A stretch of 35,579 nucleotides of DNA from an uncultured Clostridia bacterium (lineage in GTDB: Bacteria > Bacillota > Clostridia > TANB77 > CAG-508), in the NCBI GenBank assembly GCA_947625925.1, contig CANQQC010000004.1, positions 1 to 35,579 on the forward strand, read 5' to 3'. The translations under genes and the position numbers were made by a program. Each line of letters opens with the position of its first letter. Within the stretch, counting starts at the first letter, position 1. The notes below the pieces were generated by a model. That model saw only the letters and a list, made by a program, of their open reading frames with translations, ran no database searches and had not been told where the DNA came from. Below, piece by piece: positions 1-35,579 of this stretch.

Positions 1-117
1 TTAAATAAACTTTCTCAACAATCTAGTATTTGCTTTACTCTAAAAGCAATTGGTTGCATAGCTTATGCATTTGGAATGTTACCTGCAATCAAAAAAGAAA
101 TTTTGAAACATATTTAA
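1..117 (+). CDS. C-terminal end of an unidentified protein (partial)
   Basis: An open frame enters from the left edge and ends at TAA 115-117, giving the last 38 residues of a protein. The tail is mostly hydrophobic or helical and ends in a basic KKEILKHI-like stretch. A strong hairpin terminator starts 16 bases after the stop, which supports this being a genuine gene end on the plus strand. I do not recognise the family, and the fragment is too short to assign a function. Confidence 0.55.
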   Translation, partial: LNKLSQQSSICFTLKAIGCIAYAFGMLPAIKKEILKHI

Positions 118-133
118 TTAAATACATAAGATA

Positions 134-160
134 AAAGAAACTAAAAATAGTTTCTTTTTT
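134..160 (+). terminator. Rho-independent terminator after the partial gene
   Basis: Perfect 10-bp stem (134-143 with 148-157), AAAA loop, followed by a T-run. It separates the left-edge gene from the HD-GYP gene. Confidence 0.8.
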
Positions 161-163
161 ATA

Positions 164-192
164 TTGCTGAAAATGTCATTTCATGTTATTAT
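164..192 (+). promoter_or_regulatory. Promoter of the HD-GYP gene
   Basis: TTGCTG (164-169), 17-base spacer, TATTAT (187-192), with a TG one base before the -10 (extended -10). The predicted start near 199 would leave almost no leader for the ATG at 206 but a normal leader for the ATG at 224. Confidence 0.6.
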
Positions 193-223
193 AAATTTAT
201 AAATAATGAAATGGGGTAAAAAA

Positions 224-1180
224 ATGTTTAAATTTAATCAGGCTTTTGATTTTTATGATCGTACACATTTAAAAGCATATAATCTTGATGAAAAAATGCG
301 TTATCAATTAAATTGTCTAGACTCTCTAGATGTTTTTACAAGAAAACATTGTGAAAATGTAGCTAATTTAACTTGTAGAATATGTGAATACTTGCACTGT
401 CAATCAAGTTTTATTGAATATTGTACAATTTGTGCATATTTACATGACATTGGAAAATTATTTATACCTCCAGAAGTTTTACAAAAACCAGGAAAACTAA
501 CTGATGAAGAATATGAAATTATGAAAACACATACAACAATTGGCTATGACATATGCATGAAAGATGAAAAACTTAGACCATATTGCGCAGGTCCTATCTA
601 TCATCATGAAGCTTTAAATGGATCTGGATATCCAAAAGGATTGGTAAAAAAAGATATTCCTTATGAAGGACAAATAATTCGTGTTGCTGATGAATATGAT
701 GCAATAACAAGTAAAAGACAATATAAATCTCATATAGGAATTACTGATACTTTAAAGATTTTAATTGAAAACACTCAACCAAATGAAAAAATCAAATCTT
801 CTGCTGTCTTAGGAGAAATGGCACAATATGCAAAAATGGGAAAAGATAATCCAATCATTGTAAAAGCTTTGTTTAAAGTTGTTTTAGATGATATTAGTTA
901 TGAAATATATTGTACTCAATCTTATGTTGAAGGTTTGAAAAAAGAACTAAAACGTTTTGAACAAATATATAAATATAAAGCAAAAATGGATAAAGCAAAA
1001 AAAGAGAAAGATAAAAACTATTACCTTGAAGGTATTAAAATGTTATTAGAAAAAGATGAAACTCTTGATAATTATGAACAAATCTATAATGAGTATCAAG
1101 CAGCTTATGAACATAGAAAGAAATCTATAGATAATTTATATAAAGAAATTCGTGAAATTAAAAAGCTAAAAGTTTTCTAA
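224..1180 (+). CDS. HD-GYP domain phosphodiesterase
   Basis: A 318-residue cytoplasmic protein with an HD-GYP hydrolase domain, the family that degrades cyclic di-GMP and related dinucleotides. Counting from the ATG at 224, HDIGK is at 74-78, HHE at 127-129 and GYP at 135-137. The usual HHExxDGxGYP reads NG instead of DG, a mild departure, while the metal-binding His and Asp residues are kept. There is no receiver, PAS or membrane segment in front, so input must come from elsewhere. The last ~90 residues are a charged, probably coiled-coil helix. I chose ATG 224 over ATG 206 because a GGGG ribosome site lies at 213-216 and the predicted transcript start is near 199. The gene is monocistronic, between two terminators. 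The cyclic-dinucleotide substrate is inferred from the family. Confidence 0.85.
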   Translation: MFKFNQAFDFYDRTHLKAYNLDEKMRYQLNCLDSLDVFTRKHCENVANLTCRICEYLHCQSSFIEYCTICAYLHDIGKLFIPPEVLQKPGKLTDEEYEIMKTHTTIGYDICMKDEKLRPYCAGPIYHHEALNGSGYPKGLVKKDIPYEGQIIRVADEYDAITSKRQYKSHIGITDTLKILIENTQPNEKIKSSAVLGEMAQYAKMGKDNPIIVKALFKVVLDDISYEIYCTQSYVEGLKKELKRFEQIYKYKAKMDKAKKEKDKNYYLEGIKMLLEKDETLDNYEQIYNEYQAAYEHRKKSIDNLYKEIREIKKLKVF

Positions 1181-1193
1181 ACTTTTAGCTTTT
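1161..1193. terminator. Bidirectional terminator between convergent genes
   Basis: A 15-bp perfect stem (1161-1175 with 1179-1193) with a 3-base loop and T-runs on both strands. It overlaps the stop codon of the HD-GYP gene and also ends the minus-strand EndoA transcript. Confidence 0.85.
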
Positions 1194-1200
1194 TATTTTT

Positions 1201-1551
1201 TTAATTTTCTAATCCAAAACTCACACCTAAGGCATTATTTACTTTATCTATTATTTTTTCATCTTCTATATGTCCTATTTTTTCTTTTAGTCTACTTTTA
1301 TCAATTGTTCTAATTTGTTCGGCAAGAACCACCGAATTACTTTTTAGTCCACAAGTTTCAGAATCAATATTTATATGTGTAGGCAATCCTGTTTTATTCA
1401 TTTGTGATGTAATAGCTGCTGCTATTACCGTTGGACTATATTTATTTCCCATATCATTTTGTATAATCAAAACTGGACGTATTCCACCTTGTTCTGAACC
1501 AACTACCGGACTTAAATCAGCATAGAACATATCTCCTCTTTTTATTTGCAT
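1201..1551 (-). CDS. endoA: EndoA/MazF-type mRNA endoribonuclease toxin
   Basis: A 116-residue protein very close to Bacillus NdoA/EndoA, a PemK/MazF-fold sequence-specific mRNA interferase. The hallmark start ([20 protein letters not shown], then RPVLIIQND) and the later [16 protein letters not shown] stretch are intact, so the toxin looks functional. An in-frame GTG lies at 1560, but the AGGAG sequence abuts it with no spacer. ATG 1551 has an 8-base spacing and matches the family N-terminus. Normally a ribbon-helix-helix antitoxin gene (EndoAI), often with alanine racemase, lies just upstream. Here only 75 bases separate it from a GerS-like gene, so no adjacent antitoxin exists. Confidence 0.93.
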
Positions 1552-1568
1552 TTTCTTCACTCCTAATA

Positions 1569-1583
1569 TTGATAGATTATCAA
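1569..1583. promoter_or_regulatory. Small inverted repeat upstream of endoA
   Basis: TTGATA-GAT-TATCAA, a perfect 6-bp inverted repeat 18 bases before the chosen endoA start. It could be an operator or a leader hairpin; nothing else supports a role. Confidence 0.3.
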
Positions 1584-1625
1584 GACTAATTGTTGTAACT
1601 AATATTTCTAAATTTTAGCAGAGTT

Positions 1626-2219
1626 TTATTTTATCTCTACTTTATTATATACTATGTAAATTGATGTTTTTTTGTTCGTGTCTGTTATTTCCATTTTTAT
1701 TGGTTTTCCAGTATTTTTATCGATATACAGTACTTTATTTTTTGTATATTTATTATCATTTTTTGAAAATGTTTTTAAAATAATTTGGTCGTTCTTTTCT
1801 TCTATATCATTTTTTTCTTTATTTTCTTCAAAATCTCTAATAAATATTTCTAAATCCATATCATTTTGATTTATTTGCTTAAATTCTTCAAATATTTTTG
1901 TTAAATTTAATTTAGTATTTTCTATTGTAACTTTATTTTCATCTTTAACTATTTTTATTCCTTTCAAATTATTAGGTTCTAATATTTCCTGTATATTTTT
2001 ATTATTATCTTTAATATATTTTTGTTTAATTTTATATTTATTTTCATTCTTATTACTATATACTGTAACTTCAATTTCCGCTTCATATTCTTGCATATTA
2101 AAAATATTTTTTACTTCATCTTGATTGATATTATTATTTCCACTTTTGTTATTTTTAACCCAAAAAGCAAAAAAAATTAAACAAATTAAAATCAAAAAAA
2201 TCAAAACATATTTTTTCAT
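1626..2219 (-). CDS. GerS/LolA-like membrane-anchored protein
   Basis: A 197-residue protein with one N-terminal hydrophobic segment (about residues 4-21) and a soluble extracytoplasmic domain rich in Asn, Lys and Glu. The EILEPNNLKGIKI region and the ending YIDKNTGKPIKMEI resemble the LolA-like fold of the clostridial germination lipoprotein GerS and relatives. In Clostridioides, gerS sits beside alanine racemase and a MazEF-type pair, and this gene lies directly before endoA, which supports the assignment. A cysteine is present at residue 13 but inside a poor lipobox (LILIC), so it may be a plain membrane anchor. AGAGGTGG precedes the ATG and follows directly on the dusB terminator. A germination role is inferred only from resemblance and neighbourhood. 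Confidence 0.55.
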   Translation of the reverse strand: MKKYVLIFLILICLIFFAFWVKNNKSGNNNINQDEVKNIFNMQEYEAEIEVTVYSNKNENKYKIKQKYIKDNNKNIQEILEPNNLKGIKIVKDENKVTIENTKLNLTKIFEEFKQINQNDMDLEIFIRDFEENKEKNDIEEKNDQIILKTFSKNDNKYTKNKVLYIDKNTGKPIKMEITDTNKKTSIYIVYNKVEIK

Positions 2220-2230
2220 TTTCCACCTCT

Positions 2231-2263
2231 AAAAAAAGATATTACCTTCACAGTAATATCTTT
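2231..2263 (-). terminator. Terminator after dusB, overlapping the next ribosome site
   Basis: An 11-bp perfect stem (2235-2245 with 2253-2263) with a 7-base loop. On the minus strand it is followed by seven T, which run straight into the AGAGGTGG ribosome site of the GerS-like gene. It ends the minD-minE-rodA-dusB transcript, perhaps with readthrough. Confidence 0.8.
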
Positions 2264-2266
2264 ATT

Positions 2267-3229
2267 CTATAGTTTTTTAAAATATTCATCTATCATTTCT
2301 AGTACTTCATCTTTACTCTCAATTTTATTGATTTTATTTCTGAATTCACTAGAATTCTTTAAATTTTTAGTATACCATGCAATATGTTTTCTTAACTCTT
2401 TTATTGCTACTTCACCTTTAATTTCAACTGCTAATTCTATATGTTTCTTTATGATTCGTAATTTTTCAGAATTTGTAACAGGTGGTAAGATTTCTCCAGT
2501 TTTTAGATAATGATTTATTCTTTCAAAAATCCAAGGATTTCCAAATACCCCTCTTCCTATCATTATTCCATCTACTCCTGTATATTCTATCATATGTTTT
2601 GCAGATTTTTCATCTACTATATCACCATTTCCTATAACTGGTATATTAACAGCTTCTTTTACCTTCTTAATTTCATCTAGATTAGCCTCTCCTCCATAAT
2701 ATTCACTTCTAGTTCTTCCATGAACAGCTATTGCAGAAACTCCTGCTTCTTGTGCAATTTTTGCCAATTGACTTGCTACAATATGTTCTTTATCCCAACC
2801 AATTCTCATTTTTACAGTTACAGGTACTTTCGAATTTTCTACAACTGCCTTAATTACTTCTTCAGCTTTATCTAAATCTTGTAGTAATCTACTTCCATCC
2901 CCATTTTTTACTACTTTTGGTACAGGACATCCCATATTTATATCTAAAATATCTATTTTATATTTTTCATTAAGGTGTTTTGCAGCAAATGCCATCGTTT
3001 CTGGGTCACTTCCAAATATTTGACAACTAACTGGTACATTTTCACCAGTTGTATTCAAAATTCTTCCTGTCTTATGATCATTATAGTATAGTCCTTTACT
3101 ACTTATCATTTCTGTATAAACTAGCCCTGGTTTAAACTCTTCACATATTCGACGAAAAGGCAGGTCTGTTACACCTGCCATTGGAGCTAATATTAAATTG
3201 TTTTTTAATTCTATATTTCCTATTTTCAT
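2267..3229 (-). CDS. dusB: tRNA-dihydrouridine synthase
   Basis: A 320-residue FMN-dependent enzyme that reduces uridines in the tRNA D-loop, of the DusB/Nifr3 type. The TIM-barrel start (NLILAPMAGVTDLPFR), the DINMGCPVPKVVKNGDGS active-site loop with the catalytic Cys, the KMRIGWD and AVHGRTR motifs and the helical C-terminal domain are all present. A TTG at 3232 is directly before ATG 3229. I prefer the ATG because GGAGG, inside the last codons of rodA, lies 9 bases before it. The rodA stop is 5 bases upstream, so translation is probably coupled. Co-transcription with cell-shape genes probably reflects operon drift rather than function. Confidence 0.95.
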   Translation of the reverse strand: MKIGNIELKNNLILAPMAGVTDLPFRRICEEFKPGLVYTEMISSKGLYYNDHKTGRILNTTGENVPVSCQIFGSDPETMAFAAKHLNEKYKIDILDINMGCPVPKVVKNGDGSRLLQDLDKAEEVIKAVVENSKVPVTVKMRIGWDKEHIVASQLAKIAQEAGVSAIAVHGRTRSEYYGGEANLDEIKKVKEAVNIPVIGNGDIVDEKSAKHMIEYTGVDGIMIGRGVFGNPWIFERINHYLKTGEILPPVTNSEKLRIIKKHIELAVEIKGEVAIKELRKHIAWYTKNLKNSSEFRNKINKIESKDEVLEMIDEYFKKL

Positions 3230-3234
3230 CAATT

Positions 3235-4359
3235 TTATCCTCCGACGAATATAGTTTTTTGTCTTTTACTACTTATATTCATCAATATAGCAACACATAT
3301 AAAGTTTGTTATAAGTGAACTACCACCATAACTAACAAATGAAAGTGGTACACCTGTTATTGGCAACAATCCCATTACCATTCCAATATTTTCAACCATG
3401 TGAAAAAAGAATATTCCTGTAATACCTGTTGCAATCATTGATCCAGTTGTATCTTTAGCCGTTTTTGCAACATATAACGATGCTGTTACAAACAAAACAT
3501 ATAGTATTATTATTCCTGCTGAAGCTATGAATCCCATTTCTTCTCCTATTACAGAATAAATAAAGTCTGTCGTCTTTGGATATAAGAAACCAAGTTGTGT
3601 TTGATTTCCTTTTAATAGTCCCATACCTGTTAGTTGTCCTGCTCCTATTGCAAGTTTTGATTGAATTATATTATACCCTGCTCCTCTTGGATCTAATTCA
3701 GGATTTAAATATATTTCAATTCTTTTTTGAGCATGTTCTGGTAATAATTTTTCTCTTGTTGCCGGTATAACTAAGACCGTTATTAACAATGCTAATAACA
3801 AAAATGAAATAATTATATATTTCCTATCGATTCCTGCTACTAAAAGCATTAGTGCTGTTGCAACAACAAATGCTATTGATGTTCCTATATCTGGTTGTTT
3901 TAATATTAAAAATAATGGTATTCCTAATGCTAATAAAACAATTAGTACTCTTGATGGTCTACTTATATCCTCTTTATATCTACTTTGTATTTTGGTGATT
4001 ACAAATGTTAAAAAAAGTATTACTATTGGTTTTGCAAACTCAGAAGGTTGTAAAGAAAATCCTCCTAACTCAAACCAACTCGATGCACCATTTATTTGTT
4101 TTGTAGATAATACTGCAATCAATAATATAATAATTGCTCCGTATAATCCTGGTGAGATTTTCACTAACACTTCATAATCTATAAAAACAACAATAAATAA
4201 TACTACTAGACTAATACCTAGCCATATAAGTTGTTTGAAAAACTCATCATGGTTTGATTCTTGTGTTGCTGAAAATAGGGCTATTAACCCTATTACACAT
4301 AAAATCAAAGATATTATTAATAAACTCCATTGTATATTTTTTAATTCTCTTTTTCTCAT
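3235..4359 (-). CDS. rodA: RodA/FtsW-family peptidoglycan glycosyltransferase
   Basis: A 374-residue polytopic membrane protein of the SEDS family, which polymerises lipid II into glycan strands with a class B penicillin-binding protein. About ten membrane segments are visible. The signature GAGQLTGMGLLKGNQTQ, the TDFIYSVIGEEMG stretch and the final LPITGVPLSFVSYGGSS loop are conserved. Placement directly after minD-minE is the arrangement usual for RodA rather than FtsW or SpoVE, so elongation is the likelier role. It starts 31 bases after the minE stop with only a weak ribosome site, and its last codons contain the dusB ribosome site. The partner penicillin-binding protein is not in the window. 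Confidence 0.92.
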   Translation of the reverse strand: MRKRELKNIQWSLLIISLILCVIGLIALFSATQESNHDEFFKQLIWLGISLVVLFIVVFIDYEVLVKISPGLYGAIIILLIAVLSTKQINGASSWFELGGFSLQPSEFAKPIVILFLTFVITKIQSRYKEDISRPSRVLIVLLALGIPLFLILKQPDIGTSIAFVVATALMLLVAGIDRKYIIISFLLLALLITVLVIPATREKLLPEHAQKRIEIYLNPELDPRGAGYNIIQSKLAIGAGQLTGMGLLKGNQTQLGFLYPKTTDFIYSVIGEEMGFIASAGIIILYVLFVTASLYVAKTAKDTTGSMIATGITGIFFFHMVENIGMVMGLLPITGVPLSFVSYGGSSLITNFICVAILMNISSKRQKTIFVGG

Positions 4360-4390
4360 TATTCACTCATTTTCCTATCCAATTTTGCAT

Positions 4391-4885
4391 TTACATGCTT
4401 TTTTCTTTAGTTTTATTTTTGTTTTCTTCTTTTTTTTCAACTTTTACTTTCTTTTCAACTTTTTCTTTTTTAGTTTTATCCTCTTCTTTTTTCTTAACTT
4501 CTTTTTCTTTTTTTGGCTTTTCCTGTTGGTTTTGCTCAGCTTTTTTACTTTCTTCTTTTTTTACTTGATCTTTTATATCTTTTTTTAGATCATTTTTTAT
4601 GTTTAAAATCGGAATATTCGCATATAAAGCTGGAGCACCATTTGTTCCGTCCCCATTTTCTTTGTTTGTAAGTCTAACATCTATTTCATCATCATCTACT
4701 TCAATGTATTTTTTTATAACATCTATAATTTCTTGTTTCATCAACTCTAAGAAATCAACTGATACATTTGCTCTATCTTGCATTAAAACTAAATGTAATC
4801 TTTCTTTTGCTGCCTCTTTTGATTTAGATGATGTTCCTTTATTTTTATTACTTATTTTGAAAATTTTCATTATGTTTTCGAACAT
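4391..4885 (-). CDS. minE: MinE with a long Lys/Glu-rich C-terminal tail
   Basis: MinE stimulates the MinD ATPase and drives Min oscillation, which restricts septum placement. Residues 1-97 are a complete MinE: a membrane-targeting start (MFENIMKIFK), the AKERLHLVLMQDRA contact helix and the dimerisation core with QEIIDVIKKYIEVDDDEI. A normal MinE ends near 85-95 residues, but this one continues to 164 with about 67 residues almost entirely of Lys, Glu, Asn and Gln, predicted to be disordered or coiled coil. The frame is continuous to TAA 4391. It starts 25 bases after minD. The tail is AT-rich, low-complexity sequence that may have grown by slippage; whether it acts is unknown. Confidence 0.9.
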   Translation of the reverse strand: MFENIMKIFKISNKNKGTSSKSKEAAKERLHLVLMQDRANVSVDFLELMKQEIIDVIKKYIEVDDDEIDVRLTNKENGDGTNGAPALYANIPILNIKNDLKKDIKDQVKKEESKKAEQNQQEKPKKEKEVKKKEEDKTKKEKVEKKVKVEKKEENKNKTKEKSM

Positions 4886-4910
4886 TGTTATCTAATCCCA
4901 ACCTTTCTGT

Positions 4911-5702
4911 TTATTTTCTAAACATATTTTTTATCCTTGCAAAAAATCCTTTTTCTACACCAGGAATTGTAACTTCTATTTTTTCTCCTAATACTCTTTT
5001 GGCAATTTCAATATATGCCTTTCCTGATGGAGCCTTTTTGTTTTGGATAACAGGTTCTCCTTTGTTTGTTTGTGTAATAATATATTCATCATCTGGTACT
5101 ACACCTATTAAATCAATTGATAATAAATCTACTATATCATCTACATCCATCATTTCACCTTTTCTTACCATGTTAGGTCTTATTCTGTTAATAACCAATT
5201 CAGGATTTCTTATTTCAGATGATTCTAGTAATCCAATAATTCTATCGGCATCTCTAATTGCAGATATTTCAGCTGTTGTTACAACAATTGCTCTATCTGC
5301 TCCAGCAATTGCATTTTTAAAACCTTGTTCAATTCCTGCTGGACAATCTACTAATATATAATCAAATTCTTCTTTAAGTTTTTTGGTTAATTCTATCATT
5401 TGTTCTTCATTTACTGCGCTTTTATCTCTTGTTTGGGCTGCAGGTAATAGGTATAGTTCTTTAAATCTTTTATCTTTTATTAATGCTTGTCTTAGTTTGC
5501 ATTTTTCTTCAACAACATCTACAATGTCGTACACAATTCTGTTTTCTAATCCCATTACGACATCTAAGTTTCTTAATCCAATATCAGTATCAATTAGGAC
5601 TACTTTTTTTCCTTCAACTGCTAAACTAGAACCTAAATTTGCTGTTGTTGTTGTTTTTCCTACTCCACCTTTACCTGATGTTATAACTATTACTTCTCCC
5701 AT
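4911..5702 (-). CDS. minD: Septum site-determining ATPase MinD
   Basis: A 263-residue ParA/MinD-family ATPase that binds the membrane in its ATP form and recruits Min partners. It shows the deviant Walker A GKGGVGKTT near residue 10, the switch DTDIGLRNLD, Walker B ILVDCPAGIE, and a C-terminal amphipathic membrane helix (GFFARIKNMFRK). AAGGAGG precedes the ATG, and a strong promoter lies about 45-75 bases upstream. It leads the minD-minE-rodA-dusB operon. minC, which usually precedes minD, is not here; the gene upstream is the broken LamG gene. MinC is either encoded elsewhere or absent. Confidence 0.97.
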   Translation of the reverse strand: MGEVIVITSGKGGVGKTTTTANLGSSLAVEGKKVVLIDTDIGLRNLDVVMGLENRIVYDIVDVVEEKCKLRQALIKDKRFKELYLLPAAQTRDKSAVNEEQMIELTKKLKEEFDYILVDCPAGIEQGFKNAIAGADRAIVVTTAEISAIRDADRIIGLLESSEIRNPELVINRIRPNMVRKGEMMDVDDIVDLLSIDLIGVVPDDEYIITQTNKGEPVIQNKKAPSGKAYIEIAKRVLGEKIEVTIPGVEKGFFARIKNMFRK

Positions 5703-5746
5703 ATCTTTCCTCCTTAGGATTTTAAAAACACATTTTTAATAATAAT

Positions 5747-5775
5747 ATAATACTACGGAAATAGGCAAAAGTCAA
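5747..5775 (-). promoter_or_regulatory. Promoter of the minD operon
   Basis: On the minus strand TTGACT (5775-5770), a 17-base spacer, then TATTAT (5752-5747). This is near consensus for the housekeeping sigma factor and about 45 bases before the minD start. Confidence 0.8.
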
Positions 5776-5786
5776 TAAATTAACAT

Positions 5787-5819
5787 AAAAAAAGAAAAGT
5801 TTTTACACCTTTCTTTTTA
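5787..5819 (-). terminator. Weak terminator before the minD promoter
   Basis: On the minus strand an A-rich arm (AAAAAGAAAG) pairs with CTTTTCTTTTT across a 9-base loop with one bulge, followed by T residues. It would end the transcript of the broken LamG gene. The stem is nearly all A-T. Confidence 0.5.
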
Positions 5820-5844
5820 CCTATTTTTCAATATTTTTCACATA

Positions 5845-6003
5845 CTAATCTATATGCCAATTCTCTTTCGAATAGTTCCAATTATGTTGAATTTCTTCAG
5901 AAGTTAAAACCCTGTTATAAACAGCAATGTCATAAAGATTACCTTTGAATTTTATTCCTCTTAATGGTCTTAAATCCCCTATTATCGCTTGATTAAAATT
6001 TCC
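5845..6003 (-). pseudogene. C-terminal fragment of the LamG-like domain (after frameshift 2)
   Basis: This 52-residue stretch carries the closing strands of a LamG/concanavalin-A-like domain: NFNQAIIGDL, then FKGNLYDIAVYNRVLTSEEI and a final tryptophan-containing helix. That IAVYNRVLTSEEI ending is the standard end of LamG_3-type domains. It lies one reading frame away from the preceding 187-residue frame and has no plausible start or ribosome site of its own. Removing one base at about 6004 joins SFNSGTGN directly to GNFNQAIIG and restores the whole domain. It is therefore the displaced tail of the gene that begins at 7421, not an independent gene. Confidence 0.75.
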
Positions 6004-6841
6004 GGTTACCAGTTCCAGAATTAAAACTTTTAAATAACTCTCCATTTATATAAATATTTGTTTTATCATCTTTTCTTCCTGTTATCTGAATATTCATAAT
6101 TTTATTTGAATAACTAGATATATCTTTACTTATAAATCCATCTTTTTCATATTCATAATCACAGTCTCTAGGTGGTACTTCATTATAGTAAGAAAAAACC
6201 TGAAGATTATTTTTTCTTACTCCTACCCAACACAAACGATTTACCACAGAAGTGTCTTGGTCACTTGACATAGCAAAAATTGTACAAGGACCCCAAGAAT
6301 CATTTGGATCTTGATTTGTATATCCTTTTACAGTTAAATACACCGTATACCCATTTTCATAACTTCTTTCACTTCTATCAAAAATCGGTATCGCATTATC
6401 TTCATCTAATATAATAGATCCATCTTCCCCATATTCAATATTTCCATTATTATCTCCATATATTTTTTTAAACATTTCTTCATCCATGCCTTCATTAACA
6501 TCAGATGTTTCAATTGGTCTATAGTCATTCATATAACCACTTATTAATCCAGGCAATACAATATCTATTGGAACTTCTATTATCTTTCTATATGGTTTAT
6601 TTAATATTATTTTTACAATTATTTTTTCTTTATTATTTAATAGTGCATTAGGTATAGTTGTTATTGTTAATCCAATTGTATTTTCGTTTTTACCAGCTTT
6701 AAGTAATCCCTTATTTTCATCTTTAACTACAACTTTAAACTTATCTGTATTTTCTGTTTTTACTTCATAATTTAAATCAAAAGTATTAAAATTTTCATCT
6801 TCTTTATAATTTCTTAGCTTTATATTAAAACTTTTACTTCC
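5993..6841 (-). pseudogene. Middle and LamG part of a broken prepilin-like surface protein
   Basis: An open frame of 282 codons. The first ~95 codons (6841-6557) contain no ATG, GTG or TTG but encode sensible beta-rich sequence, for example KSFNIKLRNYKEDENF and KNENTIGLTITTIPNA. It runs on into PGLISGYMNDYRPIE and then most of a LamG-like jelly roll (YTVYLTVKGYTNQDPN, KTNIYINGELFKSFNS). The frame is entered only by removing one G from the run at 6840-6844, where the upstream prepilin frame ends in a stop. It ends early at 5993 while the LamG fold continues in another frame. The best reading is one gene, 7421 to 5845, broken by two single-base insertions. Translation from TTG 6556 alone is unlikely because there is no ribosome site. 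Confidence 0.7.
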
Positions 6842-7421
6842 CCCGAGCTAATTTTACTTCTGTCAATTCACTTTCAGCATAAAAATGTACTGGTACAACA
6901 CCATCTTCATATTTTAACTCTATTTGAGTTTCATCTTTTTCCCTATCAGAATAATATGTTTTTCCATCAACACTTATACCTTTTACATAAAATACATTTA
7001 AAGTTATATCATTTACTATATATATATCATTTAATTGATTTATTTCCTCTTCTGACAAATCATTGGCACTGTATTTGTCATAGTCTCGTCCATAATTTAG
7101 TGATACTCCATCTAAAGCTTTCAAGTCAATAATATAAAATTTACCTTTTTCAAATTCTTCTTGTGTAATCCAATTATCTTTTAAATCATCTTTTCCATCT
7201 AAGCTATATTGTGTTTGTGTATCAGCTGGTATTGCTCCATAGTCTATATAATATTCTATTATTTTATCTCTCAAACTTTCAACATCACTATACATATTTT
7301 CTAGATTTTTAACATATACCCCATCTCTTGCATTAAATATTAAAATATTTGTTATTATAACTAGTATGATTATAGCAATGGTTAAGGTTATCATAGTGAT
7401 ACCTTTCTCATTTTTTATCAT
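6834..7421 (-). CDS. Prepilin-like N-terminal part of a surface protein (truncated by frameshift)
   Basis: A 195-residue frame with a class III-type prepilin start: basic MIKNEKG, then ITMITLTIAIIILVIITNIL as one membrane helix. The usual Glu at +5 of pilins is missing, as is common in clostridial pseudopilin-like surface proteins. A short helical segment and a globular domain (DGKDDLKDNWITQEEF, LKALDGVSLNYGRDYD) follow. The frame ends abruptly at 6834, just after a run of five G (minus strand). With four G it would continue through about 90 beta-rich residues into a LamG domain. An AAGGAG site precedes the ATG, and a candidate promoter lies at 7450-7478. The truncated product could still be made. 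No pilus assembly genes are present here. Confidence 0.7.
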   Translation of the reverse strand: MIKNEKGITMITLTIAIIILVIITNILIFNARDGVYVKNLENMYSDVESLRDKIIEYYIDYGAIPADTQTQYSLDGKDDLKDNWITQEEFEKGKFYIIDLKALDGVSLNYGRDYDKYSANDLSEEEINQLNDIYIVNDITLNVFYVKGISVDGKTYYSDREKDETQIELKYEDGVVPVHFYAESELTEVKLARGK

Positions 7422-7449
7422 CTTTTGCTTTCTCCTTTTCTTTAGTATT

Positions 7450-7478
7450 ATCTTACTATTATTTCAATTTTATTTCAA
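7450..7478 (-). promoter_or_regulatory. Candidate promoter of the prepilin/LamG gene
   Basis: On the minus strand TTGAAA (7478-7473), a 17-base spacer and TAAGAT (7455-7450). It overlaps the end of spoIVFB. The -10 is imperfect. Confidence 0.4.
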
Positions 7479-8122
7479 TAGTTTTCAATAATTTCATAAA
7501 TATTCTTTTGTATCCTATAATGCCTATTTTCAATTAAATACATGTACCATAAATACATTATAGCTAAGAAAATCGCAATGTTTTTCAAATACAATATTCC
7601 AATACTTGAGACTACAGTTAAACAAATAATAATAAAAAGTGAAACATTATGTATGTATTTATTGCTTTTTTTCTCTCCTAAAATTATATATATAATTCCC
7701 TTCAAAATTCTTCCTCCATCCATAGGATAAATTGGTATTAAATTATATAGTATAATTAAAATATTTGAAAATAATATCATTAAATATGTAAATAAATCAA
7801 TTTGTAGTTTTCCAGAAATAAATATTATTAAAACATTAGTTAGTGGCCCTGCCATTGCTACAATTATCTTTTTTAATTCTAATAAATTCCCTTTTCTTAT
7901 TCTTATATTCATATCTTTATTTTTAATTTTAAAGGATATACTTAATCCAAAAGGCATTAAACTTATGTTTTCAGGTTTCATTCCTACTAATAAACCTACT
8001 ACTAAATGTCCTAATTCATGAATAAATCCAAATAATAAAATCATTAAATACATCTCAATTTGTTTTGTAAAATAGAATAATACTAAAAACAAAAAAATTC
8101 TCAAATCAATTTTAAATCTCAT
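7475..8122 (-). CDS. spoIVFB: SpoIVFB-like M50 intramembrane metalloprotease
   Basis: A 215-residue polytopic site-2-protease-family enzyme. The zinc motif HELGH is at residues 35-39 within a membrane helix, and the second motif NLIPIYPMDGGRIL supplies the third ligand Asp. In Bacillus, SpoIVFB cuts pro-sigma-K in the membrane around the forespore to start late mother-cell transcription. The gene directly upstream, 15 bases away, encodes a SpoIVFA-like LytM protein, the normal partner order. About six membrane segments are visible, and the length is shorter than Bacillus SpoIVFB (288), which has an extra C-terminal CBS domain. The pro-sigma-K substrate is inferred from family and context. Confidence 0.85.
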   Translation of the reverse strand: MRFKIDLRIFLFLVLFYFTKQIEMYLMILLFGFIHELGHLVVGLLVGMKPENISLMPFGLSISFKIKNKDMNIRIRKGNLLELKKIIVAMAGPLTNVLIIFISGKLQIDLFTYLMILFSNILIILYNLIPIYPMDGGRILKGIIYIILGEKKSNKYIHNVSLFIIICLTVVSSIGILYLKNIAIFLAIMYLWYMYLIENRHYRIQKNIYEIIENY

Positions 8123-8137
8123 TTATATACCTCTTTT

Positions 8138-8980
8138 TTAAAATTCCAATATTGTCTGGGGATCAATTGTTCTTTCATATACCCTTACTTCAAAGTGTAA
8201 ATGTGGCCCTGTTGAATTTCCTGTTGTTCCTACTTCTGCTATTTCTTGACCTTGCTCAATTTTATCCCCCTGATTTACATATAAAGCATTACAATGAGCA
8301 TATATGATACTAATTTCTCCAATTTGTATTTTTAGGTGATTTCCATAATCCCCTTCTGTTGAGTTTAATACGACTTCCCCTGCTGTTGCAGCTTTTATTT
8401 TTGTTCCTATTTGTGCAGCTATATCAATTCCTGTATGATTTTTAGGTACTGAAGAAGTAGTTGGATTCCTTAATCCATATCTAGAACTTATTGTGCCTTC
8501 TATTGGCTTTATAAAACTAGTGGTATTTTTAGCTGTTTGTATATCTGCTTCTATTTGAGATAAATCCTGTTCAACTTGATTAACGTTTTCAGTTTGTTCT
8601 GCTTCACCTCCAATATTTTCTTCATTTTCTGTTTGATTTTGAGTTTCATTTTCTTTATTATTTATTACTTCCATTATTTTATTTTTAACATTTTCATATA
8701 ATTCAATAAAGTTTGTGTCATAAGACATAATACTATTTACTTTTTTTAAAAAATCTTCTGAAAATATGTAATTTCCATTTTGAATAATATATATAACAAA
8801 ATATATTGCTAAACACACAATTATTTGTATTATCATTTTTTTTAATAATTTAATATCTCTTTTAGTATTTTTTTGATATATTCCAACTCTTGCTGTATTT
8901 CCTTCTTTTCCTTCTTGCTTTTTTGCATATATTTCTTCAGCTCGTCTTATTTTCTCTTCTACAGACATTGTTCTTTCCAT
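8138..8980 (-). CDS. spoIVFA: SpoIVFA-like M23 (LytM) domain membrane protein
   Basis: A 280-residue protein with a short cytosolic coiled-coil start, one membrane helix (about 49-67), a Gln/Glu-rich linker and a C-terminal LytM/M23 domain. The zinc ligands look complete: HTGID, the YAHC stretch and GPHLHFEV. It may therefore be an active endopeptidase, unlike LytM domains that serve only as scaffolds. Placement 15 bases before spoIVFB argues for SpoIVFA, which anchors and regulates SpoIVFB. A SpoIIQ-like or general wall-hydrolase role is an alternative. The ribosome site (AAGAGGTG) lies within the 3' arm of a hairpin that also looks like the terminator of the upstream gene. Confidence 0.7.
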   Translation of the reverse strand: MERTMSVEEKIRRAEEIYAKKQEGKEGNTARVGIYQKNTKRDIKLLKKMIIQIIVCLAIYFVIYIIQNGNYIFSEDFLKKVNSIMSYDTNFIELYENVKNKIMEVINNKENETQNQTENEENIGGEAEQTENVNQVEQDLSQIEADIQTAKNTTSFIKPIEGTISSRYGLRNPTTSSVPKNHTGIDIAAQIGTKIKAATAGEVVLNSTEGDYGNHLKIQIGEISIIYAHCNALYVNQGDKIEQGQEIAEVGTTGNSTGPHLHFEVRVYERTIDPQTILEF

Positions 8981-8982
8981 AT

Positions 8983-9036
8983 AAAAACACCTCTTCCTTA
9001 GTTTCTTTTTAACTATATGTATGAAGAAGTGTTTTT
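8983..9036 (-). terminator. Hairpin that is both upstream terminator and ribosome-site mask
   Basis: A 14-bp stem (8983-8996 with 9023-9036, one G-U pair on the minus strand) with a 26-base loop and a T-run. The 3' arm holds the GAAGAGGTG ribosome site of the SpoIVFA-like gene, 2 bases before its ATG region ends, so folding would end transcription and hide the ribosome site. Confidence 0.55.
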
Positions 9037-9050
9037 ATTCTTTATACTAT

Positions 9051-9392
9051 TTAATTACATAAACTCATTAAGAATTGTATAAACATTATAAGTGTACTTA
9101 TATATGCATATTTTTTTAATCTTCTATATTTCAAATTATTATTTTCCATTGATTTACTTTTTATTCCATTTTCAGTTTTATCAATATAATCTGATAGAAC
9201 TAATTCCGCTTCTTTTACAACATAATCCCTTTTTATTGGCTTTAAAGAAGCATCACTAATTTTGTTTTTATTTTCAATTGTTTCTAATTCTCCTGCCTTT
9301 TTATTTTCTTTTAAAACTATTATTGCTTCCTCAATAATATTTGATGGAATATTTTTTAGTACTATTGTATTTTTTATATCACTTTCTTGCAT
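9051..9392 (-). CDS. Small tail-anchored membrane protein, unknown function
   Basis: A 113-residue protein with a strong AAAGGAGGAG ribosome site before its ATG. Residues 1-90 are charged and predicted helical (IPSNIIEEAIIVLKENKK, then YVVKEAELVLSDYID). One hydrophobic segment lies at the extreme C-terminus (YAYISTLIMFIQFLMSLC), so it would be tail-anchored with the bulk in the cytoplasm. It precedes the spoIVFA-spoIVFB pair on the same strand, with a hairpin between. I recognise no family. A role in sporulation is only suggested by position. Confidence 0.65.
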   Translation of the reverse strand: MQESDIKNTIVLKNIPSNIIEEAIIVLKENKKAGELETIENKNKISDASLKPIKRDYVVKEAELVLSDYIDKTENGIKSKSMENNNLKYRRLKKYAYISTLIMFIQFLMSLCN

Positions 9393-9589
9393 ATATTCTC
9401 CTCCTTTTATCTATTTTTTTGCTATATAAATTTTTTCCATTTATATCCTTTTTATTCATTTTCTTTATTAAAGGGCTAAAAATGTAACTAAACTGTAATA
9501 AACTTTTAATGTCAGTGAAATATTATGTAGCATTTTTTGTTGTATAATGTATAGTAATTAAATATGGATTTTAAACTAAGGAGAAATAT

Positions 9590-10690
9590 ATGAGTATAGA
9601 ATCAGCTTTAAAAAAGGATGGAATTAAAGTTTTAGAAAAATTAGATACATTAAAAGTAAATTCAATTGCAAAAAATATTGCTGACAAAATGAGTTCTACT
9701 TTTTCACATTATGGTTTAGATAGGGAGAACCTTTTTGTTAAACTTTGTAGATTAAATATGTATTATGCTGAAATGGAAGAAGGAATGGCAGAAGCAAATT
9801 ATTTTTATAAAAATTCAACAATATATTTTAATAAAAATATTGCTTACGAAGATTTAGAAGAATTTGCTGTTCATGAATGTATACATTATCTACAAGAAGT
9901 AAAAGATAAAAAGAACACTTTAATTCGTATGGGACTTTGCGATTATACAGAATTTAAAGTATATGGACTTGCTCTTAATGAAGCTGCCGTTCAACTAATG
10001 TCATCTAAAATAATAGGAATTCCTTATGAAACTGTTAAGTATTTTGACATAGACTTTTCAACTTCAAGTCCTTCATATTATCCTATAGAATGTTGCTTAG
10101 TTGAGCAACTAGCATACCTTGTAGGTGAAGATCTATTATTTAAAAGTACTTTATTTAGTAATGAAGATTTTAAGAAAAAGTTTTCTGAACTTACTTCAAC
10201 TAAAACATTTATAACAATTGAAAAATCTTTAGATAATATATTAGATAAAGAAGAAAAAATAGTTAAACTAAATAATAAAATCCTATCAATCGATGATAGA
10301 AATAAAAAGGTTGATAATATTATAAATAAAATCAATGAGTTAAAACAAGAAATAACTATTACTTTTTTAAGAACACAAAACTTAATTATCTCTAGTTATT
10401 TTGATGCTGAACTTAAACGTATTTCAAATAAAGTTCAAATTGAAATGTTTAGAAAAAAACTATATAATTTTAGAGATTATATAGGAACAACTGAAGGTTA
10501 CACCTTCTTTGATGATTATTATATTGAAACAATTGCTGCTTTAAATCATAAAGCAAATGTTATAGAAAATGGTGGTATGGAAACAGCCATAAATATACGT
10601 ATAAACAAACAAGAAAATGTACTTATGATATTACTAAGAAAGATAAAAGATTTATTACTTGGAAAGTCTGGAGAAAAACAAGAAGATTAA
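9590..10690 (+). CDS. Putative zinc metallopeptidase with HExxH motif, family unknown
   Basis: A 366-residue protein without signal peptide, although the final 25 residues are moderately hydrophobic then basic. It contains HECIH at 95-99 in the helix EEFAVHECIHYLQE, and ALNEAAVQL with Glu131 about 32 residues later, the spacing and sequence of a gluzincin third ligand. The N-terminal half is therefore probably a minimal zinc peptidase fold. The C-terminal half (about 190-340) is long, charged helices. AAGGAG sits 6 bases before ATG 9590, and a TATAAT at 9543-9548 may serve as its -10, with a poor -35. It is monocistronic. I cannot name the family; the peptidase call is from motif alone. Confidence 0.6.
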   Translation: MSIESALKKDGIKVLEKLDTLKVNSIAKNIADKMSSTFSHYGLDRENLFVKLCRLNMYYAEMEEGMAEANYFYKNSTIYFNKNIAYEDLEEFAVHECIHYLQEVKDKKNTLIRMGLCDYTEFKVYGLALNEAAVQLMSSKIIGIPYETVKYFDIDFSTSSPSYYPIECCLVEQLAYLVGEDLLFKSTLFSNEDFKKKFSELTSTKTFITIEKSLDNILDKEEKIVKLNNKILSIDDRNKKVDNIINKINELKQEITITFLRTQNLIISSYFDAELKRISNKVQIEMFRKKLYNFRDYIGTTEGYTFFDDYYIETIAALNHKANVIENGGMETAINIRINKQENVLMILLRKIKDLLLGKSGEKQED

Positions 10691-10694
10691 AAAA

Positions 10695-10730
10695 AGAACA
10701 CACTATTTATATGGTGTGTTCTAAATTTTT
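10695..10730. terminator. Bidirectional terminator between convergent genes
   Basis: A 9-bp stem (10695-10703 with 10714-10722), 10-base loop and T-runs on both strands. The hairpin overlaps the last codons of the GltD-like gene. Confidence 0.75.
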
Positions 10731-11966
10731 TATTATATTTTTTGCTGCTTCCCTTCCAGTTTTTGCAGCCCATGCTACTGTTCCTTTTGTTCCTGCAACA
10801 TCTCCTCCACAATAAATTTTATCATCAGAAGTTTTATAGTTTTCATCAACTTTTATATTCCCCCATTTATTTAATTCTAAACCTAATCTTTTTATATACT
10901 CATCTGGTTTTGAACCAAGTGCTGTAATTAAATAATCAGTATCAATCTCATAATTGCTACCTTCTATATTGACAGGAACAAGTCTTGTTTCTCCTAGAAT
11001 TTCTTTTAACTGTGTTTTTATTAACTCTAATTTTTCTAATTTCCCGTTTCCTTTTATTTCTACAATATTATTTTGGAATAGAAATTCAACTCCTTCTTTC
11101 ATTGCATCTTCTATTTCTTTATCTTCTGCAGGCATTTGTTCTCTTGCTCTTCTATAAATTACTTGAACCTTTTTTGCTCCTTTTCTTATAATTGTTCTTG
11201 CACAATCCATTGCAACATTTCCACCGCCAATTACTGATACTATTTTATCAGTATAATCTGGATGTCCACCATATTCTAATAGTTCATTTCCTCCACATAC
11301 TCCTGGCAAATCTTCCCCTTTAATATTTAATTTACTAGAATTATTAGCACCAACACCTATAAATATTGCATCATATTTTCTTTTTAATTCTTCTAGGTCT
11401 ATATCTTTTCCTAATACAGTATTATATTCTACTTTTATTCCTAATGATAAAATTTCATCAATTGTTTGTTCAACAATATCTTTGGTTAACCTAAAAGATG
11501 GAATTCCATATATTAGTAATCCTCCTAAAAATGATTTCCTTTCATAGATTGTAACATCTACTCCTTCTTTAGCTAGAAAAGCTGCACATGTTAACCCTGA
11601 TGGTCCACCACCAATTATAGCCACTTTTTTGTCTTTCAACTTGTCCGATTTATCTATTGAATCTTTTAAATTAAGTCCTTGCTCCATAGCTTTATCAAAA
11701 ACATATTTTTCAATATCTCCAATATCTACTGGATCACCTTTTATTCTTCTTATACAACTTCCTTCGCATTGTTTTTTATGTGGACAAATCCTTCCACATA
11801 CTCCTGGTAAAACAGTAGTTTTAGACACTATTTCATATGCTTTTTTTATATCTTCATTTTTTACCGCTTCTATAAATTTTGGAATATCATTATTTAAAGG
11901 ACACCCTTTTATAGAACATGGTTTTATTTTACAATTTAAACAATAATTAGCTTTTTCTATTATCAC
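10707..11966 (-). CDS. gltD: Glutamate synthase small-subunit-like FAD oxidoreductase
   Basis: A 419-residue flavoprotein of the GltD family, which passes electrons from NAD(P)H through FAD and iron-sulfur clusters. The N-terminal domain has the cysteine sets CLNCKIKPC...GCP and CGRICPHKKQCEGSC for two 4Fe-4S clusters. Next come the FAD site GGGPSGL near residue 120, the NAD(P)H site GGGNVAMD, and the ending YCGGDVAGTKGTVAWAAKTG. No large subunit (GltB) is adjacent. It is the last gene of the six-gene operon, 16 bases after the uracil-DNA glycosylase gene. Stand-alone members can serve other electron-transfer partners (for example NfnB-like or PreT-like roles), so glutamate synthesis is not proved. 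Confidence 0.8.
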   Translation of the reverse strand: MIIEKANYCLNCKIKPCSIKGCPLNNDIPKFIEAVKNEDIKKAYEIVSKTTVLPGVCGRICPHKKQCEGSCIRRIKGDPVDIGDIEKYVFDKAMEQGLNLKDSIDKSDKLKDKKVAIIGGGPSGLTCAAFLAKEGVDVTIYERKSFLGGLLIYGIPSFRLTKDIVEQTIDEILSLGIKVEYNTVLGKDIDLEELKRKYDAIFIGVGANNSSKLNIKGEDLPGVCGGNELLEYGGHPDYTDKIVSVIGGGNVAMDCARTIIRKGAKKVQVIYRRAREQMPAEDKEIEDAMKEGVEFLFQNNIVEIKGNGKLEKLELIKTQLKEILGETRLVPVNIEGSNYEIDTDYLITALGSKPDEYIKRLGLELNKWGNIKVDENYKTSDDKIYCGGDVAGTKGTVAWAAKTGREAAKNIIKNLEHTI

Positions 11967-11982
11967 TTTTATTACTCCTTAC

Positions 11983-12534
11983 TTATTTAAAGTTAAAACT
12001 TAAAACTTTTTGTAAATCCTTTATAAAGTCAATTTTCTTCTTTTCATCTCTTAACAATGCTGCTGGATGCCATGTTGGCATATAATATATTCCCTTTTTT
12101 TCAATCCATTTCCCTCTTGCTTCTGATATCTTATACTCTTGTCCTAAAATATTTTGTAAAGCAATTCTTCCAAGAAGAACAATAACTTGAGGTTTTATAA
12201 GCATTACTTGATTTCTTAGATAATCTATACAAGCATTTACTTCGTCTTCTTGGGGATCTCTATTTTTAGGCGGTCTACACTTAACAACATTTCCAATATA
12301 TACTTCTTGTCTATTTATCCCTAATGTTTGAAATGCAAAATTCATAAGTTTTCCAGCTTTACCTACAAAAGGTTCTCCAAGCCTATCTTCATCTGCTCCT
12401 GGACCTTCTCCTATAAAAATTATTTTTGCATCTTTATTTCCTACTCCAAAAACTATATTTTGCCTTCCTTCGCATAATTTACATTTCTTACAATCCTTAA
12501 TTGAGTTTTCTAATTCTTCCCAACTTTTAAACAT
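11983..12534 (-). CDS. Family 4 uracil-DNA glycosylase
   Basis: A 183-residue iron-sulfur uracil-DNA glycosylase that removes uracil from DNA to begin base excision repair. Motif A is [23 protein letters not shown], shown here only as its key GEGPG and EPFVGKAG parts, and motif B is HPAALLR. The cluster cysteines are visible at the N-terminus (CKKCKLC) and in NVVKCRPP followed 15 residues later by NAC. The length matches the family. It lies within a co-directional operon that also encodes an OGG-type glycosylase and AddB, which fits a repair role. Confidence 0.93.
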
Positions 12535-12545
12535 TTTATACTCCT

Positions 12546-13475
12546 TTAAATGCTATTTTTTACACACTCTTCTAATAGTTCTATCTTTATTTTTTTACTT
12601 GTATCTATCTTTGCTTCTATTCCTATTGGAATCGCTATCTTCTTTTCTATATGTCCAAAATTATTAGATTTAATTATTGGAAAGTTATATTTGTTTTCTA
12701 ATGTATCTATTACTATTTTTTCTAATGATACCCCACTTTCATGTTCATAATTTCCAATCCATAATCCTTTGATTTTATCAAATACTCCATTTTGTTTCAT
12801 ATAATATAAATAGTTACTTGCAAGTTCTGGTCCCGTTTCAAAACCAAGTTCCTCTATAAACAATATTTTGTCTGTAAAATCTAATTTATATTTTCCTGCA
12901 ACCATTCCTTTTGTTAAGCTTAAGTTTCCACCTATTAACTTTCCTTTAGCTATTCCATCTTGTATTGTTATATATTCTTCAGTTTCATCTCCTAGATTTT
13001 TATCTCCTTTTAAAAATCTTTTTATTGCCTGATTATAACTATAGTCTGTTTGATCTGTTGCTATTGTTTTAAAGTTTGTTGCACTAAATGTTACTAGCCC
13101 TGTTTTTTCACTTATCATATTTGTTATTGATGTGATATCACTATACCCACATATTATTTTGGGATGTTTTTTTATCATTTCATAATCAAGTTTATCAAAT
13201 ACAACATTGGAATTTTCTCCACCATTAGAACACCATATCATTTTTATTTCATTATCTTTAAACATCTCATTTATATCTTCTGCCTTTTCTTGCGCTGTTG
13301 CACTATATCCATTTGTATTTGAAAAAATGTGTTTTCCTAATTTTACCTTAAATCCTTTTTCTTCAACAAATTTTATTGCTTGTTTTAATTCATCAATTTT
13401 CTCTCCCACAATTGGACTTGATGGTGCAACTACTCCTATGGTATCCCCAATTTTTATTCTGTCTGGAATAATCAT
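12546..13475 (-). CDS. LD-carboxypeptidase (S66 / LdcA-MccF family)
   Basis: A 309-residue serine peptidase of family S66. The typical start [16 protein letters not shown], the region [11 protein letters not shown], the nucleophile motif GYSDITS and the later [11 protein letters not shown] and [15 protein letters not shown] segments (Glu and His of the triad) are all present. Family members trim the terminal D-Ala of muropeptides during wall recycling, or cleave microcin C-like nucleotide peptides (MccF). No microcin genes are nearby and the upstream gene is pgeF, so cell-wall recycling is more likely. The gene starts 2 bases after the pgeF stop. No signal peptide, so it is cytoplasmic. Confidence 0.9.
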
Positions 13476-13477
13476 AT

Positions 13478-14302
13478 TTATTTCCTCTCTTTTTTACATA
13501 TTATTGCTGTAGCACGTCCGAAACCTTCTTTTTCTACTCTATATGAATGAATAATATCTTTGTGACAAACACTACATATATTGCTATCTATTATATTTTC
13601 TTCTTTTAATCCTTGTTGTTTTAATATTATTTTATTTATTAAAACAGTATCTATATGCCATTTTTCATTTGGTATTGTTTCTTCTATAATTTCATCAATT
13701 TCATTTAAGTCTTTAAATTCTTCAAAGAATAATTTTTTTACATCATATCCTACTTCAAAATGGCATTTTCTAATACTTGGACAAATACAACATATTATAT
13801 CTCTAGGATTACAGTCATATTCTTTTTTCATCTTTTCAACTGTTTTTATTGAAATTCTTTGCAAAGTACCTTTCCATCCAGAATGCGTATTTGCAATTAC
13901 ATTTTTTATAGGATCATAAAATATAAGCAAAATACAATCTGCATTACTTGTTGCTAAAATTACATTTGTTCTATCAGTTACAAGTCCATCTATTTTGTAA
14001 AACTCTTCACTATTAAATGTAACCTCATTTATTTCATGATTTACCTTTTTTATTCTATCAGTATGTGTTTGTGTTGGTTTTACTAAATTATTAATATTTA
14101 AATCAATAGCATTACATAAATCTTTATAATCTTTTAAAGCCTTATTTTTTCTTTTTTCCCCTAACGTTTCTGTAAAATCCACATCAAGACCTACCGAATA
14201 TGCATGAGTTATCTTATCTTTATATTCTAATAACTTTTTAAATTGCAAATATTGTATTCCATTCTTTTTTATGTGTATAACATTTTCATTAGATAAATCC
14301 AT
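13478..14302 (-). CDS. pgeF: Peptidoglycan editing factor (YfiH/LACC1 family)
   Basis: A 274-residue protein of the laccase-domain family once called polyphenol oxidase. The metal-binding residues are visible in NTHSGWKGT, CICPSIRKCHFEVG and CHKDIIHSYRVEKEGFGRA, and NADCILLIFYDP is the conserved core strand. In E. coli PgeF removes mis-incorporated L-Ser from wall precursors. Other members act on purine nucleosides. The next gene is an LD-carboxypeptidase, which fits a wall-quality role here. Gaps of 2 bases to addB upstream and to the LD-carboxypeptidase downstream imply translational coupling. Confidence 0.9.
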   Translation of the reverse strand: MDLSNENVIHIKKNGIQYLQFKKLLEYKDKITHAYSVGLDVDFTETLGEKRKNKALKDYKDLCNAIDLNINNLVKPTQTHTDRIKKVNHEINEVTFNSEEFYKIDGLVTDRTNVILATSNADCILLIFYDPIKNVIANTHSGWKGTLQRISIKTVEKMKKEYDCNPRDIICCICPSIRKCHFEVGYDVKKLFFEEFKDLNEIDEIIEETIPNEKWHIDTVLINKIILKQQGLKEENIIDSNICSVCHKDIIHSYRVEKEGFGRATAIICKKERK

Positions 14303-14304
14303 AT

Positions 14305-17300
14305 TTATCCTTCTTTCATTTTCTTTATAATCTCATCATTAGATAAGTTATCAATATAGTTATATTTGTTTTCTTTAAATTTTGTATCAAAACCACATAT
14401 TGATTTATATTCACAATACTCACATGGTGTACGTCCTTTTTTATTATATGGCTTTAATTCTATATTTCCACTTAACATTTCTTTTGCTATTTGTTTAATA
14501 ATTACTGGAATGTATTTTTGTAGAACTTTAAAATCTTCACTATTTACTCCATTTGTATTTTTTTGATTAATATTTCCATCTTTTGTAATACCTGCTGGTA
14601 TTATATTAGATGTTCCTGATTGTATTTTATTATCTTGCATTTTTATAACTTTAACATCAGCAAGTATTAATCCTTTCATTTTAAAGTCTTTTCTCATTTT
14701 TTCTTCAATTTCTTCTTCAGTTATTTTTTTATCTGCTTTTATCATTTGCTCTAATAATCCAAAGTATAATATTCCTGCTGGAATAAAATCTTCTTCTTTG
14801 CATACAGCATCCATATATGTCAATAATTGAATTTGTAATCCTTGATACACTTCATTTAAGTCTATATTTTTTGCAGATGATTTATAATCAATAATTCTTA
14901 GATAGTTTCCATCTTCAGATTTTGCTGTATCAATTCTATCAATTTTTCCTGTTATCTCTACTTTTTTTCCATCTTCTAATTCTATTATAATTGGTTTATA
15001 ATTTCCTTTTTCTCCAAATTCTACTTCTGTATCTTGTATATTAAAATCGCTATTGATTAAACCTTCTATTATATATTTTAAAGCTTTTGTTATTACTCTT
15101 TTCAATCTTTTTACCAACATCTTATATTTAGCTGTTGCATTAAATATATAGTTTTTTGGAAGTTTAAGTTTTTCTTCTACAATTACATCTATATATTTTT
15201 CTATGTCTTTTTCTTCCATTGATTGTAACTTTTCTTTTCTCTTACCATCAGTTTCAATATCATTTTTAAATATAGCTTCTGTGAAAAAATCATCAATTAC
15301 TTCATGCATAAAAGAACCTGTATCAAAGTTATGTACTTTTAATTCTTCCTTTTCTTTAATTCTTAGTCCATATTGTAGAAAATATGAAAAAGCACATTTT
15401 TTATACTTTTCTAATCTTGATACACTTGTTTTTAATACATCTCCATATAGTGTTTCTATTTTATCTTTGTCAATTTTTTGTGGTAAATTTATATAATTTA
15501 AACCTTGTAAATCTTTTTCTAGTTTTATTTTCCATTCCTCTTGATTTTCAAAGTATTTATAGACAGTTTGCCATAACAAAGGCATTTCTTGTTCTTTTAC
15601 TTTTGATATATTTTCAATCAAATATTCATATGTCGATATTTTATTATTCACTTCATATTTTTTATTTATTACATCACTTTCCTCTTTTATTTTAGGAAAC
15701 ATTTTCTTTATTTTATTTATATAGATTGAAGGTCTTAGAGTTTTTCCTTCTCCATTTGCTGATGAATAGGATAAAAATATCTTTTCTTCTGCTGTTGAAA
15801 AAGCCTTATATATATTAAAGTTTTCTTCATATAGATTTTCTAAAGTTCCTTTTGCTATTTCTAATCCATCTTTTTTAAGAATTTCTCTGTCTAAATCATC
15901 TAAAAATCCTTCATCTTTATTTACACTAGGAAAAATTCCATCATTTAATCCAATTATAAATACTACCTTTACTTTGTGGCTTCTTGAACGTTCTACATCT
16001 CCTATTATAACTTGATCTTGAGTTCCTGGTATTTTTCCCAAACTACTATTTTTTAGACCAATTTTAAGAATCTGTAAATATTTTTCAATTGTTAGTTTTT
16101 TATCTCCAAAAATCAAAACTATCTGATCTAAAACTTCTATAAGCGTATCATATGTTGTTTTATACTCTTGAACTAAATCTAATAAATTTTTTTCCTCTAG
16201 TTCTTTTATTTTTTCACTTATTTTTTCTTCTATTTTTTGATCTTGTATAAATTGATATAAATGTTTTGTTATTGATGTCGCAGTTTTATTATTTACTATA
16301 TTTTTTCTTAGATTTTCAAGAGGTGTTATAATTTCTTTTCTAATTGTGTTTAACCTTTCTATTTCTTGCTTTCTTTTTTCAATTTCTTTTGTAAAATCCT
16401 CTTTCCATTTATTTCTAGTTATTCCCCATTTTGTACAATAACTTTCTAAGTCAAATATTTCTTGATCTTCATAATCTAAAAAACCTAATTTTAAATAATT
16501 AAATATAGCTTCATTAGAATAATTTTTTGATAAAACTTCTAAAATTGACAATATATATTGAACTATTATATTTTGATTTAATTCTCTTTTTTCATCAATA
16601 AATACAGGTATTTCATATTTTCCAAAAATTCCTTTTATCAAAGATGCATATGTTTCAATATTTTTTGTTATAACTGAAATATCTTTATATCTTAAATTAT
16701 CTTCTCTTACTATTTTATTGATCTTTTTTGCCATTTCTTCAATTTCTGCATATTGATTTTTTGCTAAAAAAATTGAAATGTTTTCCACATCTTTTTCATA
16801 TTTTGTGAATTTTATCTCAAAAATATTTTTTTCTAAATGATTTAATTCTGGCGATTTAAATCTAAATGCGTTTTCCAAAAATACTGCTTCCTCTATTTCT
16901 AGATTATATTCATTTGCCATTTGCCATAATTTTTGTATTGTTTTTTTGTTAGAATAAAAAATATCTATATCTGGATTTGTATTTTGATTAAGATTATCTG
17001 TACAAACAGTTATATTTACCTGTTTTGCTATTTGTACTAGTTTTCTTATTACATCATATTCTTGACTTGTAAAACCAGCAAATTCATCAATATATATAAC
17101 AGCATTTTTTACAATTTGTGTATTTTCAAGTTCTTGAGCTAAAATAGTTATTTTGTCAGTTTCATCTATATAGTTTTCTTTTATATGATTTTCAAAATCT
17201 CCATAAACTTTTTCAATATCTTGTAGTTTTGTTTGTAAATATATATCATCAATTCTTTCTATTTCATCTTTTAAATTATCAATTGAAATATTATGTTGTT

Positions 17301-17673
17301 TAAATTCTGTAATTGCTCTCATAATTATATCAATATTTTCATCAGTTTTTCCTAAATATTTCAAATCTTTTTTATGAGCATGTAAAATAGAATAGATTAG
17401 CATTGCCTTTCCACATTTAGATAGGTTTGTTTTATTTGTTTTTCCTATCTCTTGTAAAACACGATATGCCATTCTACTTAATGTTATAATTTCTGCATTT
17501 AATACTGCTTTTCTATTAATCGTTTCCATCAATTTTCTTTCTAAAGTAAATGAAAATTGTTCTGGAGTTATTATTATTATCTTCTCTTCTGAATCTATCT
17601 TTTTTGCTATTTCCAAAAAGCAATATTCACTTTTACCTGTTCCAGATCTACCATAGATAATTCTTAAGCCCAT
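14305..17673 (-). CDS. addB: ATP-dependent helicase/nuclease subunit B (AddB)
   Basis: A 1122-residue subunit of the AddAB enzyme, which resects double-strand breaks up to a Chi site for homologous recombination. Walker A is GRSGTGKS at residues 8-15, followed by IIITPEQFSFTLERK. The C-terminal RecB-like nuclease has RIIDYKSSAKN and a QIQLLTYMDA segment. Four iron-sulfur cysteines are seen: one in KYKKCAFSYFLQYG and three in CEYCEYKSICGF. Length agrees with Bacillus AddB (1166). addA, normally next, is absent from the window and must lie elsewhere. The gene starts 12 bases after the OGG gene stop and ends 2 bases before pgeF. Confidence 0.96.
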   Translation of the reverse strand: MGLRIIYGRSGTGKSEYCFLEIAKKIDSEEKIIIITPEQFSFTLERKLMETINRKAVLNAEIITLSRMAYRVLQEIGKTNKTNLSKCGKAMLIYSILHAHKKDLKYLGKTDENIDIIMRAITEFKQHNISIDNLKDEIERIDDIYLQTKLQDIEKVYGDFENHIKENYIDETDKITILAQELENTQIVKNAVIYIDEFAGFTSQEYDVIRKLVQIAKQVNITVCTDNLNQNTNPDIDIFYSNKKTIQKLWQMANEYNLEIEEAVFLENAFRFKSPELNHLEKNIFEIKFTKYEKDVENISIFLAKNQYAEIEEMAKKINKIVREDNLRYKDISVITKNIETYASLIKGIFGKYEIPVFIDEKRELNQNIIVQYILSILEVLSKNYSNEAIFNYLKLGFLDYEDQEIFDLESYCTKWGITRNKWKEDFTKEIEKRKQEIERLNTIRKEIITPLENLRKNIVNNKTATSITKHLYQFIQDQKIEEKISEKIKELEEKNLLDLVQEYKTTYDTLIEVLDQIVLIFGDKKLTIEKYLQILKIGLKNSSLGKIPGTQDQVIIGDVERSRSHKVKVVFIIGLNDGIFPSVNKDEGFLDDLDREILKKDGLEIAKGTLENLYEENFNIYKAFSTAEEKIFLSYSSANGEGKTLRPSIYINKIKKMFPKIKEESDVINKKYEVNNKISTYEYLIENISKVKEQEMPLLWQTVYKYFENQEEWKIKLEKDLQGLNYINLPQKIDKDKIETLYGDVLKTSVSRLEKYKKCAFSYFLQYGLRIKEKEELKVHNFDTGSFMHEVIDDFFTEAIFKNDIETDGKRKEKLQSMEEKDIEKYIDVIVEEKLKLPKNYIFNATAKYKMLVKRLKRVITKALKYIIEGLINSDFNIQDTEVEFGEKGNYKPIIIELEDGKKVEITGKIDRIDTAKSEDGNYLRIIDYKSSAKNIDLNEVYQGLQIQLLTYMDAVCKEEDFIPAGILYFGLLEQMIKADKKITEEEIEEKMRKDFKMKGLILADVKVIKMQDNKIQSGTSNIIPAGITKDGNINQKNTNGVNSEDFKVLQKYIPVIIKQIAKEMLSGNIELKPYNKKGRTPCEYCEYKSICGFDTKFKENKYNYIDNLSNDEIIKKMKEG

Positions 17674-17685
17674 CTCTTCTCCTTA

Positions 17686-18549
17686 CTAATTTTCTCTTCT
17701 CCAATAAAATAAATATTGTTGAGCAATACCTTCTAATTCTCCATATTTTTCTTTAGCTAATCTTTCTATTTCTTTTTTAGATACTTTTGTTTCATCTTCA
17801 TTATGTATATATAAATCATTCATAACTCTTCTAACCCATACATCAATTGGGAAAACGTCAAATCTCTTTAATGTGGAAAATAATAAAATACAATCTGCAA
17901 CTTTTGGTCCAATTCCAGATAATTTTAATAATTCTTCTCTTGCATCATTAGTTGACATTATTTCTAATTTTTCTAAATCCACTTCTTTTTTTAATATTTT
18001 CTTGGTTGTTTCATAAAGTCTTTTATCCCTAAAACCTAATCCTAATTTCCTATATTCTTCTACACTAACATCTTTTAGTTCTTTTGCTGTTGGAAATGTA
18101 TAAAATCTATTTCCTTTAAATTCGATTACATTACCATATGCTCTACTTAATCTCTCTATTATTCCTTTAATCCTTGGTATATTATTATTTGCAGAAATTA
18201 TAAATGAAATAATAGTTTCCCATAAATCTTGATTTAGTATTCTAATTCCTTTACCATATTTAATACTTGTTTTTAGATGTACATCAACTTTTGATAATTT
18301 TTTTTGTATCTTTTTATAATCTCTTTTTAAATCAAAATAATTATCTACTATTTCTTTGATATTTCCTTCACAAATTCCTTGAAATGTTATTGTTTTTTCT
18401 TCCTGTTCTACTTCAATAACATTTTTACCAAATACTCCTATATATCTATTATCTTCTTGCTTATTCCACCTAAAGCATTGACCACATTCAAATATATCTC
18501 TTAATTCAAATTCTTCTTGATTTTTTATTATATATTTTTGCTCTTTCAT
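17686..18549 (-). CDS. ogg: 8-oxoguanine DNA glycosylase (OGG1 type)
   Basis: A 287-residue bifunctional glycosylase/lyase of the HhH-GPD superfamily, which removes 8-oxoguanine. An N-terminal OGG domain (DIFECGQCFRWNKQ) is followed by the helix-hairpin-helix LSGIGPKVADCI, with the catalytic Lys, and PIDVWVRR with the catalytic Asp. SFIISANNNIPRIKGII is the other conserved OGG segment. It is the first gene of the operon, starting near 18549 behind a promoter that is divergent from tyrA. Confidence 0.92.
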   Translation of the reverse strand: MKEQKYIIKNQEEFELRDIFECGQCFRWNKQEDNRYIGVFGKNVIEVEQEEKTITFQGICEGNIKEIVDNYFDLKRDYKKIQKKLSKVDVHLKTSIKYGKGIRILNQDLWETIISFIISANNNIPRIKGIIERLSRAYGNVIEFKGNRFYTFPTAKELKDVSVEEYRKLGLGFRDKRLYETTKKILKKEVDLEKLEIMSTNDAREELLKLSGIGPKVADCILLFSTLKRFDVFPIDVWVRRVMNDLYIHNEDETKVSKKEIERLAKEKYGELEGIAQQYLFYWRREN

Positions 18550-18578
18550 TTACATTTCTTGCCTTTCTTGTTTTATTT

Positions 18579-18607
18579 ATTCTATCATATATACGCTGTT
18601 TTTACAA
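18579..18607 (-). promoter_or_regulatory. Promoter of the ogg-addB operon
   Basis: On the minus strand TTGTAA (18607-18602), a 17-base spacer and TAGAAT (18584-18579), with a TG one base before the -10. It is back-to-back with the tyrA promoter. Confidence 0.6.
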
Positions 18608-18637
18608 TTTCTATTATATTATTTAAATATTTTATCC

Positions 18638-18666
18638 TTTATTTTCTTTATATAAAGTGATATAAT
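18638..18666 (+). promoter_or_regulatory. Promoter of tyrA
   Basis: Extended -10 TGATATAAT (TATAAT at 18661-18666) with a weak TTTATT 17 bases upstream. AAGGA at 18681 is the ribosome site. Confidence 0.6.
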
Positions 18667-18695
18667 TTTAAAAAAAGTTCAAGGATGATGTTTAT

Positions 18696-19775
18696 ATGTA
18701 TAATATAGGAATTATAGGTTTAGGGTTTTTAGGTGGCTCTTTAGCTAAGAGTTTTTCTAAATCAAAAAAAGTAAATAAAATAATTGCTTTTGATAAAAAT
18801 ATAGATAGTTTGAAAAAAGCACTATCAGATAAAGTTATATCAAATTATACTACTGATATATCTATCGAATTTAACAATTGTGATTTTGTATTCATTTCAA
18901 CTCCTGTAAGTTATATTTCTGAATATGTAAAAAAACTCGAAAAAATAGTAAAAAAAGATTGTATAATAACAGATACTGGAAGTACAAAAAAGACTATTTT
19001 AGAAAATGTTAAAGATATAAATGTTGAATTTATTGGTGGGCATCCTATGATTGGTCATGAAAAATCTGGTTATGAAACATCTAAAGATTTATTGTTTGAA
19101 AATTCATATTATATAATTACCAAAAATGAAAAAACATCTCAAAGCTCTTTAAATAAATTTAAAGAACTTATCATGGAACTACAAGCAATTCCAATAATTA
19201 TAGATGAAAATAATCATGATTATATTACATCAATAATAAGTCATGTACCACATGTTGTCGCAAGTTCATTAGTTCATTTGTTAAAAAATTCTGATGATGA
19301 GAATCAAACAATGAAAACTTTAGCTGCAGGTGGTTTTAAAGATATAACAAGAATTGCTTCTTCAGATCCTACAATGTGGGAAAATATTTGTCATGAAAAT
19401 AAAGAACATATTTTAAATGGCTTAAATTCATTATTAAATATTTTAGAAAACTTTAAAAATAATATTGAAAATAGAAATGATACTTTTGATTTTTTTAAAA
19501 ACTCTAAAGAATATAGAGATAGCTTTATTAGTAAAAAAATCGATGGGAATTCTATGCCTGAATTAAATATTTCAATTAAAGATGAAACTGGAGCAATTTC
19601 AAATATAACTACTATTTTAAGTAAAAATAATTTAAATATAAAAAATATTGAAGTTTTAAATAACAGAGAAAATAATTTTGGCGCATTAAGAATAGTTTTA
19701 AGAACTTATGAAGAAAGAGATACTGCTTTTGATATATTAAAAGATTTAGGTTTTGATATTAAAATAATCGGTTAA
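18696..19775 (+). CDS. tyrA: Prephenate dehydrogenase with C-terminal ACT domain
   Basis: A 359-residue NAD-dependent enzyme converting prephenate to 4-hydroxyphenylpyruvate in tyrosine synthesis. The Rossmann motif GIIGLGFLGGSLA is at the start. The catalytic region TDTGSTKKTI and GGHPMIGHEKSG follow, then ISHVPHVVASSL and AGGFKDITRIASSDP of the helical dimer domain. Residues from about 285 on form an ACT domain (LNISIKDETGAISNITTIL), the usual tyrosine-sensing module. It stands alone between its own promoter and a terminator, away from other aromatic-pathway genes. Feedback inhibition by tyrosine is expected from the ACT domain, not shown. Confidence 0.95.
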   Translation: MYNIGIIGLGFLGGSLAKSFSKSKKVNKIIAFDKNIDSLKKALSDKVISNYTTDISIEFNNCDFVFISTPVSYISEYVKKLEKIVKKDCIITDTGSTKKTILENVKDINVEFIGGHPMIGHEKSGYETSKDLLFENSYYIITKNEKTSQSSLNKFKELIMELQAIPIIIDENNHDYITSIISHVPHVVASSLVHLLKNSDDENQTMKTLAAGGFKDITRIASSDPTMWENICHENKEHILNGLNSLLNILENFKNNIENRNDTFDFFKNSKEYRDSFISKKIDGNSMPELNISIKDETGAISNITTILSKNNLNIKNIEVLNNRENNFGALRIVLRTYEERDTAFDILKDLGFDIKIIG

Positions 19776-19783
19776 AAAAAAAG

Positions 19784-19810
19784 AATTATAGAAATAATCT
19801 ATAATTTTTT
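19784..19810. terminator. Terminator after tyrA, bidirectional
   Basis: A 9-bp stem (19784-19792 with 19798-19806), 5-base loop, T-run on the plus strand. The A-run before it gives a T-run on the minus strand, so it can also end the 20254-19817 transcript. Confidence 0.75.
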
Positions 19811-19816
19811 TTATTT

Positions 19817-20254
19817 TTATTTATTTAAATTTTTTGTTATAATTTCATTTGCAAAAATATTTACTGATACATAATTTCCCTTCATTTTAGTTTTATCAAT
19901 TTCACCAGTAAAAATATTTGATTCTATTTTTTCCAAAATTTGAATTTGATCTACTTTACATAGAGATAAAAAGAAATTTATATCATTGTTAATAAAAAGT
20001 CCATTATTTATATCTATATTTTCTACTTTTTTTAATTTTCCTCTTTCTATGAGTGTTTCCATATCCAAATACACATTTTTCTTTGCTAGTAAAGAATATG
20101 GATATATTTTTGCATATCTATCTTTTAATTTATCATTTTCTTCTTTACTTGCATATTCTTTTCCAAAAAAAATTTCTTCTAACTCTTCTAAAGTATCTAT
20201 TTGTACTTCATTTTTGCCTTCTATAATTATAAGGTTTTTATTCTCAAATTTCAT
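19817..20254 (-). CDS. Hypothetical protein at the end of the amidoligase cluster
   Basis: A 145-residue soluble protein with no signal peptide or membrane segment. It begins with a beta-strand-like LIIIEGKNEVQIDTLEELEE and has a charged helix in the middle; the end is again beta-like (NYVSVNIFANEIITK). I recognise no family. It follows the second amidoligase gene by 87 bases on the same strand. Its AAGGAGGAG ribosome site is 28 bases before the ATG, with a small hairpin between, and no in-frame alternative start lies nearer because a TAG interrupts the frame at the hairpin. It may be co-expressed with the amidoligases. Confidence 0.6.
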   Translation of the reverse strand: MKFENKNLIIIEGKNEVQIDTLEELEEIFFGKEYASKEENDKLKDRYAKIYPYSLLAKKNVYLDMETLIERGKLKKVENIDINNGLFINNDINFFLSLCKVDQIQILEKIESNIFTGEIDKTKMKGNYVSVNIFANEIITKNLNK

Positions 20255-20262
20255 AATTCTTT

Positions 20263-20290
20263 CATTAGTATATAACTAATGCTCCTCCTT
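20263..20290 (-). promoter_or_regulatory. Ribosome site separated from the start by a hairpin
   Basis: On the minus strand AAGGAGGAG (20290-20282) is followed at once by a 7-bp hairpin (20281-20275 with 20269-20263) and then 8 bases before ATG 20254. Folded, the hairpin gives a normal ribosome-site spacing; unfolded, the spacing is too long. A minimal ORF (ATG AAA GAA TTA TGA) overlaps the same start. Confidence 0.45.
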
Positions 20291-20341
20291 TTTCGTTATA
20301 TTTATATTCTAACATAAGTTATATTGAAAAATAAATCATAT

Positions 20342-22276
20342 TTATCTATCTATATCATTTGAGTCTTTTTCTTCTCTAATAAAAGTACCTGCATCATAAC
20401 ATATTTTATCAAATATTTCATTATCTTTAACGCTCTTCCATCTATTTCTATATATTTGCTTTTCATTTTCATTGTCAAACAATAAATCTAAAAGTCTTTC
20501 TTCTTTTTCAGCTTCAGTCACATTATGATCTTTTAATTTTTGGAATTTTTTATATAACTCTTTATCTTTATTTATCTTTTTACAAACTACTAATAACCTT
20601 CCATATAAGAAAATATTTTCTTTTTCAACTCTTGCATCTGTTGTTCCATTCGATAATCTAAATTCTATCGTTTTTTGAGATTCATAATTAAGATTTTCAA
20701 AACTAATTGCTGAAAACTTTCCTGTAAATTCTAGCTCTCTTACTAAATCTTCATACTTACTATCTGAGTCAATATTAACACTACCATCTGAAAAAATTTC
20801 TTCAATGTTTTGAGTTTGATTTGATGCATATGTATTTATGCTTTTTCTTGGAAGTTCTCCTACATCATTACTCATTTTATAAAATAATTCTTCAGTTTCA
20901 GTCCATATTTCAAGAAGGTTTTCTAGTGAACTTAAATTATCTTCTAAATAATCTGCTCCTAAATGGATATGACCTCCACATGTATTTTCTGCATTCATTC
21001 CTGTTTCTTGCATAAACTTACAGAAAAAATCAACTTGTTTCATAGATTCTGCACTAGAATCCAAAATTGGAGAAATTATTTCTGTACCATTTGTTAATGA
21101 GCCATCACCTACAACTTTCCAATTTTTATATATTGTATCTTTAAGTTTGAATCTTTTAAGTAATTCTCTTGCTCTCTTATAATAAACCCCTTCTGTTTCA
21201 AACTCCAAACCTATTGTTAATTTTTTTGGTAAATTCAATGGTTCTGAATCAAATTGTTTTTTCGGTAATTTTTTTGCTATTTTTTTAATATTTGTATTTT
21301 TATCTAGCCATTCTTTTCTTTCACGTTTGTTATCTATTGCACATCCTAAAGCTATTTTTTGTCCCTCTTTAACATCAAATCTTTTTATAAATTCTTCGAT
21401 TCCTTCTATTGATTTTATAGAAGCTATAATATCAGAAGTACAAAATTCAATTCCTTGTTTTTTCATTTCTCCAATTAGTTCAATTACTAGTTTATCATCT
21501 TCTATAGCCCCTAAAAATTCATCTATAAAATATTCTGGATTAAATTCTATACATTCTTTTACGCTTTCATTTTCTATATATTCATTAAATATTTCTTTAA
21601 CATCATCAATATCTTCTATTTTTTCTAATAGTCTAACAAAATCAGATGTAATTATATAATTATCCTCATAATTTCTAAACTTATTATTATCTCTAATTGA
21701 GTCTAATGCTTCTTTTAGAAGTTTTTTTATTACCTTTTGGTTATTAGAATTACTAAAAATTCTCATTTTATGATAAATTGTATAATCACCCTTGTTTATC
21801 TCTTCGAGTTTTTTTTCTTCATCTTTAATTGTTTTTATTATCTCAGTTCTTTCCCAAATATCAATATAATCATGATATTCTTCTAAAAATTCTATTTTTT
21901 TATCTTCACTTACAAATTTTACAACATTCAACTTTGTATGAAAAGATAAATTAGAAAATATAGAATCTGCCATTTTAATAAGATTTTTATTGTCTGTGTA
22001 ATTAATCCATAATAAAAAATAATCCTCAACTATTTCTTTTTTCTGATTATCTGGAATTTCATTATTTTCAATAAAATCAATAAATTCATTTATTAAAATT
22101 TTATACATTTCTTCAAAACTTACTTCTCTTGAAATTGCTCTTCTTTTTCTATTTAAATCAGATTTTAATATCTCAAATTCCATTCTATATTTTTTTAAAC
22201 TAAAATTTCTTACTCTTTCTTTTATATATAAAATAATATCTTCTTTTGTAGCCATTCCGTTTAAAAAAAATCTCAT
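20342..22276 (-). CDS. Amidoligase-family protein with long helical N-terminus (copy A)
   Basis: A 644-residue protein. Residues 1-350 are charged alpha-helices that look like irregular helical repeats. From residue 353 on lies an amidoligase domain, a glutamine-synthetase-related COOH-NH2 ligase fold: LTIGLEFETEG, GDGSLTNGTEIISP, CGGHIHLGADY and IEFRLSNGTTD. These keep the Glu, Asp and His positions expected to bind Mg-ATP. The family is predicted to form amide bonds between carboxylates and amines in peptides or metabolites, so the substrate is unknown. Copy B (24797-23226) is a diverged paralog sharing all these motifs. The ATG at 22276 has AAAGGAG 10 bases upstream; a second ATG is 7 codons in. 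A YitT-family gene lies between the two copies. Confidence 0.8.
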   Translation of the reverse strand: MRFFLNGMATKEDIILYIKERVRNFSLKKYRMEFEILKSDLNRKRRAISREVSFEEMYKILINEFIDFIENNEIPDNQKKEIVEDYFLLWINYTDNKNLIKMADSIFSNLSFHTKLNVVKFVSEDKKIEFLEEYHDYIDIWERTEIIKTIKDEEKKLEEINKGDYTIYHKMRIFSNSNNQKVIKKLLKEALDSIRDNNKFRNYEDNYIITSDFVRLLEKIEDIDDVKEIFNEYIENESVKECIEFNPEYFIDEFLGAIEDDKLVIELIGEMKKQGIEFCTSDIIASIKSIEGIEEFIKRFDVKEGQKIALGCAIDNKRERKEWLDKNTNIKKIAKKLPKKQFDSEPLNLPKKLTIGLEFETEGVYYKRARELLKRFKLKDTIYKNWKVVGDGSLTNGTEIISPILDSSAESMKQVDFFCKFMQETGMNAENTCGGHIHLGADYLEDNLSSLENLLEIWTETEELFYKMSNDVGELPRKSINTYASNQTQNIEEIFSDGSVNIDSDSKYEDLVRELEFTGKFSAISFENLNYESQKTIEFRLSNGTTDARVEKENIFLYGRLLVVCKKINKDKELYKKFQKLKDHNVTEAEKEERLLDLLFDNENEKQIYRNRWKSVKDNEIFDKICYDAGTFIREEKDSNDIDR

Positions 22277-22308
22277 TTAAAATTGGCTCCTTTTCGTTAA
22301 CATAAAAT

Positions 22309-22340
22309 ATGTAACTAGTATATCACTTTTCTAGTTACAT
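22309..22340 (-). terminator. Hairpin between yitT-like gene and amidoligase A
   Basis: A 10-bp perfect stem (22309-22318 with 22331-22340) and 12-base loop in the 79-base gap. Only a short T-run follows on the minus strand, so it may be a weak terminator or a processing site that lowers expression of the downstream genes. Confidence 0.4.
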
Positions 22341-22355
22341 GTCAAATTTAAAATA

Positions 22356-23222
22356 TTAACTTTTACTTTTAAATCCCAATCCTAATACCTCTCTAGCGTT
22401 TGCAACAATAACAAAACTATGAGGGTCTAATTTATGAACAATAGTTTTAATTTTCGAAATATCTCCTCTTGACGCTGCACATAAAAGTACTAGTTTCTCA
22501 TCTTGTTTATACATCCCTTTTCCAATTAAACCTGTACTTCCTCTTTCAACTTTATCTCCAATTTGTTTAGCAATTTCTTCATTTTTATCAGAAATTATAA
22601 CTAATAATTTTGTAAAATCAACACCTTCAAATATAATGTCTATCATCTTTCCAACAATAAATATTGCAATTGCTGAATAAAGACCTATTTCTATTTCTCC
22701 TAAGAAAATTACACTTAATAAAACAACAACTATATCAAAAATTGTTATAACGCTACCAACTTTTATGTTAGGATTATAGGCTTTTGCTAATCCACTTATT
22801 AAATCTGAGCCTCCTGTTGAAGATTCCATTTTAAATATAATGGCTGTACCAATACCTATTATGATGCCACCATATATTGATGCTAAAAGTCTATCATTTG
22901 TTAAAGGTTTAAGCCCATCTAACATATCAATAAAAAATGATAACGATACTGTCCCTACTATTGATTTGGTAAAAAATTTTTTTCCAATTTTATATATAGC
23001 TAACAAAAATAAAGGTACGTTTAGTGCTAAGATTACTGCTCCCATTGGCATATTAAATAAATAATAAGTAATTGTCGCTATACCTGAAATTCCTCCTGAT
23101 GTTAATTTATTTGGAAGTAAAAATAGTGTTGTACCTAAAGCTATAAATAAAGATCCTATTATTGTTCCTACTATTTCTTTGATAAATTTTTTAACATTAA
23201 AATTTTTATCTTTCACGTACAA
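22356..23222 (-). CDS. YitT-family membrane protein
   Basis: A 288-residue integral membrane protein of the YitT family: two DUF161-type repeats with five or six membrane segments (for example NKLTSGGISGIATITYYLF, and MESSTGGSDLISGLAKAYN), then a C-terminal cytosolic DUF2179 domain (EIAKQIGDKVERGSTGL, ending KLDPHSFVIVANAREVLG). The function of the family is not established. Transport is often assumed. The start is TTG 23222 with AAAGG 6 bases upstream; a GTG two codons in is the alternative. It lies 3 bases after the copy B amidoligase stop, so it is probably translated with it. That suggests, but does not show, that it moves a substrate or product of the amidoligases. Confidence 0.88.
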   Translation of the reverse strand: MYVKDKNFNVKKFIKEIVGTIIGSLFIALGTTLFLLPNKLTSGGISGIATITYYLFNMPMGAVILALNVPLFLLAIYKIGKKFFTKSIVGTVSLSFFIDMLDGLKPLTNDRLLASIYGGIIIGIGTAIIFKMESSTGGSDLISGLAKAYNPNIKVGSVITIFDIVVVLLSVIFLGEIEIGLYSAIAIFIVGKMIDIIFEGVDFTKLLVIISDKNEEIAKQIGDKVERGSTGLIGKGMYKQDEKLVLLCAASRGDISKIKTIVHKLDPHSFVIVANAREVLGLGFKSKS

Positions 23223-23225
23223 AAC

Positions 23226-24797
23226 CTACCTTTCTTCTTTTGTCATATTATTCTTAGTTAAATTATTTATTGAATAATCTTTTCTTTTAAATGTATACTT
23301 GTTTTTATCTTCACTTTTAAATAAATCATCAAAAATTTTTTCTTCTTTAACACTATCCCATCTTGCTCTATATATTTCTTTATCATTTTCTTCTTTAAAT
23401 AATAAATCTAATAAAGCTTCTACTTTTTCTTTTTCTGATAAATCATGATTCATAAATAGTTCAAGTTTTTCTTCAAGGTTTTTATTATTGGACATTTCTT
23501 TGGAAACTTCTAATAATTTTCCAAATAATTTAATGTTTTCTATTTGTACTTTATTATTTTTAGGACCATTTGGGATTCTAAATTCTATTGTATTTTTTTT
23601 AGGATTACCTAAATTACTTAAATTAAGTCCTCCATATCTATCTTGTGATATTTTTTCTTTTAAATTAATAATATCCTTCAAAGAATCGATTTTTATACTT
23701 CCATCTTCACAAAATAATTTCATACCTTCTGATTGATTACCAGCATATCTTTTTAATCTATCTCTTGGAATTTCTCCAACATCATTACTCATTTTATAAA
23801 ATAACTCTTCAGATTCATTCCATATATTAAAGAAATTTTCCCACGTCTTTAAATCATTTCCAAAATAATCTGCTCCAAAATGGATATGTCCACCACAACT
23901 TTCTTCAACTTCTAAACCTATTGTTTCAATAAGATTATATATGTATTCTATTTGTTTTAAAGAATCTGGATATGAATTTAATACTGGTGAGACAAATTCT
24001 GCCCCACATTTTAGAGAACAATCATATGTTATTTTCCATTTTCTAAAAAAACTTTCTTTTATATTTATTCTATCTATCAATTCTTTAAGCTTGTTATATA
24101 TTATTCCCTCTGTTTCAATTTCAACACCAAAAGTCATATCTTCAGGCAAATCTAATTCTGTTTTAGAATATTCTTTTTTAGAAAATTCTTCTATTCTTTC
24201 ATCTAATTTTGTTCTTTCTTTTATCCATCTATCTCTATCTTCTTTTTTTCTTAATCCACTTCCCATGACTATTTTTTCTGCTTCTGTTAAATCATAAATT
24301 TTCTCAACAAATTCAGCGTTTGCATAGTTTTTTACATATGGCATAATTTCATGCATTTTAAGTCTAATGTTATATTTTTCTATAATTTTTAATATTGGCA
24401 TATATTTTTCTATTGAACATGCAACGTTTAATCTTTCTTTTTCGCTTTTTAATGTATACATTAGTTTTAGCCTCATACCAATATCTTTTATTGATTGAAT
24501 AGCTTTTGCTTTAATTTGTTCTGATTTTATTTTATCTATTGCCTTGATTTTATCTTCATCTTCAAAAGTTAAAATAACATTTAATTTTCCTCTAACATCA
24601 TCTATTTTATCTAACGCTTCTATTTTTTTATCGTTAGATTTCATTGTTTTAACAATTTCAACTTTTATCCATATGTCTTTTATTTTATCTAATGCTTTCA
24701 TTTTTAAATTATCAGAATCAGCCTCTATTACAATTTGCATTTTTCTCCAGTCGTCTTTTAGAGTATCTAATTTTTTTAGAACATCATTATCATCCAT
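23226..24797 (-). CDS. Amidoligase-family protein with N-terminal helical repeats (copy B)
   Basis: A 523-residue paralog of copy A. The N-terminal 115 residues contain a 25-26-residue helical repeat (KALDKIKD at 34, EALDKIDD at 60, KAIDKIKS at 85), unlike the irregular helices of copy A. The amidoligase domain starts at residue 221: MTFGVEIETEG, YDCSLKCGAEFVSP, CGGHIHFGADY, EELFYKMSNDVGEIPR and IEFRIPNGPKN. Compared with copy A, GDGS is replaced by YDCS and GTE by GAE, so nucleotide or substrate handling may differ. The ribosome site is weak, 30 bases after the degenerate radical-SAM gene. The C-terminal ~30 residues are basic and probably disordered. The ligation chemistry is family inference; the substrate is unknown. 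Confidence 0.8.
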   Translation of the reverse strand: MDDNDVLKKLDTLKDDWRKMQIVIEADSDNLKMKALDKIKDIWIKVEIVKTMKSNDKKIEALDKIDDVRGKLNVILTFEDEDKIKAIDKIKSEQIKAKAIQSIKDIGMRLKLMYTLKSEKERLNVACSIEKYMPILKIIEKYNIRLKMHEIMPYVKNYANAEFVEKIYDLTEAEKIVMGSGLRKKEDRDRWIKERTKLDERIEEFSKKEYSKTELDLPEDMTFGVEIETEGIIYNKLKELIDRINIKESFFRKWKITYDCSLKCGAEFVSPVLNSYPDSLKQIEYIYNLIETIGLEVEESCGGHIHFGADYFGNDLKTWENFFNIWNESEELFYKMSNDVGEIPRDRLKRYAGNQSEGMKLFCEDGSIKIDSLKDIINLKEKISQDRYGGLNLSNLGNPKKNTIEFRIPNGPKNNKVQIENIKLFGKLLEVSKEMSNNKNLEEKLELFMNHDLSEKEKVEALLDLLFKEENDKEIYRARWDSVKEEKIFDDLFKSEDKNKYTFKRKDYSINNLTKNNMTKEER

Positions 24798-24827
24798 ATT
24801 ACTTCTATCTTTCTTAATTAAAATATC

Positions 24828-25853
24828 TTAATCTTCTAAAAAATCATTATATGTTTTTACAATTTCTATCTTTGATTTTCCTTGTTTTAATTCTTCATCA
24901 GGTTTTACTGTTAAATCCACATCATAAATCTCTTTTAATTTTTTTATGTTTTCATTTTTTATACCAATAACATTTTCAACATCAACTGGATTTACAGTTA
25001 CTTCTACTTCTTTAACTTTTACATTTAGTTTCTTTATTTCCGAAACAATCGCATCATACCACATTGCAATTTCAACCATTTGCCTAAAAGCAGGATGATA
25101 TGGTCCAGCTATAATCCCTTCATCTTCTTTTATATCTGCATCTTGGTATCCGATTCTTATTGTTTCAACATTTTTATCAGCAAAACATCTAACTAAATCT
25201 TTACAGATTTCTATTCCTTGTAAATCTGTTAGTGGTTGATAATTTCCTTTATTATATTCTTTTTCAAGTTTTGTATTTTTCATAACATATATTGGTAAAA
25301 TTCTTATAACTCTAGGATTTAATTTTATCAGATTTTTTGCTGTATTTATTTCATCAATTCTTGTACTATCTGGTAGACCTACCATCATCTGACATCCCAA
25401 AATAAAGCCTCTCCATTTAATCATTTTCGCGGCTTTTTTAATATCTTTGTATTTATATTTAACCTTTGTACATTTTAAAATGTAGTCACTACATGAAATT
25501 GTTTCTAATTCAATAGTTTTTACATTATATTTTTTGTATTTTTTTAATATTTTTTTTGTTATTTCATTTGGCTTTGCAACTATTCTAATACTATTAACTT
25601 TTCCTTCTTCTATAAACTTATTTATTGTTTGTAATATATCATCTTGTTTTTCTTCTTCTAATGAGGTAAAACTCTTACCTAATAAAACAACTTCCACTTC
25701 TTCTGCTTCGTTTTCTTTTTTTAATTGAGTTTCTATTAACTTTGTTATTTTTTCTTTGGTTTTTCTTGTATTCTTCTCTTGTTTAAAATAAGTACAATTA
25801 TATGGATAAATATTATTTGGTATTAAAATTGGAATAATGTATTGCTTTTTCAT
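24828..25853 (-). CDS. Elp3-like radical-SAM-fold protein that has lost its cluster cysteines
   Basis: A 341-residue protein whose whole length follows the clostridial Elp3-related radical SAM protein usually encoded next to rnc. It has YIIPILIPN at the start, GFILGCQMMVGLPDST in the barrel, PRVIRILPIYVMKNTKLE, and IIAGPYHPAFRQMVE near the end. The N-terminal motif, normally GCPHDCVFCNQ, reads IYPYNCTYFKQ (residues 15-25). Cysteines 1 and 3 are therefore Tyr16 and Phe23, and only Cys20 remains. The SAM-binding GGSFTG motif reads GKSFTS (59-64). It should not bind the 4Fe-4S cluster by the normal triad. The frame is intact, the AGAGGTG ribosome site is good, and it follows rnc by 20 bases, so it looks like an expressed pseudoenzyme rather than a decayed gene. 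Confidence 0.8.
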   Translation of the reverse strand: MKKQYIIPILIPNNIYPYNCTYFKQEKNTRKTKEKITKLIETQLKKENEAEEVEVVLLGKSFTSLEEEKQDDILQTINKFIEEGKVNSIRIVAKPNEITKKILKKYKKYNVKTIELETISCSDYILKCTKVKYKYKDIKKAAKMIKWRGFILGCQMMVGLPDSTRIDEINTAKNLIKLNPRVIRILPIYVMKNTKLEKEYNKGNYQPLTDLQGIEICKDLVRCFADKNVETIRIGYQDADIKEDEGIIAGPYHPAFRQMVEIAMWYDAIVSEIKKLNVKVKEVEVTVNPVDVENVIGIKNENIKKLKEIYDVDLTVKPDEELKQGKSKIEIVKTYNDFLED

Positions 25854-25873
25854 TGTTTCACCTCTTTTTTTAT

Positions 25874-26548
25874 TTATTGTCCTTGCTCAAGTGCTTTCTT
25901 TGCTGCTTGCATTTGAGCTTGTTTTTTACTTTTCCCTTCTCCTTTTGCTAAAATCTTTCCATTAAGTTTTACTTGAGCAACAAAACTTTTGTCATGGTCT
26001 GGTCCAGTTTCTTTTATTATTTCATATTCAATTTTAACATCACCATGTTCTTGTAAACGTTCTTGAAGAACAGTTTTATAGTCTTTTACTCCTACATGTT
26101 TTGTTGCAGTTTCTATTTCATCTTTTAAATTATTTATAATAAATGTTTTTGCTGGTTCTATTCCACCATCTAGATATATAGCTGCTATTACTGCTTCAAC
26201 ACTATCTTCTAAAATAGCTGCTCTATTCTTTCCTCCTGTTAATATTTCAGACTTTCCTAAATATAGAAATTCACTAAATCCATTTGCCTTAGCAACTTTG
26301 CATAAATTTTCTCCACAAACTACTGTTGCTCTAACTTTTGTCATCTCTCCTTCTTTTAGTTTAGGATATGTGTGGTATATATAATTACTAGATATAAATT
26401 CAAGTATACTATCTCCTAAAAATTCTAATTTTTCATTACTTTCGAGCTTATTCTCATACGCATAAGATGTATGTGTTAAAGCTTTTTTTAGTAATTCTTT
26501 ATTCTTAAATTTATATCCTAAATTTTCTTCTAGTTTATCTAATTCCAA
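25874..26548 (-). CDS. rnc: Ribonuclease III
   Basis: A 224-residue double-strand RNA endonuclease, for rRNA maturation and mRNA decay. The catalytic signature NEKLEFLGDSILEF is at about 38-51, with the second catalytic patch at ILEDSVEAVIAAIYLDGG. A C-terminal dsRNA-binding domain runs from about 155 (DYKTVLQERLQEHG to KKQAQMQAAKKAL). The start is TTG 26548, preceded by AAGGTGGTGA. A promoter lies 25-50 bases upstream, divergent from the zeta-toxin gene. It leads the cluster that contains the Elp3-like protein and the amidoligases. In many Clostridia smc and ftsY follow the Elp3-like gene, but not here. Confidence 0.96.
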   Translation of the reverse strand: MELDKLEENLGYKFKNKELLKKALTHTSYAYENKLESNEKLEFLGDSILEFISSNYIYHTYPKLKEGEMTKVRATVVCGENLCKVAKANGFSEFLYLGKSEILTGGKNRAAILEDSVEAVIAAIYLDGGIEPAKTFIINNLKDEIETATKHVGVKDYKTVLQERLQEHGDVKIEYEIIKETGPDHDKSFVAQVKLNGKILAKGEGKSKKQAQMQAAKKALEQGQ

Positions 26549-26571
26549 AACTTCACCACCTTTGCTTTTAT

Positions 26572-26599
26572 ATTATATACTATTTCATGTATTTTGCAA
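26572..26599 (-). promoter_or_regulatory. Promoter of rnc
   Basis: On the minus strand TTGCAA (26599-26594), a 16-base spacer and TATAAT (26577-26572). Confidence 0.65.
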
Positions 26600-26619
26600 G
26601 TAGTTTAATCACTTATTTC

Positions 26620-26648
26620 TGGACAATTTCTCTATTTTATTATATAAT
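26620..26648 (+). promoter_or_regulatory. Promoter of the zeta-toxin gene
   Basis: TGGACA (26620-26625), 17-base spacer, TATAAT (26643-26648). It is divergent from the rnc promoter and 21 bases away from it. Confidence 0.65.
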
Positions 26649-26683
26649 TATATTAGAGTGATTTTTAAATGGAGGTGAATCTT

Positions 26684-27610
26684 TTGGAATTTAATATAGA
26701 AGAAGAACAAAAAAAGTGGAAACTAACAGAAGATGAATTTTTAGATAATTTAGAAGATATTTTTAATCAATTAGCATTAACTTCAAAAAGTGTAGAGTTA
26801 CCAACTTTTGTTATGGTAGGTGGACAAGCTGGTTCAGGAAAGACTCAATTAGTTGGAAAAACTTCTAGCAATCTTGAAGGTAATGCCATTATAATAGACC
26901 AAGATGAATTAAGAACTAAATTTCCTGAAGAAAAATATCAACAAATTCATGATAATTATACTGAAAGAGAAGAATTTTTAATATTAAAACCATATATTTC
27001 AAAACTTGTTAAAGCCCTAATTCAAAAAGCTAAAGAAGGTAATTATAATATTGTTTTAGAATCTGCTTTAAGAAGTATTAAAACTTTCAAGGATTATCCA
27101 GCCCAATTAAGAGTAGCTGGATATAGAACTGAACTGTCAGTATTAGCTGTTCCAGAACTTGAAGCAAATATTTCAATGTTAGTTCGCTATTGTGAGTTCT
27201 TACAAAGAGATGGAGAATGTAGAAGAAATACAAGACTAGATCATGAAGCAGTTTTAAAGATAAAGGAAAACATACAAAAACTTGATGAATTAGATGTTTT
27301 TGATGACATAAAAATTTCTATAAGATCTAAAGAGAAAAATAAACTTCCTGTCTTAATTTATTCTAAAAGCGAAAACACAAACGAAACACCTGTTGAAGCT
27401 TTTCAAAGAGGAGAACAAATAACTTTAGAAACAACTAAAAAAACTTTTCCTAAAAAATATAAAGAGATAAAGAAATTCCTTAATGAAAATGAAAAAGATA
27501 GTCTTCAATTAGAAAAATTGGAAATTTTAAGAAAACAATATGAACAAGAATTTAATATTGACATAGATTCATATGGCTTTGATAGTTCTACAAATGATAA
27601 TAGATATTAA
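26684..27610 (+). CDS. Zeta-toxin-family P-loop kinase
   Basis: A 308-residue protein of the zeta/PezT family, which phosphorylates UDP-N-acetylglucosamine and so blocks wall synthesis. From the TTG start, Walker A GGQAGSGKT lies near 46-54, then IIIDQDELRTKFP (the catalytic Asp region) and FLQRDGECRRNTRLDHEAV with the basic residues expected to contact substrate phosphates. An ATG at 26669 precedes it, but the GGAGGTGA at 26671-26678 lies inside that extension and is 5-6 bases from TTG 26684, so I prefer the TTG. No epsilon-type antitoxin gene is upstream; the next gene there is rnc. A 63-residue ORF follows 14 bases downstream. Chromosomal zeta-like kinases without antitoxin exist, so toxicity is not certain. 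Confidence 0.8.
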   Translation: MEFNIEEEQKKWKLTEDEFLDNLEDIFNQLALTSKSVELPTFVMVGGQAGSGKTQLVGKTSSNLEGNAIIIDQDELRTKFPEEKYQQIHDNYTEREEFLILKPYISKLVKALIQKAKEGNYNIVLESALRSIKTFKDYPAQLRVAGYRTELSVLAVPELEANISMLVRYCEFLQRDGECRRNTRLDHEAVLKIKENIQKLDELDVFDDIKISIRSKEKNKLPVLIYSKSENTNETPVEAFQRGEQITLETTKKTFPKKYKEIKKFLNENEKDSLQLEKLEILRKQYEQEFNIDIDSYGFDSSTNDNRY

Positions 27611-27624
27611 AGGAGTATTATGTT

Positions 27625-27816
27625 ATGAATGAAGATGTAGATTATACAAATTTAGCAGATATAGCAAAGCTAAATTTGTCAAATATAATTAATAAAAAAA
27701 ATAAGGAATATAAAAACTCTCCTAATAAAGAGTTAAAAAAAGAATTGATAAAATTATTACAAGATAGAGATGCTATTTTTGCTTTTGATATTGATGTAAT
27801 AAAAAAATATTTATAA
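27625..27816 (+). CDS. Small protein co-transcribed with the zeta-toxin gene (candidate antitoxin)
   Basis: A 63-residue, highly charged, predicted helical protein (MNEDVDYTNLADIAKLNLSN to AFDIDVIKKYL) with AAGGAG 9 bases before its ATG and 14 bases after the zeta stop. A hairpin terminator follows directly, so the two genes form a two-gene operon. Its size and helical nature would fit an antitoxin, but epsilon and PezA antitoxins normally lie upstream of the toxin, and I see no sequence match to either. It could also be an unrelated small regulator. Confidence 0.6.
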   Translation: MNEDVDYTNLADIAKLNLSNIINKKNKEYKNSPNKELKKELIKLLQDRDAIFAFDIDVIKKYL

Positions 27817-27827
27817 TAATTTTGTAA

Positions 27828-27894
27828 AGCCTAAAATTTAGTAGTTTTTGTATATTACTTTTATTGCAAAAACTCTTGAATTTTAGGCTGTTTT
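27828..27894 (+). terminator. Terminator of the zeta-toxin operon
   Basis: A long imperfect hairpin: 11 bp at the base (27828-27838 with 27879-27889), an internal loop, then 8 more pairs (AGTTTTTG with CAAAAACT), followed by GTTTT. The 3' arm contains the -35 of the next gene's promoter. Confidence 0.65.
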
Positions 27895-27904
27895 ATTGTA
27901 TAAT
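27876..27904 (+). promoter_or_regulatory. Promoter of the glucosaminidase operon
   Basis: TTGAAT (27876-27881), 17-base spacer, TATAAT (27899-27904). Predicted start near 27911, about 28 bases before the chosen ATG. Confidence 0.75.
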
Positions 27905-27938
27905 GTATATGTAAATTTTTTTAAAATAGGTGAATAGT

Positions 27939-29360
27939 ATGTCAAATCAAAACAATAGTTTTAATTCCGACAGAAATTTAGTAGATGTTTTTAAAGAATT
28001 ACAACAAAAAAGAGCTGAAGATAGTTATATGTATCAATATGGAGATTCTTATAATACTCCTAACAAGGAAAACGGAATTACTACTTATTTTAGTAGTAAC
28101 AAAAAAACGACAAATCCTTATACATATGGAAAGAAACTAAAGAACAAAAAAGTAATGAACTCAACAAAAACATTCAACTATACTAAACTGTCTGTTGGCA
28201 TTATAATAATAACATTAATTGTTTCTGTAGCACTATTATTTATAAGTTATTCTTTTACAACTTATGGTTTAGAAGAAGAAGTAGCTGAAGCACCGGAAAT
28301 TGTAGAGTTTGAAACTAATCAGAAAGTTTTAGATATTCCACAAATAATATCAAATAATATAGATACTGCTACAATAAAAGAAACATTAAATGAAGAAAGA
28401 GAAGTAAATTATCCAACTAAATATCAATCTGTAGACAATCTTCCAAAAGGTGAAGAGGAAGTTGTTCAAGAAGGTACTAATGGTAAAAATAAAATAGTAG
28501 CAGTTAGAACATATGAAAATAATGAATTGGTAGATGAAAACATTATTGAATCTACTACTGTAAAAGAACCTGTTGAGCAAATTGTTAACATAGGTACTTC
28601 AGAGTTCCTTGCAAAATACAAAGTACATTTAGGAGATATAATGTATGTTGTAGCAAATGTAGATTTAAAAGAATCACCACAAACAGATTCAAAAGATGTT
28701 GTAGAAATTCCTGCTACTTTAGATGTTAAACTTCTTGAATTATCAGGAGAATGGTGTAAGATTTCTTATGATGAAAAAACAGGATATGTAAAAGCAACAA
28801 CTTTAACATCAGCAACAGCAGCTCCAGAGATGGTAGATAAAGCTAGAGTTCAAAGAATTTTAAGAGATGTTAAAATTGATATGCCACTTAATAAAAAGAG
28901 CGGTTTAGCAGCTTCAGACTTTAAGAAAATTTTATCAAATAATCCAAATGACACAAATAAAATCTTTGAAAATAATTACAAAGCATTCTTTGATGTAGAA
29001 CAAAAATACAATATAAATGGTGTATTTTTAGCATCACTTGCTATACATGAAAGTGGTTGGGGTACATCACAAATTGCTTCTGATAAAAAGAATCTATTTG
29101 GATATGGCTCTTATGATAGAGACCCTTATAATTCTTCATATGAATTTGATGATTATAAGGAGGGAATTGAACTTGTTGCAAAAGTATTAGTTAAAAATTA
29201 TCTTAATACTAAAGACACAAAAATTTATGATAATGAAAAAGCAACAGCTACATATTATAATGGCCCTACTCTTGAAGGTGTTAATACTAGATATTCTACA
29301 GACTCAAATTGGTATAAAAAAGTATTTAACTATATGGATACATTATATAACAAACTATAA
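27939..29360 (+). CDS. Membrane-anchored G5/SH3/glucosaminidase cell-wall hydrolase
   Basis: A 473-residue type II membrane protein. A cytosolic tail of ~83 residues precedes one membrane helix (about 84-106). A G5 domain follows (about 155-228, NLPKGEEEVVQEGTNGKNK to VNIGT), then a bacterial SH3 domain (LGDIMYVVANVDLKES to TGYVKATTLT) and a C-terminal GH73-type N-acetylglucosaminidase (about 340-473). The catalytic Glu is in LASLAIHESGWGTSQIA, with NLFGYGSYD and GIELVAKVLVKNYL also typical. It would cleave the glycan backbone of peptidoglycan outside the membrane. A GTG lies at 27930, but AGGTGA at 27928-27933 is a ribosome site for ATG 27939. A 285-residue membrane protein follows 23 bases later. 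Confidence 0.9.
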   Translation: MSNQNNSFNSDRNLVDVFKELQQKRAEDSYMYQYGDSYNTPNKENGITTYFSSNKKTTNPYTYGKKLKNKKVMNSTKTFNYTKLSVGIIIITLIVSVALLFISYSFTTYGLEEEVAEAPEIVEFETNQKVLDIPQIISNNIDTATIKETLNEEREVNYPTKYQSVDNLPKGEEEVVQEGTNGKNKIVAVRTYENNELVDENIIESTTVKEPVEQIVNIGTSEFLAKYKVHLGDIMYVVANVDLKESPQTDSKDVVEIPATLDVKLLELSGEWCKISYDEKTGYVKATTLTSATAAPEMVDKARVQRILRDVKIDMPLNKKSGLAASDFKKILSNNPNDTNKIFENNYKAFFDVEQKYNINGVFLASLAIHESGWGTSQIASDKKNLFGYGSYDRDPYNSSYEFDDYKEGIELVAKVLVKNYLNTKDTKIYDNEKATATYYNGPTLEGVNTRYSTDSNWYKKVFNYMDTLYNKL

Positions 29361-29383
29361 AATACAAAAGAAAGGAAATCTAT

Positions 29384-30241
29384 ATGAAGCGTCATTTATC
29401 TAAAACTCAAAGAACAATTTTAACTATTTCTATCGTTTTATTATTTATATTTTTGCTGCTCTATTATGGATTTTTGATATACCAAGTGTTTGCTAAAGAT
29501 TTTTTTGTAAAACAAGCAATACAAATTTCTGAAACAAACCAAAATCCAGTATTTAAAATAGATAAAGTTTTATTATACAGTAGTGCTAGTGCTATAGATA
29601 ATACTGAAGAAAAGAGTTTGAAAGATATAGATATTAGTCAATTCACAGATATAGCAATATATATAGACAACACTTCCTATATAAACGAACTCACTCAAGA
29701 AAATACTGTTAAAGCTTTAAGGATAGATGACATAGAAATAATAAGTAATGCAATCACTGGTATGAAAAGTTTAACATATAAAAGCCCTTTAGATTTTGGT
29801 AAATTTAGTATATCTGAGGCTGCTGATATGTATTCTCAAAAAGATGAATATATTCAGTGTGCACCAATAGATTATACTATAAATTATCAAAACAAAGAAA
29901 CTCCTGATTATTCAACACCTAACTTCTATACAGATTGTTCAAATGCAATTACATTGAGTTTCTTAAATAAAAATCTTGTTCCTAATTATTCTGTACCCGA
30001 TAATAAAAATATTTCTTTTAATGGTACATTATTAGATCAAGCAAAAGTTGATTTAAATACTTTAACAACAGATGTTAATTTTAAAATAACTATTACAAAT
30101 AATTTAAATGAAAATTTTGTATATAACATAAAATTAAATCTATCTTTTGATAAAGATTCAGGGCTAGTAACAAATGGATATACATTCCAAGGTAGAGAAT
30201 CTAGTGAAGGAAATACATATAATTTCTTTAAAGAAAGTTAA
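29384..30241 (+). CDS. Membrane-anchored extracytoplasmic protein, unknown function
   Basis: A 285-residue protein with a basic N-terminus, one membrane helix at about residues 12-34 and a ~250-residue outer domain rich in Asn, Thr and Ser, predicted mostly beta. Recognisable stretches are SQFTDIAIYIDNTSYINEL and NITNNL-like repeats near the end, but no family comes to mind. Two cysteines (in IQCAPID and YTDCSNA) could form a disulfide. AAAGGAA precedes the ATG and it lies 23 bases after the glucosaminidase gene, with one terminator after it, so the two form an operon. A role as partner or regulator of the hydrolase is inference from position. Confidence 0.7.
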   Translation: MKRHLSKTQRTILTISIVLLFIFLLLYYGFLIYQVFAKDFFVKQAIQISETNQNPVFKIDKVLLYSSASAIDNTEEKSLKDIDISQFTDIAIYIDNTSYINELTQENTVKALRIDDIEIISNAITGMKSLTYKSPLDFGKFSISEAADMYSQKDEYIQCAPIDYTINYQNKETPDYSTPNFYTDCSNAITLSFLNKNLVPNYSVPDNKNISFNGTLLDQAKVDLNTLTTDVNFKITITNNLNENFVYNIKLNLSFDKDSGLVTNGYTFQGRESSEGNTYNFFKES

Positions 30242-30245
30242 CTAA

Positions 30246-30287
30246 AAAAACCAACTCTAATAAAATTATATAGAGTTGGTTTTTATT
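30246..30287. terminator. Bidirectional terminator between convergent genes
   Basis: A 14-bp stem (30246-30259 with 30271-30284) with an 11-base loop, followed by ATTTTA. The A-run on the 5' side serves the minus-strand MATE-kinase gene. Confidence 0.85.
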
Positions 30288-32288
30288 TTATTTGATAATT
30301 TTTTCCTTTTCTTTTACCATTTTACAAATTAGCTCTGCAGATTTATCTACTCCTAGTGCATCACTATTTATACAAATATCATAATTTGAACTATCTCCCC
30401 ATTCCTCTTCAGTATAATATTTGTAATGATTTGATCTTAGTTTATCAATTCTTTTAATTTCTTTTAAAGCTTTTTCTTTATCCATACCATAAATATCAAT
30501 AGCTCTTTTTATCCTATCTTCTAGAGAACCATATACAAATACTCTAATTACATTTTCTCTATCTTTTAAAATGAAATCTGCACACCTTCCTATTATTACG
30601 CATGATTCTTTATTTGCCACTTCTTTTATCAATTCAGATTCTTTAATAAATAAATCATCCGAATTGTTTAATCCTGCATAATATCCACTATTTAATATAT
30701 CAATAATTTTTCTTTTTTCTTCATTATCTTCAATATATTCTTCTGCTAATCCAGTTTCTTTAGATAGTTTTTCAACAAATTCTTTATCATATAACTTTAT
30801 GCCTAATATATCAGCAATTAATCTTCCAATATATCTTCCCCCTGAACCATATTGTCTTGATATAGTTATTACAATATTTTTTCTTAATTTGTTATCTGTA
30901 CTTGTATCATCTACTAATGTTTCACTCTTTTTAGCTTTTTTGTTTAAGTTTCTAACTTCATGAATTAAAAATACTGTAGCTAAAATAAATGCTAATCCAT
31001 CTGCAACAGGTCCTGCATAAAGTACTCCAATTACTCCAAACAACTTTCCAAATACAAACATAGCTGGAATTAAAAATAATACCTGTCTAGACAATGAAAG
31101 TATTGCACTTTTAGAACTTTTTCCAATAGCTTGGAAAAACATTCCTGATGGTATTTGCAATCCATTACAAATACATAATAATAAGAACGTTCTAAATGCG
31201 ATACATGCAAACTCCATATAAAGTTCATTACCACTACCAAAAATTGATATCAATTTATCAGGTATTGTTTGGAATAAAATAAATGCTATGGTACTTATTA
31301 CAACACCTATTCCTAAAACAGCTTTTAATGTTTTCTTAACTCTATCAAATTTTCTTGCTCCATAGTTATATCCAAATATTGGCTGTGTTCCTGCTGAAAC
31401 TCCAATTATTATACTTGTTAGTATTTGATTTATCTTCATTACAATACCTAATACCGTAATTGGTATATCTGGTCCATATTTTGAATCAATTCCATATTTA
31501 GCAAACAAGTTATTTTGTACTGTAGCAACACATACAAAACTCATTTCAGTAATAAAACTACTGATTCCTAAAGTTAAAATTTTTCTTACAACTATTCCTT
31601 TTAATTTAAAGGATTCTCTTTTTATATTGATACATTTAAATTTTCTAACATATGCAATATTTAATACAAAAGTAATAAATTGACTAAATATTGTTGCTAT
31701 AGCAGCTCCAACTACTCCCATTTTAAATACGAAAATTAGTATTGGATCTAAAATTGTATTTAATACTGCTCCAGATACCATAGAAACCATTGAATATTTA
31801 GGACTACCATCTGCTCTAATAACTGAATTTAATGAAGTTCCTATCATCATAAATGGTAACCCAATTGCAATAATCCTACCATATGATAGTGCATATTCTC
31901 TTAAAGCTTCTGTACATCCAAATAAAGTTAATAACTGTGGCAAGAATAACAATGTACCTACACATAATGAACAAGAAATAATTACTGATAACAATAATCC
32001 ATTACCTACACCTTTTGCCGCTTCTTCCTTTTTTTGCTCTCCTAATCTCAAACTTAGATAAGCTGAAGAACCATCACCTATCATTAAAGAGAAAGCCAAA
32101 GCTATCATTACTAAAGGGAATACTATGTTTGTTGCTCCATTTCCTAAATATCCTACTCCCCATCCAATGAATATTTGGTCTACCATATTATATAAAGAGT
32201 TTACTAGCAAAGATATGATACATGGTATCCCAAATTTCAAAATTAATTTTCCTATTTTTTCTTTACCTAATATGTTTTCTTCTTTCAC
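30288..32288 (-). CDS. MATE-family transporter fused to a cytidylate-kinase-like domain
   Basis: A 666-residue fusion. Residues 1-~450 are a complete 12-helix MATE exporter (NSLYNMVDQIFIGWGVG, then the second-half repeat with GTQPIFGYNYGARKFD and GPVADGLAF), a drug/sodium or proton antiporter fold. After a ~20-residue hydrophilic linker, residues 471-666 form a cytosolic cytidylate-kinase-like domain: VITISRQYGSGGRYIGRLI as its P-loop, CVIIGRCADFIL, and EDRIKRAIDIYGMDKEKA. The frame is continuous. The start is GTG 32288 with AGGAG 7 bases upstream, behind a near-consensus promoter. The P-loop is the GSGG type of the Cytidylate_kin2 group rather than GKS, and its substrate is unknown. The fusion suggests that transport is coupled to or sensed by nucleotide binding. 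Confidence 0.88.
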   Translation of the reverse strand: MKEENILGKEKIGKLILKFGIPCIISLLVNSLYNMVDQIFIGWGVGYLGNGATNIVFPLVMIALAFSLMIGDGSSAYLSLRLGEQKKEEAAKGVGNGLLLSVIISCSLCVGTLLFLPQLLTLFGCTEALREYALSYGRIIAIGLPFMMIGTSLNSVIRADGSPKYSMVSMVSGAVLNTILDPILIFVFKMGVVGAAIATIFSQFITFVLNIAYVRKFKCINIKRESFKLKGIVVRKILTLGISSFITEMSFVCVATVQNNLFAKYGIDSKYGPDIPITVLGIVMKINQILTSIIIGVSAGTQPIFGYNYGARKFDRVKKTLKAVLGIGVVISTIAFILFQTIPDKLISIFGSGNELYMEFACIAFRTFLLLCICNGLQIPSGMFFQAIGKSSKSAILSLSRQVLFLIPAMFVFGKLFGVIGVLYAGPVADGLAFILATVFLIHEVRNLNKKAKKSETLVDDTSTDNKLRKNIVITISRQYGSGGRYIGRLIADILGIKLYDKEFVEKLSKETGLAEEYIEDNEEKRKIIDILNSGYYAGLNNSDDLFIKESELIKEVANKESCVIIGRCADFILKDRENVIRVFVYGSLEDRIKRAIDIYGMDKEKALKEIKRIDKLRSNHYKYYTEEEWGDSSNYDICINSDALGVDKSAELICKMVKEKEKIIK

Positions 32289-32354
32289 TATTTTACTCCT
32301 TTCTATAAATTTCGATTTTTTCTATAATTTTTCTTCACGTTATTCAACTTATCT

Positions 32355-32383
32355 ATTATATCTCTTTTTTCTAAGAAAGTCAA
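32355..32383 (-). promoter_or_regulatory. Promoter of the MATE-kinase gene
   Basis: On the minus strand TTGACT (32383-32378), a 17-base spacer and TATAAT (32360-32355), leaving a leader of about 60 bases. Confidence 0.8.
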
Positions 32384-32394
32384 ACAAAATTTAG

Positions 32395-32420
32395 AACAGA
32401 GAAGGTTTTCCTTCTCTGTT
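32395..32420 (-). terminator. Hairpin after the HAD gene
   Basis: An 11-bp perfect stem (32395-32405 with 32410-32420) with a 4-base loop directly after the HAD stop codon. The minus-strand T-run is poor, so termination may be partial. Confidence 0.6.
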
Positions 32421-33080
32421 TTATATATCTCTTAAATTATTTATAATTTGATAATTTGATTTCATTTCTTTTTTTTCTCTATTCATTCTTTTCGCTATAA
32501 ATCCTTTTTCTTCTGCAATTTTTAATAAATCTTCATTATCATCAACAAATATTGCTTGTTTATTTTTTATATTAAAATCTTTTATTGGATAATCAAAAAA
32601 CACTTTATCTTTTTTTCTGACTCCATAATATGAAGAAAAATATATTTTTTCAAAATAGTTATAAATTCCAGCTTTTTTTAACATTCTATTTCCACAAGGC
32701 CAATTATCTGATAACATTATTAAAGTGTATTTTTTAGAAAGCATCTCTAATTCTTCTTTTACACCATCATATATATTATATTTATCACATTCATAAGCAA
32801 AATTATATACAATTTCCTCTATTTTTTTCTCACTTATATCATATCCTATTTTTTCAAATATTGCTGTATAGTATAACTTAAAATCTTCATATTCTTCTTC
32901 GTATGTTGTCATTTTCCTATTTATAAAATAATCTTCTGAATATACTGCCTTTTTTAATTTCTCTTTATCAATTTTATTTATATCCACTAGTTCTAAAAAT
33001 TTTGGTGTTATAAACCAATCTCCTGATACAGGATAAAATAAAACATATCCAAAATCTAATACTAAGTATTTAACTTCCAT
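32421..33080 (-). CDS. HAD-superfamily hydrolase
   Basis: A 219-residue haloacid-dehalogenase-fold protein, subfamily IA-like, with a helical cap (about 20-110). Motif I is LDFGYVLF with the nucleophile Asp, but the second Asp is replaced by Gly, as in YihX-like phosphatases. Motif II is MLSDNW, motif III is the Lys in GVRKKDKVFF, and motif IV is IFVDDNEDLL. It is probably a small-molecule phosphatase; the substrate cannot be read from the sequence. It follows the 33999-33127 gene by 46 bases without an obvious promoter, so they may share a transcript. Confidence 0.85.
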   Translation of the reverse strand: MEVKYLVLDFGYVLFYPVSGDWFITPKFLELVDINKIDKEKLKKAVYSEDYFINRKMTTYEEEYEDFKLYYTAIFEKIGYDISEKKIEEIVYNFAYECDKYNIYDGVKEELEMLSKKYTLIMLSDNWPCGNRMLKKAGIYNYFEKIYFSSYYGVRKKDKVFFDYPIKDFNIKNKQAIFVDDNEDLLKIAEEKGFIAKRMNREKKEMKSNYQIINNLRDI

Positions 33081-33126
33081 TTTTCTTCCTTTTCATAATT
33101 CAATAATCGAATGTTTTTTTATCAAA

Positions 33127-33999
33127 TTATGCTCCTAGATTTGCTTCAATATTTGTTTCTCCTTGAACTTTATTGTTATTGTATTTTATAACGCTTATTC
33201 TTGTTCCTTCATATACAGGTACTTTTGTTATTACTTCCATTATTCCATCATTATCTATATCTATATAGTCAACATCATCTAAACTTAAAAATACTTTTCT
33301 ATCTTCTTCTTTTATATTTGCCCAAAAACCATTTTCTAAGTTAACTAGATTTGCTACTTTTTTATAATTACTATCATAAAGCATTATAGATGAAGATGCT
33401 TTTAACTCTCCTTCTTTATTATCTGTTGTACAACAAACAATATGTTCCATTTTTCCATCATTATCTAAATCTATGTTATCTATCTTTACACTTGAATAAC
33501 CTTCCATATCACTTAACTCTTGTGGCAATTCTTCTGTTCTCGTAAACTTTCTTGGTATAGCATCATATTTTTCAGAAATAGCAATTCTATCTAAATTTCC
33601 AACAACTGACATACCAATATATGTTTCTTCTCCAAAATCTCCTTGCTTTTCTCCTAAATATTCTCCTTTTTCATAATTATAATATGTCCTATTATATTTA
33701 TTGCTATTTTCTTCGTTTATTTCCATATCTGATAAATCTTGAACTCCAGTTTTTATATCCATCTCGATTCCATCATACAATATAAAGTAATCTTTTTCTT
33801 TTTGTTCTTCAACTTTTGTTTTAGCTTCCTCTTTTTCAATACTTATTGGTTTAACACTTGTATATGAATCTGTAGTTTTATTTTTGTTAATACTATCTTG
33901 TACTATAAAATATACCATAGCTACATCAATTATTAGTGCTATTAGTACACACACAATATATGTAAATAAACTTATTTTTTTATGCTCTTTTTTCTTCAT
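33127..33999 (-). CDS. Membrane-anchored protein with DxDxDG calcium-type loops
   Basis: A 290-residue protein with a basic start, one membrane helix (about residues 8-32) and a large extracytoplasmic part. Two loops, DNIDLDNDGKME and DYIDIDNDGIME, have the DxDxDG pattern of calcium-binding FG-GAP/VCBS-like blades, each followed by a beta strand. The remainder is not recognisable. An ATG at 34008 also exists, but the GGGGG run abuts it; ATG 33999 has a 9-base spacing. It is transcribed from a promoter at 34030-34058 and followed by the HAD gene. It may be a surface sensor or adhesin-like protein; the function is unknown. Confidence 0.65.
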   Translation of the reverse strand: MKKKEHKKISLFTYIVCVLIALIIDVAMVYFIVQDSINKNKTTDSYTSVKPISIEKEEAKTKVEEQKEKDYFILYDGIEMDIKTGVQDLSDMEINEENSNKYNRTYYNYEKGEYLGEKQGDFGEETYIGMSVVGNLDRIAISEKYDAIPRKFTRTEELPQELSDMEGYSSVKIDNIDLDNDGKMEHIVCCTTDNKEGELKASSSIMLYDSNYKKVANLVNLENGFWANIKEEDRKVFLSLDDVDYIDIDNDGIMEVITKVPVYEGTRISVIKYNNNKVQGETNIEANLGA

Positions 34000-34029
34000 T
34001 TGTATCATCCCCCTTTTTTATTTACAAAA

Positions 34030-34058
34030 ATTTTATCACATTGCCCTGATATTTACAA
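34030..34058 (-). promoter_or_regulatory. Promoter of the DxDxDG protein gene
   Basis: On the minus strand TTGTAA (34058-34053), a 17-base spacer and TAAAAT (34035-34030), with TG one base before the -10. Confidence 0.65.
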
Positions 34059-34337
34059 GTGTTACTTTTACAAATGTCATTATTATAAAATATTTACAAA
34101 TATTAAAATTGGAGCTTTTTTAAATAATTATTTTAAATGTGAAAATCATTAAAAATCAAGGTGAATCTAAATAATAACTAAGTAATAAAATGGATGTATC
34201 ACATTACATTCTTAATAAAGCAATATAAAAAAACCATAAATCCGTTCAAAAAATCCAAAAATACATAAATTCATTAAATACTTCAAATATCTAAAAAACG
34301 ATTTTCGTGATAATTTACATATTTCTTTTATAAAATG
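34059..34337. other. AT-rich intergenic stretch with no gene recognised
   Basis: Part of a 426-base gap between divergent genes. Apart from the two promoters at its ends I see only short AT-rich runs, no ORF with a ribosome site, no convincing hairpin-plus-T-run and no riboswitch pattern. Its length would allow regulator binding or a small RNA. Confidence 0.4.
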
Positions 34338-34366
34338 TTGATTTTATATTTCTTTATTGATATAAT
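34338..34366 (+). promoter_or_regulatory. Promoter of the Ltp-repeat protein gene
   Basis: TTGATT (34338-34343), 17-base spacer, TATAAT (34361-34366) with an extended TGA before it. The leader is about 60 bases and includes AAGGGAG before ATG 34435. Confidence 0.75.
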
Positions 34367-34434
34367 ACCTTGCGTAATTATAGTTTTATATAAAGGAGTT
34401 ATAAAAAAAATAATAATATAAGGGAGATGTTAAA

Positions 34435-35481
34435 ATGAAAAAGAAAATTGATTTTAAAGTTATTTTAATGATTATTTTCTTTGTTGCACTGTTGGTTATT
34501 TTACCAACTAATGTTAATGCTGCAAGTAAAATATCAATGCAGAAAGTCAGTGTATCAAGTATAGCAAACCAAACATACACTGAAAAGGAGATTAAACCGT
34601 CTATTACGGTAAAATACAATGGAAAAAAACTTGTAAAAAACAAAAATTATACTGTTACATATTCAAACAATAAACAAATTGGAACTGCAACAATACAAAT
34701 AAAAGGTAAAGGCAGTTATACAGGAACTATAAAAAAGAATTTTTCTATAGTACCAAAAAAGGTAACAGGTTTAAAAATTACTAAGAAAACAACAAATTCA
34801 ATTTCTATGAGTTGGAAAAAGGTATCTGGAATAACTGGATATAAAGTTTATTCATATAATGCGTCAAAAAAAGCATATACATTAGTTGGAAAAACAAAGA
34901 CTAATTCATATAATGTAAAAAGTTTAAAAGCAAATACTACATATAAATTTAAAGTAAGAGCATATAAAACTATAAAGAATAAACAGTATTTAAGTACTAA
35001 TTCAAGTGTTGTTTCATCTACTACAAATAAGGTTAAAGTAACTCAAAGACAAAAGGATGCATTAAGTAGAGCAAAATCATATTTAAAATATTCATCATTT
35101 TCATATCAAGGATTAATTGACCAATTAAAATATGAAAAGTTTACAGATAAAGAAGCAAAATATGGAGTAGACCATTGTGGAGCCAATTGGAATGCACAAG
35201 CTCTAGCAAAGGCAAAGTCATATTTAAAATATTCATCATTTTCATATCAAGGGTTAATTGACCAATTAAAATATGAAAAATTTACAAGTAAACAAGCAAA
35301 ATATGGAGTAGATAAATGTGGTGCTAACTGGAATCAACAAGCAGTAAAGAAAGCACAATCATATTTAAAATATTCATCATTTTCATATCAAGAGTTAATT
35401 GACCAATTAAAATATGAAAAGTTTACAAGTAAACAAGCAAAATATGGAGTAGACCATTGTGGAATAAAATTGAAAAAATAA
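34435..35481 (+). CDS. Secreted Ig-like/Fn3 protein with three Ltp-type repeats
   Basis: A 348-residue secreted protein. A signal peptide (about 1-29) ends in NVNA-A with no lipobox. Residues ~31-107 are an Ig-like module common in Lachnospiraceae-type surface proteins (ITVKYNGKKLVKNKNYTVTY to GSYTGTIKKNFSI). Residues ~108-197 are a fibronectin type III domain (VTGLKITKKTTNSISMSWKK). From residue 213 come three 47-residue repeats (ALAKAKSYLKYSSFSYQGLI, then DQLKYEKFT and AKYGVDKCG), of the Ltp / host-cell-surface-exposed lipoprotein type, a helix-turn-helix pair. In Streptococcus phage TP-J34, Ltp blocks phage DNA entry. Here the role may be adhesion or phage exclusion; neither is shown. The protein is strongly basic. 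Confidence 0.85.
   Translation: MKKKIDFKVILMIIFFVALLVILPTNVNAASKISMQKVSVSSIANQTYTEKEIKPSITVKYNGKKLVKNKNYTVTYSNNKQIGTATIQIKGKGSYTGTIKKNFSIVPKKVTGLKITKKTTNSISMSWKKVSGITGYKVYSYNASKKAYTLVGKTKTNSYNVKSLKANTTYKFKVRAYKTIKNKQYLSTNSSVVSSTTNKVKVTQRQKDALSRAKSYLKYSSFSYQGLIDQLKYEKFTDKEAKYGVDHCGANWNAQALAKAKSYLKYSSFSYQGLIDQLKYEKFTSKQAKYGVDKCGANWNQQAVKKAQSYLKYSSFSYQELIDQLKYEKFTSKQAKYGVDHCGIKLKK
35071..35478 (+). repeat. Three tandem 141-base repeats inside the Ltp-type gene
   Basis: Units begin at 35071, 35212 and 35353 (47 codons each; the last is shorter). They are nearly identical at DNA level, including synonymous positions, which indicates recent duplication and possible copy-number change. Confidence 0.9.
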
Positions 35482-35491
35482 TAAAAAAAGA

Positions 35492-35527
35492 AAAAAGCAT
35501 TTATATATCAATGCTTTTTCTTTTTTT
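35492..35527 (+). terminator. Terminator after the Ltp-repeat gene
   Basis: A 10-bp stem (35492-35501 with 35510-35519), 8-base loop, C then seven T. It also faces the tRNA-Cys gene from the other strand. Confidence 0.8.
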
Positions 35528-35528
35528 A

Positions 35529-35579
35529 TGGAGGCGAGTATCGGAGTCGAACCGATCATCAGAGTTTTGCAGACTCGTG
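35529..35579 (-). tRNA. tRNA-Cys (anticodon GCA), 3' part, cut by window end
   Basis: Reading the minus strand, the anticodon stem-loop GAGT-CTGCAAA-ACTC gives anticodon GCA. It is followed by a short variable loop, a 5-bp T-arm with TTCGACT loop (ATCGG/CCGAT), the acceptor 3' strand ACTCGCC, discriminator T and encoded CCA at 35531-35529. The 5' half lies beyond the window. Confidence 0.92.

What the first reader, a model, noticed from the sequence alone, without database searches (positions are those of the whole stretch)
20342..24797. Two diverged amidoligases flank a YitT membrane protein behind rnc
Copies A and B share every amidoligase motif but differ in their N-terminal helical regions and in one catalytic-region motif (GDGS versus YDCS). 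They sit in one co-directional run with a YitT-like membrane protein, a degenerate radical-SAM-fold protein and a small unknown protein. Family knowledge: amidoligases are predicted to form new amide bonds on peptides or metabolites. Inference: this could be a small biosynthetic or protein-modifying unit with its own membrane component, and I know of no description of it.
Basis: partly seen in the sequence, partly recalled or inferred. Interest (0 to 1): 0.72.

Follow-up and report, generated by a model that had tools for sequence, protein, structure and literature searches.

The report
Helical-repeat amidoligases with partner protein
Two enzymes predicted to forge amide bonds, in an uncultured Clostridia-type bacterium, are real and look intact, but their true partners are small, undescribed proteins found beside such enzymes across related gut bacteria, not the membrane gene lying between them, so they probably belong to an unknown modification system.

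Summary
A (20342-22276) and B (23226-24797) are intact PF12224 amidoligases on the minus strand, in one run rnc-rSAM-B-YitT-A-S1. They are sister paralogues, 44% identical over the catalytic domain, and keep nearly every conserved residue. "GDGS versus YDCS" differs only at positions the family varies. An AlphaFold2 model of A shows an alpha-solenoid plus a glutamine-synthetase-fold domain (Z 11-12.5 to GS, YbdK, GCL, Dop).

The proposed A-YitT-B unit fails. YitT follows rnc-rSAM in 19 of 20 same-genus loci without any amidoligase, and lies near 0 of 75 amidoligases taken from GTDB genomes.

Another unit emerges. A's small neighbour S1 (19817-20254) belongs to a family found only within this order in the samples searched; 18 of 20 S1 genes adjoin an amidoligase. 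A second small protein, S2, often completes the cassette: 50 of 66 loci with enough flank carry S1 and/or S2, all co-directional. S2 has a basic amphipathic C-terminal helix, occurs in up to 13 copies per genome and sits beside many unrelated orphan proteins. S2 is absent from the window but present elsewhere in this genome.

Best reading: a solenoid-targeted amidoligase (ligase or reverse hydrolase) with dedicated subunit S1 and a general membrane adaptor S2. The genetics are shown; substrate and chemistry are inferred.

The parts
20342..22276 (-). Amidoligase A, 644 aa: alpha-solenoid (about residues 11-340) plus glutamine-synthetase-fold amidoligase domain (about 350-620)
   Evidence: PF12224 58.8 bits; AlphaFold2 model mecd2959398c0, pLDDT 84, pTM 0.71; VIA-align Z 11-12.5 to GS, YbdK, GCL and Dop; conserved residues E358, E360, E399, H436, H438, R477, E538, R540, R612 present
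19817..20254 (-). S1, 145 aa, dedicated partner protein of helical-repeat amidoligases, no known family; alpha/beta fold predicted with high confidence
   Evidence: profile match to S1 of relatives; 18 of 20 S1 genes in 287 genomes adjoin an amidoligase; AlphaFold2 pLDDT 92.4, pTM 0.88; no match in PDB or BFVD
23226..24797 (-). Amidoligase B, 523 aa, sister paralogue of A with a shorter repeat region; inserted between rSAM and YitT; no S1 or S2 next to it
   Evidence: PF12224 61.8 bits; sister of A with SH-aLRT 98 and 44% identity over 262 columns; conserved residues kept except T412 replaced by P
22317..22345 (-). Promoter-like site (TTGACA-17-TATACT with TG before the -10) between YitT and A; would start an A-S1 transcript separate from YitT
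   Evidence: best of the matches in 8.5 kb (11 of 12), but the overall number of matches is at chance level (63 against 65 in shuffles): suggestive only
22356..23222 (-). YitT-family membrane protein (PF02588 + DUF2179): vertically inherited neighbour, judged NOT part of the unit
   Evidence: follows rnc-rSAM in 19 of 20 same-genus loci without an amidoligase; next to 0 of 75 amidoligases
24828..25853 (-). Elp3-like radical-SAM-fold protein that lost its [4Fe-4S] cysteines: housekeeping neighbour of rnc, NOT part of the unit
25874..26548 (-). rnc (ribonuclease III): conserved anchor of the locus, NOT part of the unit
   Evidence: found in 53 of 55 relatives, synteny

Best explanation
A and S1 are two genes of a lineage-specific amidoligase cassette that inserted beside the conserved rnc-rSAM-YitT block; B is a diverged duplicate of A that landed one gene upstream. 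The C-terminal domain of A and B is a glutamine-synthetase-fold, ATP- and Mg-dependent enzyme that makes (or, like Dop, breaks) an amide bond on a carboxylate. The N-terminal alpha-solenoid, which varies in length from copy to copy, selects a macromolecular target. S1 is a dedicated subunit or regulator of the solenoid-bearing form. S2, encoded in the same cassette in most relatives and supplied in trans from other loci in this genome, is a small adaptor with a basic amphipathic C-terminal helix that docks the enzyme, and many unrelated client proteins, to the membrane. Shown: gene order, family membership, fold, kept conserved residues, S1 and S2 linkage, order restriction. Inferred: physical contact of S1 with the enzyme, membrane docking by S2, the target and the direction of the reaction.
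For: Family and fold. Intact conserved residues. Linkage: 50 of 66 amidoligase loci with at least 1 kb flank on both sides carry S1 and/or S2 within 1 kb (28 both, 13 S2 only, 9 S1 only), 88 of 88 S1/S2 genes on the amidoligase strand. These loci were chosen by the amidoligase alone. From the copy numbers, chance would give roughly 1% for S2 and far less for S1 (my estimate). S1 occurs in 19 of 287 genomes of the order and 18 of 20 S1 genes adjoin an amidoligase, including both S1 genes of this genome. Pairwise distances of amidoligase and S1 (r 0.78, 25 loci) and of amidoligase and S2 (r 0.67, 30 loci) agree better than in all of 2000 permutations, so the cassette is inherited together. S1 goes with the solenoid: 27 of 57 solenoid forms against 1 of 14 without. 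S2 C-terminal helix: hydrophobic moment 0.61 against 0.27 shuffled, charge +5. S1 and S2 are absent from 198 other genomes of the phylum sample.
Against: No biochemical evidence for any PF12224 member was found in the held papers (the founding 2009 paper is not held). 16 of 66 loci, including the Bacilli and Mycoplasmatota-labelled ones, have neither S1 nor S2 beside the enzyme, and B has neither. The S1-solenoid association is confounded by phylogeny, since the solenoid-less forms are mostly one clade. S2 is not in the window. Many relatives carry split amidoligase frames, which suggests decay or loose selection.
Confidence: 0.5

Rival explanations
1. One reading: A, YitT and B form a small biosynthetic or modifying operon with YitT as its membrane component.
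For: Co-directional genes with short gaps (3 to 79 bp) in this one genome; B lies only 3 bp from YitT.
Against: YitT follows rnc-rSAM in 19 of 20 same-genus loci and no amidoligase is there; 0 of 75 amidoligase loci have this YitT within 3 kb; a strong promoter-like site separates YitT from A (suggestive only).
Confidence: 0.04
2. Effector-type reading: the amidoligase is one client of a diverse repertoire served by the adaptor S2. The clients are delivered to, or act on, other cells or the host surface, and S1 is an immunity or chaperone protein.
For: S2 is conserved while its neighbours are unrelated to each other. Only 5 of 30 scanned S2 neighbours pass a Pfam cut-off, among them DUF4116, Sel1 repeats, calcineurin-like phosphoesterase and a SecA-like ATPase, plus a sub-threshold HopA1 effector match, against 6 of 10 control genes.
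Against: No secretion signal or secretion machinery was tested; Sel1 and phosphoesterase domains are common outside effectors; S1 is conserved rather than diversifying as immunity proteins usually do; no PADLOC match worth noting.
Confidence: 0.2
3. The enzyme works in reverse, as a deamidase or amidase (Dop-like), removing an amide-linked group from a target protein.
For: The predicted domain is about as close to Dop (Z 11.3-11.7) as to GS (Z 12-12.5) and YbdK (11.8); Dop is a GS-fold enzyme that hydrolyses isopeptides (established knowledge).
Against: No residue diagnostic of the hydrolase direction was tested; most of the superfamily are ligases.
Confidence: 0.12
4. Pup-like tagging: S1 or S2 is the tag that the amidoligase conjugates to targets, as PafA does with Pup.
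For: Shared PafA/Dop fold and small partner proteins encoded next to the enzyme.
Against: Neither family has a conserved C-terminal Glu or Gln: last residues vary. S1 is a folded alpha/beta protein (pLDDT 92), unlike disordered Pup.
Confidence: 0.05
5. Ordinary prophage-type amidoligase with a gamma-glutamyl cyclotransferase, acting in small-peptide or wall metabolism.
For: Same Pfam family; two related genomes carry that type (L015, L016).
Against: No cyclotransferase-like gene in any of the 75 loci, while both prophage-type controls have one; no phage genes around A and B; the prophage types score 187-254 bits to PF12224 while the repeat type scores 20-74.
Confidence: 0.04

Closest known systems
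PF12224 Amidoligase_2 (predicted GS/GCS-like amidoligases; family reasoning in Iyer et al. 2009, doi 10.1039/b917682a, cited in PMC11318856 and PMC8976061; paper itself not held)
   Same: Profile match above cut-off, GS fold, conserved acidic, His and Arg residues
   Different: N-terminal alpha-solenoid, S1 and S2 partners, no cyclotransferase partner; far lower scores than prophage members
Prophage amidoligase + gamma-glutamyl cyclotransferase pairs (e.g. C. clostridioforme prophages, PMC11318856; here L015, L016)
   Same: Same enzyme family
   Different: Phage context and cyclotransferase partner, neither present here
Glutamine synthetase, YbdK carboxylate-amine ligase, plant glutamate-cysteine ligase
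   Same: Fold of residues 330-621 of A (Z 11-12.5 over about 230 residues); ExE and ExR motifs resemble theirs (recollection, residue mapping not computed)
   Different: Sequence identity 7-14%; these act on free small molecules; A carries a solenoid and small partner proteins
PafA/Dop pupylation enzymes
   Same: GS fold (Dop Z 11.3-11.7), a precedent for a GS-fold enzyme acting on proteins
   Different: No Pup-like tag found; solenoid absent from Dop
YitT/DUF2179 membrane proteins
   Same: The gene between A and B is one
   Different: Belongs to the conserved rnc block, not to the amidoligase unit

Membership tests
PF12224 Amidoligase_2 | profile score above curated cut-off | tested here: met
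   A 58.8, B 61.8 bits against 22
PF12224 Amidoligase_2 | glutamine-synthetase/GCS fold | tested here: met
   AlphaFold2 model of A; Z 11-12.5 to GS, YbdK, GCL and Dop. Predicted model, not a solved structure; B not modelled
PF12224 Amidoligase_2 | conserved putative catalytic residues intact | tested here: met
   every position conserved at 98% or more kept in A and B
PF12224 Amidoligase_2 | ATP-dependent amide ligation | not testable with these tools
   needs biochemistry
Prophage amidoligase-cyclotransferase pair | gamma-glutamyl cyclotransferase next to the amidoligase | tested here: not met
   motif scan: none in 75 loci, present in both prophage-type controls; no such ORF beside A or B
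Pupylation-like tagging | small partner ending in a conserved Glu/Gln | tested here: not met
   C-termini of 34 S1 and 34 S2 proteins vary
RiPP-type peptide biosynthesis | conserved small precursor peptide by the enzyme | tested here: inconclusive
   no small ORF (18-75 aa) family shared by diverged loci; S1 and S2 are too large and folded for typical precursors; distant precursors could be missed
Known anti-phage defence systems (PADLOC) | profile match | tested here: inconclusive
   no match for A or B; only chance-level scores for S1
Amidoligase-S1-S2 cassette (proposed here) | co-directional S1 and/or S2 next to the amidoligase | tested here: met
   A has S1; B has neither; S2 is not in the window but occurs at four other places of the genome

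The most novel reading that the evidence does not exclude
This order of small-genome gut Clostridia owns a previously undescribed adaptor system. One small protein family (S2), up to 13 copies per genome with a membrane-binding tail, is genetically coupled to a large set of mutually unrelated, mostly orphan proteins. The solenoid amidoligases with their private subunit S1 are its protein-modifying branch, forming amide bonds on targets at the membrane.
Probability: 0.3. Interest if true: 0.78.

Novelty: new variant of a known kind. Interest (0 to 1): 0.6.

Why it matters
PF12224 has long been a predicted amidoligase family without a known substrate (my knowledge; no assay was found in the held literature). 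A cassette with two constant, small, expressible partners and an attached target-binding solenoid gives that prediction concrete handles: pull-downs with S1 and the solenoid should reveal the substrate. S1 and S2 are protein families in no searched library. S1 has a confidently predicted fold without a PDB match in two looks. S2 marks many orphan genes across a whole order of gut bacteria.

Tried and rejected
A-YitT-B as a conserved unit: rejected. GDGS/YDCS as a catalytic difference: rejected. Cyclotransferase partner: none. Conserved small peptide: only near-identical sister loci shared any. Phage or plasmid origin: plasmids no match; phages only a distant Porphyromonas phage amidoligase; S2 not in either collection and S1 not in phages; IMG/VR gave only distant hits. 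S1 fold: Foldseek against PDB and BFVD best E above 0.4, VIA best Z 2.0; this does not prove a new fold. S1 and S2 against Pfam, PADLOC, NCBIfam and PHROGs: only chance-level scores; against PDB sequences none. A weak match of the repeat region to a designed protein (2l82, E 5e-4) is taken as helical composition. S2 in the window with all filters off: none. S2 coupling to a neighbour of at least 150 aa within 60 bp: 27 of 38 against 12 of 25 for other small ORFs, only a mild excess because genomes are dense.
Full report
WHAT IS THERE. The minus strand of the window reads rnc (25874-26548), an Elp3-like radical-SAM-fold protein (24828-25853), amidoligase B (23226-24797), YitT (22356-23222), amidoligase A (20342-22276) and a 145-aa protein here called S1 (19817-20254); a prephenate dehydrogenase follows on the plus strand. 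A and B match PF12224 at 58.8 and 61.8 bits (cut-off 22). The genome holds a third PF12224 gene on contig C12.

ENZYMES. In an alignment of up to 103 relatives A and B keep every position conserved at 98% or more (A numbering: G356, E358, E360, E399, H436, R477, T536, E538, F539, R540, R612) and nearly all others. The 'GDGS versus YDCS' difference falls on positions the family varies. A and B are each other's closest relatives (SH-aLRT 98, 44% identity over 262 columns), while the third copy sits in another clade. The tree is a quick one, with many weak inner branches. An AlphaFold2 model of A from a 48-sequence alignment (pLDDT 84, pTM 0.71) has an alpha-solenoid (residues 11-340) and a domain whose best structural matches are glutamine synthetases (Z 12.5, 3.8 A, about 232 residues), YbdK (Z 11.8), plant glutamate-cysteine ligase (11.1) and Dop (11.3-11.7). 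Foldseek itself gave YbdK first, at E 0.003. So the amidoligase fold is supported by prediction; activity is not shown.

YITT IS A BYSTANDER. rnc was located in 53 of 55 relatives. In 20 same-genus loci read in detail, rSAM follows rnc in all, YitT follows rSAM in 19 (18 directly) and none has an amidoligase there; ogg and addB often come next. PF12224 genes occur in only 8 of 34 same-genus genomes and 50 of 287 of the order. Of 75 loci fetched from GTDB genomes by the amidoligase alone, none has this YitT within 3 kb. Four of the 75, all one clade, have amidoligase-S2 directly before rnc, a second, independent arrival near rnc.

THE REAL PARTNERS. Two small protein families keep company with these enzymes. 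S1 was found in 19 of 287 genomes of the order (20 genes). All but those of G238 and G186 lie directly beside an amidoligase or, in G266, beside the start of one cut by the contig end. Both S1 genes of the window's own genome do, the second being truncated by the contig end at C12:28-237. S2 was found in 238 of 287 genomes, up to 13 copies each. Among the 75 amidoligase loci, 66 have at least 1 kb on both sides; 50 of these carry S1 and/or S2 within 1 kb (28 both, 13 S2, 9 S1), always on the same strand. Distances of amidoligase and partners correlate (r 0.78 for S1, 0.67 for S2, no permutation of 2000 as high). In a sample of 198 other genomes of the phylum neither family was found. S1 goes with solenoid-bearing enzymes (27 of 57 against 1 of 14 without, p 0.006), but the solenoid-less forms are mostly one clade, so this is not independent evidence. 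B has neither partner, and no S2 exists in the window even with all filters off; four S2 genes lie elsewhere in the genome.

S1 AND S2. Neither matches Pfam, NCBIfam, PHROGs, PADLOC or PDB sequences above chance. S1 is predicted with high confidence (pLDDT 92.4, pTM 0.88) as an alpha/beta protein without a match in PDB or BFVD; conserved are E91, S97, E108, Y128 and N132. S2 ends in a strongly amphipathic basic helix (moment 0.61 against 0.27 shuffled, mean charge +5; the window of maximal moment out of five was taken, which favours it slightly). Besides amidoligases, S2 genes neighbour large proteins unrelated to each other. Of 30 scanned, 5 pass a Pfam cut-off (DUF4116, Sel1, calcineurin-like phosphoesterase, SecA-like ATPase, and one C26 peptidase that may be an ordinary neighbour), and one shows a sub-threshold HopA1 effector match; of 10 control genes from the same stretches 6 do. 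Constant small protein with varying partners is what adaptors or chaperones look like; immunity proteins would vary instead. This is inference.

MECHANISM. Most likely (about 0.5): an ATP-dependent GS-fold amidoligase aimed at a macromolecule by its solenoid, with S1 as dedicated subunit and S2 as membrane adaptor; A-S1 may have its own promoter (22345-22317, suggestive only). The main uncertainty is substrate and direction. A Pup-like tag is unlikely, since neither partner has a conserved C-terminal Glu/Gln. A peptide-product cluster is not indicated, and the prophage amidoligase-cyclotransferase type is excluded for these loci by the missing cyclotransferase.

NOVELTY AND LIMITS. The enzyme family is known as a prediction; the repeat-bearing cassette and both partner families were in no library or paper I could search (the founding 2009 paper was not held). 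Hence 'new variant of a known kind'. Limits: metagenome assemblies with split frames, no experiments, one tree without bootstrap, S2 and B not modelled.

Noticed in passing
24828-25853 (-): The radical-SAM protein after rnc has lost the CxxxCxxC cysteines and neighbouring conserved motifs, while seven same-genus relatives keep them (55-59% identity); the frame is intact, so it may be a pseudoenzyme retained for its C-terminal part.
   Followed up: partly
L150-L166, L256-L294 (order-wide); own genome G000:C17:7922, C31:11247, C48:5085, C60:2505: The S2 family: up to 13 copies per genome in 238 of 287 genomes of the order, next to large, mutually unrelated, mostly Pfam-orphan proteins, often with overlapping or nearly overlapping frames.
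   Followed up: partly
L274:839-3427: An S2-coupled 862-aa protein matches SecA domains (P-loop_SecA 44.8 bits), an odd SecA relative overlapping an S2 gene.
   Followed up: no
L272:943-3396: An S2-coupled 817-aa protein has a weak match to the HopA1 effector family (20.4 bits, below the cut-off of 22.7).
   Followed up: no
G000:C12 (L017:253-2340 and the contig start): Third amidoligase of the same genome, in a clade away from A and B, followed by an S1 gene cut by the contig end.
   Followed up: partly
L132 and other amidoligase loci: Tandem amidoligase-amidoligase-(fragment)-S1-S2 array, and many split amidoligase frames in relatives, suggesting repeated duplication and decay.
   Followed up: no
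26669-27610 (+): Zeta-toxin-like P-loop kinase (PF06414, 1e-30) divergent from rnc; a relative lies near another amidoligase in L026.
   Followed up: no
18696-19775 (+): A prephenate dehydrogenase gene sits between S1 and ogg, a place where the same-genus loci read have none; it may have arrived with the insertion.
   Followed up: no
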